Source: a virus. Taken from it: a stretch of DNA of 33,283 bases. Where the stretch lies: the IMG/VR virus record IMGVR_UViG_3300025151_000154, positions 1 to 33,283 of that record. The stretch is one strand, 5' to 3'. Positions 1 through 33,283 of the stretch are shown here, one piece after another. The notes beneath the pieces were generated by a model. The model had not been told where the DNA came from and made no database searches. It worked only from the letters and a program-made list of their open reading frames with translations. The stretch's first letter is position 1, and the number at the start of each line of letters is the position of its first letter. The position numbers and the translations under genes were made by a program.

Positions 1-57
1 AGCAGTAATACAAGCACACTTGAAAAAGATAGTGCTTTCAAAATTGCAAATTTAATC

Positions 58-282
58 ATGTTTCAAAAAATTGCTAATATTCTTAGCATTGTTTCTTTTT
101 TAATGGTAGCTTCTATGAGTGGTGGAGCATACTTAGGTTATAAATATGTAACTTCAGAAAATTTCAAAGCTAGAGTTATGAATGAAATTTTAGGTAATGT
201 TCAGGGTATGATGCCTAATGTTTTAGATAAATCTATTCCACAAAAAACAGAACCTGCTTTACCTATATTTCCTTCTAAATGA
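58..282 (+). CDS. Small single-pass membrane protein, function unknown
   Basis: A 74-residue protein with one hydrophobic segment at about residues 7-27 (ILSIVSFLMVASMSGGAYLG), then a polar tail ending in PALPIFPSK. The ATG at 58 was chosen because it leaves a normal N-terminus before the membrane segment. The same frame stays open to the left edge of the window, so the gene could begin earlier. Another frame also enters from the edge and stops at 53-55, which could be the end of an upstream gene. The stop overlaps the next start (ATGA), so the two are translationally coupled. Similar short membrane proteins sit downstream of tail fibre genes in marine cyanophages (recalled, not searched). 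The role is unknown. Confidence 0.75.
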   Translation: MFQKIANILSIVSFLMVASMSGGAYLGYKYVTSENFKARVMNEILGNVQGMMPNVLDKSIPQKTEPALPIFPSK

Positions 283-920
283 GTGAAATATCTCGTTTTA
301 ATATAAATAAAGTAAATATTTTTGAAATTCCTATCTGGAAAACAAATATTCCTATTCTAGATCAGATATATAAACCCGTAGTAGATTATCCTGGCTGTGT
401 TCGTGTACATAGAAATAATAAAACAAGTTTAATTGATAGTTCTTTAGATCAATATGGAACTTATACAGAATGCGGTAATTTTAGTATTCCTAGTTATGAA
501 CCTCTTGAATATAATCCTAATGAATTTAAATATGTTCAATCAGAGCAACCTAAAAATCAGAAACAAGAAATAAAAGAATCTAAAGTAGAACCTCCTAAAT
601 ATTCTCCAGAACCTAAAGATAAAGATAAAAAATTTGTAGAGTGTCCAGGACCAGAAAACCAAAGATTAGGAGATTATCGTAACGAATTTAAACTAGAACG
701 TGTTTCAGGCCATGAAAGAAGTAAAGATGGAACTAAATGTATTACTCTTTATGAGGAAGTTCCGTTTATCGAACAATACATACCAAATACTTCACAGCTT
801 ATTAGCACTGCTGCTATTGCTACAGTTGCTGCCAGTACTCCATTATTGCTTAATGTTATAAAACCATTAATTAAACAAATATTTAAAAAATTTACAAAGA
901 AAAAAGATAATGTAAAATAA
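279..920 (+). CDS. Proline-rich protein with C-terminal membrane anchor, unknown
   Basis: A 213-residue protein. The N-terminal third carries a FEIPIWKTNIP stretch and DYPGCVRVH. Residues about 85-125 are proline- and lysine-rich and look disordered. Four cysteines lie in the first two thirds or so (for example VECPGPE). A hydrophobic segment at about residues 175-195 is followed by a strongly basic tail (KQIFKKFTKKKDNVK), which suggests a tail-anchored inner-membrane protein or a virion protein with a membrane-active end. It is coupled to the preceding small membrane protein by a 4-base overlap, so the two may act together. The pair resembles a two-gene set seen near the end of late operons in marine cyanophage contigs. 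No function is assigned. Confidence 0.8.
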   Translation: MSEISRFNINKVNIFEIPIWKTNIPILDQIYKPVVDYPGCVRVHRNNKTSLIDSSLDQYGTYTECGNFSIPSYEPLEYNPNEFKYVQSEQPKNQKQEIKESKVEPPKYSPEPKDKDKKFVECPGPENQRLGDYRNEFKLERVSGHERSKDGTKCITLYEEVPFIEQYIPNTSQLISTAAIATVAASTPLLLNVIKPLIKQIFKKFTKKKDNVK

Positions 921-921
921 A

Positions 922-1062
922 AAAGTAGCAAGCCCAGCATCATGTCATTAACTTGACCACTGCTCTGTTGGATAGACTTGCTGCTTTAAACAACTAAAAC
1001 CAGTAAAAGGTTCTAAGCTTGCTGCCCCTAGTCAATTGGTCTAGGCTCCCAAGCGGTTGTTT
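922..1062. other. Structured gap between converging genes
   Basis: Read on the + strand, 922-932 pairs with 977-987 (11 pairs, one G-U). The stem continues with 934-939/966-971 and an inner hairpin 944-947/954-957. A second domain is closed by 988-994/1056-1062 and contains the hairpin CCTAG/CTAGG (1027-1031/1041-1045). CTTGCTGC occurs at both 977-984 and 1018-1025, so the strand at 927-932 has two possible partners. Neither orientation shows a GC stem followed directly by a clean T-run, although T-rich sequence follows 1056. It could be a bidirectional terminator, a 3' UTR structure or a small RNA. Confidence 0.45.
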
Positions 1063-1693
1063 ATTTATTTATTTTGATTTCATGGTTGTGGGGCAATACC
1101 TGATTAGCTTTAGGACTAATAACAACATCAGCACACAAAGCAGCATAAGGACTTTCTGGGTGAAAAGATATACCAGCAATCATAAGTTCACCGCAGTTTT
1201 TTAATCTAGCAATTTCATAATTTAATCTTTTTGCTGATAATTCTTGTTTCTGTAATTGAATTTGAGTATTAGCTGCATCTAAACAAGAATCTTGAAATCT
1301 ATTATCTAATGGAATATTAAAAGTAAGAGCAAAACCAAAATTTAAACCAAGAGAATCTTTATTACCACTATAGTTTTCTTGATAATAAAGAATATTGCCT
1401 GGATTATCTGGAACATTATCATCATTAGCATCTGTATTATCATAAACAGGCGTGTGATAAATATAATCTTGCGGTCTTTTTTGATTAAAGCTAGTAGTTA
1501 CAAATGGGCTTACTGTCATCTGAGGTCCAGAACATTTAATATTATTTCCATATTGATTTTCTACCATAGGACCGCCTAAAACCTGAGTAGCAAAATTAGA
1601 AACCGATCCACTAGCAGAAGCAGAGGGAGCCGCAGTATTGGAGGTATTAGCAAAAACTGGACTCCCAAACAATAATGCTATTACTGGGAAAAT
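1061..1693 (-). CDS. Secreted cyanophage-type protein, probable non-ATG start
   Basis: The body of about 195 residues includes NIKCSGPQMTVSPF, a low-complexity Asp/Asn region, then FNIPLDNRFQDSCLDAA, a helical stretch rich in Gln, Lys and Leu (QIQLQKQELSAKRLNYEIARL) and KNCGELMIAGISFHPESPYAALCADV. The cysteines probably form disulphides. The start is odd. The frame runs back to an ATG at 1852, but that would bury the signal peptide-like segment (IFPVIALLFGSPVFA, then NTS) inside the protein and overlap the upstream gene by 172 bases. The best N-terminus is ATT at 1693, or ATA at 1681 in a TAATA overlap with the upstream stop. Both neighbours upstream carry similar signal peptides. The family occurs in cyanophages (recalled) and has no known function. 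Confidence 0.75.
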   Translation of the reverse strand: MFPVIALLFGSPVFANTSNTAAPSASASGSVSNFATQVLGGPMVENQYGNNIKCSGPQMTVSPFVTTSFNQKRPQDYIYHTPVYDNTDANDDNVPDNPGNILYYQENYSGNKDSLGLNFGFALTFNIPLDNRFQDSCLDAANTQIQLQKQELSAKRLNYEIARLKNCGELMIAGISFHPESPYAALCADVVISPKANQVLPHNHEIKINK

Positions 1694-2106
1694 ATTGTAG
1701 TTGTGTCTGTTACGCTTGTACTTTGAATAGTTCGAGTTATATCTGTTACTGAATTTAGTCCAGGCGCCTGATAAACTTCTGTAAATTGAAAAGCGTCGCC
1801 TTGATTTGTTTGTGTCCAGTTGGGTCTCTGATCTAAATTTAATCCTTGCCATGTATGAGTAGTTCCGTTTATTGTTTCACTAACTGAAGTAGCTGCAGGT
1901 GTAATAGAGCTTCCGTCGTGTTGTATTCCTGATCCTGTAACCGAATAGAGATACCCAGAATTATATTCTGTTGTTCGAATAGACTCTGTAATATTTGTGG
2001 TAGTTTCTGTTCGACTTGTGGAGCTTCCTTGCGTAAAATTAGGTATAACTGGCACAGCGTAACAAGGAGTAGATATAACAAAGCCAAGAAGAATTAACCT
2101 CCTCAT
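1681..2106 (-). CDS. Secreted Ser/Thr-rich phage protein, unknown
   Basis: A 141-residue protein with a clear signal peptide: basic start MRRL, a hydrophobic core, and a likely cleavage site after CYA before VPVIP. The mature part is rich in Ser and Thr, with repeated TETTTNITESI, YLYSVTGSGI and SVTDTTT patterns that suggest a beta-rich fold. Its start overlaps the stop of the preceding secreted gene by four bases. The motif (YSVTGSGIQHDG) resembles the YSISGNNVTTTD stretch of that neighbour, so the two may be distant paralogues. They are probably exported to the periplasm or attached to virions. Relatives occur in cyanophage genomes (recalled). No function is known. Confidence 0.8.
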   Translation of the reverse strand: MRRLILLGFVISTPCYAVPVIPNFTQGSSTSRTETTTNITESIRTTEYNSGYLYSVTGSGIQHDGSSITPAATSVSETINGTTHTWQGLNLDQRPNWTQTNQGDAFQFTEVYQAPGLNSVTDITRTIQSTSVTDTTTIFSQ

Positions 2107-2591
2107 TCAATTTTTAAATCAACTACAAATTGACCTGTTAATACAATACCTGTTCCAGTTCCTGGTGTCAGTGTCATTGTGTGATTATCTAAAGCAACAG
2201 CTGCAGTTCCTACACTGCCTGCACTTGTAGAAGTTAGATCAGAAAAATTAGAAACAGTTCCTACTGTAGGAGCTGAACCAGATGTAGCATCACCTTCTAA
2301 ATAGCTAGTAGAAAATGAAAATGCTTCTCCTGCAGTGGATTGAACTACAGAGCTAGGAAAACTAATAGCTGGAACTCCATTGGTTGTACTTCCAAATCCT
2401 CCAACAGTTGCAGCAGAATTAGAATCTGTAGTAGTTACATTATTTCCACTTATGCTATAGCTAGAACCAATTTTATCTGCAGAAGTAGCAGCTGAAAGCG
2501 ATTCAAACTTTACACTAGAAGAAATACTATGAGTCATATCGGCATAAACAGGACCCGAAAATAATAAAAGAATTGGTAAAAATTTTTTCAT
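2103..2591 (-). CDS. Secreted Ser/Thr/Gly-rich phage protein, unknown
   Basis: A 162-residue protein starting MKKFLPILLLFSGPVYA, a textbook Sec signal peptide that should be cut before DMTHSISSS. The mature protein has low-complexity Ser/Thr/Ala/Gly sequence with SYSISGNNVTTTD, alternating polar and hydrophobic residues, and no cysteine. A beta-sandwich or extended beta fold is likely. It is coupled at both ends by 4-base overlaps with the putative membrane protein upstream and the second secreted protein downstream, so the four form one translational unit. The same type of gene occurs in marine cyanophages (recalled). The function is unknown; candidates are envelope modification late in infection or a virion surface protein. 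Confidence 0.8.
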   Translation of the reverse strand: MKKFLPILLLFSGPVYADMTHSISSSVKFESLSAATSADKIGSSYSISGNNVTTTDSNSAATVGGFGSTTNGVPAISFPSSVVQSTAGEAFSFSTSYLEGDATSGSAPTVGTVSNFSDLTSTSAGSVGTAAVALDNHTMTLTPGTGTGIVLTGQFVVDLKIE

Positions 2592-2860
2592 TTTTTTTCT
2601 ATTCCTACTTTAGATTTTGAATTGTCAACTATTTTAACATTACCATTCAGTTTCTTTTTGTCAGTAGCCTTTTTGACATTTAAACCATAATTAGACATGA
2701 CTGCACTTAATAAACCTGCAGCGAAAGTAGTATCAATTTGTCTTGTAGGATTTGGATTAAAGTAAGACCAAGAAATAACAGCTAAACTCCAACCAAGAAT
2801 AACAAGCTGAACTGCATTACCTATTATTCCAGGACCTTGTTTTTCTTCCTGATCTTCCAT
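2588..2860 (-). CDS. Small membrane protein, possible holin-like
   Basis: A 90-residue protein. An acidic start (MEDQEEK) precedes a hydrophobic helix at about residues 12-32 (IIGNAVQLVILGWSLAVISW). A weaker hydrophobic stretch follows at about 46-58 (AAGLLSAVMSNYGL), then a highly basic tail (KKATDKKKLNGN, ending GIEKK). Size, one or two membrane passes and a charged C-terminus are holin-like, but so are those of many small phage membrane proteins. No endolysin is adjacent, which weakens the holin idea. It is the first gene of the leftward secreted-protein operon and overlaps the next gene by four bases. Confidence 0.7.
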   Translation of the reverse strand: MEDQEEKQGPGIIGNAVQLVILGWSLAVISWSYFNPNPTRQIDTTFAAGLLSAVMSNYGLNVKKATDKKKLNGNVKIVDNSKSKVGIEKK

Positions 2861-2925
2861 AAGAATCTAGTACTAATGGCAAACTTAGCAAAAATTGTTA
2901 TCTTTGGGAAGTAACAGCATAAATT
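2861..2925. promoter_or_regulatory. Short divergent spacer, promoters not resolved
   Basis: This 65-base AT-rich gap lies between two genes that point away from each other, so promoters for both must be here or inside the genes. No hexamer pair at a sensible distance from either start stands out. TTGTTA at 2895-2900 with CATAAA 17 bases later would place the transcript start inside the + gene's first codons. Confidence 0.3.
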
Positions 2926-3087
2926 ATGATTAAAATTCTAAAGCCGATATTACTAACATTTCTTACAACAACTACAGTTAAACGTCTTGTAGTAGATCTT
3001 TTACGAGCTATCTGTAAGCAAACAACAAATACTCTTGATGATAGAGCTGTAGATATTTTAGAAAAACAGCTTTTTCCTACTAAATGA
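2926..3087 (+). CDS. 53-residue unknown protein
   Basis: This small gene encodes MIKILKPILLTFLTTTTVKRL followed by VVDLLRAICKQTTNTLDDRAVDILEKQLFPTK. Its stop overlaps the next start (ATGA at 3084), which supports translation. The hydrophobic first half interrupted by lysines and the VDLL helix look amphipathic, perhaps membrane-associated. Similar short proteins (KPILL...VVDLL...DDxAV) occur in cyanophages near lysis or tail genes (recalled). The function is unknown. Confidence 0.7.
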   Translation: MIKILKPILLTFLTTTTVKRLVVDLLRAICKQTTNTLDDRAVDILEKQLFPTK

Positions 3088-3386
3088 TAAAAAAATTTCT
3101 AAATATAGAAATAGAAGAACCGCCTGTAGAGCTAGAACTATCAGTAGAAATGCGCTGTAGAGATATTATGGAAAGTGATGATATAGATAATATAAAAAGA
3201 TATTGCACCCATTTAGTTAGACATCAAATGAAACAAGATGTATTTCTAGCATCTGTTTTAGGAAGATTAGTAGAGTTAGAAGCAGTTGTTGCCTGTATGG
3301 CTACCAGAAAGCGCTATAAAGGCTTTAAATATGTTTTATGGCGTATTAGTCAGTTATTTAAAAGAAAGCCTATTAAAGCAAAATAA
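3084..3386 (+). CDS. Small charged protein, unknown
   Basis: A 100-residue protein with an acidic N-terminus (IEIEEPPVELELSVEMRCRD), a helical middle (DNIKRYCTHLVRHQMKQDVFLASVLGRLVELEAVVA) and a strongly basic C-terminus (RKRYKGFKYVLWRISQLFKRKPIKAK). No domain is recognised. It forms a two-gene rightward island with the 53-residue protein. Its stop lies two bases from the end of the converging small gene at 3389, leaving no room for a terminator between them. Confidence 0.75.
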   Translation: MIKKFLNIEIEEPPVELELSVEMRCRDIMESDDIDNIKRYCTHLVRHQMKQDVFLASVLGRLVELEAVVACMATRKRYKGFKYVLWRISQLFKRKPIKAK

Positions 3387-3388
3387 AG

Positions 3389-3580
3389 CTATTCAAAATA
3401 TTTATAGACAAGATCATAATCACTAAAATTTTTACAGCTAATAATTAAACCTTCTACTAATTCACCTAATAATTCTTTTTCTTTACCAGTAGCTTCTTCT
3501 ATAGCTTTAGCTAACTTGCCTGGAACAGTTCTATCTCGAGGAAAACGATTTGTTAGTTCTACTGCTTCTTCGTAATTCAT
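3389..3580 (-). CDS. 63-residue acidic protein coupled to the MuF-protease gene
   Basis: Encodes a small, mildly acidic, mostly helical protein (about 13 acidic against 9 basic residues) containing MNYEEAVELTNRFPRDR and KAIEEATGKEKELLGELVEG. No family is recognised. Its start overlaps the stop of the MuF-metalloprotease gene by four bases, so it is translated in coupling with it. In MuF-linked effector systems the gene just downstream is often an immunity or inhibitor protein. A protease inhibitor or immunity role is therefore a reasonable guess, but it rests on position and size only. Confidence 0.75.
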   Translation of the reverse strand: MNYEEAVELTNRFPRDRTVPGKLAKAIEEATGKEKELLGELVEGLIISCKNFSDYDLVYKYFE

Positions 3581-5766
3581 AAAAGTTTTAATGCAGAATT
3601 TAAATTATCATCAACCCATTTATACAGCGAAGGAGCCTTTGTCTGCAATCCATTAGGGTCAAAAATATACATAGTAAATGCTTCAGCAAATTGTTCAAAT
3701 CTATTTTTTCTTGCATAAGTACTTACAAATTTAAAATCTCCTCTAGCACCAGTAAAACTAGAAGCACCAGACCCTTTAAAATGTACCTGATGACCTATTT
3801 CGTGAACCATAGTAGAAAACCACGAAACATCTCGGTTATGTATAGATGTAGTGCTTGGAACTTCTACATTTCTAAAAACATATTTAGATTTATCTCGTAA
3901 ATCTTCATTTAAGATTGCTTTTTTCTGTTTTATAAAGTTTTTTATATCGGTTTTATTCAAAGGTTTTGCTACTTCATATAATTTTGTATTTACTACAGAA
4001 CTTGTTGTAGTTGTATAACCTGAATATCCTTTACCGCAAGGTTTAAGCATATTTCTCATGACTCTTTCAAAGTTTTTACCTTCGCCCTGTCTAATAGCAT
4101 CTTTAACAGCTGAAAAATATTCTAATTGTTCTCTATTATCTGCAGCAGTTTGGAAAACATCAAAAGCTTTTTCTGTAGTTTTTAACTGATCTTTAATAGC
4201 TTTTTTCGAATATCTTCCAATCTGGTTTACATTCCATCTTTCATCACGCATAGCAAAATTATTAATTTGTTTAGTTTTTTTCAAAAATTCACGCATTTTT
4301 TTACTATTTTCTGCAGTTAACCCTCCTACACTTTCTAAACTAGTTAGTGAATCAGAAATCATTTTTTCAGTTCCACCAAACTTAGCTGTATATTCTGCAG
4401 CTTTTTTAGTATCAAAAACTCCAGTAGCTATAGAAGTAAATGGTTTTTCTTTTGTTATAACTGGAGTATCTTTAATAAAAGATTCAGCTTTAACTCTAGG
4501 CTTACGTAATTTTCCATATTTTTTTTCTAATTGTTCTAAAGATAGTTCAGTTCCATCATTTCTAATAAGTTGTCTAATAGCAGTTTGACCAGTACTGCCT
4601 TTTTTTCTTGCTAACCGTCTAAAAAAACGTACGCGGTCTAGACTTCCTAGTGTTTTAATCTGTAATTCTTCATCTTGATTTAAAAGCCAGTCACCATAAG
4701 CCTGATTTTGAGGAACTCTGCCTGTAATACTTGGTCGGGTATCTAAAAAAGTTTCTGGTGGTTTTTCTAGTCCAGGATAATCTTTCTGCAATCCATCAAA
4801 ATCAACCACTGGAACTGTTGTAGATCTGCAATTAAAATGCTGCGGTGGTGTTGGTCCTTTATTATATGCAAACTCTCTACCATCTAATCTTTGACAGATA
4901 GGACTTGTTCTGGAATCTAATGTAGCTACATATTCATATTTAGGTGCTACTTTTTTATTTGCAGCATAAACTGCCTGACTAGCTTCATTTCTAACCTGAT
5001 TAACTGAAGTCCTAACTATAGTCTGAACTTGATAGTTAGCTAATTTAATACTTTCACCGCCACGACTAGCTAAACGTTTTACTGTCTGTTTTCCCATGCT
5101 TCGGGCTGATTCAAATTCTAATTTTCCAACTAATCTTCTTGCTATCTGCTGAGTAGTTTGACCAGAAAAAACTCCAGATCTTATAGCTAAAGCCAGTTTC
5201 TGCTGTTGACCTACTGCTATTCCTCTAAATGCTTTTTCTACAGTATCTCCATTTGGTAAAGTTATTGCAGCACCTTGTCTAGCAGTTAATTCAAATTTAC
5301 CTGAACCAAAATTTATAAAATCATCTTCTGTAAACTTAGAACTGGTAAAAATATTAATTTGCGTAGGATCTGTATAAATTACTGATTCTGCATATTTTGG
5401 ACTAATAGCAACACTATTTATTGGAATATTACCTGAAGCAGTTACTTTTTTTAGTTCATCTACAATAAAATCACGCTGAAGTAAAGCCACACCTTGCAAT
5501 TGACCTTTAAAATCTTTTGCAGATGCTTTTGACCAAGTATTAAGACTATCTTTTGCCTGTTTAATTATTGCTCTAAGTCTTTTTCTTGTCTGTGGAGCTA
5601 CTATTACTGCTTCGCCTGCTTTTGCCTGAGCAATATTTATCTGTTTAAGCTGTTTTGCAGCAGAAATTATTATTTTGTTATAGGTAATAGCATATTCTTT
5701 AGCAACTTTATTACTAAATCTATTTAAATCAATTGTTTCTCTAAAAAATACCTCAGGAATAGACAC
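3577..5766 (-). CDS. MuF-type head morphogenesis protein fused to a C-terminal zinc metalloprotease domain
   Basis: A 729-residue protein. Residues about 185-322 match the Mu gpF / SPP1 gp7 minor head domain: helices with RTSVNQVRNEASQAVY, then YVATLDSRTSPICQRLDGREF and PPQHFNCRSTTVP. A linker of about 250 residues follows. The C-terminal part has HEIGH at 655-659 (HExxH zinc motif, with a second histidine in HQVHF) and EQFAEAF at 691-697, whose E695 sits where gluzincins place the third zinc ligand. MuF proteins bind the portal and sit inside the capsid, so the protease would be packaged and could act during head maturation or be injected. No separate prohead protease is visible. The portal gene lies one base upstream; the small gene at 3389 overlaps its end. 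Confidence 0.9.
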   Translation of the reverse strand: MSIPEVFFRETIDLNRFSNKVAKEYAITYNKIIISAAKQLKQINIAQAKAGEAVIVAPQTRKRLRAIIKQAKDSLNTWSKASAKDFKGQLQGVALLQRDFIVDELKKVTASGNIPINSVAISPKYAESVIYTDPTQINIFTSSKFTEDDFINFGSGKFELTARQGAAITLPNGDTVEKAFRGIAVGQQQKLALAIRSGVFSGQTTQQIARRLVGKLEFESARSMGKQTVKRLASRGGESIKLANYQVQTIVRTSVNQVRNEASQAVYAANKKVAPKYEYVATLDSRTSPICQRLDGREFAYNKGPTPPQHFNCRSTTVPVVDFDGLQKDYPGLEKPPETFLDTRPSITGRVPQNQAYGDWLLNQDEELQIKTLGSLDRVRFFRRLARKKGSTGQTAIRQLIRNDGTELSLEQLEKKYGKLRKPRVKAESFIKDTPVITKEKPFTSIATGVFDTKKAAEYTAKFGGTEKMISDSLTSLESVGGLTAENSKKMREFLKKTKQINNFAMRDERWNVNQIGRYSKKAIKDQLKTTEKAFDVFQTAADNREQLEYFSAVKDAIRQGEGKNFERVMRNMLKPCGKGYSGYTTTTSSVVNTKLYEVAKPLNKTDIKNFIKQKKAILNEDLRDKSKYVFRNVEVPSTTSIHNRDVSWFSTMVHEIGHQVHFKGSGASSFTGARGDFKFVSTYARKNRFEQFAEAFTMYIFDPNGLQTKAPSLYKWVDDNLNSALKLL

Positions 5767-5767
5767 A

Positions 5768-7156
5768 TTAATTATCTTCCTCTGTTGGTTCCATATCTAT
5801 TAATCCACCATTCTGCGTGCTTTCTAATTCTTCTTCTACATTAAAATCATCTCCAAGCACTTCATTTTCTGATAATTGATCTAATAATGTTTTCTGGCTA
5901 ATTGTTCCAGCTGTATAAAGAGCAAGTAGAGCCTGTATTTCTTGAGGTTCTAATCTAGCAGCTAAGAAGTCTCTGTTAACAAAACAGTTACCAGAAGAAC
6001 TTTCATTTAGATATTCAGAATGAAATTTTAAACAATTATCTATTAAATCCTGCATTTGTTGAGCTATAACCTGCATAGTACTATCGCCTTGACTCCGATC
6101 AATTTTTTTAGATTCTGCTGTTTCGGCAGATAATTTTTGACCTAGAACAGCTGCTAGTCCAAGTTCATTAATCTGTTTTTCTAATTGGTTTAATCTTTCA
6201 AACTGGCTGCTATAACTATTACCTGTAGGTTCTATATATTTAGCATCTGATTCACTAGGTAAAGATAGAGCTTCTCCAGGTCCCGCAGAAACTTCTTCTG
6301 CACTTGCAGGAAAACCAAAAAATGCAAGCATAGGTACAGATGAAATATGTAGCTGATTATCTAAATCTGATTGAATTTGATATGCTTTTAAATTTAATTC
6401 TGCAATGTCTGCTAGTGGAGGGCGTGATTCAAATAAACCAGTTCTATTAGCATAAGCAATAGAAAAAGGTATTTTATTTAAGGAAGTAGTTCCTTCATCA
6501 AATAAAGAATATTCACTTTTTTTATTTTTTCTATGAATTTCATATCGACCAGGTTCTAAAACTCTTACCTGTTGTATTACCTGTTCACCATATTTACCTT
6601 TTGGTTCTATTACTTTTTCTAATAATCTTAATTGTGTCAGTTGCCTTGCGCCGTCTATAATTTCAGTTCTCCAACCTAAAATGTCACGCGGAGTATATGT
6701 TACCCAGTAAGGCCTAGTTTTATTTCCTTCTTTCGGTGCATCTACTAAAATTCCTACATGACCATATCTAATAGCTATTCTTGTAGTGTTATAAAGCCAA
6801 ACATTTAAATCATTTCCTTCGAGGTCTACGTCAAATAATTGAAGTCTAACTAAATCAGAAATATCATCTAATCTAATTGGTTTTCTAGTTAACATACCAG
6901 CTAACATTCTTTCTAATCGTTGGTAATATGGCGGGCAAACACTTCGAGCTAATCGCGCATCATAAGAATCATCAGTTTCACGCGGCTCCTGAAAAAGATA
7001 TTTTCTATGCTGTGATCTTATTGAAAAGGTTCCTTCGTTTAAATCTTCTATTAACCCCCAATGGGCAAGCATACGCTGATAAGCAGAATTAGGAGAATCT
7101 ACATCAGAAACTGCTAGAGCAACTGGATTATTATAAATTGATTGAGTGCTATACAC
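5768..7156 (-). CDS. Portal protein, DUF4055-like
   Basis: A 462-residue protein with the size and features of a portal. The N-terminus has FQEPRETDDSYDARLARSVCPPYYQRLERMLAGMLTRKP, the segment I associate with DUF4055 portals. A beta-rich middle carries YVTYTPRDILGWR, and a helical C-terminal half contains NLKAYQIQSDLDNQLHISSVPMLAFFG and GLAAVLGQK..AETAESKKIDRSQGDS, a typical portal stem and crown pattern. The acidic tail ends in EPTEEDN. It forms the dodecameric ring at one vertex, docks terminase and passes DNA. It lies between large terminase and the MuF protein, the standard packaging order. Confidence 0.88.
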   Translation of the reverse strand: MYSTQSIYNNPVALAVSDVDSPNSAYQRMLAHWGLIEDLNEGTFSIRSQHRKYLFQEPRETDDSYDARLARSVCPPYYQRLERMLAGMLTRKPIRLDDISDLVRLQLFDVDLEGNDLNVWLYNTTRIAIRYGHVGILVDAPKEGNKTRPYWVTYTPRDILGWRTEIIDGARQLTQLRLLEKVIEPKGKYGEQVIQQVRVLEPGRYEIHRKNKKSEYSLFDEGTTSLNKIPFSIAYANRTGLFESRPPLADIAELNLKAYQIQSDLDNQLHISSVPMLAFFGFPASAEEVSAGPGEALSLPSESDAKYIEPTGNSYSSQFERLNQLEKQINELGLAAVLGQKLSAETAESKKIDRSQGDSTMQVIAQQMQDLIDNCLKFHSEYLNESSSGNCFVNRDFLAARLEPQEIQALLALYTAGTISQKTLLDQLSENEVLGDDFNVEEELESTQNGGLIDMEPTEEDN

Positions 7157-7180
7157 AGTTTTTCCTCATAATACCACTTA

Positions 7181-8533
7181 CTAATAAATTCTAATACCAG
7201 TTCTGGCACCTGCCCGAGAATAAACCATATTAAATTCTCTATAAATAAGATAACCTAAAGCATCATTCATGTGATCATATCCATTTTGTTTATCAGGATC
7301 ACCTGTTCTTTCATCATAACTTTGAAGTTCTAAACATTCAATTAAGCGTCTGCAACTGGCATGAATCTCCATTCGCACCCGTCCTTTGGAGTTTTCCAAC
7401 ATAGCCTGTACTGTGGCCACTCTGTCTTTAATGGGCGGATTACTTCTGAGCGCCATGCTTGTAAATCCATAACTTTCAAGAATTGCAATATCTGTCTTTG
7501 AAGCGTTGATTGTTGATCTTGCGGAGCCAGAAGCATCAGGATAAATTAATATTTTGTTTGAAGGATAACGCCTACGCAATTCCTGCGCTAGAGCATCAGT
7601 ATCTTTTTGTTTTGAAATTTCATCAATAATATATAATTTTTCTCCTTCCTGCACTCCTATTACGCAGTTACAATTCATAACATTAAAATCTATACCTACT
7701 TTTAAAATTTCATGTATTGGGTCAAAGTGTAATTTATTTATTATATGTTTAGTCCGATCAAATCTTGAATAAACAGCACCAGTAGTTAAGTTAGTAAAGT
7801 TTCCATTTAGATATGCCTGGATTAACTGGGGCGGATAGTTTTCTAATAAAGAATCAATAAAACCTTCTGGTAAATATGGATTATCGCTAGTTTTTGCTTT
7901 TATTAATCTAGTATCTTCTTTAGCATTTTTTTCAAAAGTTTCAAACGCCCAGGAATGACCTTCTGGAGTAGTAGTAGCATAAAATTGCTGGACATTACCT
8001 GATCTTAATCTTGCTAAAGCCATATTCATAGCCTGTTCTGCATCTCGTTTATTTACAGTATCTGCTTCATCAAAGCCTACAGCGCAAAGGTTTTGACCGC
8101 GTAAACGCTGATAAGTAAGAATTGTTCTAAGTAAAATTGTATGGGTTCCTTCCTGAAACGATAAAACATATTCTGGAAGTGGACTAGCTCTAAATGTATA
8201 TGGTATTTCCCATTCTTCTAATAAATCATTCATAGTCCGCATTAAAATATCACGGAGCATAGGAGAAGTAGGTTCAAAAACAGCTGATATATGACCAACA
8301 TTCATAGCTGCAAGCATAAAAGATTTAGATACCAGAGCATAAGTTTTACCTGCACCGAATCCACAAACTAAAGCTAATTTTCTATGTTCAGTATCATCAC
8401 AGAATTTTTCTTGATGCGGTAATAAATTTTTTTTTATCTTAGTTACTACTTCTTCTGCAGAAGGCAGTTCATACATACCATTTCCGCTTAATACATGACC
8501 TTGTTTAACAGAATCTAGAAAACTCACGAGCAA
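7181..8533 (-). CDS. terL: Terminase large subunit (packaging ATPase/nuclease)
   Basis: A 450-residue protein carrying both terminase domains. In the ATPase domain, Walker A is GFGAGKT at 58-64, Walker B is VGFDEAD with D155-E156, and the coupling motif is YATTTPEG at 185-192. The RNase H-like nuclease domain shows its acidic residues at D282 (VGIDFN), D333 (YPDASG) and D424 (HMNDALG). It cuts concatemers and pumps DNA through the portal. The start overlaps the small-subunit gene by ten bases; a second in-frame ATG (M20) is possible, but the overlap favours the first. Length is normal for the family. Confidence 0.95.
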   Translation of the reverse strand: MLVSFLDSVKQGHVLSGNGMYELPSAEEVVTKIKKNLLPHQEKFCDDTEHRKLALVCGFGAGKTYALVSKSFMLAAMNVGHISAVFEPTSPMLRDILMRTMNDLLEEWEIPYTFRASPLPEYVLSFQEGTHTILLRTILTYQRLRGQNLCAVGFDEADTVNKRDAEQAMNMALARLRSGNVQQFYATTTPEGHSWAFETFEKNAKEDTRLIKAKTSDNPYLPEGFIDSLLENYPPQLIQAYLNGNFTNLTTGAVYSRFDRTKHIINKLHFDPIHEILKVGIDFNVMNCNCVIGVQEGEKLYIIDEISKQKDTDALAQELRRRYPSNKILIYPDASGSARSTINASKTDIAILESYGFTSMALRSNPPIKDRVATVQAMLENSKGRVRMEIHASCRRLIECLELQSYDERTGDPDKQNGYDHMNDALGYLIYREFNMVYSRAGARTGIRIY

Positions 8534-8847
8534 AGATCAGCTAATTTTGCAGCAGTATTTATAGCACCAAGAGCAATATGAAACTGGCCTGCGCGTCTAG
8601 CTTCCATTTGTAAAGTAGAACATTGAGCTAATAAATCAGCAATCATTTGAGGTCTTTCAATATCCCAATCTTTTTTAATATCTTCTCTAGCTTTTTTTAA
8701 ATAATTATCAACTGTAGCTTCTGACACCCCCCAGTTTTCTCTAGCATACCTTAAACAATCTGACCTTCTACCACCTGTTGCTATTATCCGAGAAAGCTTT
8801 TGTACTCTAAGATCTATCTCGATTTTGCTTGATTCAGAAGCTGCCAT
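8524..8847 (-). CDS. terS: Terminase small subunit
   Basis: A 107-residue protein with an N-terminal helix-turn-helix: RSDCLRYARENWGVSEATVDNYLKKAR at about residues 28-54, which should recognise the packaging site. A helical C-terminal half (MIADLLAQCSTLQMEARRAGQFHIALGAINTAAKLADLC) is suited to oligomerisation and contact with the large subunit. It lies directly upstream of and overlaps terL, and begins immediately after the methyltransferase stop. Size, order and fold agree, but small terminases diverge strongly, so the identity leans on context. Confidence 0.82.
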   Translation of the reverse strand: MAASESSKIEIDLRVQKLSRIIATGGRRSDCLRYARENWGVSEATVDNYLKKAREDIKKDWDIERPQMIADLLAQCSTLQMEARRAGQFHIALGAINTAAKLADLCS

Positions 8848-9879
8848 TTAAATATTTTCTGTTTTGAACCAGTGATTATATATTTCTAATGCTACACGCT
8901 GAGTCATAAAAGGGGGAACTGACATACCCATAACATATCTTGGGTCAGACTTTAAAAAGTTAAAATCTTCTGGAAAAGTCTGTAATCTCTTATTTTCTTC
9001 TGCACTTAAAGTACGCGGTGATTGCCAATGAGTCATTCCTGAATTTGCAAGAATAGTTGGCGAAGGCTGATTAGGGTTTAACATACCATAATTAAAAAAA
9101 TAACCTTTACTATGTGCTTTAGATAAACTTTGTCCAGGCTTTACTTTATGCCACAAAGCTCTAGCTGCAGGACCTATTGGTTTTACAAATGATTCTGAAG
9201 TTATTCCTTCGAAAGCAGTTTTACAAGAAATAGGTCTTTCTTTAAATGCAGGTTTAAAAGCTTTTAAATTTAAATCTAATCTTCTAGCAATAAAAAAAGT
9301 TCTTTCTCTTTTCTGCGGAACGCCCATAGCAGCAGAATTAAATAAAAATAACTGCGTTTCATATCCAGCTTTTTTTAAATCATTAAATATTTCTTTTACA
9401 TAACCTCGAGCATTACCAGCTATAAGACCTTTAACATTTTCTGCTACTACAATTTTCGGCTGAAGTAGTTTAGCAGTTTGAATAAAATGAAAAAATAAAT
9501 CATCTAACCTTTGATATTTCTGACCTTCTCTAAATTTAAATTCTTTTCCCCATTTTTTTTCACGCTTGCCTGCCATGCTAAAAGTAGAACAAGGCGGGGA
9601 ACCATCTAAAATATCTAAATTTTTTAATTCTTCTGGTATATTTTCTATTTTATTAAACTCCTGGACTCCCATTTGATAGCTAAATTTAGGCTTATGGTTA
9701 GCTCTATAAATATTCATCATTTCTTCATCTATTTCTACACCGCCTAAAACATTAAATCCTGCAAGTTTGTATCCCATAGTTGAACCGCCACCGCAGTGAA
9801 AACAACTAAAAACATTTAAATTATTTTTTTTAATATCTTTTAATTCTGAAAGATACCAGGCACCAGTTTTTTTATTCAT
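8848..9879 (-). CDS. DNA cytosine-C5 methyltransferase
   Basis: A 343-residue protein with the ordered motifs of C5 cytosine methylases. Motif I is NVFSCFHCGGGSTMGYKLAGF at about 22-42, a variant of FxGxGG. Motif IV is DGSPPCS with catalytic C97. Motif VI is AENVKGL (E147). Motif VIII is GVPQKRERTFFIAR at 186-199. Motifs IX-X are in PSPTILANSG and RTLSAEENKRLQTFP. The target-recognition region, about 205-265, is short. It would methylate phage DNA to resist host restriction, or mark it for packaging or replication. It overlaps the ParB-like gene by four bases and abuts the small terminase, so it is expressed with the packaging genes. No partner endonuclease is seen, so it looks like a solitary methylase. 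Confidence 0.92.
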   Translation of the reverse strand: MNKKTGAWYLSELKDIKKNNLNVFSCFHCGGGSTMGYKLAGFNVLGGVEIDEEMMNIYRANHKPKFSYQMGVQEFNKIENIPEELKNLDILDGSPPCSTFSMAGKREKKWGKEFKFREGQKYQRLDDLFFHFIQTAKLLQPKIVVAENVKGLIAGNARGYVKEIFNDLKKAGYETQLFLFNSAAMGVPQKRERTFFIARRLDLNLKAFKPAFKERPISCKTAFEGITSESFVKPIGPAARALWHKVKPGQSLSKAHSKGYFFNYGMLNPNQPSPTILANSGMTHWQSPRTLSAEENKRLQTFPEDFNFLKSDPRYVMGMSVPPFMTQRVALEIYNHWFKTENI

Positions 9880-10400
9880 TTTTTATTATTAAATTCAAAG
9901 CCACAGCGAGGGCAAGTACAATCAAACTTCTGAAAATCTTCCTCTAGCTGTTCTCGAGAGCCTTCAAAATCTTTTATTTCACCAGAACCTAATAATTCTT
10001 CTAAATCTTCTTCTTCAAAAAACGGTTTTAAATCATAATCCATAGTTAATTCTTCTAAAACCGACCTATCCCAATCTGATAAATCAGAAGATCTATTATC
10101 AGCAATAGCTAAACCAACTTTCTGATCTTCAGTAAGATTAGTTCTTTTAACTGCAATAATTTCATCTCCAGAAGTTTCTATTACTTTAATTTTTTTTAAA
10201 CCAGCAGCTTTAGCACCTTCAATAGTACCATTACCTGCAATAATCGTATTATTTTCATCAATTACAATAGAACGCCCAGTACCAAATTTTTCTAAAGATT
10301 CAGAAATTAATTTAGCAGACCGATCTGTTCTTAATCGTGCGTTTTTTGGGTCTTTGTTTAGATCTTGTATTGAGATCAAATTTTCCGATTTTTCCTGCAT
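9876..10400 (-). CDS. ParB-like domain protein with C-terminal Cys motif
   Basis: A 174-residue protein. Residues 7-75 form a ParB/Srx-like domain: LISIQDLNKDPKNARLRTDRSAKLISESLEKFG, then IVIDENNTIIAGNGTIEGAKAAG, where GNGT replaces the GERR box of chromosomal ParB. The pattern is that of phage ParB-like proteins commonly coupled to DNA methylases. The middle is helical (TNLTEDQKVGLAIADNRSS). The tail has CTCPRCGF at 161-168, a possible half zinc ribbon. These domains hydrolyse CTP or ATP, or nick DNA, in different families; which applies here cannot be told. Coupled by a 4-base overlap to the methyltransferase. Confidence 0.85.
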   Translation of the reverse strand: MQEKSENLISIQDLNKDPKNARLRTDRSAKLISESLEKFGTGRSIVIDENNTIIAGNGTIEGAKAAGLKKIKVIETSGDEIIAVKRTNLTEDQKVGLAIADNRSSDLSDWDRSVLEELTMDYDLKPFFEEEDLEELLGSGEIKDFEGSREQLEEDFQKFDCTCPRCGFEFNNKK

Positions 10401-10575
10401 AATCTAAAGATTTGTCAATTGACTTTAATAGGTTATGAACTGATAATATCAATTCTTTATCAATTGGCATACTTTCTTCAATAGCATTGTCTCTGATAGC
10501 AGCTGCAGTAACTTCTGCTTTTAGTAATAATTTTTTTAAAGAATTAATTACTGGTTTCTGTCTTTCTGATGTCAT
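10312..10575 (-). CDS. Small helical protein overlapping the ParB-like gene
   Basis: An 87-residue protein: two predicted helices (SLKKLLLKAEVTAAAIRDNA and DKELILSVHNLLKSIDKSLDYAGK), then a basic tail (TRSKQRPKKRTIKNRSVC). The last 89 bases are read in a second frame by the ParB-like gene, whose first residues are conserved ParB sequence, so the overlap seems genuine. Its start overlaps the upstream zinc-finger-like gene by 32 bases. No family is recognised. A DNA-associated accessory role is possible from the basic tail. Confidence 0.65.
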   Translation of the reverse strand: MTSERQKPVINSLKKLLLKAEVTAAAIRDNAIEESMPIDKELILSVHNLLKSIDKSLDYAGKIGKFDLNTRSKQRPKKRTIKNRSVC

Positions 10576-11014
10576 TTAAAATGCTTTTAGTATTAGTTAA
10601 TTGTTGTTTAACTTTAAGTATATAACTAGGAAGTTCTGTTTTATTTCCTTTCATATTTTCTTGTCTAATTCTATTTAATTCTTTACAACTAGATTCCCAA
10701 GAATCTTTTCTTAAAGTATGTATTAATCTAGTTTTATCTTTTGGTATATCTACGCCAACATTGTTACAGATATTAGAAGAATCATCTCTAAATCCAGATT
10801 TTGCTATAGATCCATCATCATTTCTCTGAGGAAAAGCAGCTTTACACCAACAAATAATAGCTAAATCATAATTTTGATTATATCCAGGCAGTTCATTTGA
10901 TAAATAACCATCTGAATTATGAACAATTCCAGTATCATTACAAGCAAAACAATTGTAATCTGGAACTCTAAAAGTAATATCTCGATCTATAGAAGATCTT
11001 TTAAAAAAAGTCAT
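10544..11014 (-). CDS. Small cysteine-motif protein, unknown
   Basis: A 156-residue protein with CFACNDTG at 22-29 and CWC at 55-57. The CxxCxxTG pattern followed by CxC is reminiscent of DnaJ-type zinc-binding segments. The C-terminal half is polar and helical (ELNRIRQENMKG, SYILKVKQQLTNTKSILNDI). Similar short zinc proteins often follow replication initiators in phages, and here the initiator gene lies just upstream. It may be an adaptor for DNA or a helicase loader, but there is no direct support. The 3' end overlaps the next gene. Confidence 0.75.
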   Translation of the reverse strand: MTFFKRSSIDRDITFRVPDYNCFACNDTGIVHNSDGYLSNELPGYNQNYDLAIICWCKAAFPQRNDDGSIAKSGFRDDSSNICNNVGVDIPKDKTRLIHTLRKDSWESSCKELNRIRQENMKGNKTELPSYILKVKQQLTNTKSILNDIRKTETSN

Positions 11015-11024
11015 AGTGCGGGTT

Positions 11025-11819
11025 TTAGAATGGAATATTATTCCTGGACTCTAATTGTATCTTGTTTTTTTTCGGTTGTACATAAAGAAATGCTTCATAA
11101 TAACCATCACGTAACCATTTAAACGCATTTGGAAAACAGGTAACAAAACCACCATCTTTTTCAATTTTGTTTTGATCTGCTATAGCTCTTAATAAAGCTT
11201 GCTTTAACTGGCTTTGTATTTTTTTAGAAAGTTTTTTATAGTGCTGATAAGTTAATTTTTTAGATTGACCACTAGCTCTTTTTTTAATTTTCTGGTATTG
11301 ATTCCAAAAATCATTAAATTCATCAGTATATATATTATTTGTTTTAGTTATTTGTTTTAGTTTTATTTGTTTTAGTTCGTGTATCTCTGAGATACCACCC
11401 CCAGTATCTGAGGAAGACTGGTCTGGTATCTGAGAAATACTAGTATCTGAGAAAGACTGCGGTTGTTTACTAGGATTTTGAAGTTCTGGGTGGGTAGTGG
11501 TATTTCTAAGAGACTCACTGGAAGGCGGAGCTACTTTTAATTCATGCCAAACTGTAACTCGATAAGCATTTGTTGCCTGTCCAGAATCATCAACTCTACC
11601 AATTTTTTCTAGCCAACCATTTTCACATAATGATTTAATTACTTTAACTACTTTGTTTCGACCTATCTTTGCATCTTTCGCTATGGTTGCATAAGAAGGC
11701 CAAATATTTGGATAGTAACTCTGTAAAACCCAAAGTACAGCTAATTCATAAGGGTCTATTCTACCTTTTAAAGCAGTTGGTAAACTAACAAAAGGTGTTT
11801 TTTCAGGTATAAAACTCAT
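11025..11819 (-). CDS. Replication initiator-like winged-helix protein (lambda O / DnaD type)
   Basis: A 264-residue protein in three parts. Residues about 8-75 are a winged helix (YELAVLWVLQSYYPNIWPSYATIAKDAKIGRNKVVKVIKSL, then ENGWLEKIGR). Residues about 95-160 are a Ser/Pro/Gln-rich linker. The C-terminal part has FNDFWNQYQKIKKRA and GGFVTCFPNAFKWLRDGYYE, the FWxxYP...ATWL-type module common in phage initiators. It should bind the phage origin and recruit host helicase. Start residues MSFIPEKTPFVSLP look native, so its start codon overlaps that of the divergent RusA gene. It heads the leftward run of packaging genes. Confidence 0.8.
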   Translation of the reverse strand: MSFIPEKTPFVSLPTALKGRIDPYELAVLWVLQSYYPNIWPSYATIAKDAKIGRNKVVKVIKSLCENGWLEKIGRVDDSGQATNAYRVTVWHELKVAPPSSESLRNTTTHPELQNPSKQPQSFSDTSISQIPDQSSSDTGGGISEIHELKQIKLKQITKTNNIYTDEFNDFWNQYQKIKKRASGQSKKLTYQHYKKLSKKIQSQLKQALLRAIADQNKIEKDGGFVTCFPNAFKWLRDGYYEAFLYVQPKKNKIQLESRNNIPF

Positions 11820-12249
11820 GGTTCAAAAAATTTATATAGATGTCAAAGGGTTAGATCCAGCTCCACAGGGAAGTAAAGTCTACTTGGGAAAGGGAAGAAT
11901 GATTGAAAGTTGTAAAAGATTGAAGTCATGGCGGGTTTTAATTAAAAAAGAAATCAAAAAAGCTAATAAAGAAATGATAACTGGACCTTGTGAAGTCCAC
12001 ATTTGTTTTCGTTTATCAAGGCCTAAATATCATTATTTAGCTAGTGGTGAACTAAAAAAAGATGCACCTAAGCATGTAATTACTAAGAATAGAGGTGACT
12101 TAGATAAATTAGTAAGAGCATGTTTTGATTCTTTAACCATGACAGCTATTTCAGATGATGCCACCGTTATACAATTAAATGCAAAAAAAAGGTTCATCAA
12201 TGAATTTGAAGAACCAGGAGCACAAATATTAATTTTAAGTATTAATTAG
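11818..12249 (+). CDS. rusA: RusA-type Holliday junction resolvase
   Basis: A 143-residue protein, normal RusA length is about 120-140. The N-terminus VKGLDPAPQGSK matches the family opening. The active-site region reads NRGDLDKLVRACFDSLTMTAISDDATV, giving D94, D96 and D113/D114 in place of the E. coli triad D70-D72-D91. It is a dimeric, metal-dependent nuclease that cuts four-way junctions, here likely removing branches before packaging. It is alone on the + strand between leftward genes and shares its start triplet with the initiator on the other strand. Confidence 0.9.
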   Translation: MVQKIYIDVKGLDPAPQGSKVYLGKGRMIESCKRLKSWRVLIKKEIKKANKEMITGPCEVHICFRLSRPKYHYLASGELKKDAPKHVITKNRGDLDKLVRACFDSLTMTAISDDATVIQLNAKKRFINEFEEPGAQILILSIN

Positions 12250-12263
12250 TCAAACAGACTTCC

Positions 12264-12352
12264 AACCCGCATTGAGTAGTCTTTTCTCTGTTATGACCAC
12301 TTTGCAGATGAACAGAGTATTTTATCCTCGAAAGGGTTCGACTAGTCTCAAT
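12264..12352. other. Structured convergent gap, possible pseudoknot
   Basis: On the + strand, ATTGAG/CTCAAT (12271-12276/12347-12352) and TAGTC/GACTA (12277-12281/12340-12344) form one stem with a two-base bulge. It encloses the perfect hairpin CTCTGTT/AACAGAG (12286-12292/12311-12317). AACCC at 12264-12268, outside the stem, is complementary to GGGTT at 12334-12338 inside it, which would make a pseudoknot. It fills the gap between rusA and a converging small gene. It may serve as terminator or as a small RNA. Confidence 0.5.
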
Positions 12353-12363
12353 TTAACAGATTT

Positions 12364-12540
12364 TTAGTTTTTGATAAGTTTTTTTAAAGCAACTAATGCC
12401 TTTTCTTTAGTAGAAAAATATGGAGGAATTTCTTTGAAATAGCTTCCAACCCAAATTCCATTTTCATCTATTATCTGCCATAACCAACATTTATAGATGG
12501 CAAAAGAATCTTTGTCTTTAACAACTTTAAATTTTTTCAT
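12364..12540 (-). CDS. 58-residue unknown protein
   Basis: Reads MKKFKVVKDKDSFAIYKCWL, then WQIIDENGIWVGSYFKEIPPYFSTKEKALVALKKLIKN. The sequence looks like a small alpha/beta protein with a WQIIDENG strand-turn and a C-terminal amphipathic helix (KEKALVALKKLI), a pattern seen in small phage proteins of unknown role. It is last in a leftward set of three short genes and lies three bases after the neighbour's end. Confidence 0.65.
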   Translation of the reverse strand: MKKFKVVKDKDSFAIYKCWLWQIIDENGIWVGSYFKEIPPYFSTKEKALVALKKLIKN

Positions 12541-12543
12541 TTT

Positions 12544-12735
12544 TTAATTTTTAATAATTTTCATTTGATTTAAAGGAAAAGTGTTATAACAGCCTATTTC
12601 ACTTTTAAGATCATCTGGTGCATCTACAATAGTAAAATCAGCTATTATTCCACCTAAACCTTTTCTATGATTTTCAGGATCTGCATAAATAAGTCCTAGA
12701 TCATCTTCAATTGTTTGATAAAGAATTTTTTTCAT
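12544..12735 (-). CDS. 63-residue unknown protein
   Basis: A short acidic protein (MKKILYQTIEDDLGLIYADP, then ENHRKGLGGIIADFTIVDAPDDL). No family is recognised. It lies two bases downstream of the 86-residue gene and three bases upstream of the next, so the three form one operon read from the control region at 12999-13143. Position suggests early expression. Confidence 0.7.
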   Translation of the reverse strand: MKKILYQTIEDDLGLIYADPENHRKGLGGIIADFTIVDAPDDLKSEIGCYNTFPLNQMKIIKN

Positions 12736-12737
12736 TA

Positions 12738-12998
12738 TTAAACCTCCACCATTGCGTTATAGTAACCTTCTGCTTTAACAAAATACATATCTTCCCAATC
12801 ATCTTTTTCATCTTTCCAAATGTCTGCTTCACTACCAGTAAAATAAAAAATAGCAGCGTTAACAGCATTTAAATCTTCTTTTTTGATTCTACAAAAAATA
12901 GGATCTTTCCAATCTCCTGTTGGAAAAGGAACTTTATCAAAAGCATCATCTAATTCTTTTTTAGTGAAGCCTGCGAAAACAATTTCAGTTTTTTTCAT
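12738..12998 (-). CDS. 86-residue acidic unknown protein
   Basis: A small acidic protein with MKKTEIVFAGFTKKELDDAF, PFPTGDWKDPIFCRIKKED, AVNAAIFYFTGSEADI and a Trp/Asp-rich WKDEKDDWEDMYFV. Not recognised. Small acidic early proteins are often anti-host or DNA-mimic proteins, but charge alone does not show this. It is the first gene of the leftward early operon; TATAAT on the minus strand at 13030-13025 lies 26 bases before its start. Confidence 0.7.
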   Translation of the reverse strand: MKKTEIVFAGFTKKELDDAFDKVPFPTGDWKDPIFCRIKKEDLNAVNAAIFYFTGSEADIWKDEKDDWEDMYFVKAEGYYNAMVEV

Positions 12999-13061
12999 TT
13001 GAATAACTTGCGGGTTATATACATATTATATAGTGTCTAATCGCTATAAATAACCCTAAAA

Positions 13062-13085
13062 CGTGCAGTTTTGCATACTGTCACG
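13062..13085. promoter_or_regulatory. Dyad, possible operator
   Basis: CGTG-CAGT (13062-13069) and ACTG-t-CACG (13077-13085) are inverted copies around a 7-base centre, with one unpaired T. The site lies between the two divergent TATA-like boxes, as an operator serving both would. No repressor gene was recognised in the window, so the binding protein is unknown. Confidence 0.4.
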
Positions 13086-13098
13086 CATAGCTGTTTAC

Positions 13099-13134
13099 AG
13101 TTATTTAAAGTTATGGCAATATAAATATAGTTAT
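13099..13134 (+). repeat. Three phased AGTTAT direct repeats
   Basis: AGTTAT lies at 13099-13104, 13109-13114 and 13129-13134, that is, one and two helical turns apart. The outer copies extend to AGTTATTT. The set overlaps the probable promoter of the gene at 13144, so an activator array or initiator-binding iterons are both possible. The words are short and AT-rich, so chance is not excluded. Confidence 0.4.
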
Positions 13135-13143
13135 TTCACCCGT

Positions 13144-13437
13144 ATGAAATTATTAACTAAAGAACTTCTAAAGAAGTTACCCCCTCTCGGTCATTCACAG
13201 AAAACCAAAGAGGAGCCCCAAGCTATTGTTAAATGGTTTACACCAGATGCTAACTTTACTTGGTACGTCGCCGAATACAATCCTGAAAATGGTATGTGTT
13301 GGGGATTAGTTGACGGTTTAGCTAAAGAGTTTGGCTATTTCATGCTTGATGAAATAAAAGCCTTACGAGGTCCACTTAAATTACCAGTTGAAAGAGATTG
13401 GTCTTTTGATCCTGTAAATCTAAATTCTTTAGTTTAA
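13144..13437 (+). CDS. DUF2958-like protein
   Basis: From the ATG at 13144 this gives 97 residues starting MKLLTKELLKKLPPLGHSQK. It matches my recollection of DUF2958: KLLTKELLKKLPPL, then WFTPDANFTWYVAEYN, WGLVDGLAKEFGYFMLDEIKALRGPLKLPVERD. The frame continues back to a GTG at 13063, but that extension runs through the control repeats and is not family-like, so the later start is preferred. DUF2958 proteins occur in plasmids and phages with no known function. First gene of the rightward early operon; its stop overlaps the next start (TAATG). Confidence 0.82.
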   Translation: MKLLTKELLKKLPPLGHSQKTKEEPQAIVKWFTPDANFTWYVAEYNPENGMCWGLVDGLAKEFGYFMLDEIKALRGPLKLPVERDWSFDPVNLNSLV

Positions 13438-13568
13438 TGAAAAATCTATTTCTTTATTTAGCAGTGGGCTTTATTAGCTACACTGCTTTTTCTGACTCTT
13501 TACATAAGAGTACTCAAATTCACTGTAATAGTGGAATAGAACGCGCCTGTCAGGCTTTAGCAAAATGA
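13437..13568 (+). CDS. 43-residue exported peptide
   Basis: Reads MKNLFLYLAVGFISYTAFSD then SLHKSTQIHCNSGIERACQALAK. The first 20 residues look like a signal peptide or membrane anchor; the rest has two cysteines (positions 30 and 38) that could pair in the periplasm. Start and stop overlap both neighbours (TAATG and ATGA), good evidence that it is translated. No family is recognised. An early exported peptide could act on the host envelope, for instance in superinfection exclusion, but that is a guess. Confidence 0.65.
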   Translation: MKNLFLYLAVGFISYTAFSDSLHKSTQIHCNSGIERACQALAK

Positions 13569-13855
13569 AAACTGTTAAAGCTTTAAAAGGCGAATGTCCT
13601 GAACTTATGGATTTTTATTTTTATCTTAGTAATAATTTTTTAATGGCAGTTCCTACTTTAGTAGATGGTACACCTGATACTTTAGATGATTCTGTTATAG
13701 AAGAATGGGTTGCTTTAGATGAACTATCACATAAGGCACTTATTGAATTACTTTCTATTTATAGAAAACTATTTAGTTTAGATTTTCCTTGTGATGAACT
13801 TACTAAAGTTTATGTTCAAGGTTTAAAAACAAAAAAAATTGAGGTTTATGCATGA
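13565..13855 (+). CDS. 96-residue acidic unknown protein
   Basis: Helical and acidic, with KGECPELMDFYFYLSNNFLM, DDSVIEEWVALDELSHKALIELLSIYRKLF and two further cysteines or charged turns. Not recognised. It is coupled by 4-base overlaps to the small exported peptide upstream and to the exonuclease downstream, so it belongs to the early recombination operon. Confidence 0.75.
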   Translation: MKTVKALKGECPELMDFYFYLSNNFLMAVPTLVDGTPDTLDDSVIEEWVALDELSHKALIELLSIYRKLFSLDFPCDELTKVYVQGLKTKKIEVYA

Positions 13856-14667
13856 CTAATGCTTTATTAAAAACAGATTTTGTAGAAGAATCTGATTATC
13901 GATCAGAATCTAGTTATTCAGCATCTGATCTAAAACTAGAAACTAAAACTAATGGTTTTACTTTATGGGATTATAAATTTAATCCTAATACTAGAAAAAA
14001 ACCAGATACACCTGCTTTAAAAATAGGTCGAATGATTCATAAAGCAGTTTTAGAACCAGCTGAATTTACTTCTTTTTATCAAGTTATTGAAAATAAAAGA
14101 ACTAAAGAAGGTAAAGAAAAAATTCTGGAATTAGAAAAAAAAGGTATAGAAGCTATTTCTTTTGAAGAAAGAATATTAGCTAATGATATACAAGATGCAG
14201 TTGCTAATCACCCTATAGCTTCTGAATTATTTTCTAAAGGAAAACCAGAGCAAAGTTTTTGGTGGGACCATGAAGAAACAGATTTATCTCTAAAATGCAG
14301 AGCTGATTGGATTAATGGCGATACAGTTATTGATCTAAAAACTACTGCAGAAGGTGGAGCACATGAAGATGTTTTTTCTAAATCTATTGGAAATTTTTTA
14401 TATCATCTTCAAGCTGCACATTATTTAGAAGGTACTAATGTTTTAGGCTGCACTAAATTTGTATTTGTAGCTGTTGAAAAGGTTTATCCTTTCAATATTG
14501 GAGTTTATGAACTTGATTCTGAATCTATAGAAGAAGGTTTACGTTTACAGAAAGAATCTTTAAAAAGAATATCTAAATATGTAGAAACTAATAACTGGCC
14601 TTCTTATAACACTAAAGAAGAAGGAATTAAAACTATTAGCATACCTTATTGGGCATTTAAAAAATGA
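13852..14667 (+). CDS. PD-(D/E)XK exonuclease, RecE/Cas4-like
   Basis: A 271-residue nuclease. The opening YSASDLK...FTLWDYKF and the helix ALKIGRMIHKAVLEP (H63) match RecE/DUF3799-type phage exonucleases. Catalytic residues appear as E133 (KPEQSF), D152 (KCRADWI) and D161-x-K163 (VIDLKTT), followed by the Q motif HLQAAHY (Q187). It probably degrades one strand from DNA ends to make 3' overhangs for the annealing protein encoded next, to which it is coupled by a 4-base overlap. This is the usual exonuclease-annealase pair of phage recombination. Confidence 0.88.
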   Translation: MTNALLKTDFVEESDYRSESSYSASDLKLETKTNGFTLWDYKFNPNTRKKPDTPALKIGRMIHKAVLEPAEFTSFYQVIENKRTKEGKEKILELEKKGIEAISFEERILANDIQDAVANHPIASELFSKGKPEQSFWWDHEETDLSLKCRADWINGDTVIDLKTTAEGGAHEDVFSKSIGNFLYHLQAAHYLEGTNVLGCTKFVFVAVEKVYPFNIGVYELDSESIEEGLRLQKESLKRISKYVETNNWPSYNTKEEGIKTISIPYWAFKK

Positions 14668-15329
14668 CTGAAACTAATCCAAAAATAGAGACACAGTCTC
14701 CTAAAATTCGTTTTATTTTTGCTTTACAAAAAGCACAAAGTGAATTTCCTTCTTTAGTAAAATCTAAGCATGTTGATAACGGTAAATTTGGCTATGATTA
14801 TTTACCTTTAGAACAAATGCTTTCTTTAATACAACCTGTTTTACATAAAAATGGTTTTCATTTATCTCAACTTTTTGGTTACACGCCAACAAGTCAAACC
14901 CTAATAAAAACAAAATTAGTGCATATTGGTGGCCATGAAGAAGTAAGTGAATTACCTTTATTTCTTCCACCTCGTGATTTACAAAAGAAAAACGAAGCTC
15001 ATGTTTGGGGTGGTGCTGTTACCTATCAAAGAAGATACAGTATTAAATTAATTCTTGGTTTAGAAACTGATATGGACAATAACATGGAAATTGAAGAAGA
15101 AAAACCTAAGAAAAAACAATCTAATAAATCTGTTAGTCAAAAATCACCTACTTTTGCTTTAGCTAAAGATGCTATTGAAAAATGCAATGATCTTAAAAAA
15201 CTTGATTCTTATACTGATTCTTTTAACGATAGATTAAATGAAGGCAAAATAACTGTTGAAGAACACGTTAAATTACTTGATTTATTAGAAACTAAAATCG
15301 TAAATCTTACTGAAGCAATGAATAGCTAA
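14664..15329 (+). CDS. Erf-family single-strand annealing protein
   Basis: A 221-residue protein with the Erf superfamily core at about 15-140: IRFIFALQKAQSEFPSLVKSK, GKFGYDYLPLEQMLSLIQPVLHKNGF, LVHIGGHEE and WGGAVTYQRRYSIKLILGLETDMDND-like region. A lysine-rich hinge (EEEKPKKKQSNKS) leads to a small helical tail. It should bind the overhangs made by the exonuclease and anneal complementary strands for concatemer formation and repair. Its stop overlaps the next start (TAATG). Confidence 0.88.
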   Translation: MTETNPKIETQSPKIRFIFALQKAQSEFPSLVKSKHVDNGKFGYDYLPLEQMLSLIQPVLHKNGFHLSQLFGYTPTSQTLIKTKLVHIGGHEEVSELPLFLPPRDLQKKNEAHVWGGAVTYQRRYSIKLILGLETDMDNNMEIEEEKPKKKQSNKSVSQKSPTFALAKDAIEKCNDLKKLDSYTDSFNDRLNEGKITVEEHVKLLDLLETKIVNLTEAMNS

Positions 15330-15559
15330 TGGAAAAACAGTATTTAACAACTAAAGATCTTGCTTATAGATATGCTTTAAAACCTGCAACTATTAAAAGT
15401 TGGCGAGATAAAACTAAAGCAGGTAAACAAACAGGTCCGACCTGGTATACATTACCTCAAAACCGAGTGGCTTTAGGTCATTCAAGAGTTCGATATGAAC
15501 TGCACCAAGTTCTAGCTTGGGAAGAAGCTCACAACATCACACCAATTCATTCTTTTTAA
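15329..15559 (+). CDS. Small helix-turn-helix protein (MerR/excisionase-like)
   Basis: A 76-residue protein starting MEKQYLTTKDLAYRYALKPA then TIKSWRDKTKAG: a helix-turn-helix of the type in excisionases and MerR-like regulators (LTTKDLAxRY...TIxxWR). A wing-like part (GPTWYTLPQNR) and RVRYELHQVLAWEEAH follow. It binds DNA and may be a transcription regulator of the early operon. No integrase is present to support an excisionase role. Confidence 0.78.
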   Translation: MEKQYLTTKDLAYRYALKPATIKSWRDKTKAGKQTGPTWYTLPQNRVALGHSRVRYELHQVLAWEEAHNITPIHSF

Positions 15560-15563
15560 AATC

Positions 15564-15914
15564 ATGGCTTTCGAAAAAAAATTTGATCCAGCGCTTTCTC
15601 TACCTGTTAATTTTTCAGTTAGAGACAATAAATATGAAAATACTAGAGAAAAATATCCTAAGCAAATGCGTTTGTTTATTCCATTAACTTCTGTTGATGA
15701 ATTTTGTGCTCATATTAAAGCTGCAGCTGCTGATATAGATTTTCAGAAAACAGGTAAAGTTTATGATATGAGAACAGGTGAAAATGAAGAAGTTTTAGGA
15801 ATTTATCTTAATGGAAACGGTAGAAAAAATAAATTTGAAGAAGATGAAGATTCATGTTTTGGAACTATAAACCCTAGAAGAATAGAAACTACTACTGAGG
15901 AGATTCCCTTCTAA
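15564..15914 (+). CDS. Possible single-stranded DNA-binding protein
   Basis: A 116-residue protein following the recombination genes. It ends in an acidic region and the tail TTEEIPF, like the acidic D/E-x-I-P-F tip by which bacterial SSBs recruit partners. The body (MRLFIPLTSVDEFCAHIKAA, VLGIYLNGNGRKNKF, SCFGTINPRR) could form an OB-like beta barrel, but I cannot match it to a family. SSB-like is suggested by tail and context only. Its stop overlaps the next start (TAATG). Confidence 0.6.
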   Translation: MAFEKKFDPALSLPVNFSVRDNKYENTREKYPKQMRLFIPLTSVDEFCAHIKAAAADIDFQKTGKVYDMRTGENEEVLGIYLNGNGRKNKFEEDEDSCFGTINPRRIETTTEEIPF

Positions 15915-16255
15915 TGTCTAAATTTAACCCGCAAAAAAACACAACTGAATTTATTCAACATCTAGAAATGGGTGTTGAAGAAATGGGTTGGAACTTTATG
16001 GATTTTTTTCCTACTCCTGTAACTATGAGCAATGGAGAAGATGGTTATATATTTTCACAGGTTAAAGATTGTGAAAATGCAGATCATTCTGTTTGTGTTC
16101 TAAACGAAGGTATTACTTTTCCAGAACCTAATAAAACTACGATTATGTTCAGTAAAGAACAACCTCCATCAATAGTTGCTATTTTGTTTTTAACTTCAAT
16201 GATTAAAGGCGAAATAATAAATCCTCAATGTCCTAGTTGTAGTAAAAAACAATGA
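15914..16255 (+). CDS. 113-residue unknown protein
   Basis: Acidic first half (EFIQHLEMGVEEMGWNFMDFFPTPV), a hydrophobic helix near residues 85-100 (PPSIVAILFLTSMIKGEI) and a C-terminal CPSC that could be half of a metal site. Not recognised. It lies in the early operon and is coupled on both sides (TAATG and ATGA). Confidence 0.72.
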   Translation: MSKFNPQKNTTEFIQHLEMGVEEMGWNFMDFFPTPVTMSNGEDGYIFSQVKDCENADHSVCVLNEGITFPEPNKTTIMFSKEQPPSIVAILFLTSMIKGEIINPQCPSCSKKQ

Positions 16256-16455
16256 AACTAAATGAAAATCAATTTTTTTTAATAGCTGTTTCTCTTATAG
16301 AAAAAAAACAGGCTCTTTTAAAAAAAACAATGGATAAGTATTGTATTGAACTAATCAATGAAATAGACCAACTTTTAGATAAATTAGAAAAAAGTAATCC
16401 TGAATTAGAAGGAATAATTGATCTTATCTATAAAACACAAAACTATTTACTATGA
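16252..16455 (+). CDS. 67-residue helical protein, unknown
   Basis: Almost wholly helical with heptad-like leucines and isoleucines (LIEKKQALLKKTMDKYCIEL, NEIDQLLDKLEKSNPELEGI). It probably forms a short coiled coil. Function unknown. Coupled by 4-base overlaps to its neighbours on both sides. Confidence 0.7.
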   Translation: MKLNENQFFLIAVSLIEKKQALLKKTMDKYCIELINEIDQLLDKLEKSNPELEGIIDLIYKTQNYLL

Positions 16456-16598
16456 CTGAACAAGAATATGACATGGCAATGTCTCAACTAAATGATCGCT
16501 ATTTAAAAGAGTCAACTATGACTAATGAAGATTATTTACGAGATAAAAAAGCTATTGAAATTGAATACTTAAAAACTAAATTTAATTCAAATGCTTAA
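16452..16598 (+). CDS. 48-residue charged peptide, unknown
   Basis: Reads MTEQEYDMAMSQLNDRYLKE then STMTNEDYLRDKKAIEIEYLKTKFNSNA, a highly charged helical peptide with two related segments (MSQLNDRYLKE; DKKAIEIEYLK). Its start overlaps the previous stop (ATGA) and its end overlaps the next gene by eight bases, which fits the dense packing of this operon. No family is recognised. Confidence 0.6.
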   Translation: MTEQEYDMAMSQLNDRYLKESTMTNEDYLRDKKAIEIEYLKTKFNSNA

Positions 16599-17247
16599 TT
16601 CTGGCTATCCAAAATTAACTTTTAATAATAATAATGAATGTACCGTTACTACAACTGGTGATGGTACTATTCGTACTTGGACAGGCGAATATGAAGAAGA
16701 TACTAGACCAGAACATGTAAAGTTTTTTGGTATGGACGAAAAAACAATACATGAAAAATATGGAATTTGTTTTAAAGAAACTGACATATTTATAAATGGA
16801 GTAAGACAATATGAAATGTCAAGCGACTTTGAAGCTATGTTATGGCTTATAAGAAAAGGCTTTGTTAAATATGTTAGAGGTAAAGAAGTTTGGAATGAAG
16901 AAGCAATTGACGAAGGTTGGGAAAATGCCTGGACACCTCCAGAAAACTATAAAGCACCTAAAAAATCTAAAGAATTAGGTCATGTTTATTTTGTTGAAAG
17001 TCAAGGTTACTGGAAGATTGGTAGAGCTACAGCTGCAAGAATAAAAATTAGAATTAAAGAACAACAACCTGATAAAGTTTTAGCTGTTAGTCCTATTACT
17101 AGTAAATTTAAAACACTAGAAAGAAAGCTACATAAAATGTTTAAAGATAAAAGAGTTCTTAAATATGAAGTTTTTAGGAATCTTAATAAAGATGATATAA
17201 AAGTAATTATGAATGAATTAGGGAATAAAATTAACGTAGATATTTAG
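16591..17247 (+). CDS. Protein with C-terminal T5orf172 (GIY-YIG-like) domain
   Basis: A 218-residue protein. Residues about 128-205 match the T5orf172 subclass of the GIY-YIG superfamily: GHVYFVESQGYWKIGRATAARIKIRIKEQQPDKV, then KFKTLERKLHKMFKDKRV. VYF...YWKIGRA is the degenerate GIY...YIG pair. The N-terminal part (TTTGDGTIRTWTGEYEED, then WLIRKGFVKYVRGKEVW) is unrecognised and could recognise DNA or protein. Such proteins are often called phage nucleases but their activity is mostly unproven. It sits in the early region and is not inserted in another gene, so a homing role is not suggested. Confidence 0.8.
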   Translation: MLNSGYPKLTFNNNNECTVTTTGDGTIRTWTGEYEEDTRPEHVKFFGMDEKTIHEKYGICFKETDIFINGVRQYEMSSDFEAMLWLIRKGFVKYVRGKEVWNEEAIDEGWENAWTPPENYKAPKKSKELGHVYFVESQGYWKIGRATAARIKIRIKEQQPDKVLAVSPITSKFKTLERKLHKMFKDKRVLKYEVFRNLNKDDIKVIMNELGNKINVDI

Positions 17248-17251
17248 ATTT

Positions 17252-17407
17252 ATGAAAAAAACTAAATTTCCAGAAAATCCTTATATTGGTAGAATTTTTT
17301 ATGATGGTGAAAAAACCTATGAATATATAACTAATCCTTTTTATAAACAGATTCCAGGAGTAAAACCGCAACCTTGCTGGATTGATATTTCACTAGAGCT
17401 AAAATGA
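17252..17407 (+). CDS. 51-residue unknown protein
   Basis: Reads MKKTKFPENPYIGRIFYDGE then [31 protein letters not shown]. It is rich in Tyr, Pro and Phe and probably a small beta fold. Its stop overlaps the next start (ATGA at 17404). Not recognised. Confidence 0.62.
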   Translation: MKKTKFPENPYIGRIFYDGEKTYEYITNPFYKQIPGVKPQPCWIDISLELK

Positions 17408-17691
17408 CTAAAAAAGTACATTCTTCTGTAAAACTTAAAAGATTAAAAGATATAAGACGCAAAAATTTAGAAAAAAACTTTTTAGATATTCAGCTAAAAG
17501 GACAAGATCACTATGTTTTTATTAAAGAAAATGGCAAAGCGCAGGTAGTATTTGAAGAGGGTAGATGGGTTAAAGAACATATAAAAACAGCAGTAGTTAA
17601 ATTTAATTATGAAATAAGTAAAATAGAAAATTTATTAATTAGAGATTTTAGTGATAGCGAAATAGAAGAATATAATAGAAGATATACCTGA
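17404..17691 (+). CDS. 95-residue basic unknown protein
   Basis: The first 25 residues are strongly basic ([23 protein letters not shown]); the middle is beta-like ([21 protein letters not shown]) and the end acidic ([16 protein letters not shown]). It may bind nucleic acid through the N-terminus. Not recognised. Last gene before the lysine-rich microprotein set. Confidence 0.7.
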
Positions 17692-17696
17692 AAAAA

Positions 17697-17846
17697 ATGC
17701 CATTAAAACGCGGTAAATCTCAAAAATCTATTTCAGCTAATATAAGATTGCTTAAAAAAGAGGGAAAAACTGAAAAACAGGCTATAGCAATCGCATTATC
17801 TAAAGCAGGTAAAAAGAAAACTGCTAAAAAACGTAAAAAAAGGTAA
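17697..17846 (+). CDS. 49-residue Lys-rich protein, [13 protein letters not shown] family
   Basis: Starts [20 protein letters not shown], then [20 protein letters not shown] and a poly-basic tail. The pattern MPLKxGxSxKxISxNI...GxxxKQAxAIAL-xAGK is a widespread small phage and bacterial protein type (recalled), of unknown function and often encoded near capsid genes. The basic tail suggests DNA contact. It begins the set of short basic genes upstream of the scaffold. Confidence 0.75.
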
Positions 17847-17871
17847 GATTAAAACAGCTACTTAATTTGTT

Positions 17872-17940
17872 ATGCCTTCTCACTATGGTTCAATGAAGCC
17901 TAAGGGCAAAAAGAAAAAAAAGAAAGGAGGTAAGAAATAA
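17872..17940 (+). CDS. 22-residue Lys/Gly-rich peptide
   Basis: Reads MPSHYGSMKPKGKKKKKKGG then KK. Its length is minimal for a gene, but the start is plausible, the stop overlaps the next start (TAATG), and similar MPxHYGxMK peptides occur in marine phages (recalled). The codons for Lys-Gly-Gly near its end spell AAAGGAGGT, a Shine-Dalgarno for the next gene. It could be a real peptide, a leader, or both. Confidence 0.5.
   Translation: MPSHYGSMKPKGKKKKKKGGKK
17924..17930 (+). promoter_or_regulatory. Strong Shine-Dalgarno inside a peptide gene
   Basis: AAGGAGG lies nine bases before the ATG at 17940, with a T following to give near-perfect anti-Shine-Dalgarno complementarity. It supports the 17940 start. 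Most starts in the window have no such site. Confidence 0.65.
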
Positions 17941-18044
17941 TGGGTTATATATTTAAAGTTCAAGGTGAATCCAAGCCTAAAGCTGAAAACTGCGAAGTAA
18001 AGCCTAAAGCAACAAAAAAATCTAAAAAATCTAAAAGTGACTAG
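17940..18044 (+). CDS. 34-residue Lys-rich peptide
   Basis: Reads MGYIFKVQGESKPKAENCEV then KPKATKKSKKSKSD. A short strand-like start (YIFKVQG) leads to a disordered basic tail. The Shine-Dalgarno site at 17924 and the overlaps with both neighbours argue that it is translated. Not recognised. Confidence 0.58.
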   Translation: MGYIFKVQGESKPKAENCEVKPKATKKSKKSKSD

Positions 18045-18246
18045 AAAAATGAGGCGCGTGCCTAAAGATAAAAAAACAGGTTTACCTAAAAAATATCTTG
18101 CAGGCGCTAAAAATAAATCTGCAAAAGCAGCAGAAATAAAACGCACAGCAGCTGCTTATAAACGCGGAGAAAAAATAGATTTAAAAGCAATTTCTAAATT
18201 CAGAGCTTCACAAAATGCCAAAAACAAAAAGAAAAAAAAGCGCTGA
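18037..18246 (+). CDS. Small basic protein, conserved phage type
   Basis: Up to 69 residues, starting at GTG 18037 or, more likely by family pattern, at ATG 18049 (MRRVPKDKKTGLPKKYLAGA). It continues KNKSAKAAEIKRTAAAYKRG and ends in a run of lysines. The RRVPKDKKTGLPKKYL...AAEI..TA..YK pattern is familiar from marine and other phages (recalled), of unknown function and located near head genes. Highly basic, so likely to bind DNA or capsid. Overlaps the next gene by 32 bases. Confidence 0.72.
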   Translation: MTRKMRRVPKDKKTGLPKKYLAGAKNKSAKAAEIKRTAAAYKRGEKIDLKAISKFRASQNAKNKKKKKR

Positions 18247-18478
18247 TACACTAACTGCAACGCTTAGTGCTAAAGCTAAAAAATCTATCTATACTGTTGG
18301 AGATTTGCGCAAAGTTTATAAGAGAGGAACTGCTGCTTATATGAGTTCTGGTTCTAGAAATGTCACGGTTGGTGCCTGGTCTATGGGTAGAGTAAATAGT
18401 TTTATTTCGGGTGGAGGTGCTAGAAAAGCTGATATAGATATACATAATGCTCGAAAAAAATCACCTAAGAAAAAATGA
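18215..18478 (+). CDS. DUF5824-like basic protein
   Basis: An 87-residue protein. The centre reads KKSIYTVGDLRKVYKRGTAA, YMSSGSRNVTVGAWSMGRVN, SFISGGGARKADIDI, which I associate with DUF5824: a K-x-GI-x-L-x-x-VY-x-RG-x-AA...W..-x-RVNSF..GG.ARKAD signature. The C-terminus is KKSPKKK. This domain appears in many tailed phages as part of virion or head-region proteins of unknown role. Coupled by overlap to its neighbours. Confidence 0.75.
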   Translation: MPKTKRKKSADTLTATLSAKAKKSIYTVGDLRKVYKRGTAAYMSSGSRNVTVGAWSMGRVNSFISGGGARKADIDIHNARKKSPKKK

Positions 18479-18630
18479 AATTAACTACTAGACAGAAAAA
18501 TGTTTTAGAAAAACATCAAAAAACACATGGACATTCGAAAAAACACATGGAATATATGAAGCGTAAAATGCGCGAAGGTGTTAGCTTTACAGAAGCACAT
18601 AATATGGCTATGAGGAAAAAAGGAAAATGA
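18475..18630 (+). CDS. 51-residue basic His/Met-rich protein
   Basis: Reads MKLTTRQKNVLEKHQKTHGH then SKKHMEYMKRKMREGVSFTE and AHNMAMRKKGK. The LTxRQKxxLxKH...HSKKHMxxMxxxMxxGxSFxxAHxxAxxKxGK pattern is a known short phage protein type (recalled), found near capsid genes and of unknown function. Overlaps both neighbours through ATGA junctions. Confidence 0.7.
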   Translation: MKLTTRQKNVLEKHQKTHGHSKKHMEYMKRKMREGVSFTEAHNMAMRKKGK

Positions 18631-18920
18631 CTGAAAAAGAAAAAATTCAACGTAAATTAAAAAAATATGGTTTAACTGCTGTTAATAAAGCAAAAAAAAC
18701 TCCGAATCACCCTCGAAGTTCTCATGTAGTACTAGCTAAAAAAGGTTCAGAAACTAAATTAATAAGATTTGGACAGCAAGGAGTTACTGGAGCTGGTAAA
18801 AATCCAACAACAAAAAAAGATAAAGATAGAAGAAAATCTTACTATGCTAGACATAATGCACAGAACCCGAATCCTGGTATATTTTCTGCTTTATACTGGT
18901 CTCATAAGGTCAAATGGTAA
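18627..18920 (+). CDS. Basic protein, DUF6321-like
   Basis: A 97-residue protein with KLIRFGQQGVTGAGKNPTTK, DRRKSYYARHNAQNPNPG and the ending SALYWSHKVKW. The RRKSYxARHxA...SAxYWxxKVKW signature is common in tailed phages, often just before the scaffold or capsid gene (DUF6321 in my recollection). It may be an internal head protein. Last of the basic set; a 37-base AT-rich gap follows. Confidence 0.75.
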   Translation: MTEKEKIQRKLKKYGLTAVNKAKKTPNHPRSSHVVLAKKGSETKLIRFGQQGVTGAGKNPTTKKDKDRRKSYYARHNAQNPNPGIFSALYWSHKVKW

Positions 18921-18957
18921 ATTTTAGGTATATTATTAATAATTAATAAGTTTTTTT

Positions 18958-19632
18958 ATGACCGAAGAACTACAAAAACCAAATCCTTCACCTGAACAAT
19001 TTGCAGCTTTACAGGAAGAATTACAGAAATTAAAAGCTAATAATGCAAAATTATTAGATCAGAATATAAAAGCTAAAGAAGCAGGAAAAGCTATTCCTCC
19101 AGATGTTGATGTAAATGCTTTGATAGCTTATAAACAAAAAAAAGAACAGGAAGAACTGGAAGCTAAAGGTAGATATGATGAAGCTGTAGCTAAACAGGCT
19201 CAACAATTTAGAGATGCAGAAGCAGCATATAAAGAAAAAATAGAAAAATACGAAAAAAGGCAGAGAGAATTAGAAGTTGAAACGCCTGCTATAACTGCTT
19301 TAGCAGATGTAGTACATGATCCTCAGTATGCACTTTCACAAATTAATAAAGAACAATTAACAAGAGAAGCAGATGGAACTGTTGTTATTGTTGATGGATA
19401 TAATAGAACACCATTAAAAGAGTGGGCTTTAAATTTACCAAGCTGGATTCAAAAACACCCAAAACCTCAAGGCGGTGGTGCACCTTCAGCTAAAAGTACA
19501 AATACTACTGAATTTGTTTCTGGAGAAAAAAATCCTTTTGCCCCTGAAACTTTTAATTTAACTGAACAGAGTAGACTATATAGAACAGATATAAATAAAT
19601 TTAATATGTTAAAAAATGCAGTTAACGGTTAA
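18958..19632 (+). CDS. Capsid scaffolding protein (probable)
   Basis: A 224-residue protein. Residues about 10-115 are a long charged coiled coil (ALQEELQKLKANNAKLLDQN, then EELEAKGRYDEAVAKQAQQF and YEKRQRELEVE). The middle has DPQYALSQINKEQLTREADG, and a disordered Gly/Ser segment leads to FNLTEQSRLYRTDINKFNML. The charged coil and position immediately before the major capsid gene are typical of scaffolds that nucleate procapsid assembly and then leave. No protease domain is fused to it. Confidence 0.82.
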   Translation: MTEELQKPNPSPEQFAALQEELQKLKANNAKLLDQNIKAKEAGKAIPPDVDVNALIAYKQKKEQEELEAKGRYDEAVAKQAQQFRDAEAAYKEKIEKYEKRQRELEVETPAITALADVVHDPQYALSQINKEQLTREADGTVVIVDGYNRTPLKEWALNLPSWIQKHPKPQGGGAPSAKSTNTTEFVSGEKNPFAPETFNLTEQSRLYRTDINKFNMLKNAVNG

Positions 19633-19701
19633 TATAAAGTTAACTTGTTTGTATGAGCTAGGTGTTGTCACCGAAAAGTAAAAACTAATTAACATTTTTT
19701 A
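19633..19701 (+). promoter_or_regulatory. Leader before the major capsid gene
   Basis: A 69-base gap, the longest within the head genes. It has TATAAA at 19633-19638, GTTAAC at 19639-19644 repeating one at 19621-19626, and a small hairpin GGTG-TTGT-CACC. It may hold an extra late promoter or a leader that stabilises the capsid message. No clear Shine-Dalgarno precedes the ATG. Confidence 0.35.
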
Positions 19702-20739
19702 ATGGCTACATTAAGAAGTGATTTAATCATTCCAGAGGTTTTTACTCCCTACTTAATTGAAGAGACTACTGCGAGAGATTCTTTTCTTCAAAGTGGGGTT
19801 GTGACACCTTTGGCTGAATTAAATCTATCCTCCACTGCCGGGGGCGATTTCGTGAAAATCCCATTTTACAAGGCAAATTTATCAGGCGATTTTGAAGTTC
19901 TAACAGATTCAACTTCATTAACTCCAGGCAAAATTACAGCAGATTCCCAAGTGGCAGCAGTGCTCCACAGAGGGAGAGCATTCAGTTCACGTGATTTAGC
20001 TGCACTTGCAGCAGGTGGCGGACCTGACCCAATGGCTGCTATTGCACAAAAAATGGCTGCTTATGTAAATAACCAGAAACAGAAAGATTTATATTCTTGT
20101 TTAACTGGTGCATTTGGTTCTATTAATGCAAACGATAGTAATTCAGCATTATTTGCTTTAACTATCGATTCTGAATCAGGTGATACTCCAACAGTTTTAA
20201 GCCCACGCCACGTTGCAAAAGCTAAAGCACTTCTAGGAGATCAAGGAGAAAAACTTTCAGCAATTGCTATCCACTCAAATTGCTACTATGACTTGGTAGA
20301 ACGCAATGCGATAGATAGAATTTATGATAATACAGGTGCTCCTGATACAGCAGCTGCTTCAGGTAGTACTGCTAATGCGTTTCCTGGAACAACTTCAATC
20401 CCGACCTTCATGGGGCTCAGGGTAATTGTTTCGGACGATATTCCTACTACAGGATCTGGTTCCAGTACTGAGTATTCAGCGTTTTTCTTTACTCAAGGAG
20501 CTATCGTGACAGGCGAGCAGGCACCAATTAGAACTCAAACAGATAGAGATATTCTTGCTTTAGAAGAAGCAATGGCTGTGGACCTCCACTATATCTATCA
20601 CCCAGTTGGTATTAAATACGCTGTATCTACTGTGAATCCAAACAGAACTGTATTGGAAACAGTAGCATCTTGGTCGAAAGTGTATGAAACAAAAAATATC
20701 GGTATTGTGAGAGCAACTATCGTTTCAAACCAAGATTAA
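19702..20739 (+). CDS. Major capsid protein
   Basis: A 345-residue protein with the usual coat protein layout: N-terminal LRSDLIIPEVFTPYLIEETT, then GGDFVKIPFYKANLSGDFEV, a long helix near 105-125 (PMAAIAQKMAAYVNNQKQKD), SPRHVAKAKALLGDQ, AIAIHSNCYYDLVERNAIDR, and a P-domain-like stretch with GLRVIVSDDIP and EQAPIRTQTDRDILALEEAM. These are the segments of HK97-fold coat proteins encoded after a scaffold. It builds the icosahedral shell. Compared with its neighbours the gene has more G and C in third positions, suggesting selection for strong translation. Confidence 0.92.
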   Translation: MATLRSDLIIPEVFTPYLIEETTARDSFLQSGVVTPLAELNLSSTAGGDFVKIPFYKANLSGDFEVLTDSTSLTPGKITADSQVAAVLHRGRAFSSRDLAALAAGGGPDPMAAIAQKMAAYVNNQKQKDLYSCLTGAFGSINANDSNSALFALTIDSESGDTPTVLSPRHVAKAKALLGDQGEKLSAIAIHSNCYYDLVERNAIDRIYDNTGAPDTAAASGSTANAFPGTTSIPTFMGLRVIVSDDIPTTGSGSSTEYSAFFFTQGAIVTGEQAPIRTQTDRDILALEEAMAVDLHYIYHPVGIKYAVSTVNPNRTVLETVASWSKVYETKNIGIVRATIVSNQD

Positions 20740-20743
20740 GGAG
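20738..20743 (+). promoter_or_regulatory. Shine-Dalgarno of the decoration protein gene
   Basis: AAGGAG lies nine bases before ATG 20753 and overlaps the capsid stop. It is one of the few strong sites in the window and fits a need for many copies of the next product. Confidence 0.65.
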
Positions 20744-20752
20744 TAATTTATT

Positions 20753-21118
20753 ATGCCTTCTTTATTTGAAGTTACAGCTGGAAGCCTAGTCGGACCTACC
20801 TCTGGAGGTACTGTTACTCAGGCTACAAACAAATCTACTGGAGTTACTCTTAATACAGAGTCTGGTCAGATTACTATGAACAATGCTCAGCTAGATGCTG
20901 GCACAGAAGTATCTTTTACAGTTACTAATAGCAAGATTGCAGCAACAGATGTTGTTGTAGCTTGTCATGGTTCTGCTGGTACTGCAGGTTCATATCTTGT
21001 AAATGCTAATGCTATTGCTTCAGGTTCTTTCGCAGTAACAGTTTCTAATGTTTCTGCAGGAAACCTCAGTGAAGCTATTGTTATTAATTTCGTAGCACTT
21101 AAAGGTGCTTCTAGCTAA
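20753..21118 (+). CDS. Head decoration or structural protein
   Basis: A 121-residue, Ser/Thr/Ala/Val-rich beta protein: GGTVTQATNKSTGVTLNTES, QITMNNAQLDAGTEVSFTVT, ATDVVVACHGSAGTAGSYLV and VSAGNLSEAIVINFVALKG. The pattern resembles a single-domain phage structural protein found next to capsid genes. Its site immediately after the capsid and its strong ribosome site suggest a capsid decoration protein. A minor tail role is possible. Confidence 0.75.
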   Translation: MPSLFEVTAGSLVGPTSGGTVTQATNKSTGVTLNTESGQITMNNAQLDAGTEVSFTVTNSKIAATDVVVACHGSAGTAGSYLVNANAIASGSFAVTVSNVSAGNLSEAIVINFVALKGASS

Positions 21119-21282
21119 TGGCAATTTACGCATTTAGGCGTATGAGGAAACAAAATGAGGCTGCTGAAAAAGCAGCTTCTGTTTCTTCTATAAAACCGCA
21201 AAATTTAGAAATTAAGCCTAAAAACAAAAATTTAAATGGCAATAACAATAACAGCAACAGTAGGAAGCGCGTCAGCAAATAG
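21118..21282 (+). CDS. 54-residue unknown peptide overlapping the connector gene
   Basis: Reads MAIYAFRRMRKQNEAAEKAA then SVSSIKPQNLEIKPKNKNLN and an Asn-rich, basic tail (GNNNNSNSRKRVSK). Start overlaps the decoration stop (TAATG). The last 47 bases are shared, in another frame, with the next gene, and the Asn/Ser/Arg tail is largely a consequence of that overlap. Basic and helical at the start. Not recognised beyond resemblance to short MAIYAxRRMR phage peptides. Confidence 0.6.
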   Translation: MAIYAFRRMRKQNEAAEKAASVSSIKPQNLEIKPKNKNLNGNNNNSNSRKRVSK

Positions 21283-21796
21283 CTATCTTACTCTTTCAGA
21301 TGCAAATGCTATTATCGAGGGCTTAGTTCTTGATGATGATGTTACAGCGTGGGATAATTCAACTACAGATAATAAAAATAGAGCTTTATTTACAGCTACA
21401 CAAAGAATTGATAGAGAACGTTTTTTAGGTGCAAGAGTAGCAGATACTCAAGCTTTACAATGGCCTAGAAGCGGAGTTAGAAAACCTGATACTTACACAA
21501 ATTTATATGGTTTATCTTTTCCTAATAGATTAGTTGCTGATTATTATTCTGATACAGAAATTCCTACAAGAGTTAAAAATGCCCAGGCAGTTCTTGCTGT
21601 TTACTTGAATAATAATAGAGATGGTTTAGGATTAAGTGGATTAGAAGATTTTTCTAATGTTTCAATCGGTAGTTTGAACGTGACACCTAACTTTTATGGT
21701 GCAGTTGGAGCTGATCGAATACCACCACTTGTCGAACGTTATCTATCAGGCATTAGAATAAGTGGACCAGGCAACATTTCAATTCGGAGGTCTTAA
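21236..21796 (+). CDS. Head-tail connector, DnaT-like adaptor family
   Basis: A 186-residue protein with SANSYLTLSDANAIIEGL, a helix RALFTATQRIDRERFLGARV, then LQWPRSGVRKPDTYTNLYGL, IPTRVKNAQAVLAVYLNN and a C-terminal PPLVERYLSGIR. It matches the adaptor family annotated as DnaT-like ssDNA-binding, which in phage head-tail regions forms the first ring under the portal. Despite the name a replication role is not implied. Its stop overlaps the next start. Confidence 0.85.
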   Translation: MAITITATVGSASANSYLTLSDANAIIEGLVLDDDVTAWDNSTTDNKNRALFTATQRIDRERFLGARVADTQALQWPRSGVRKPDTYTNLYGLSFPNRLVADYYSDTEIPTRVKNAQAVLAVYLNNNRDGLGLSGLEDFSNVSIGSLNVTPNFYGAVGADRIPPLVERYLSGIRISGPGNISIRRS

Positions 21797-22029
21797 TGAT
21801 GGGTTACGGTTACGATTATCCAGCAGCAAAAATTATCAATGACACTGCAGCACATACAGGAAGATTTGGTAAAATTGTTGCTATACAGGATTCAGTAATA
21901 AATACTTTAGTAGCTGAAAATATTACTGGTGATTTAACAAGTTTACAATTTAAATCAACTGCAGAAATTTGCGGAGTAATTACAAGCGTTAAATTAGATA
22001 GCGGAACTGTTATTGCATATTCATTATGA
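21796..22029 (+). CDS. 77-residue structural protein, unknown
   Basis: Beta-rich sequence (HTGRFGKIVAIQDSVINTLV, then LTSLQFKSTAEICGVITSVK and LDSGTVIAYSL). There are two adjacent ATGs: GGAGG at 21786-21790 is five bases from the first and eight from the second (21799), so the second may be used. In related phages a similar small beta protein sits between adaptor and head closure genes. Role unknown; virion component likely. Confidence 0.72.
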   Translation: MMGYGYDYPAAKIINDTAAHTGRFGKIVAIQDSVINTLVAENITGDLTSLQFKSTAEICGVITSVKLDSGTVIAYSL

Positions 22030-22379
22030 GTATTGCTTCTGCTCTAAAAAAAGCAGCTTCTAAAGCATTAAAAAAGCTTGGAGGAGATGTAACTATAAGA
22101 CAAGTTACAGCGGGTTCATATAATACAACTACAGGAGCTATTACTGAATCTACTTCTGATACAACTATAAAAGGAGTTTTAAGTAATGTTACAAGAAACG
22201 AAGTAAATAATTTAATAGAATCTCAAGATAAAAGGCTTACTATATCTGCAGGCGATTTAAGTTTTGTACCAACTACAAAAGATAGAGTTTTAATAAGTAA
22301 TGTTGAATTTAAAATAGTCCAGGTAATTCAAAATGAACAAAATAATACAGCTATTAGTTTTGATCTTATTCTGAAGTAA
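22026..22379 (+). CDS. Head closure / head-tail joining protein
   Basis: A 117-residue protein: basic helix SALKKAASKALKKLGGDVTI, beta strands with GSYNTTTGAITESTSDTTIKG, DLSFVPTTKDRVLISNVEF and KIVQVIQNEQNNTAISFDLI. The KGVLSN..xDxxLxIxAxDLSFxPTxxDxVxIxGxxFxIxxV layout is that of small head-tail stoppers (SPP1 gp16 / HK97 gp9 type). It closes the portal channel after packaging. Overlaps its upstream neighbour by four bases. Confidence 0.78.
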   Translation: MSIASALKKAASKALKKLGGDVTIRQVTAGSYNTTTGAITESTSDTTIKGVLSNVTRNEVNNLIESQDKRLTISAGDLSFVPTTKDRVLISNVEFKIVQVIQNEQNNTAISFDLILK

Positions 22380-22381
22380 GC

Positions 22382-22759
22382 ATGACAAGAAGAATTAGAC
22401 TAGATCAAATAGATGATGTTATGAGAGAAGCAGTTGTAGATTTAGTAAAAGCAACTACTTTAGAATGGACTCGAAGAGTTAAAAAAGCTACACCAGTTAG
22501 AATTGTTTATGAAGGAGAACCTAAGGGAGGAGGAGATTTAAGAAATGCCTGGCAAACTCAAATTAAACCATTTAATGGAACAATAATAAATAATTTACCT
22601 TATGCAGAACCTGTTTGCTATGGAGTTAATTTACCGCCTAGTTGGAAAGGAGTTTATAGAACTAGACAAAGAACAGTTAAAGGTTATCCAGAACTTATAG
22701 GAAAAGAATTAAATACTTATGTTGCTAGACAATATGCAAAAATACTAAGAAAAAGTTAA
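22382..22759 (+). CDS. Tail completion protein, HK97 gp10 / lambda Z-like
   Basis: A 125-residue protein, with an N-terminal helix (DDVMREAVVDLVKATTLEWTRRVKKATPV), then PKGGGDLRNAWQTQI and NLPYAEPVCYG. VxxxTPVxxGxLRxxWxx...N..PYA..ixYG is the standard pattern of this connector family, though here the glycine before DLR is part of a GGG turn. It joins tail to head. It lies directly before the tail terminator. Confidence 0.82.
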   Translation: MTRRIRLDQIDDVMREAVVDLVKATTLEWTRRVKKATPVRIVYEGEPKGGGDLRNAWQTQIKPFNGTIINNLPYAEPVCYGVNLPPSWKGVYRTRQRTVKGYPELIGKELNTYVARQYAKILRKS

Positions 22760-23182
22760 ATGGCTGCTACAGATTTAAACACAGTTAGATCAACTATTGA
22801 AGCTAGATTAGCAACTGAATTAGCTTCAAGTCCTGCTATACCAGTAGTTTTTAGTAATATGGCTTTTGATTCTACAACTGAAGATACTTTTGTAACTTGT
22901 GAAGTAAGTTTTGGAACTCAAGAAAATATTTCTATGGGCGATTCTTCTAGTGCTAATAATTTTATAAACGGATTGCTAACTTTAGATATATTTACAGAAG
23001 AAGGAATAGGAGCTGGAGCTAATTTTACAATTGGCAAAAGATTAAGAGACTTATACAATAGAGTCACAGTTTCTAATGTAATTTTTGATTCACCTATTGG
23101 ACCTGAAATTTTACAATCAAGTCCTGAAGGTAAATTTCAAACACAATTGAGAATTACTTTTGAAACATTTGAAGAATTTTAA
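22760..23182 (+). CDS. Tail terminator, lambda U-like (DUF4128 type)
   Basis: A 140-residue protein: helix TVRSTIEARLATELASSPAI, then VVFSNMAF, FVTCEVSFGTQENISMGDSS, GLLTLDIFTEEGIGAG, a helix GKRLRDLYNR and QTQLRITFETFEE. The layout (helix, strands, IF...G.G....AxxLRxxF) is that of tail terminators that cap the tube when it reaches tape length. Follows the tail completion gene without a gap. Confidence 0.82.
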   Translation: MAATDLNTVRSTIEARLATELASSPAIPVVFSNMAFDSTTEDTFVTCEVSFGTQENISMGDSSSANNFINGLLTLDIFTEEGIGAGANFTIGKRLRDLYNRVTVSNVIFDSPIGPEILQSSPEGKFQTQLRITFETFEEF

Positions 23183-23184
23183 TT

Positions 23185-23334
23185 ATGACTATTGAATTTA
23201 CAGAAGAAATGCTTGATGCTATTGAAGCAGTAAAAGGAAATAGAAATCCTAATTATTGGGACGCAAGATGCAGGCGATATATGGAAAATTCAAAAAATTC
23301 TAAAAAAGATGCAAAAAAACCTGAAAAAGGTTAA
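23185..23334 (+). CDS. 49-residue charged peptide, unknown
   Basis: Reads MTIEFTEEMLDAIEAVKGNR then NPNYWDARCRRYMENSKNSK and a Lys-rich tail. The first half is an acidic helix, the second is basic. It lies between tail terminator and tube genes. Start is two bases after the previous stop. No family is recognised. Confidence 0.58.
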   Translation: MTIEFTEEMLDAIEAVKGNRNPNYWDARCRRYMENSKNSKKDAKKPEKG

Positions 23335-23362
23335 TCTTATATAAATAATTCTTTTTTTTGTT

Positions 23363-23785
23363 ATGTCTGCTATCAAGGGTGATGTAGGTAAAATTATGTT
23401 TGAAAATGCGGGAGGCACAGAAGCCGACGTAGGACAAACTAGAGCTTGGTCTTTATCTATTACTAAAGATACAATGGAAACTACAAAACAAGGAGATACA
23501 TTTAAATCTCGTGTAGGTGGTTTAATTGATGGTTCTGGAACTGCAGAACTTTTATATAATCCTAGTGAAACAGGCGCAGGTTATACAACTTTTATTGATG
23601 ATATTTTAACTACAGGCGATAGTGGAGATGCTTTATTTGAGTTATTTCCTGATAGAGATACATCAGCTAAAAAAATAAGTTTTGCTGGAATTATTACTAA
23701 TGCAGAATATGGTGCAACACTTGGAGAAATTCAAGTTATAAATATTACATTTGAAACAAACGGTACCATTACTTCAGCAATTTAG
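23363..23785 (+). CDS. Major tail (tube) protein
   Basis: A 140-residue protein, short for a tube protein but with the right pattern: AWSLSITKDTMETTKQGDTF, GLIDGSGTAELLYNP, ALFELFPDRD and AGIITNAEYGATLGEIQVIN. These are strands of the tube/Hcp-like fold in which the D-T-x-E-x-T-xxGD turn is typical. It stacks in hexameric rings to form the tail. It sits between tail terminator and chaperone genes, and a 28-base AT-rich spacer with TATAAATA precedes it. Confidence 0.87.
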   Translation: MSAIKGDVGKIMFENAGGTEADVGQTRAWSLSITKDTMETTKQGDTFKSRVGGLIDGSGTAELLYNPSETGAGYTTFIDDILTTGDSGDALFELFPDRDTSAKKISFAGIITNAEYGATLGEIQVINITFETNGTITSAI

Positions 23786-23815
23786 GTAAGTTTAAAGAAC
23801 CAACCCTAAATTTTT

Positions 23816-24190
23816 ATGGCAACAAAAAGAACTATTGATTTGCTTACGGAATCGTATAGCGATCAAATGACTAATAGAAGAAAATTTGAATTTAAAAATT
23901 CAAACGGTGAAAAAATTTTAGATTTATACTTTAAACCTTTAACAAGAGAAGATAGAATTAGAGCCCAACAGACAGCAACAGATGATCCCACAGGTTTAAA
24001 AATAACTACTCAATTACTTTGTGAAAAAGCAGAATTAGAAGATGGAACTAGAGCTTTTCATACAGCTGATGCACCAAATTTACAAAGAGAACTACCTGAA
24101 AAAGTTTTAAATGATTTAGAGCTTTTTATGTTTGATATTAAATTAAATATAGATCAAGCAAAAAACGAATTAAGCGAGACAACTGGTTAA
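23816..24190 (+). CDS. Tail assembly chaperone, short form (lambda G-like)
   Basis: A 124-residue zero-frame product: FEFKNSNGEKILDLYFKPLT, REDRIRAQQTATDDPTGLKI, then CEKAELEDGTRAF and a final helix LNDLELFMFDIKLNIDQAKN. The xFxFKNxxGxxixLYFKPLTxxDRxxAQ pattern is typical of G-type chaperones. It binds tape measure and tube subunits during tail assembly and is absent from the finished tail. Most ribosomes should end here; some shift at 24160-24166 to make the long form. Confidence 0.85.
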   Translation: MATKRTIDLLTESYSDQMTNRRKFEFKNSNGEKILDLYFKPLTREDRIRAQQTATDDPTGLKITTQLLCEKAELEDGTRAFHTADAPNLQRELPEKVLNDLELFMFDIKLNIDQAKNELSETTG

Positions 24191-24348
24191 ATTTTGAGTT
24201 TTTTCTCGCTACTGAATTAGGAAAAACAATAAATGAACTTAGAAGTTCTATATCTGAAGAAGAACTAATATATTGGGCTGCTTACTATGAAAATAAAAGA
24301 GAAAACGAAAAAAAAGAATATGATCGCCAAAAAGCAAGAAAAAGGTAA
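23816..24348 (+). CDS. Tail assembly chaperone, long form by -1 frameshift (lambda G-T-like)
   Basis: After decoding A-AAA-AAC at 24160-24166, a -1 slip opens a second frame that reads on for 60 codons to the TAA at 24346-24348, giving about 177 residues. The added part begins RIKRDNWLNFEFFLATELGK, then TINELRSSISEEELIYWAAY and YENKRENEKKEYDRQ. The W..F.FLATELG..I.EL...IS..EL..W.AYY pattern is that of T-domain tails, which recruit the tube protein. This second frame has no start codon in a sensible place, so it must be expressed by frameshifting. Confidence 0.88.
24160..24210 (+). promoter_or_regulatory. -1 frameshift signal: slippery heptamer plus stem-loop
   Basis: The heptamer AAAAAAC (24160-24166) is in phase as A AAA AAC relative to the G frame. 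Six bases later AGCGAGA (24173-24179) pairs perfectly with TCTCGCT (24204-24210) around a 24-base loop. The zero-frame stop lies in the loop at 24188-24190. Heptamer, spacer and stem have the classic arrangement for programmed -1 frameshifting. Confidence 0.88.
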
Positions 24349-24372
24349 AATAGAATAAATAGTTTTTAAATT

Positions 24373-26499
24373 GTGGCAGAAAGTATTGTAAGACTAAGAG
24401 TAGATGCTTCTGGAGCCACAAGAGCATTACAAGGAGTACAAAGACAAACAAACCAATTGCAAAATGCTTTTGGTGGATTAAGAACAGCTATAGCAGGAGT
24501 AGGAATAGGTTTTTTAGCTAAACAAACAATATTTGCTGCTGCTAATTTTGAAAAACTAAATCAGCGTTTAAAACTTCTTACTAAAGAAAACGGTACTTTT
24601 GAAGCAAGTTTAGATCTAGCTAGAGAAGCACAGCAGAAATTTGGTTTAAGCACTTCAGAATCTTTAGAAGCAGTAACCCAATTAACAGCAAGATTAGGTC
24701 CTTTAGGAGTTGGCTTTGAAGATATTTCAACAATACTAATAGGTTTTAATACAGCAGCTATTACCTCTGGTGCGTCTATGGACGAACAGAGAAATGCAAT
24801 GATTCAGCTGACTCAGGCTTTAGGTTCTGGTGTTTTAAGAGGAGATGAATTTAATAGTATTTCAGAGCAAATGAATACAATATTACCTGCTGTAGCACGA
24901 GTAATGGGAGTTGAAACAGGTGAATTAAGAAAAATGGCTGCACAAGGATTAATAACAAAAGATGTGATGATAGAAGCTTTTCAACTTATTGCTAAAGAAA
25001 GCGGAGGAATGCTTAAAGAACTTATTAAAAATGATCCAACAATGGTATTTAAAGTTCTTGGAAATGAAGCAGAAGCATTATCTATAGCTATAGGTCGATT
25101 ATTAGCGCCTGTAGTTTTAGATGCAACTAAGCTATTAACTAAATTAATTTCAGAATTAACAAGCTTTTTAGAATCAGAAGCAGGACAGGTAACTTTAGCT
25201 TTTGTAGGTATTGCAGCAGGAGTAAAAGCATTATCAATTGCTATACCTGCTGTAGTTGGAACTTTATCTACATTTATTGTCCAGGCACAAGTAACAGCTG
25301 CTTCTTCTGCTTTAGCTGCTACTGGTTTAAAAGGTATGGCTGCTAGTTCATTTTTAGCTGCAGGCGGTATTACTAAAGCGACAGTAGCTTTAACTGCTTT
25401 TAAAATGGCTTTGGCAAAAACTGGTATAGGTTTAGCTGTTATTGCATTTGGTGCTTTTGCTACTGAAATCTTAAAAGTTATTAATGCACAGAAAGAGTTT
25501 AATAGAGTTTTAGAAGAAGGAACTGTTGCTCAAACAAAAGCCTTGATAGAAGAAACTGAACAAAAAATTGCAAAATTAACAGAAAGTCTAGAAAAGAAAA
25601 ATATTGTAACAGATTTTTTTGCTGAAATGTTACATGGTGTAGGCAGCACACATATGGCTCAACATGAAATAGATCTATTAGAAAAAAAATTAGAAAAATT
25701 ACAAAATAGATTAACTAAAGCTGGATTTGAAGAAATGGATAGACAGGTTCAATCTTCTGCTAAAGCACTTAGAGAACAGAATAAAAGTTTAGCTAAGAAT
25801 TTAGAAATTAATGCAGAGGTTACAGAATTACAAAAATTAGAAAAAGAACATGAATTGGCAATTGCTGAAATAATTGAAGAACATGGAGTTGTTCGCGGTC
25901 AGGAATTAATACTTTTACAGAACGGAAATTTTGAACTAAAAAAACGAGGCTTGCAAATGAAAGAAAATCAAAAAGATGCGGAAAAGTTGAAAGATGCTTT
26001 TAAACAGATTGGAGATAATATTGCAACAGGTATTACTGATGCATTAGTTGGTGCTATTCAAGGAACTAAGAGTTTAGGTGAAGCAGCTAAATCAATTGTT
26101 AATGATCTGGCAACTTCTTTATTAAGACTTGGCATAAATACACTTTTAGGAAAAGTTTTTGGATTTGGAATATTTGGTGGCGGTGGCGGTGGCGGTGGTA
26201 CCTTACCAGCTTCACCAATAATGGTTGCAGCTAATGGTGGTTTTATTCCTGGAGGCAGACCTTCACTTGTAGGAGAAAAAGGTCCTGAATTATTTACGCC
26301 TGCAAGAGGGGGATTTGTTACTCCAAATAGTATGCTTGGCATGGGTGGAAATATTAATATTAATGTAGCTGTAGATGCAGGAAGTTCAGAAACTACATCA
26401 GATGCTAGTAGAGGGAAAGAACTTGGCGTAGCTTTAGCTGGTGCTATACAATCTGAATTAATAAAACAAAAAAGACCAGGCGGTTTATTAGCAACTTAA
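24373..26499 (+). CDS. Tape measure protein
   Basis: 708 residues from a GTG start; MAESIVRLRVDASGATRALQ is a typical tape measure opening. Residues about 60-210 carry the tape-measure N-terminal domain (FEKLNQRLKLLTKENGTFEA, FGLSTSESLEAVTQLTARLG, LGSGVLRGDEFNSISEQMNT). Hydrophobic helices lie at about 270-365, a charged coiled coil at about 370-545, eight glycines at 602-609, and a C-terminal AANGGFIPGGRPSLVGEKGP, ELFTPARGGFV. It fixes tail length and is ejected with DNA, perhaps inserting in the inner membrane. At roughly 0.15 nm per residue the tail would be near 105 nm. Confidence 0.93.
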   Translation: MAESIVRLRVDASGATRALQGVQRQTNQLQNAFGGLRTAIAGVGIGFLAKQTIFAAANFEKLNQRLKLLTKENGTFEASLDLAREAQQKFGLSTSESLEAVTQLTARLGPLGVGFEDISTILIGFNTAAITSGASMDEQRNAMIQLTQALGSGVLRGDEFNSISEQMNTILPAVARVMGVETGELRKMAAQGLITKDVMIEAFQLIAKESGGMLKELIKNDPTMVFKVLGNEAEALSIAIGRLLAPVVLDATKLLTKLISELTSFLESEAGQVTLAFVGIAAGVKALSIAIPAVVGTLSTFIVQAQVTAASSALAATGLKGMAASSFLAAGGITKATVALTAFKMALAKTGIGLAVIAFGAFATEILKVINAQKEFNRVLEEGTVAQTKALIEETEQKIAKLTESLEKKNIVTDFFAEMLHGVGSTHMAQHEIDLLEKKLEKLQNRLTKAGFEEMDRQVQSSAKALREQNKSLAKNLEINAEVTELQKLEKEHELAIAEIIEEHGVVRGQELILLQNGNFELKKRGLQMKENQKDAEKLKDAFKQIGDNIATGITDALVGAIQGTKSLGEAAKSIVNDLATSLLRLGINTLLGKVFGFGIFGGGGGGGGTLPASPIMVAANGGFIPGGRPSLVGEKGPELFTPARGGFVTPNSMLGMGGNININVAVDAGSSETTSDASRGKELGVALAGAIQSELIKQKRPGGLLAT

Positions 26500-27069
26500 A
26501 TGGCAACTTTTCCATCAATTACACCAACATATACAGGATTTTCTAAATCAACAGAACCTGCTGTAAGAACAGTAAGATTTGCAGATGGATTTGAACAGAG
26601 AATATTTTTTGGTTTAGCTAGTAACCAAATAATGGAAAGATATAATTTAAATTTTGAATTATCTGAAACTGAAGCAGATGTTGTAGATGCTTTTTTAACA
26701 AGTAGAGCAAGAGATCAGGCAAGTTTTACTTTTACACCGCCAGGAGAAGGTTTATCTAAAACTGGTACATATTCACAATCTGGAACTACAGTAACTATTA
26801 CTATTACTAATCATGGAGTAGCTTTAAATGATGTTTTAACAATAGATTATACTTCTGGTTCTGCTACTGATGGTTCTTTTGCTGTTGCTTCTATAACTAG
26901 CGATAATGTTTTTACTGTAACTGCAGCTTCTAGCGCTACTAATAGCGGAAATGTATCTATTACTTTGTCAGGTGCAAAACAATTTGTTTGCGAAGGCTGG
27001 AAAAAAAGTATTCCCTATAATAATAGAGCTACAATTTCAGCAACTTTTAGACAAGTTTTTGAACCATGA
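26500..27069 (+). CDS. Minor tail protein, lambda M-like with an inserted beta domain
   Basis: A 189-residue protein. Residues 1-85 (TEPAVRTVRFADGFEQRIFF, YNLNFELSETEADVVDAFLT, ASFTFTPPGE) and 160-189 (KQFVCEGWKKSIPYNNRATI) together make a normal M-type tail tip protein of about 110 residues. Between them, residues about 88-157 form a repeat-like beta domain (GTYSQSGTTVTITITNHGVA, then VLTIDYTSGSATDGSFAVAS). The insert probably projects from the tail tip. The gene follows the tape measure directly, as in lambda. Confidence 0.85.
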   Translation: MATFPSITPTYTGFSKSTEPAVRTVRFADGFEQRIFFGLASNQIMERYNLNFELSETEADVVDAFLTSRARDQASFTFTPPGEGLSKTGTYSQSGTTVTITITNHGVALNDVLTIDYTSGSATDGSFAVASITSDNVFTVTAASSATNSGNVSITLSGAKQFVCEGWKKSIPYNNRATISATFRQVFEP

Positions 27070-27644
27070 GTACAGATAAAATTGTTAGTGAATTACAAAG
27101 CACTAATCCATCTGCAATTATTGAATTATTTACTTTAACTTTAGATAATACTTTGCATGGAGCTACAACTACTTATAGATTTCATGCTGGAACAAGTTTA
27201 AAAGAAAATGGAGATATTATATGGGCAGGAAATACATATACTAAATTTCCAGTAGAAGCAGAAGGTTTTAAATATGGAAAAGGTCAGCTTCCTAGACCTA
27301 CATTAACTTTTAGTAATGCTTTAGGAACTATTTCTGCTATTTTGCTTGTAGTAAATGGAGTAACTACCGGAAATGATTTAACTGGAGCAACTGTAGTAAG
27401 AATAAGAACTAAAGCTAAATTCCTTGATGCAGCTAATTTTCCTAGTAATGTAAATCCATTTGGAACTCCTGATAGTACAGCAGAATATAAACAAGAAATA
27501 TTTGTAATAGATAGAAAATCAGCAGAAAATAGAACAGTTGTACAATTTGAACTTGCAGCTGCTATAGATATGGCAGGAGTTCGAGCACCAAAGCGTCAAT
27601 GTACTCGGGCAGAATTTCCTAGTATTGGTTTAGTTACAGGCTAA
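27066..27644 (+). CDS. Minor tail protein, lambda L-like, lacking the Fe-S part
   Basis: A 192-residue protein with IVSELQSTNPSAIIELFTLT, FHAGTSLKENGDIIWAGNTY, FPVEAEGFKYGKGQLPRPTL and QEIFVIDRKSAENRTVVQFE, LAAAIDMAGVRAPKRQCTRA: the recognisable L core. It ends shortly after that motif and has a single cysteine, whereas lambda L is about 40 residues longer and carries an Fe-S cluster bound by several cysteines. The tail tip here may therefore lack the cluster. It is coupled to M and K by short overlaps. Confidence 0.87.
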   Translation: MSTDKIVSELQSTNPSAIIELFTLTLDNTLHGATTTYRFHAGTSLKENGDIIWAGNTYTKFPVEAEGFKYGKGQLPRPTLTFSNALGTISAILLVVNGVTTGNDLTGATVVRIRTKAKFLDAANFPSNVNPFGTPDSTAEYKQEIFVIDRKSAENRTVVQFELAAAIDMAGVRAPKRQCTRAEFPSIGLVTG

Positions 27645-28342
27645 TGTGGAAACAAAAAGCATTATTACATGCAAAAAAAGAAGATCCTAAAGAATCAGTA
27701 GGAGTTTTATTAAATATAAAAGGGAAAGAAAAATATTTTCCCTGTAGAAATTTATCAATGAACAGTAATCAATGTTTTATATTAGATCCTGAAGATTACG
27801 TAAAAGCTGATAATTTAGGCGAAATAATAGGTATAGTACATTCACACCCGACAACACCTCCAGAGCCTTCTGAAGCCGATAGAGTATCATGTGAGCATAG
27901 TAATTTAAAATGGTATATAGTAAACCCTAAGACTGAAACTTGGGGATATTGCGAACCTTGTGGATTTAAACCACCTTTAAGAGGTCGGCAATGGGTATGG
28001 GGATTACAAGACTGTTATTCGTTAGTTAGAGATTGGTATAAACAAGAAAAAAACATAGAACTAAAAGACTGGCAAAGACCAACAACACCAGAAGAATTTT
28101 TATTAAATCCTATGTTTGAACAATGTGCCTGGAGAACTGGATTTAGGGAATTAAGATCAGATGAAAAATTAATTAATGGTGATCTTTTATTTATGTCTAT
28201 AGGTTCTCCTGGATTAAATCATGTAGCTATTTTTTTAGATGGAGATGTTTTACATCATTTAGCAGATAGACTATCTTGTAAAGAGCCATATTCGGAGTGG
28301 CTTTTAAAATGTACTGGTAAGAGGTTGCGTTATGCTTCGTAA
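27644..28342 (+). CDS. Tail tip peptidase, lambda K-like (JAB/MPN plus NlpC/P60)
   Basis: A 232-residue protein with two hydrolase domains. The N-terminal JAB domain has its metal motif E17 (KESVGVLL), H66-S-H68-P, S76 and D79 (SEAD). The C-terminal NlpC/P60 domain has the catalytic C124 (GLQDCYSLVRDWY) and H193 (LNHVAIFLDGDVLHH). It should cut host peptidoglycan crosslinks during entry or process tail proteins during assembly. It is the only recognisable wall hydrolase in the window. Start overlaps the L stop (TAATG); end overlaps the I gene by 11 bases. Confidence 0.92.
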   Translation: MWKQKALLHAKKEDPKESVGVLLNIKGKEKYFPCRNLSMNSNQCFILDPEDYVKADNLGEIIGIVHSHPTTPPEPSEADRVSCEHSNLKWYIVNPKTETWGYCEPCGFKPPLRGRQWVWGLQDCYSLVRDWYKQEKNIELKDWQRPTTPEEFLLNPMFEQCAWRTGFRELRSDEKLINGDLLFMSIGSPGLNHVAIFLDGDVLHHLADRLSCKEPYSEWLLKCTGKRLRYAS

Positions 28343-28979
28343 AATCAAACTTTACGGTGACTTAGCAAATCAAGTAGGCCATAAAGAATTTGAAAATATT
28401 AAAGTTCATAATGTAGCAGAAGCAGTAAGTTTTTTAATAAATAATTTCCCACATTTAGAAAAATATATGTCAGATAAATATTATAAAATTATTGTAAATA
28501 ATGAAGATATTGAACAAAATGAATTACATGATCCTATAGGTAAATCTGATATTTCTTTTGTACCTGTTATAAGTGGATCTGGAGGTAACGTTGGAAAAAT
28601 TTTTTTAGGTGTAGCTTTAATTGGATTATCTTTTACTCCAATGGGTGCAGGATTATTTGCAGGAGGTTCAGGAGCAGGATTAGCAGGAGGAGGTGGTTTG
28701 ATGGGTGCAACTGGACTTTATGCTGCAGGAGCTTATGGTTCTGCTGCTTTAGGTTTAATTGGTGCAAGTATGGTTTTAAGTGGTGTTAGTGGAATGTTAT
28801 TTCCAATGCCTAAACAGCCTGAATTTTCTAGTGAAAGTGATCCAAGAATTTCTTTTAGTTTTTCAGGTACTCAACAAACTAGCCGAGCAGGAACTCCAGT
28901 ACCTATTGTATATGGAGAAATTTTTACAGGCTCTGTTGTGATTTCTGGTGGTATTGATACGGAGCAAGTTCAAGCATGA
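28332..28979 (+). CDS. Tail assembly protein, lambda I-like
   Basis: A 215-residue protein. Residues 1-80 are a ubiquitin-like fold (KIKLYGDLANQVGHKEFENI, AEAVSFLINNFPHLEKYM, YYKIIVNNEDI). A Gly/Ala-rich hydrophobic region at about 90-160 follows, then a conserved C-terminus (RISFSFSGTQQTSRAGTPVP, IVYGEIFTGSVVISGG). The layout is that of lambda I, needed for tail tip assembly with J, whose gene overlaps by four bases. Confidence 0.87.
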   Translation: MLRKIKLYGDLANQVGHKEFENIKVHNVAEAVSFLINNFPHLEKYMSDKYYKIIVNNEDIEQNELHDPIGKSDISFVPVISGSGGNVGKIFLGVALIGLSFTPMGAGLFAGGSGAGLAGGGGLMGATGLYAAGAYGSAALGLIGASMVLSGVSGMLFPMPKQPEFSSESDPRISFSFSGTQQTSRAGTPVPIVYGEIFTGSVVISGGIDTEQVQA

Positions 28980-31900
28980 CTAATAAAAGAAAAATTATTC
29001 GTGGTTCAGGCGGACCTCCACCACCACCTACACCAAGACAGCCTACAAGAACTCCTGATACGCTTCACAGTAAGCAATTTGCAACATTTCTTGATTTAAT
29101 TAGTGAAGGAGAAATTGAAGGAAGTGCTACTGCTTCGAAAGAAGGAATAACAGATAAAACATCTACAGCGTATATAAATGCGTATTTAAAAGACGTATTT
29201 CTTAATGATACGCCTGTTTTACAGGCATCTGCAGATTCATCAAATCCAGCAGATACAGATTTTAATTTTCAAAATGTAACTTTTACTCCGCGTTTTGGCA
29301 CTGCAAATCAAACAAAAGTTGATGGTATTGAAAGTTCTTCTTCAATAACTCCTGTTGGAGTAACAGTAACAGCTTCTTCACCAGTAACAAGACAAATTAC
29401 AAATTCAAATGTTGATCGAATTAAAGTAACAATAAGTTTTCCTCAATTACAAAAAGCAACAACAGAAGGTGATCTTTTAGGCTCGTCTGTTCAATTAAAA
29501 ATTGCTGTTCAATATAATTCAGGCGGTTTTACAGATGTTATTACAGATACAATTACAGGTCGAACTGCAGATGCGTATCAAAAAGATTATTCAGTAAAAA
29601 TTACCGGTTCTTTTCCTGTTGATATAAGAGTTTCAAGAGTAACTGCAGACTCAACAGATTCATCTTTAATTGATTCTTTTCAATTTGCTAGTCTGGCAGA
29701 AATAATAGATGATGCAAGTACTTATGCAAATTCAGCATATAACGCTATAAGGCTTGATTCTCAGCAGTTTAGTTCTATTCCACGCCGAAAGTTTCGTATT
29801 CGGGGCATTAAAGTAAGGATTCCTGGAGCAGGAGCATCTAGCTCTGGTACTCCTACTGTAGATAATACAACTGGCAGAATTATCTATCCAGATGGATATA
29901 TTTTTAATGGTGTTATGGGTTCTGCTGTCTGGTGTTCTTGTCCAGCAATGATTCTTCTTGATTTGTTAACAACTGAAAGATATGGATTTGGTACTCATAT
30001 TACAGATAGTTCAATTGATTTATTTTCTTTTGTAACTGCTAGTAAGTTTGCAAATACACTTGTTGATGATAATTTAGGAGGACAGGAAGCAAGATTTTCT
30101 TGCAATGTTAATATACAATCTTCTAGCGAAGCATTTGATCTTATTAATGAATTAGCTGGAGTAATGAGAGCAATGCCTATCTGGTCAACAGGTAGTGTTT
30201 TATTAGCTCAGGATTCACCTAAAGATGCTTCTTTTATATTTTCTTTAGCTAATGTTTCTAGCGATGGTTTTAACTATACAGGTTCAAGTTTAAAACAACG
30301 ACATTCAGTTATTTCAGTTTCATATTTTAATATGGATTCTCAAGAAATAGATTTTGAAATTTTTGAAAATACTTCATTAATAAATAAAATTGGAACTGTT
30401 GTAAAACAAGTAAAAGGTTTTGGGTGTACAAGTAGAGGACAGGCTCAAAGATTAGCAAAAGCTATTTCATTTTCTGAAGGTAATGAATCTGAAATTTGTA
30501 CTTTTACAACTTCTTTAGAAGCAGGACTTTTAGTGCGTCCTGGAGCTGTTATTGAAATTAACGATCCTGTTCGTGCAGGCGTTAGACGTGGAGGAAAACT
30601 TTCAGCGGTTAGTTCTACTACTGTAGTTACAGTTGATGATACACAGTTTACAGATTTACCTACTACAGATAGTCCAACATTAACTTTAGTTTTACCTGAT
30701 GGAACTATAGAAACTAAAGATATTTCTGATATTTCAAATGGCGTTATTACTGTAAGTTCAGCTTTTTCACAGACACCTAACGTAGGTACAAATTATTTAA
30801 TACAAAATACTACAGTACAAGCTCAAAAATTTAGAGTAATTACAGTAGAAGAAATTGATGGAATAAATTATACAATTACTGCTCTATCTTATATAAATGA
30901 AAAATACGCATTTATTGAAGATGGATCAACTTTATCTACAAGAACAGTTTCAAAATTAAATAACTTACAACCACCACCTTCTAACCTTTCTGCTATTGAA
31001 ACTATTGTTCCAATTAATAATCAAGCAGTTTCTAAAATATTTTTAAGTTGGCAACCAATAAATGGTGTTATTGAATATCAAGTTAATTATAGATATGAAA
31101 ATGGAAATTTTGTATCTGAAAAAGTTTCAAGACCTGATTTTCAAATAATAAATAGTCAACTTGGTACTTATGAATTTCAAGTTTTTAGTTATAACGTTAA
31201 TGGACAACTTTCAGCAACTTCTAATGATTTAACTTTTGAAGCGGTTGGAAAAACTGCTGTTCCTCAAGATGTTACGAATCTAACAATAGAACCTGTAAAT
31301 GACCAATTTGTAAGAATCCGTTTTGATAAAGCTACAGATGTAGATGTAACACACGGGGGAAACGTAGTAGTAAGACATTCAAGCAAAACAGATGGTACTG
31401 GTACTTTTACAAATTCTGTTGACTTAATCCCTGCTCTACCCGGATCTGTCAGCGAAAGTTTGATACCTGCTATTGATGGAGAGGTAATTTTAAAATTCCG
31501 CGATGATGGAGGACGTCTTAGTGATGGAGAAGCATCAATTATTGTTACTTCACCTGATCCCTTACCTAAACTTACAGTTATTCAAGATAGAGAAGATACT
31601 GATTCGCCGCCTTTTGCGGGTACAAAATCTGATTGTTTTTTTAGTGATGAAGTTAATGGTCTTGTACTTGGTTCAACTACTACTTTAGATTCTGTCAGCG
31701 ATTTTGATTTAATTGGAAATTTAGACTTTCTAGGTGCTGTTGACCAAACAGGAGGAACTTATGACTTTGCAAACGTTCTTGATTTAGGAGGAAAACAACC
31801 ACTTAAATTAAAACGACACATGGTTACACAAGGCTTTTATCCAGCAGATTTAATAGATAGCAGAACAGCAAATATAGATACCTGGACAAACTTTGATGCT

Positions 31901-32386
31901 GCAACCGCTTTTGATGTTAATGCACGTTTACTTGTTGCAACAACTGATGATGACCCTTCGAGCGGATCTGCAACTTTTTCATCTTTTCAACCTTTTGCAA
32001 ATGGAACATATGTAGGAAGGGGTTTTAAATTTAGGGCTGAATTAACAACAAATGACCCTGCACAAAGTATAGAAATCGATCAACTAGGATATACAGCTGA
32101 ACTTGAAAGAAGAACCGAAACAGTTAATAGTCTTATTGCAAGCGGTACTTCTACTAAAGCTATAACTTTTACAAATACATTTTTTACAGGTACTTCTGAT
32201 TTAGGAGGTTCTACAACTGCATATCTGCCAACAATAGGAATTGTTATAGAAAATGCACAATCTGGTGATTTTTTCAGCTTATCTAATATTTCAGGTACTG
32301 GTTTCTCTATTGATATAAAAAATGGATCAAGTTTTGTTAATAGAAATTTTAAATATACTGCAGTTGGTTTTGGTCGAGGATCTTAA
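28976..32386 (+). CDS. Central tail tip / host specificity protein, lambda J-like
   Basis: A 1136-residue protein. A Pro-rich start leads to DTLHSKQFATFLDLISEGEI (about 29-48), the hallmark J opening. Hub domains follow to about residue 640, with RRKFRIRGIKVRIPG and the hub helix region CPAMILLDLLTTERYGFG. Fibronectin type III-like domains lie at about 665-860 (LSWQPINGVIEYQVNY, TYEFQVFSYNVNGQLSATSN). The C-terminal part (TWTNFDAATAFDVNARLLVA, GRGFKFRAELTTNDP, GRGS end) contains H-lectin-like strands at about 1055-1130 and probably contacts the receptor. It is the main adsorption protein besides the fibre encoded next. Confidence 0.92.
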   Translation: MTNKRKIIRGSGGPPPPPTPRQPTRTPDTLHSKQFATFLDLISEGEIEGSATASKEGITDKTSTAYINAYLKDVFLNDTPVLQASADSSNPADTDFNFQNVTFTPRFGTANQTKVDGIESSSSITPVGVTVTASSPVTRQITNSNVDRIKVTISFPQLQKATTEGDLLGSSVQLKIAVQYNSGGFTDVITDTITGRTADAYQKDYSVKITGSFPVDIRVSRVTADSTDSSLIDSFQFASLAEIIDDASTYANSAYNAIRLDSQQFSSIPRRKFRIRGIKVRIPGAGASSSGTPTVDNTTGRIIYPDGYIFNGVMGSAVWCSCPAMILLDLLTTERYGFGTHITDSSIDLFSFVTASKFANTLVDDNLGGQEARFSCNVNIQSSSEAFDLINELAGVMRAMPIWSTGSVLLAQDSPKDASFIFSLANVSSDGFNYTGSSLKQRHSVISVSYFNMDSQEIDFEIFENTSLINKIGTVVKQVKGFGCTSRGQAQRLAKAISFSEGNESEICTFTTSLEAGLLVRPGAVIEINDPVRAGVRRGGKLSAVSSTTVVTVDDTQFTDLPTTDSPTLTLVLPDGTIETKDISDISNGVITVSSAFSQTPNVGTNYLIQNTTVQAQKFRVITVEEIDGINYTITALSYINEKYAFIEDGSTLSTRTVSKLNNLQPPPSNLSAIETIVPINNQAVSKIFLSWQPINGVIEYQVNYRYENGNFVSEKVSRPDFQIINSQLGTYEFQVFSYNVNGQLSATSNDLTFEAVGKTAVPQDVTNLTIEPVNDQFVRIRFDKATDVDVTHGGNVVVRHSSKTDGTGTFTNSVDLIPALPGSVSESLIPAIDGEVILKFRDDGGRLSDGEASIIVTSPDPLPKLTVIQDREDTDSPPFAGTKSDCFFSDEVNGLVLGSTTTLDSVSDFDLIGNLDFLGAVDQTGGTYDFANVLDLGGKQPLKLKRHMVTQGFYPADLIDSRTANIDTWTNFDAATAFDVNARLLVATTDDDPSSGSATFSSFQPFANGTYVGRGFKFRAELTTNDPAQSIEIDQLGYTAELERRTETVNSLIASGTSTKAITFTNTFFTGTSDLGGSTTAYLPTIGIVIENAQSGDFFSLSNISGTGFSIDIKNGSSFVNRNFKYTAVGFGRGS

Positions 32387-32419
32387 ATTGTGATACCCTT
32401 AAATAAAAATACATAGAAC

Positions 32420-33283
32420 ATGGCAACGCACGATTACGTTATTGATAATAGTACAGGAGCTAATGTAAGATCTGATATAAATAATGTATTAGCTGCAATT
32501 GTAAGTAATAATTCATCTTCATCTGAACCCTCTACAAAATATGCTTATCAGTGGTGGGCTGATACAAACGAAGGTGTTTTAAAAATAAGAAATAGTGCTA
32601 ATAATGGTTGGGTTACTCTATTACAATTAGATGGAACATTAACTCTAGAAGATGGTTCTGCAAGCGCACCTGCTTTAGGTTTTCGTGATGATTTAGATAC
32701 TGGTATTTTTTCAAGTGCAGCAAATAATTTAGATATTGCTACAGGAGGATCTGTAAGAGCAAATATAAGTTCGACAGGCTTGAACGTAACAGGAACAGTT
32801 ACAGATGATGGGGCAGTACATGATGGCAATGTTGATTTAAATGGCAATATTGATGTTTCTGGAACTTCAACATTAAATGGTGCAACAACTTTTACTGATG
32901 ATGTTACTTTTGATGGTGCTACTGCTGGAAGAGATATTGTTTTTGATAGGTCAGATAATGCACTAGAGTTTGCTGATAACGCAAAAGCTATTTTTGGAAC
33001 TGGTGCAGATTTAGAAATTTACCATTCAGGGTCAGAAACTTTTATACATGATAATGGTACTGGTGGATTAATTTTAAGAAGTAATGCTTTAAGAATTAAT
33101 AATGCTGCTAATGATGAAAATATGATAGTTGTTAATGAAAATTCCGAAGTTTCTTTATATCACAATAATGTTAAGAAAATAGAAACAGCTAGTGGGGGCG
33201 TGAGTCTTACAGGAGGAGCAGCAGCAAACGTCACAGCCCTTTCTGATGGGGCAACAATAACAATTGATATGGCTACAGCTTGT
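32420..33283 (+). CDS. Tail fibre protein, 3' end outside the window
   Basis: 288 codons are visible and the frame is open at the right edge. It opens MATHDYVIDNSTGANVRSDI and continues with SSSSEPSTKYAYQWWADTNE, GWVTLLQLDGTLTLEDGSAS and GFRDDLDTGIFSSAANNLDI, then repetitive TGTVTDDGAVHDGNVDLNGN and DLEIYHSGSETFIHD segments. The N-terminal module is the attachment head typical of marine cyanophage fibres (recalled), and the repetitive part forms a trimeric beta shaft. The receptor-binding tip is not in the window. Confidence 0.85.
   Translation, partial: MATHDYVIDNSTGANVRSDINNVLAAIVSNNSSSSEPSTKYAYQWWADTNEGVLKIRNSANNGWVTLLQLDGTLTLEDGSASAPALGFRDDLDTGIFSSAANNLDIATGGSVRANISSTGLNVTGTVTDDGAVHDGNVDLNGNIDVSGTSTLNGATTFTDDVTFDGATAGRDIVFDRSDNALEFADNAKAIFGTGADLEIYHSGSETFIHDNGTGGLILRSNALRINNAANDENMIVVNENSEVSLYHNNVKKIETASGGVSLTGGAAANVTALSDGATITIDMATAC

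Follow-up and report, generated by a model that had tools for sequence, protein, structure and literature searches.

Seven small genes, which run head-to-tail up to the gene for the head scaffolding protein in an IMG/VR virus record of 33,283 bases (32.6% GC; the whole record was analysed and is called the window below), probably help to build or fill the phage head. The explanation we favour, at somewhat better than even confidence, is that they constitute a translationally coupled accessory cassette of the head-assembly and DNA-packaging module in phages of the P-HS2 type. The gene order of this cassette is seen in dozens of marine phages. The cassette itself is undescribed in the literature searched, which yielded neither proteomics of virions nor expression or mutant data on any of its genes, and most of its members belong to known families without an assigned function.

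The major capsid protein encoded in the window is SPP1 gp13-like (19702..20739, plus strand; PF20036, E = 4.5e-12; phrog_247, E = 1.7e-82) and shares 89% identity with those of the Prochlorococcus siphoviruses P-HS2, MED4-184 and MED4-117, and 64–68% with those of the Synechococcus phages KBS-S-2A and S-H1. The phage is a Prochlorococcus P-HS2-like siphovirus. The gene for the head scaffolding protein (18958..19632, plus strand; phrog_206, E = 2.5e-21) begins 37 bases after the last of the small genes. In P-HS2, MED4-184 and MED4-117, all seven genes recur in an identical order ahead of scaffold and capsid (P-HS2_00042-00047), with 36–96% identity.

The layout further upstream differs. In P-HS2 and most other loci, the genes for terminase, portal and MuF lie directly upstream of the cassette on the same strand, in P-HS2 as one operon, whereas in the window this block is on the minus strand (3389-8847), opposite to the scaffold, capsid and tail genes, and the cassette is preceded by recombination genes and, near the junction, a gene of the T5orf172/MUG113 type. 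A locus from another sample, L008, is collinear with the window from about 13.1 to 31.0 kb and has the same layout ahead of the cassette, which makes an assembly error on this side unlikely. The cassette adjoins scaffold and capsid in the window, L006 and L008 even though terminase, portal and MuF are not upstream; when the head operon is divided, as it is in the window, the cassette stays with the scaffold gene and not with the portal gene. The MuF protein of the window (729 aa; 3577-5766, minus strand) is extended at its C-terminus by a long stretch that contains an HEIGH motif and matches a zinc-metalloprotease (ATLF) profile below the cut-off. In this it resembles the MuF proteins that are said to bring a C-terminal effector into the capsid (PMC6316719). 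In the tail region, the product of a gene at 27644-28342 is a fusion of JAB (Prok-JAB) with NlpC/P60.

All seven genes are on the plus strand, within 17697-18920, and encode products of 49, 22, 34, 69, 87, 51 and 97 aa, after which they are named here. The first, s49 (17697..17846; MPLKRGKSQ...QAIAIAL...KKRKKR), matches phrog_2423 (E = 2.5e-16) and has 43 homologues in nearby loci. It is followed by s22 (17872..17940), by s34 (17940..18044; MGYIFKVQ...), which has 36 homologues at the same position, and by s69 (18037..18246; phrog_38321, E = 6e-34). Next come s87 (18215..18478; DUF5824/phrog_28338; PF19141, 26.2 bits), s51 (18475..18630; phrog_31838, E = 3.7e-29) and s97 (18627..18920; phrog_7595, E = 7e-28), the last a distant DUF5754/Tlr6F-like protein. 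The PHROG matches of s97, s87, s51, s69 and s49 cover nearly the whole length of the proteins (E from 2.5e-16 to 5e-40), in agreement with the initial annotation, which had matched several of the products to small phage families of unassigned role.

That annotation had described eight genes joined by overlaps or short gaps. The junctions are as it described, with overlaps of 1–32 bases and a single exception, a gap of 25 bases after s49; the number is reduced to seven conserved genes, since the supposed eighth, p95 (17404..17691, plus strand; 95 aa), lies outside the conserved cassette, is unrelated and only mildly basic (net +6), lacks a lysine tail and has homologues in L006 and L008 only, among the fetched loci. 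An ambiguity over the length of the fourth product (65–69 residues) is settled at 69 aa by a GTG start at 18037, which is GTG in 42 relatives and TTG in one, leaving out two other entries that are contig-edge artefacts.

Each of the seven is a real gene under purifying selection. Pooled pN/pS ranges from 0.07 to 0.43, and median pairwise dN/dS (30–57 homologues per gene) is 0.12 for s49, 0.018 for s22, 0.16 for s34, 0.15 for s69, 0.24 for s87, 0.08 for s51 and 0.22 for s97, compared with 0.11 for the scaffold, the values for s69, s87 and the tail of s22 being approximate because these overlap neighbouring reading frames or signals. Across loci the gene overlaps are kept (1–62 nt), which suggests co-translation; that between s51 and s97 is 4 bases in 44 loci. 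In five loci (L060, L074, L045, L046 and L081), insertions of 180–840 bases separate s51 from s97. A scan for promoters and terminators found fewer promoter-like sites than in shuffled sequences and no usable late-promoter signal.

A survey of the gene neighbourhood relative to scaffold and capsid, as had been proposed, returned a fixed order. Eighty loci were fetched with the capsid protein, and the region was visible in 37 of them. The order s49-s22-s34-s69-s87-s51-s97-scaffold-capsid recurs across these capsid-fetched loci, with s97 present in 36 of the 37, s49 in 34, s51 in 33, s69 and s87 in 32 each, s34 in 29 and s22 in 24. The wider set drawn from all searches comprised 56 non-redundant loci with a P-HS2-type capsid gene and the region visible, and is enriched for s87, part of it having been fetched with that protein; the scaffold gene is found in all 56, MuF upstream in 51 and s97 in 55. 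No permutation among the seven genes was seen in this set, although individual members are absent from some loci. The exception is L230, a very distant locus (29% capsid identity) with s97 after the scaffold gene.

The cassette is thus of fixed order, and it is also modular. L069, a close relative with a 79% identical capsid protein, has none of it: the gene after MuF is followed directly by the scaffold gene, and no s97 or s87 match occurs anywhere on its 37.9-kb record, so the cassette is dispensable for this capsid type. In three loci of another phage group (L114, L126 and L160), the cassette is found between terL and portal. KBS-S-2A and S-H1 have a 74-aa protein between s49 and s97 (L003, 4717-4941; L004, 4660-4884) in place of s22-s34-s69-s87-s51, matching Hva1_TUDOR in KBS-S-2A. 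The alignments of s97 and s87 show clearly different sequence types, mixed among otherwise similar phages, a pattern that suggests gene-by-gene exchange inside the cassette.

The most direct indications of where a cassette member may act come from s97. In ICP1, gp125, a predicted capsid protease (PMC9040626), has a Peptidase_S78_2 domain at residues 36-160 followed by a C-terminal s97-type domain, and a protein of Aeromonas phage PhAER-3 has the two domains the other way round (s97 domain at 77-150, Peptidase_S78_2 at 175-289). In phage CL131, the s97 domain lies inside a portal and MuF polyprotein of 1,393 residues. The s97 of the window differs from ICP1 gp125 and the XkdF-type Peptidase_S78_2 proteins in being free-standing, with no protease domain. 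An AlphaFold model of s97 (mean pLDDT 83) consists of a helix, a beta hairpin and two helices, and Foldseek matched it at probability 1.00 to ICP1 ORF125, an XkdF protein, a 1,393-aa protein (the length of the CL131 portal) and a Tunisvirus protein, this last a model matched at E = 5e-3 and TM 0.56. Since several different fusions join s97 to proteins that act in the prohead or at the portal, a role there is the most economical explanation. The capsid-internal location once proposed for the whole group is in this way supported indirectly, and for the s97 family, by the prohead-protease and portal-MuF fusions. Among 69 unrelated s97 loci, a PHROG census of the genes up to two positions away found portal in 11, head-tail adaptor in 11, endolysin in 10 and terL in at least 8, and some neighbours were HNH or endonuclease VII genes. 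The relatives found next to portal, head-tail adaptor and terminase genes in unrelated phages include free-standing ones.

Against Pfam, the s97 family gives weak matches to DUF5754 (PF19058; best E = 8e-4) and DUF6321 (PF19846; best E = 2.4e-3). The s97 of the window scores below the curated cut-off of PF19058 (15.5 versus 27.4 bits, E = 0.018), and its best relative reaches 19.8 bits. By these profile scores, s97 is placed as a distant relative of DUF5754/Tlr6F and not as a member. DUF5754 is the Tlr6F family, reported from almost every polinton-like virus, from several virophages and many giant viruses, and from some phages, with no known structure or function (PMC4642659, PMC12220804). Both Tlr6F/DUF5754 and DUF6321 comprise small proteins, which occur in polinton-like viruses, virophages, giant viruses and phages.

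The seven products are strongly basic, with net charges of +17 (s49), +10 (s22), +6 (s34), +23 (s69), +18 (s87), +11 (s51) and +19 (s97), equivalent to +0.18 to +0.46 per residue, and pI values of 9.8–11.7. The 44 other genes of the window have a mean charge of 0.00 per residue, the most basic reaching +0.10. In random codon draws from these other genes, the charge of six of the seven had P values of <5e-5 to 0.0013, and that of s34 had P = 0.023. Nearly all products had been said to have poly-lysine ends; this holds for five of them and moderately for s51, but not for s97, which ends in ...HKVKW. Arginine accompanies lysine in the tails of s49, s69, s87 and s51, and in relatives at 50–53% GC lysine is partly replaced by arginine with the net charge retained, homologues of s49 and s97 at that GC content being richer in arginine and poorer in lysine and still carrying +12 to +15. 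To judge from these substitutions, the basic character is conserved at the protein level.

Extreme basicity that persists in GC-rich relatives, a position in the head operon and the fusion of the s97 domain to prohead-located proteins all favour the idea, put forward in the initial annotation, that the seven products are packaged in the mature virion as internal basic proteins, where they would neutralise and compact the genome as a phage nucleoid. Against it, Foldseek and profile searches found no DNA-binding fold, HU appearing only at E = 0.64; PDB sequence searches with single proteins and profiles gave no meaningful match, and Foldseek of the s87 and s97 models against the PDB returned nothing below E = 0.7. 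Members of the cassette are lost modularly, L069 lacks all of it, and part of the s22 tail doubles as a ribosome-binding site. Tailed phages of comparable size that have a packaging motor (lambda, T7 and SPP1, for instance) are not known to need condensing proteins, which also argues against this proposal. DNA condensation in the virion is compatible with the data and draws no specific support from them, and we regard it as a minority reading that is unlikely to be correct.

Relatives of the cassette proteins also occur at sites with a less evident connection to the head. Pelagiphage HTVC111P encodes relatives of s51, s69 and s87 in successive genes (gp58 corresponds to s69 and gp57 to s51), which lie after a lysozyme gene and not among head genes. 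The genes s69 and s87 are found together in 128 fetched loci, overlapping in nearly all; s69 never occurs without s87, and s87 stands alone in three loci, which are truncated close to a contig end. An AlphaFold model of s87 (pLDDT 78) has four helices, and the protein passes the curated cut-off of DUF5824 (PF19141; 26.2 versus 25 bits, E = 9.4e-6). In T4-like marine phages, DUF5824 is a domain of a 600–650-aa protein, in contrast to the 87 aa of the window protein. The s87 and s97 domains are parts of single proteins in T4-like phages, as in Melnitz, where a cytidylyltransferase-type protein contains both. HTVC008M encodes them in neighbouring genes. No head gene is annotated near the cytidylyltransferase-type protein in the T4-like phages with these domains. 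The idea that s69 and s87 are split halves of one T4-like protein was rejected, as s69 was undetectable there even with an expanded profile.

Relatives of s49 were found in Acinetobacter phage phiAC-1, between the head morphogenesis and head protease genes, in PA11, and in a P22-like phage, directly after the coat gene; the latter also has an s97 relative three genes past the tail accessory factor. Matches of s49 to TAL repeats in the PDB were discarded, as they arose from an 18-residue stretch that is repeated in the target, and no single stretch passed alone.

In SPP1, the slot between the MuF gene (gene 7) and the scaffold gene (gene 11) holds genes 8-10, which adjoin homologous capsid genes and encode products of 382, 112 and 55 aa; they are likened to the cassette by their genomic slot. 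The 2018 re-annotation of SPP1 lists them as moron genes without an assigned function (PMC6316719). An older SPP1 sequence record states that gene 8 is needed for morphogenesis and is absent from virions, a remark that we do not count as support because the later paper leaves the role open.

The fixed slot between MuF and scaffold, the linkage to the scaffold gene and the s97 fusions speak for a function in the head module. The site after lysozyme in HTVC111P, the endolysin, HNH and endonuclease VII neighbours of s97, the cytidylyltransferase-type protein of T4-like phages, the missing cassette of L069 and the contents of the SPP1 slot count against it. These same features, apart from the neighbours of s97, and the modularity seen elsewhere fit a different origin, in which the seven would be moron or host-takeover genes in a permissive late-operon slot, with non-structural functions, for example in counter-defence or in the binding of RNA or ribosomes. 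Order and content are conserved beyond what is expected of morons, however, and the cassette has stayed with the scaffold gene in the rearranged window, while s97 is fused to head proteins elsewhere; we therefore think this origin quite unlikely.

The smallest gene, s22, encodes the 22-aa peptide MPSHYGSMKPKGKKKKKKGGKK and is present in P-HS2, where it is unannotated. Its first twelve codons show synonymous differences throughout and nearly invariant residues. A degenerate DNA pattern for the start of s22 has hits on at least 120 viral contigs; of these hits, 109 fall in newly fetched loci, and each of the 109 has another gene of the cassette nearby. The Shine-Dalgarno sequence of s34, AAAGGAGG (17923..17930, plus strand), lies within the KGGKK tail of s22, giving this stretch a dual use. 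GGAGG precedes s34 in 35 of 37 loci and a Shine-Dalgarno-like sequence in all 37, and the stop codon of s22 and the start codon of s34 are fused as TAATG in 26 of 26 measured pairs. As the lysine/glycine tail of s22 encodes the Shine-Dalgarno sequence of s34, it is partly a translation signal.

The notion that lysine tails in general are mainly a by-product of A/G-rich DNA needed for ribosome-binding sites and overlapping starts, with the charge having no function, takes its support from this KGGKK tail, the overlaps throughout and the low GC content of the genome, but is very improbable and, beyond a partial constraint on the s22 tail, largely refuted, as most other tails hold no Shine-Dalgarno sequence of the next gene (0/29 for s22, 2/45 for s69 and 6/47 for s87), arginine stands beside lysine in four tails, the charge persists at 50–53% GC and basicity is not shared by the remaining genes of this AT-rich window.

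Under the favoured explanation, an accessory cassette of the head module, the seven proteins would be made together with the scaffold and capsid proteins, presumably late in infection. They may then enter or line the prohead interior or the portal vertex, as the fusions and synteny suggest, and would act at the scaffold and portal stage of assembly and packaging. Folded cores would be supplied by s69 and s87 as a pair and by s97 as a separate small domain, and the flexible tails rich in lysine and arginine could contact nucleic acid or acidic partners. Such a role would be auxiliary rather than essential. A broader proposal, which we consider speculative and rather improbable, is that the Tlr6F-related s97 domain is a general prohead or virion-internal factor across unrelated dsDNA virus lineages, and that in P-HS2-type phages it forms a packaged internal complex with the six other basic micro-proteins.

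If the cassette does belong to the head module, several abundant marine-virus families without an assigned function would be tied to head assembly, and these families could be tested together in a cultured model, P-HS2 on Prochlorococcus MED4. The s22 gene shows clearly how standard annotation can overlook a conserved gene. The fusions of s97 to prohead proteases and to portal-MuF offer a concrete lead on what Tlr6F-like proteins do.
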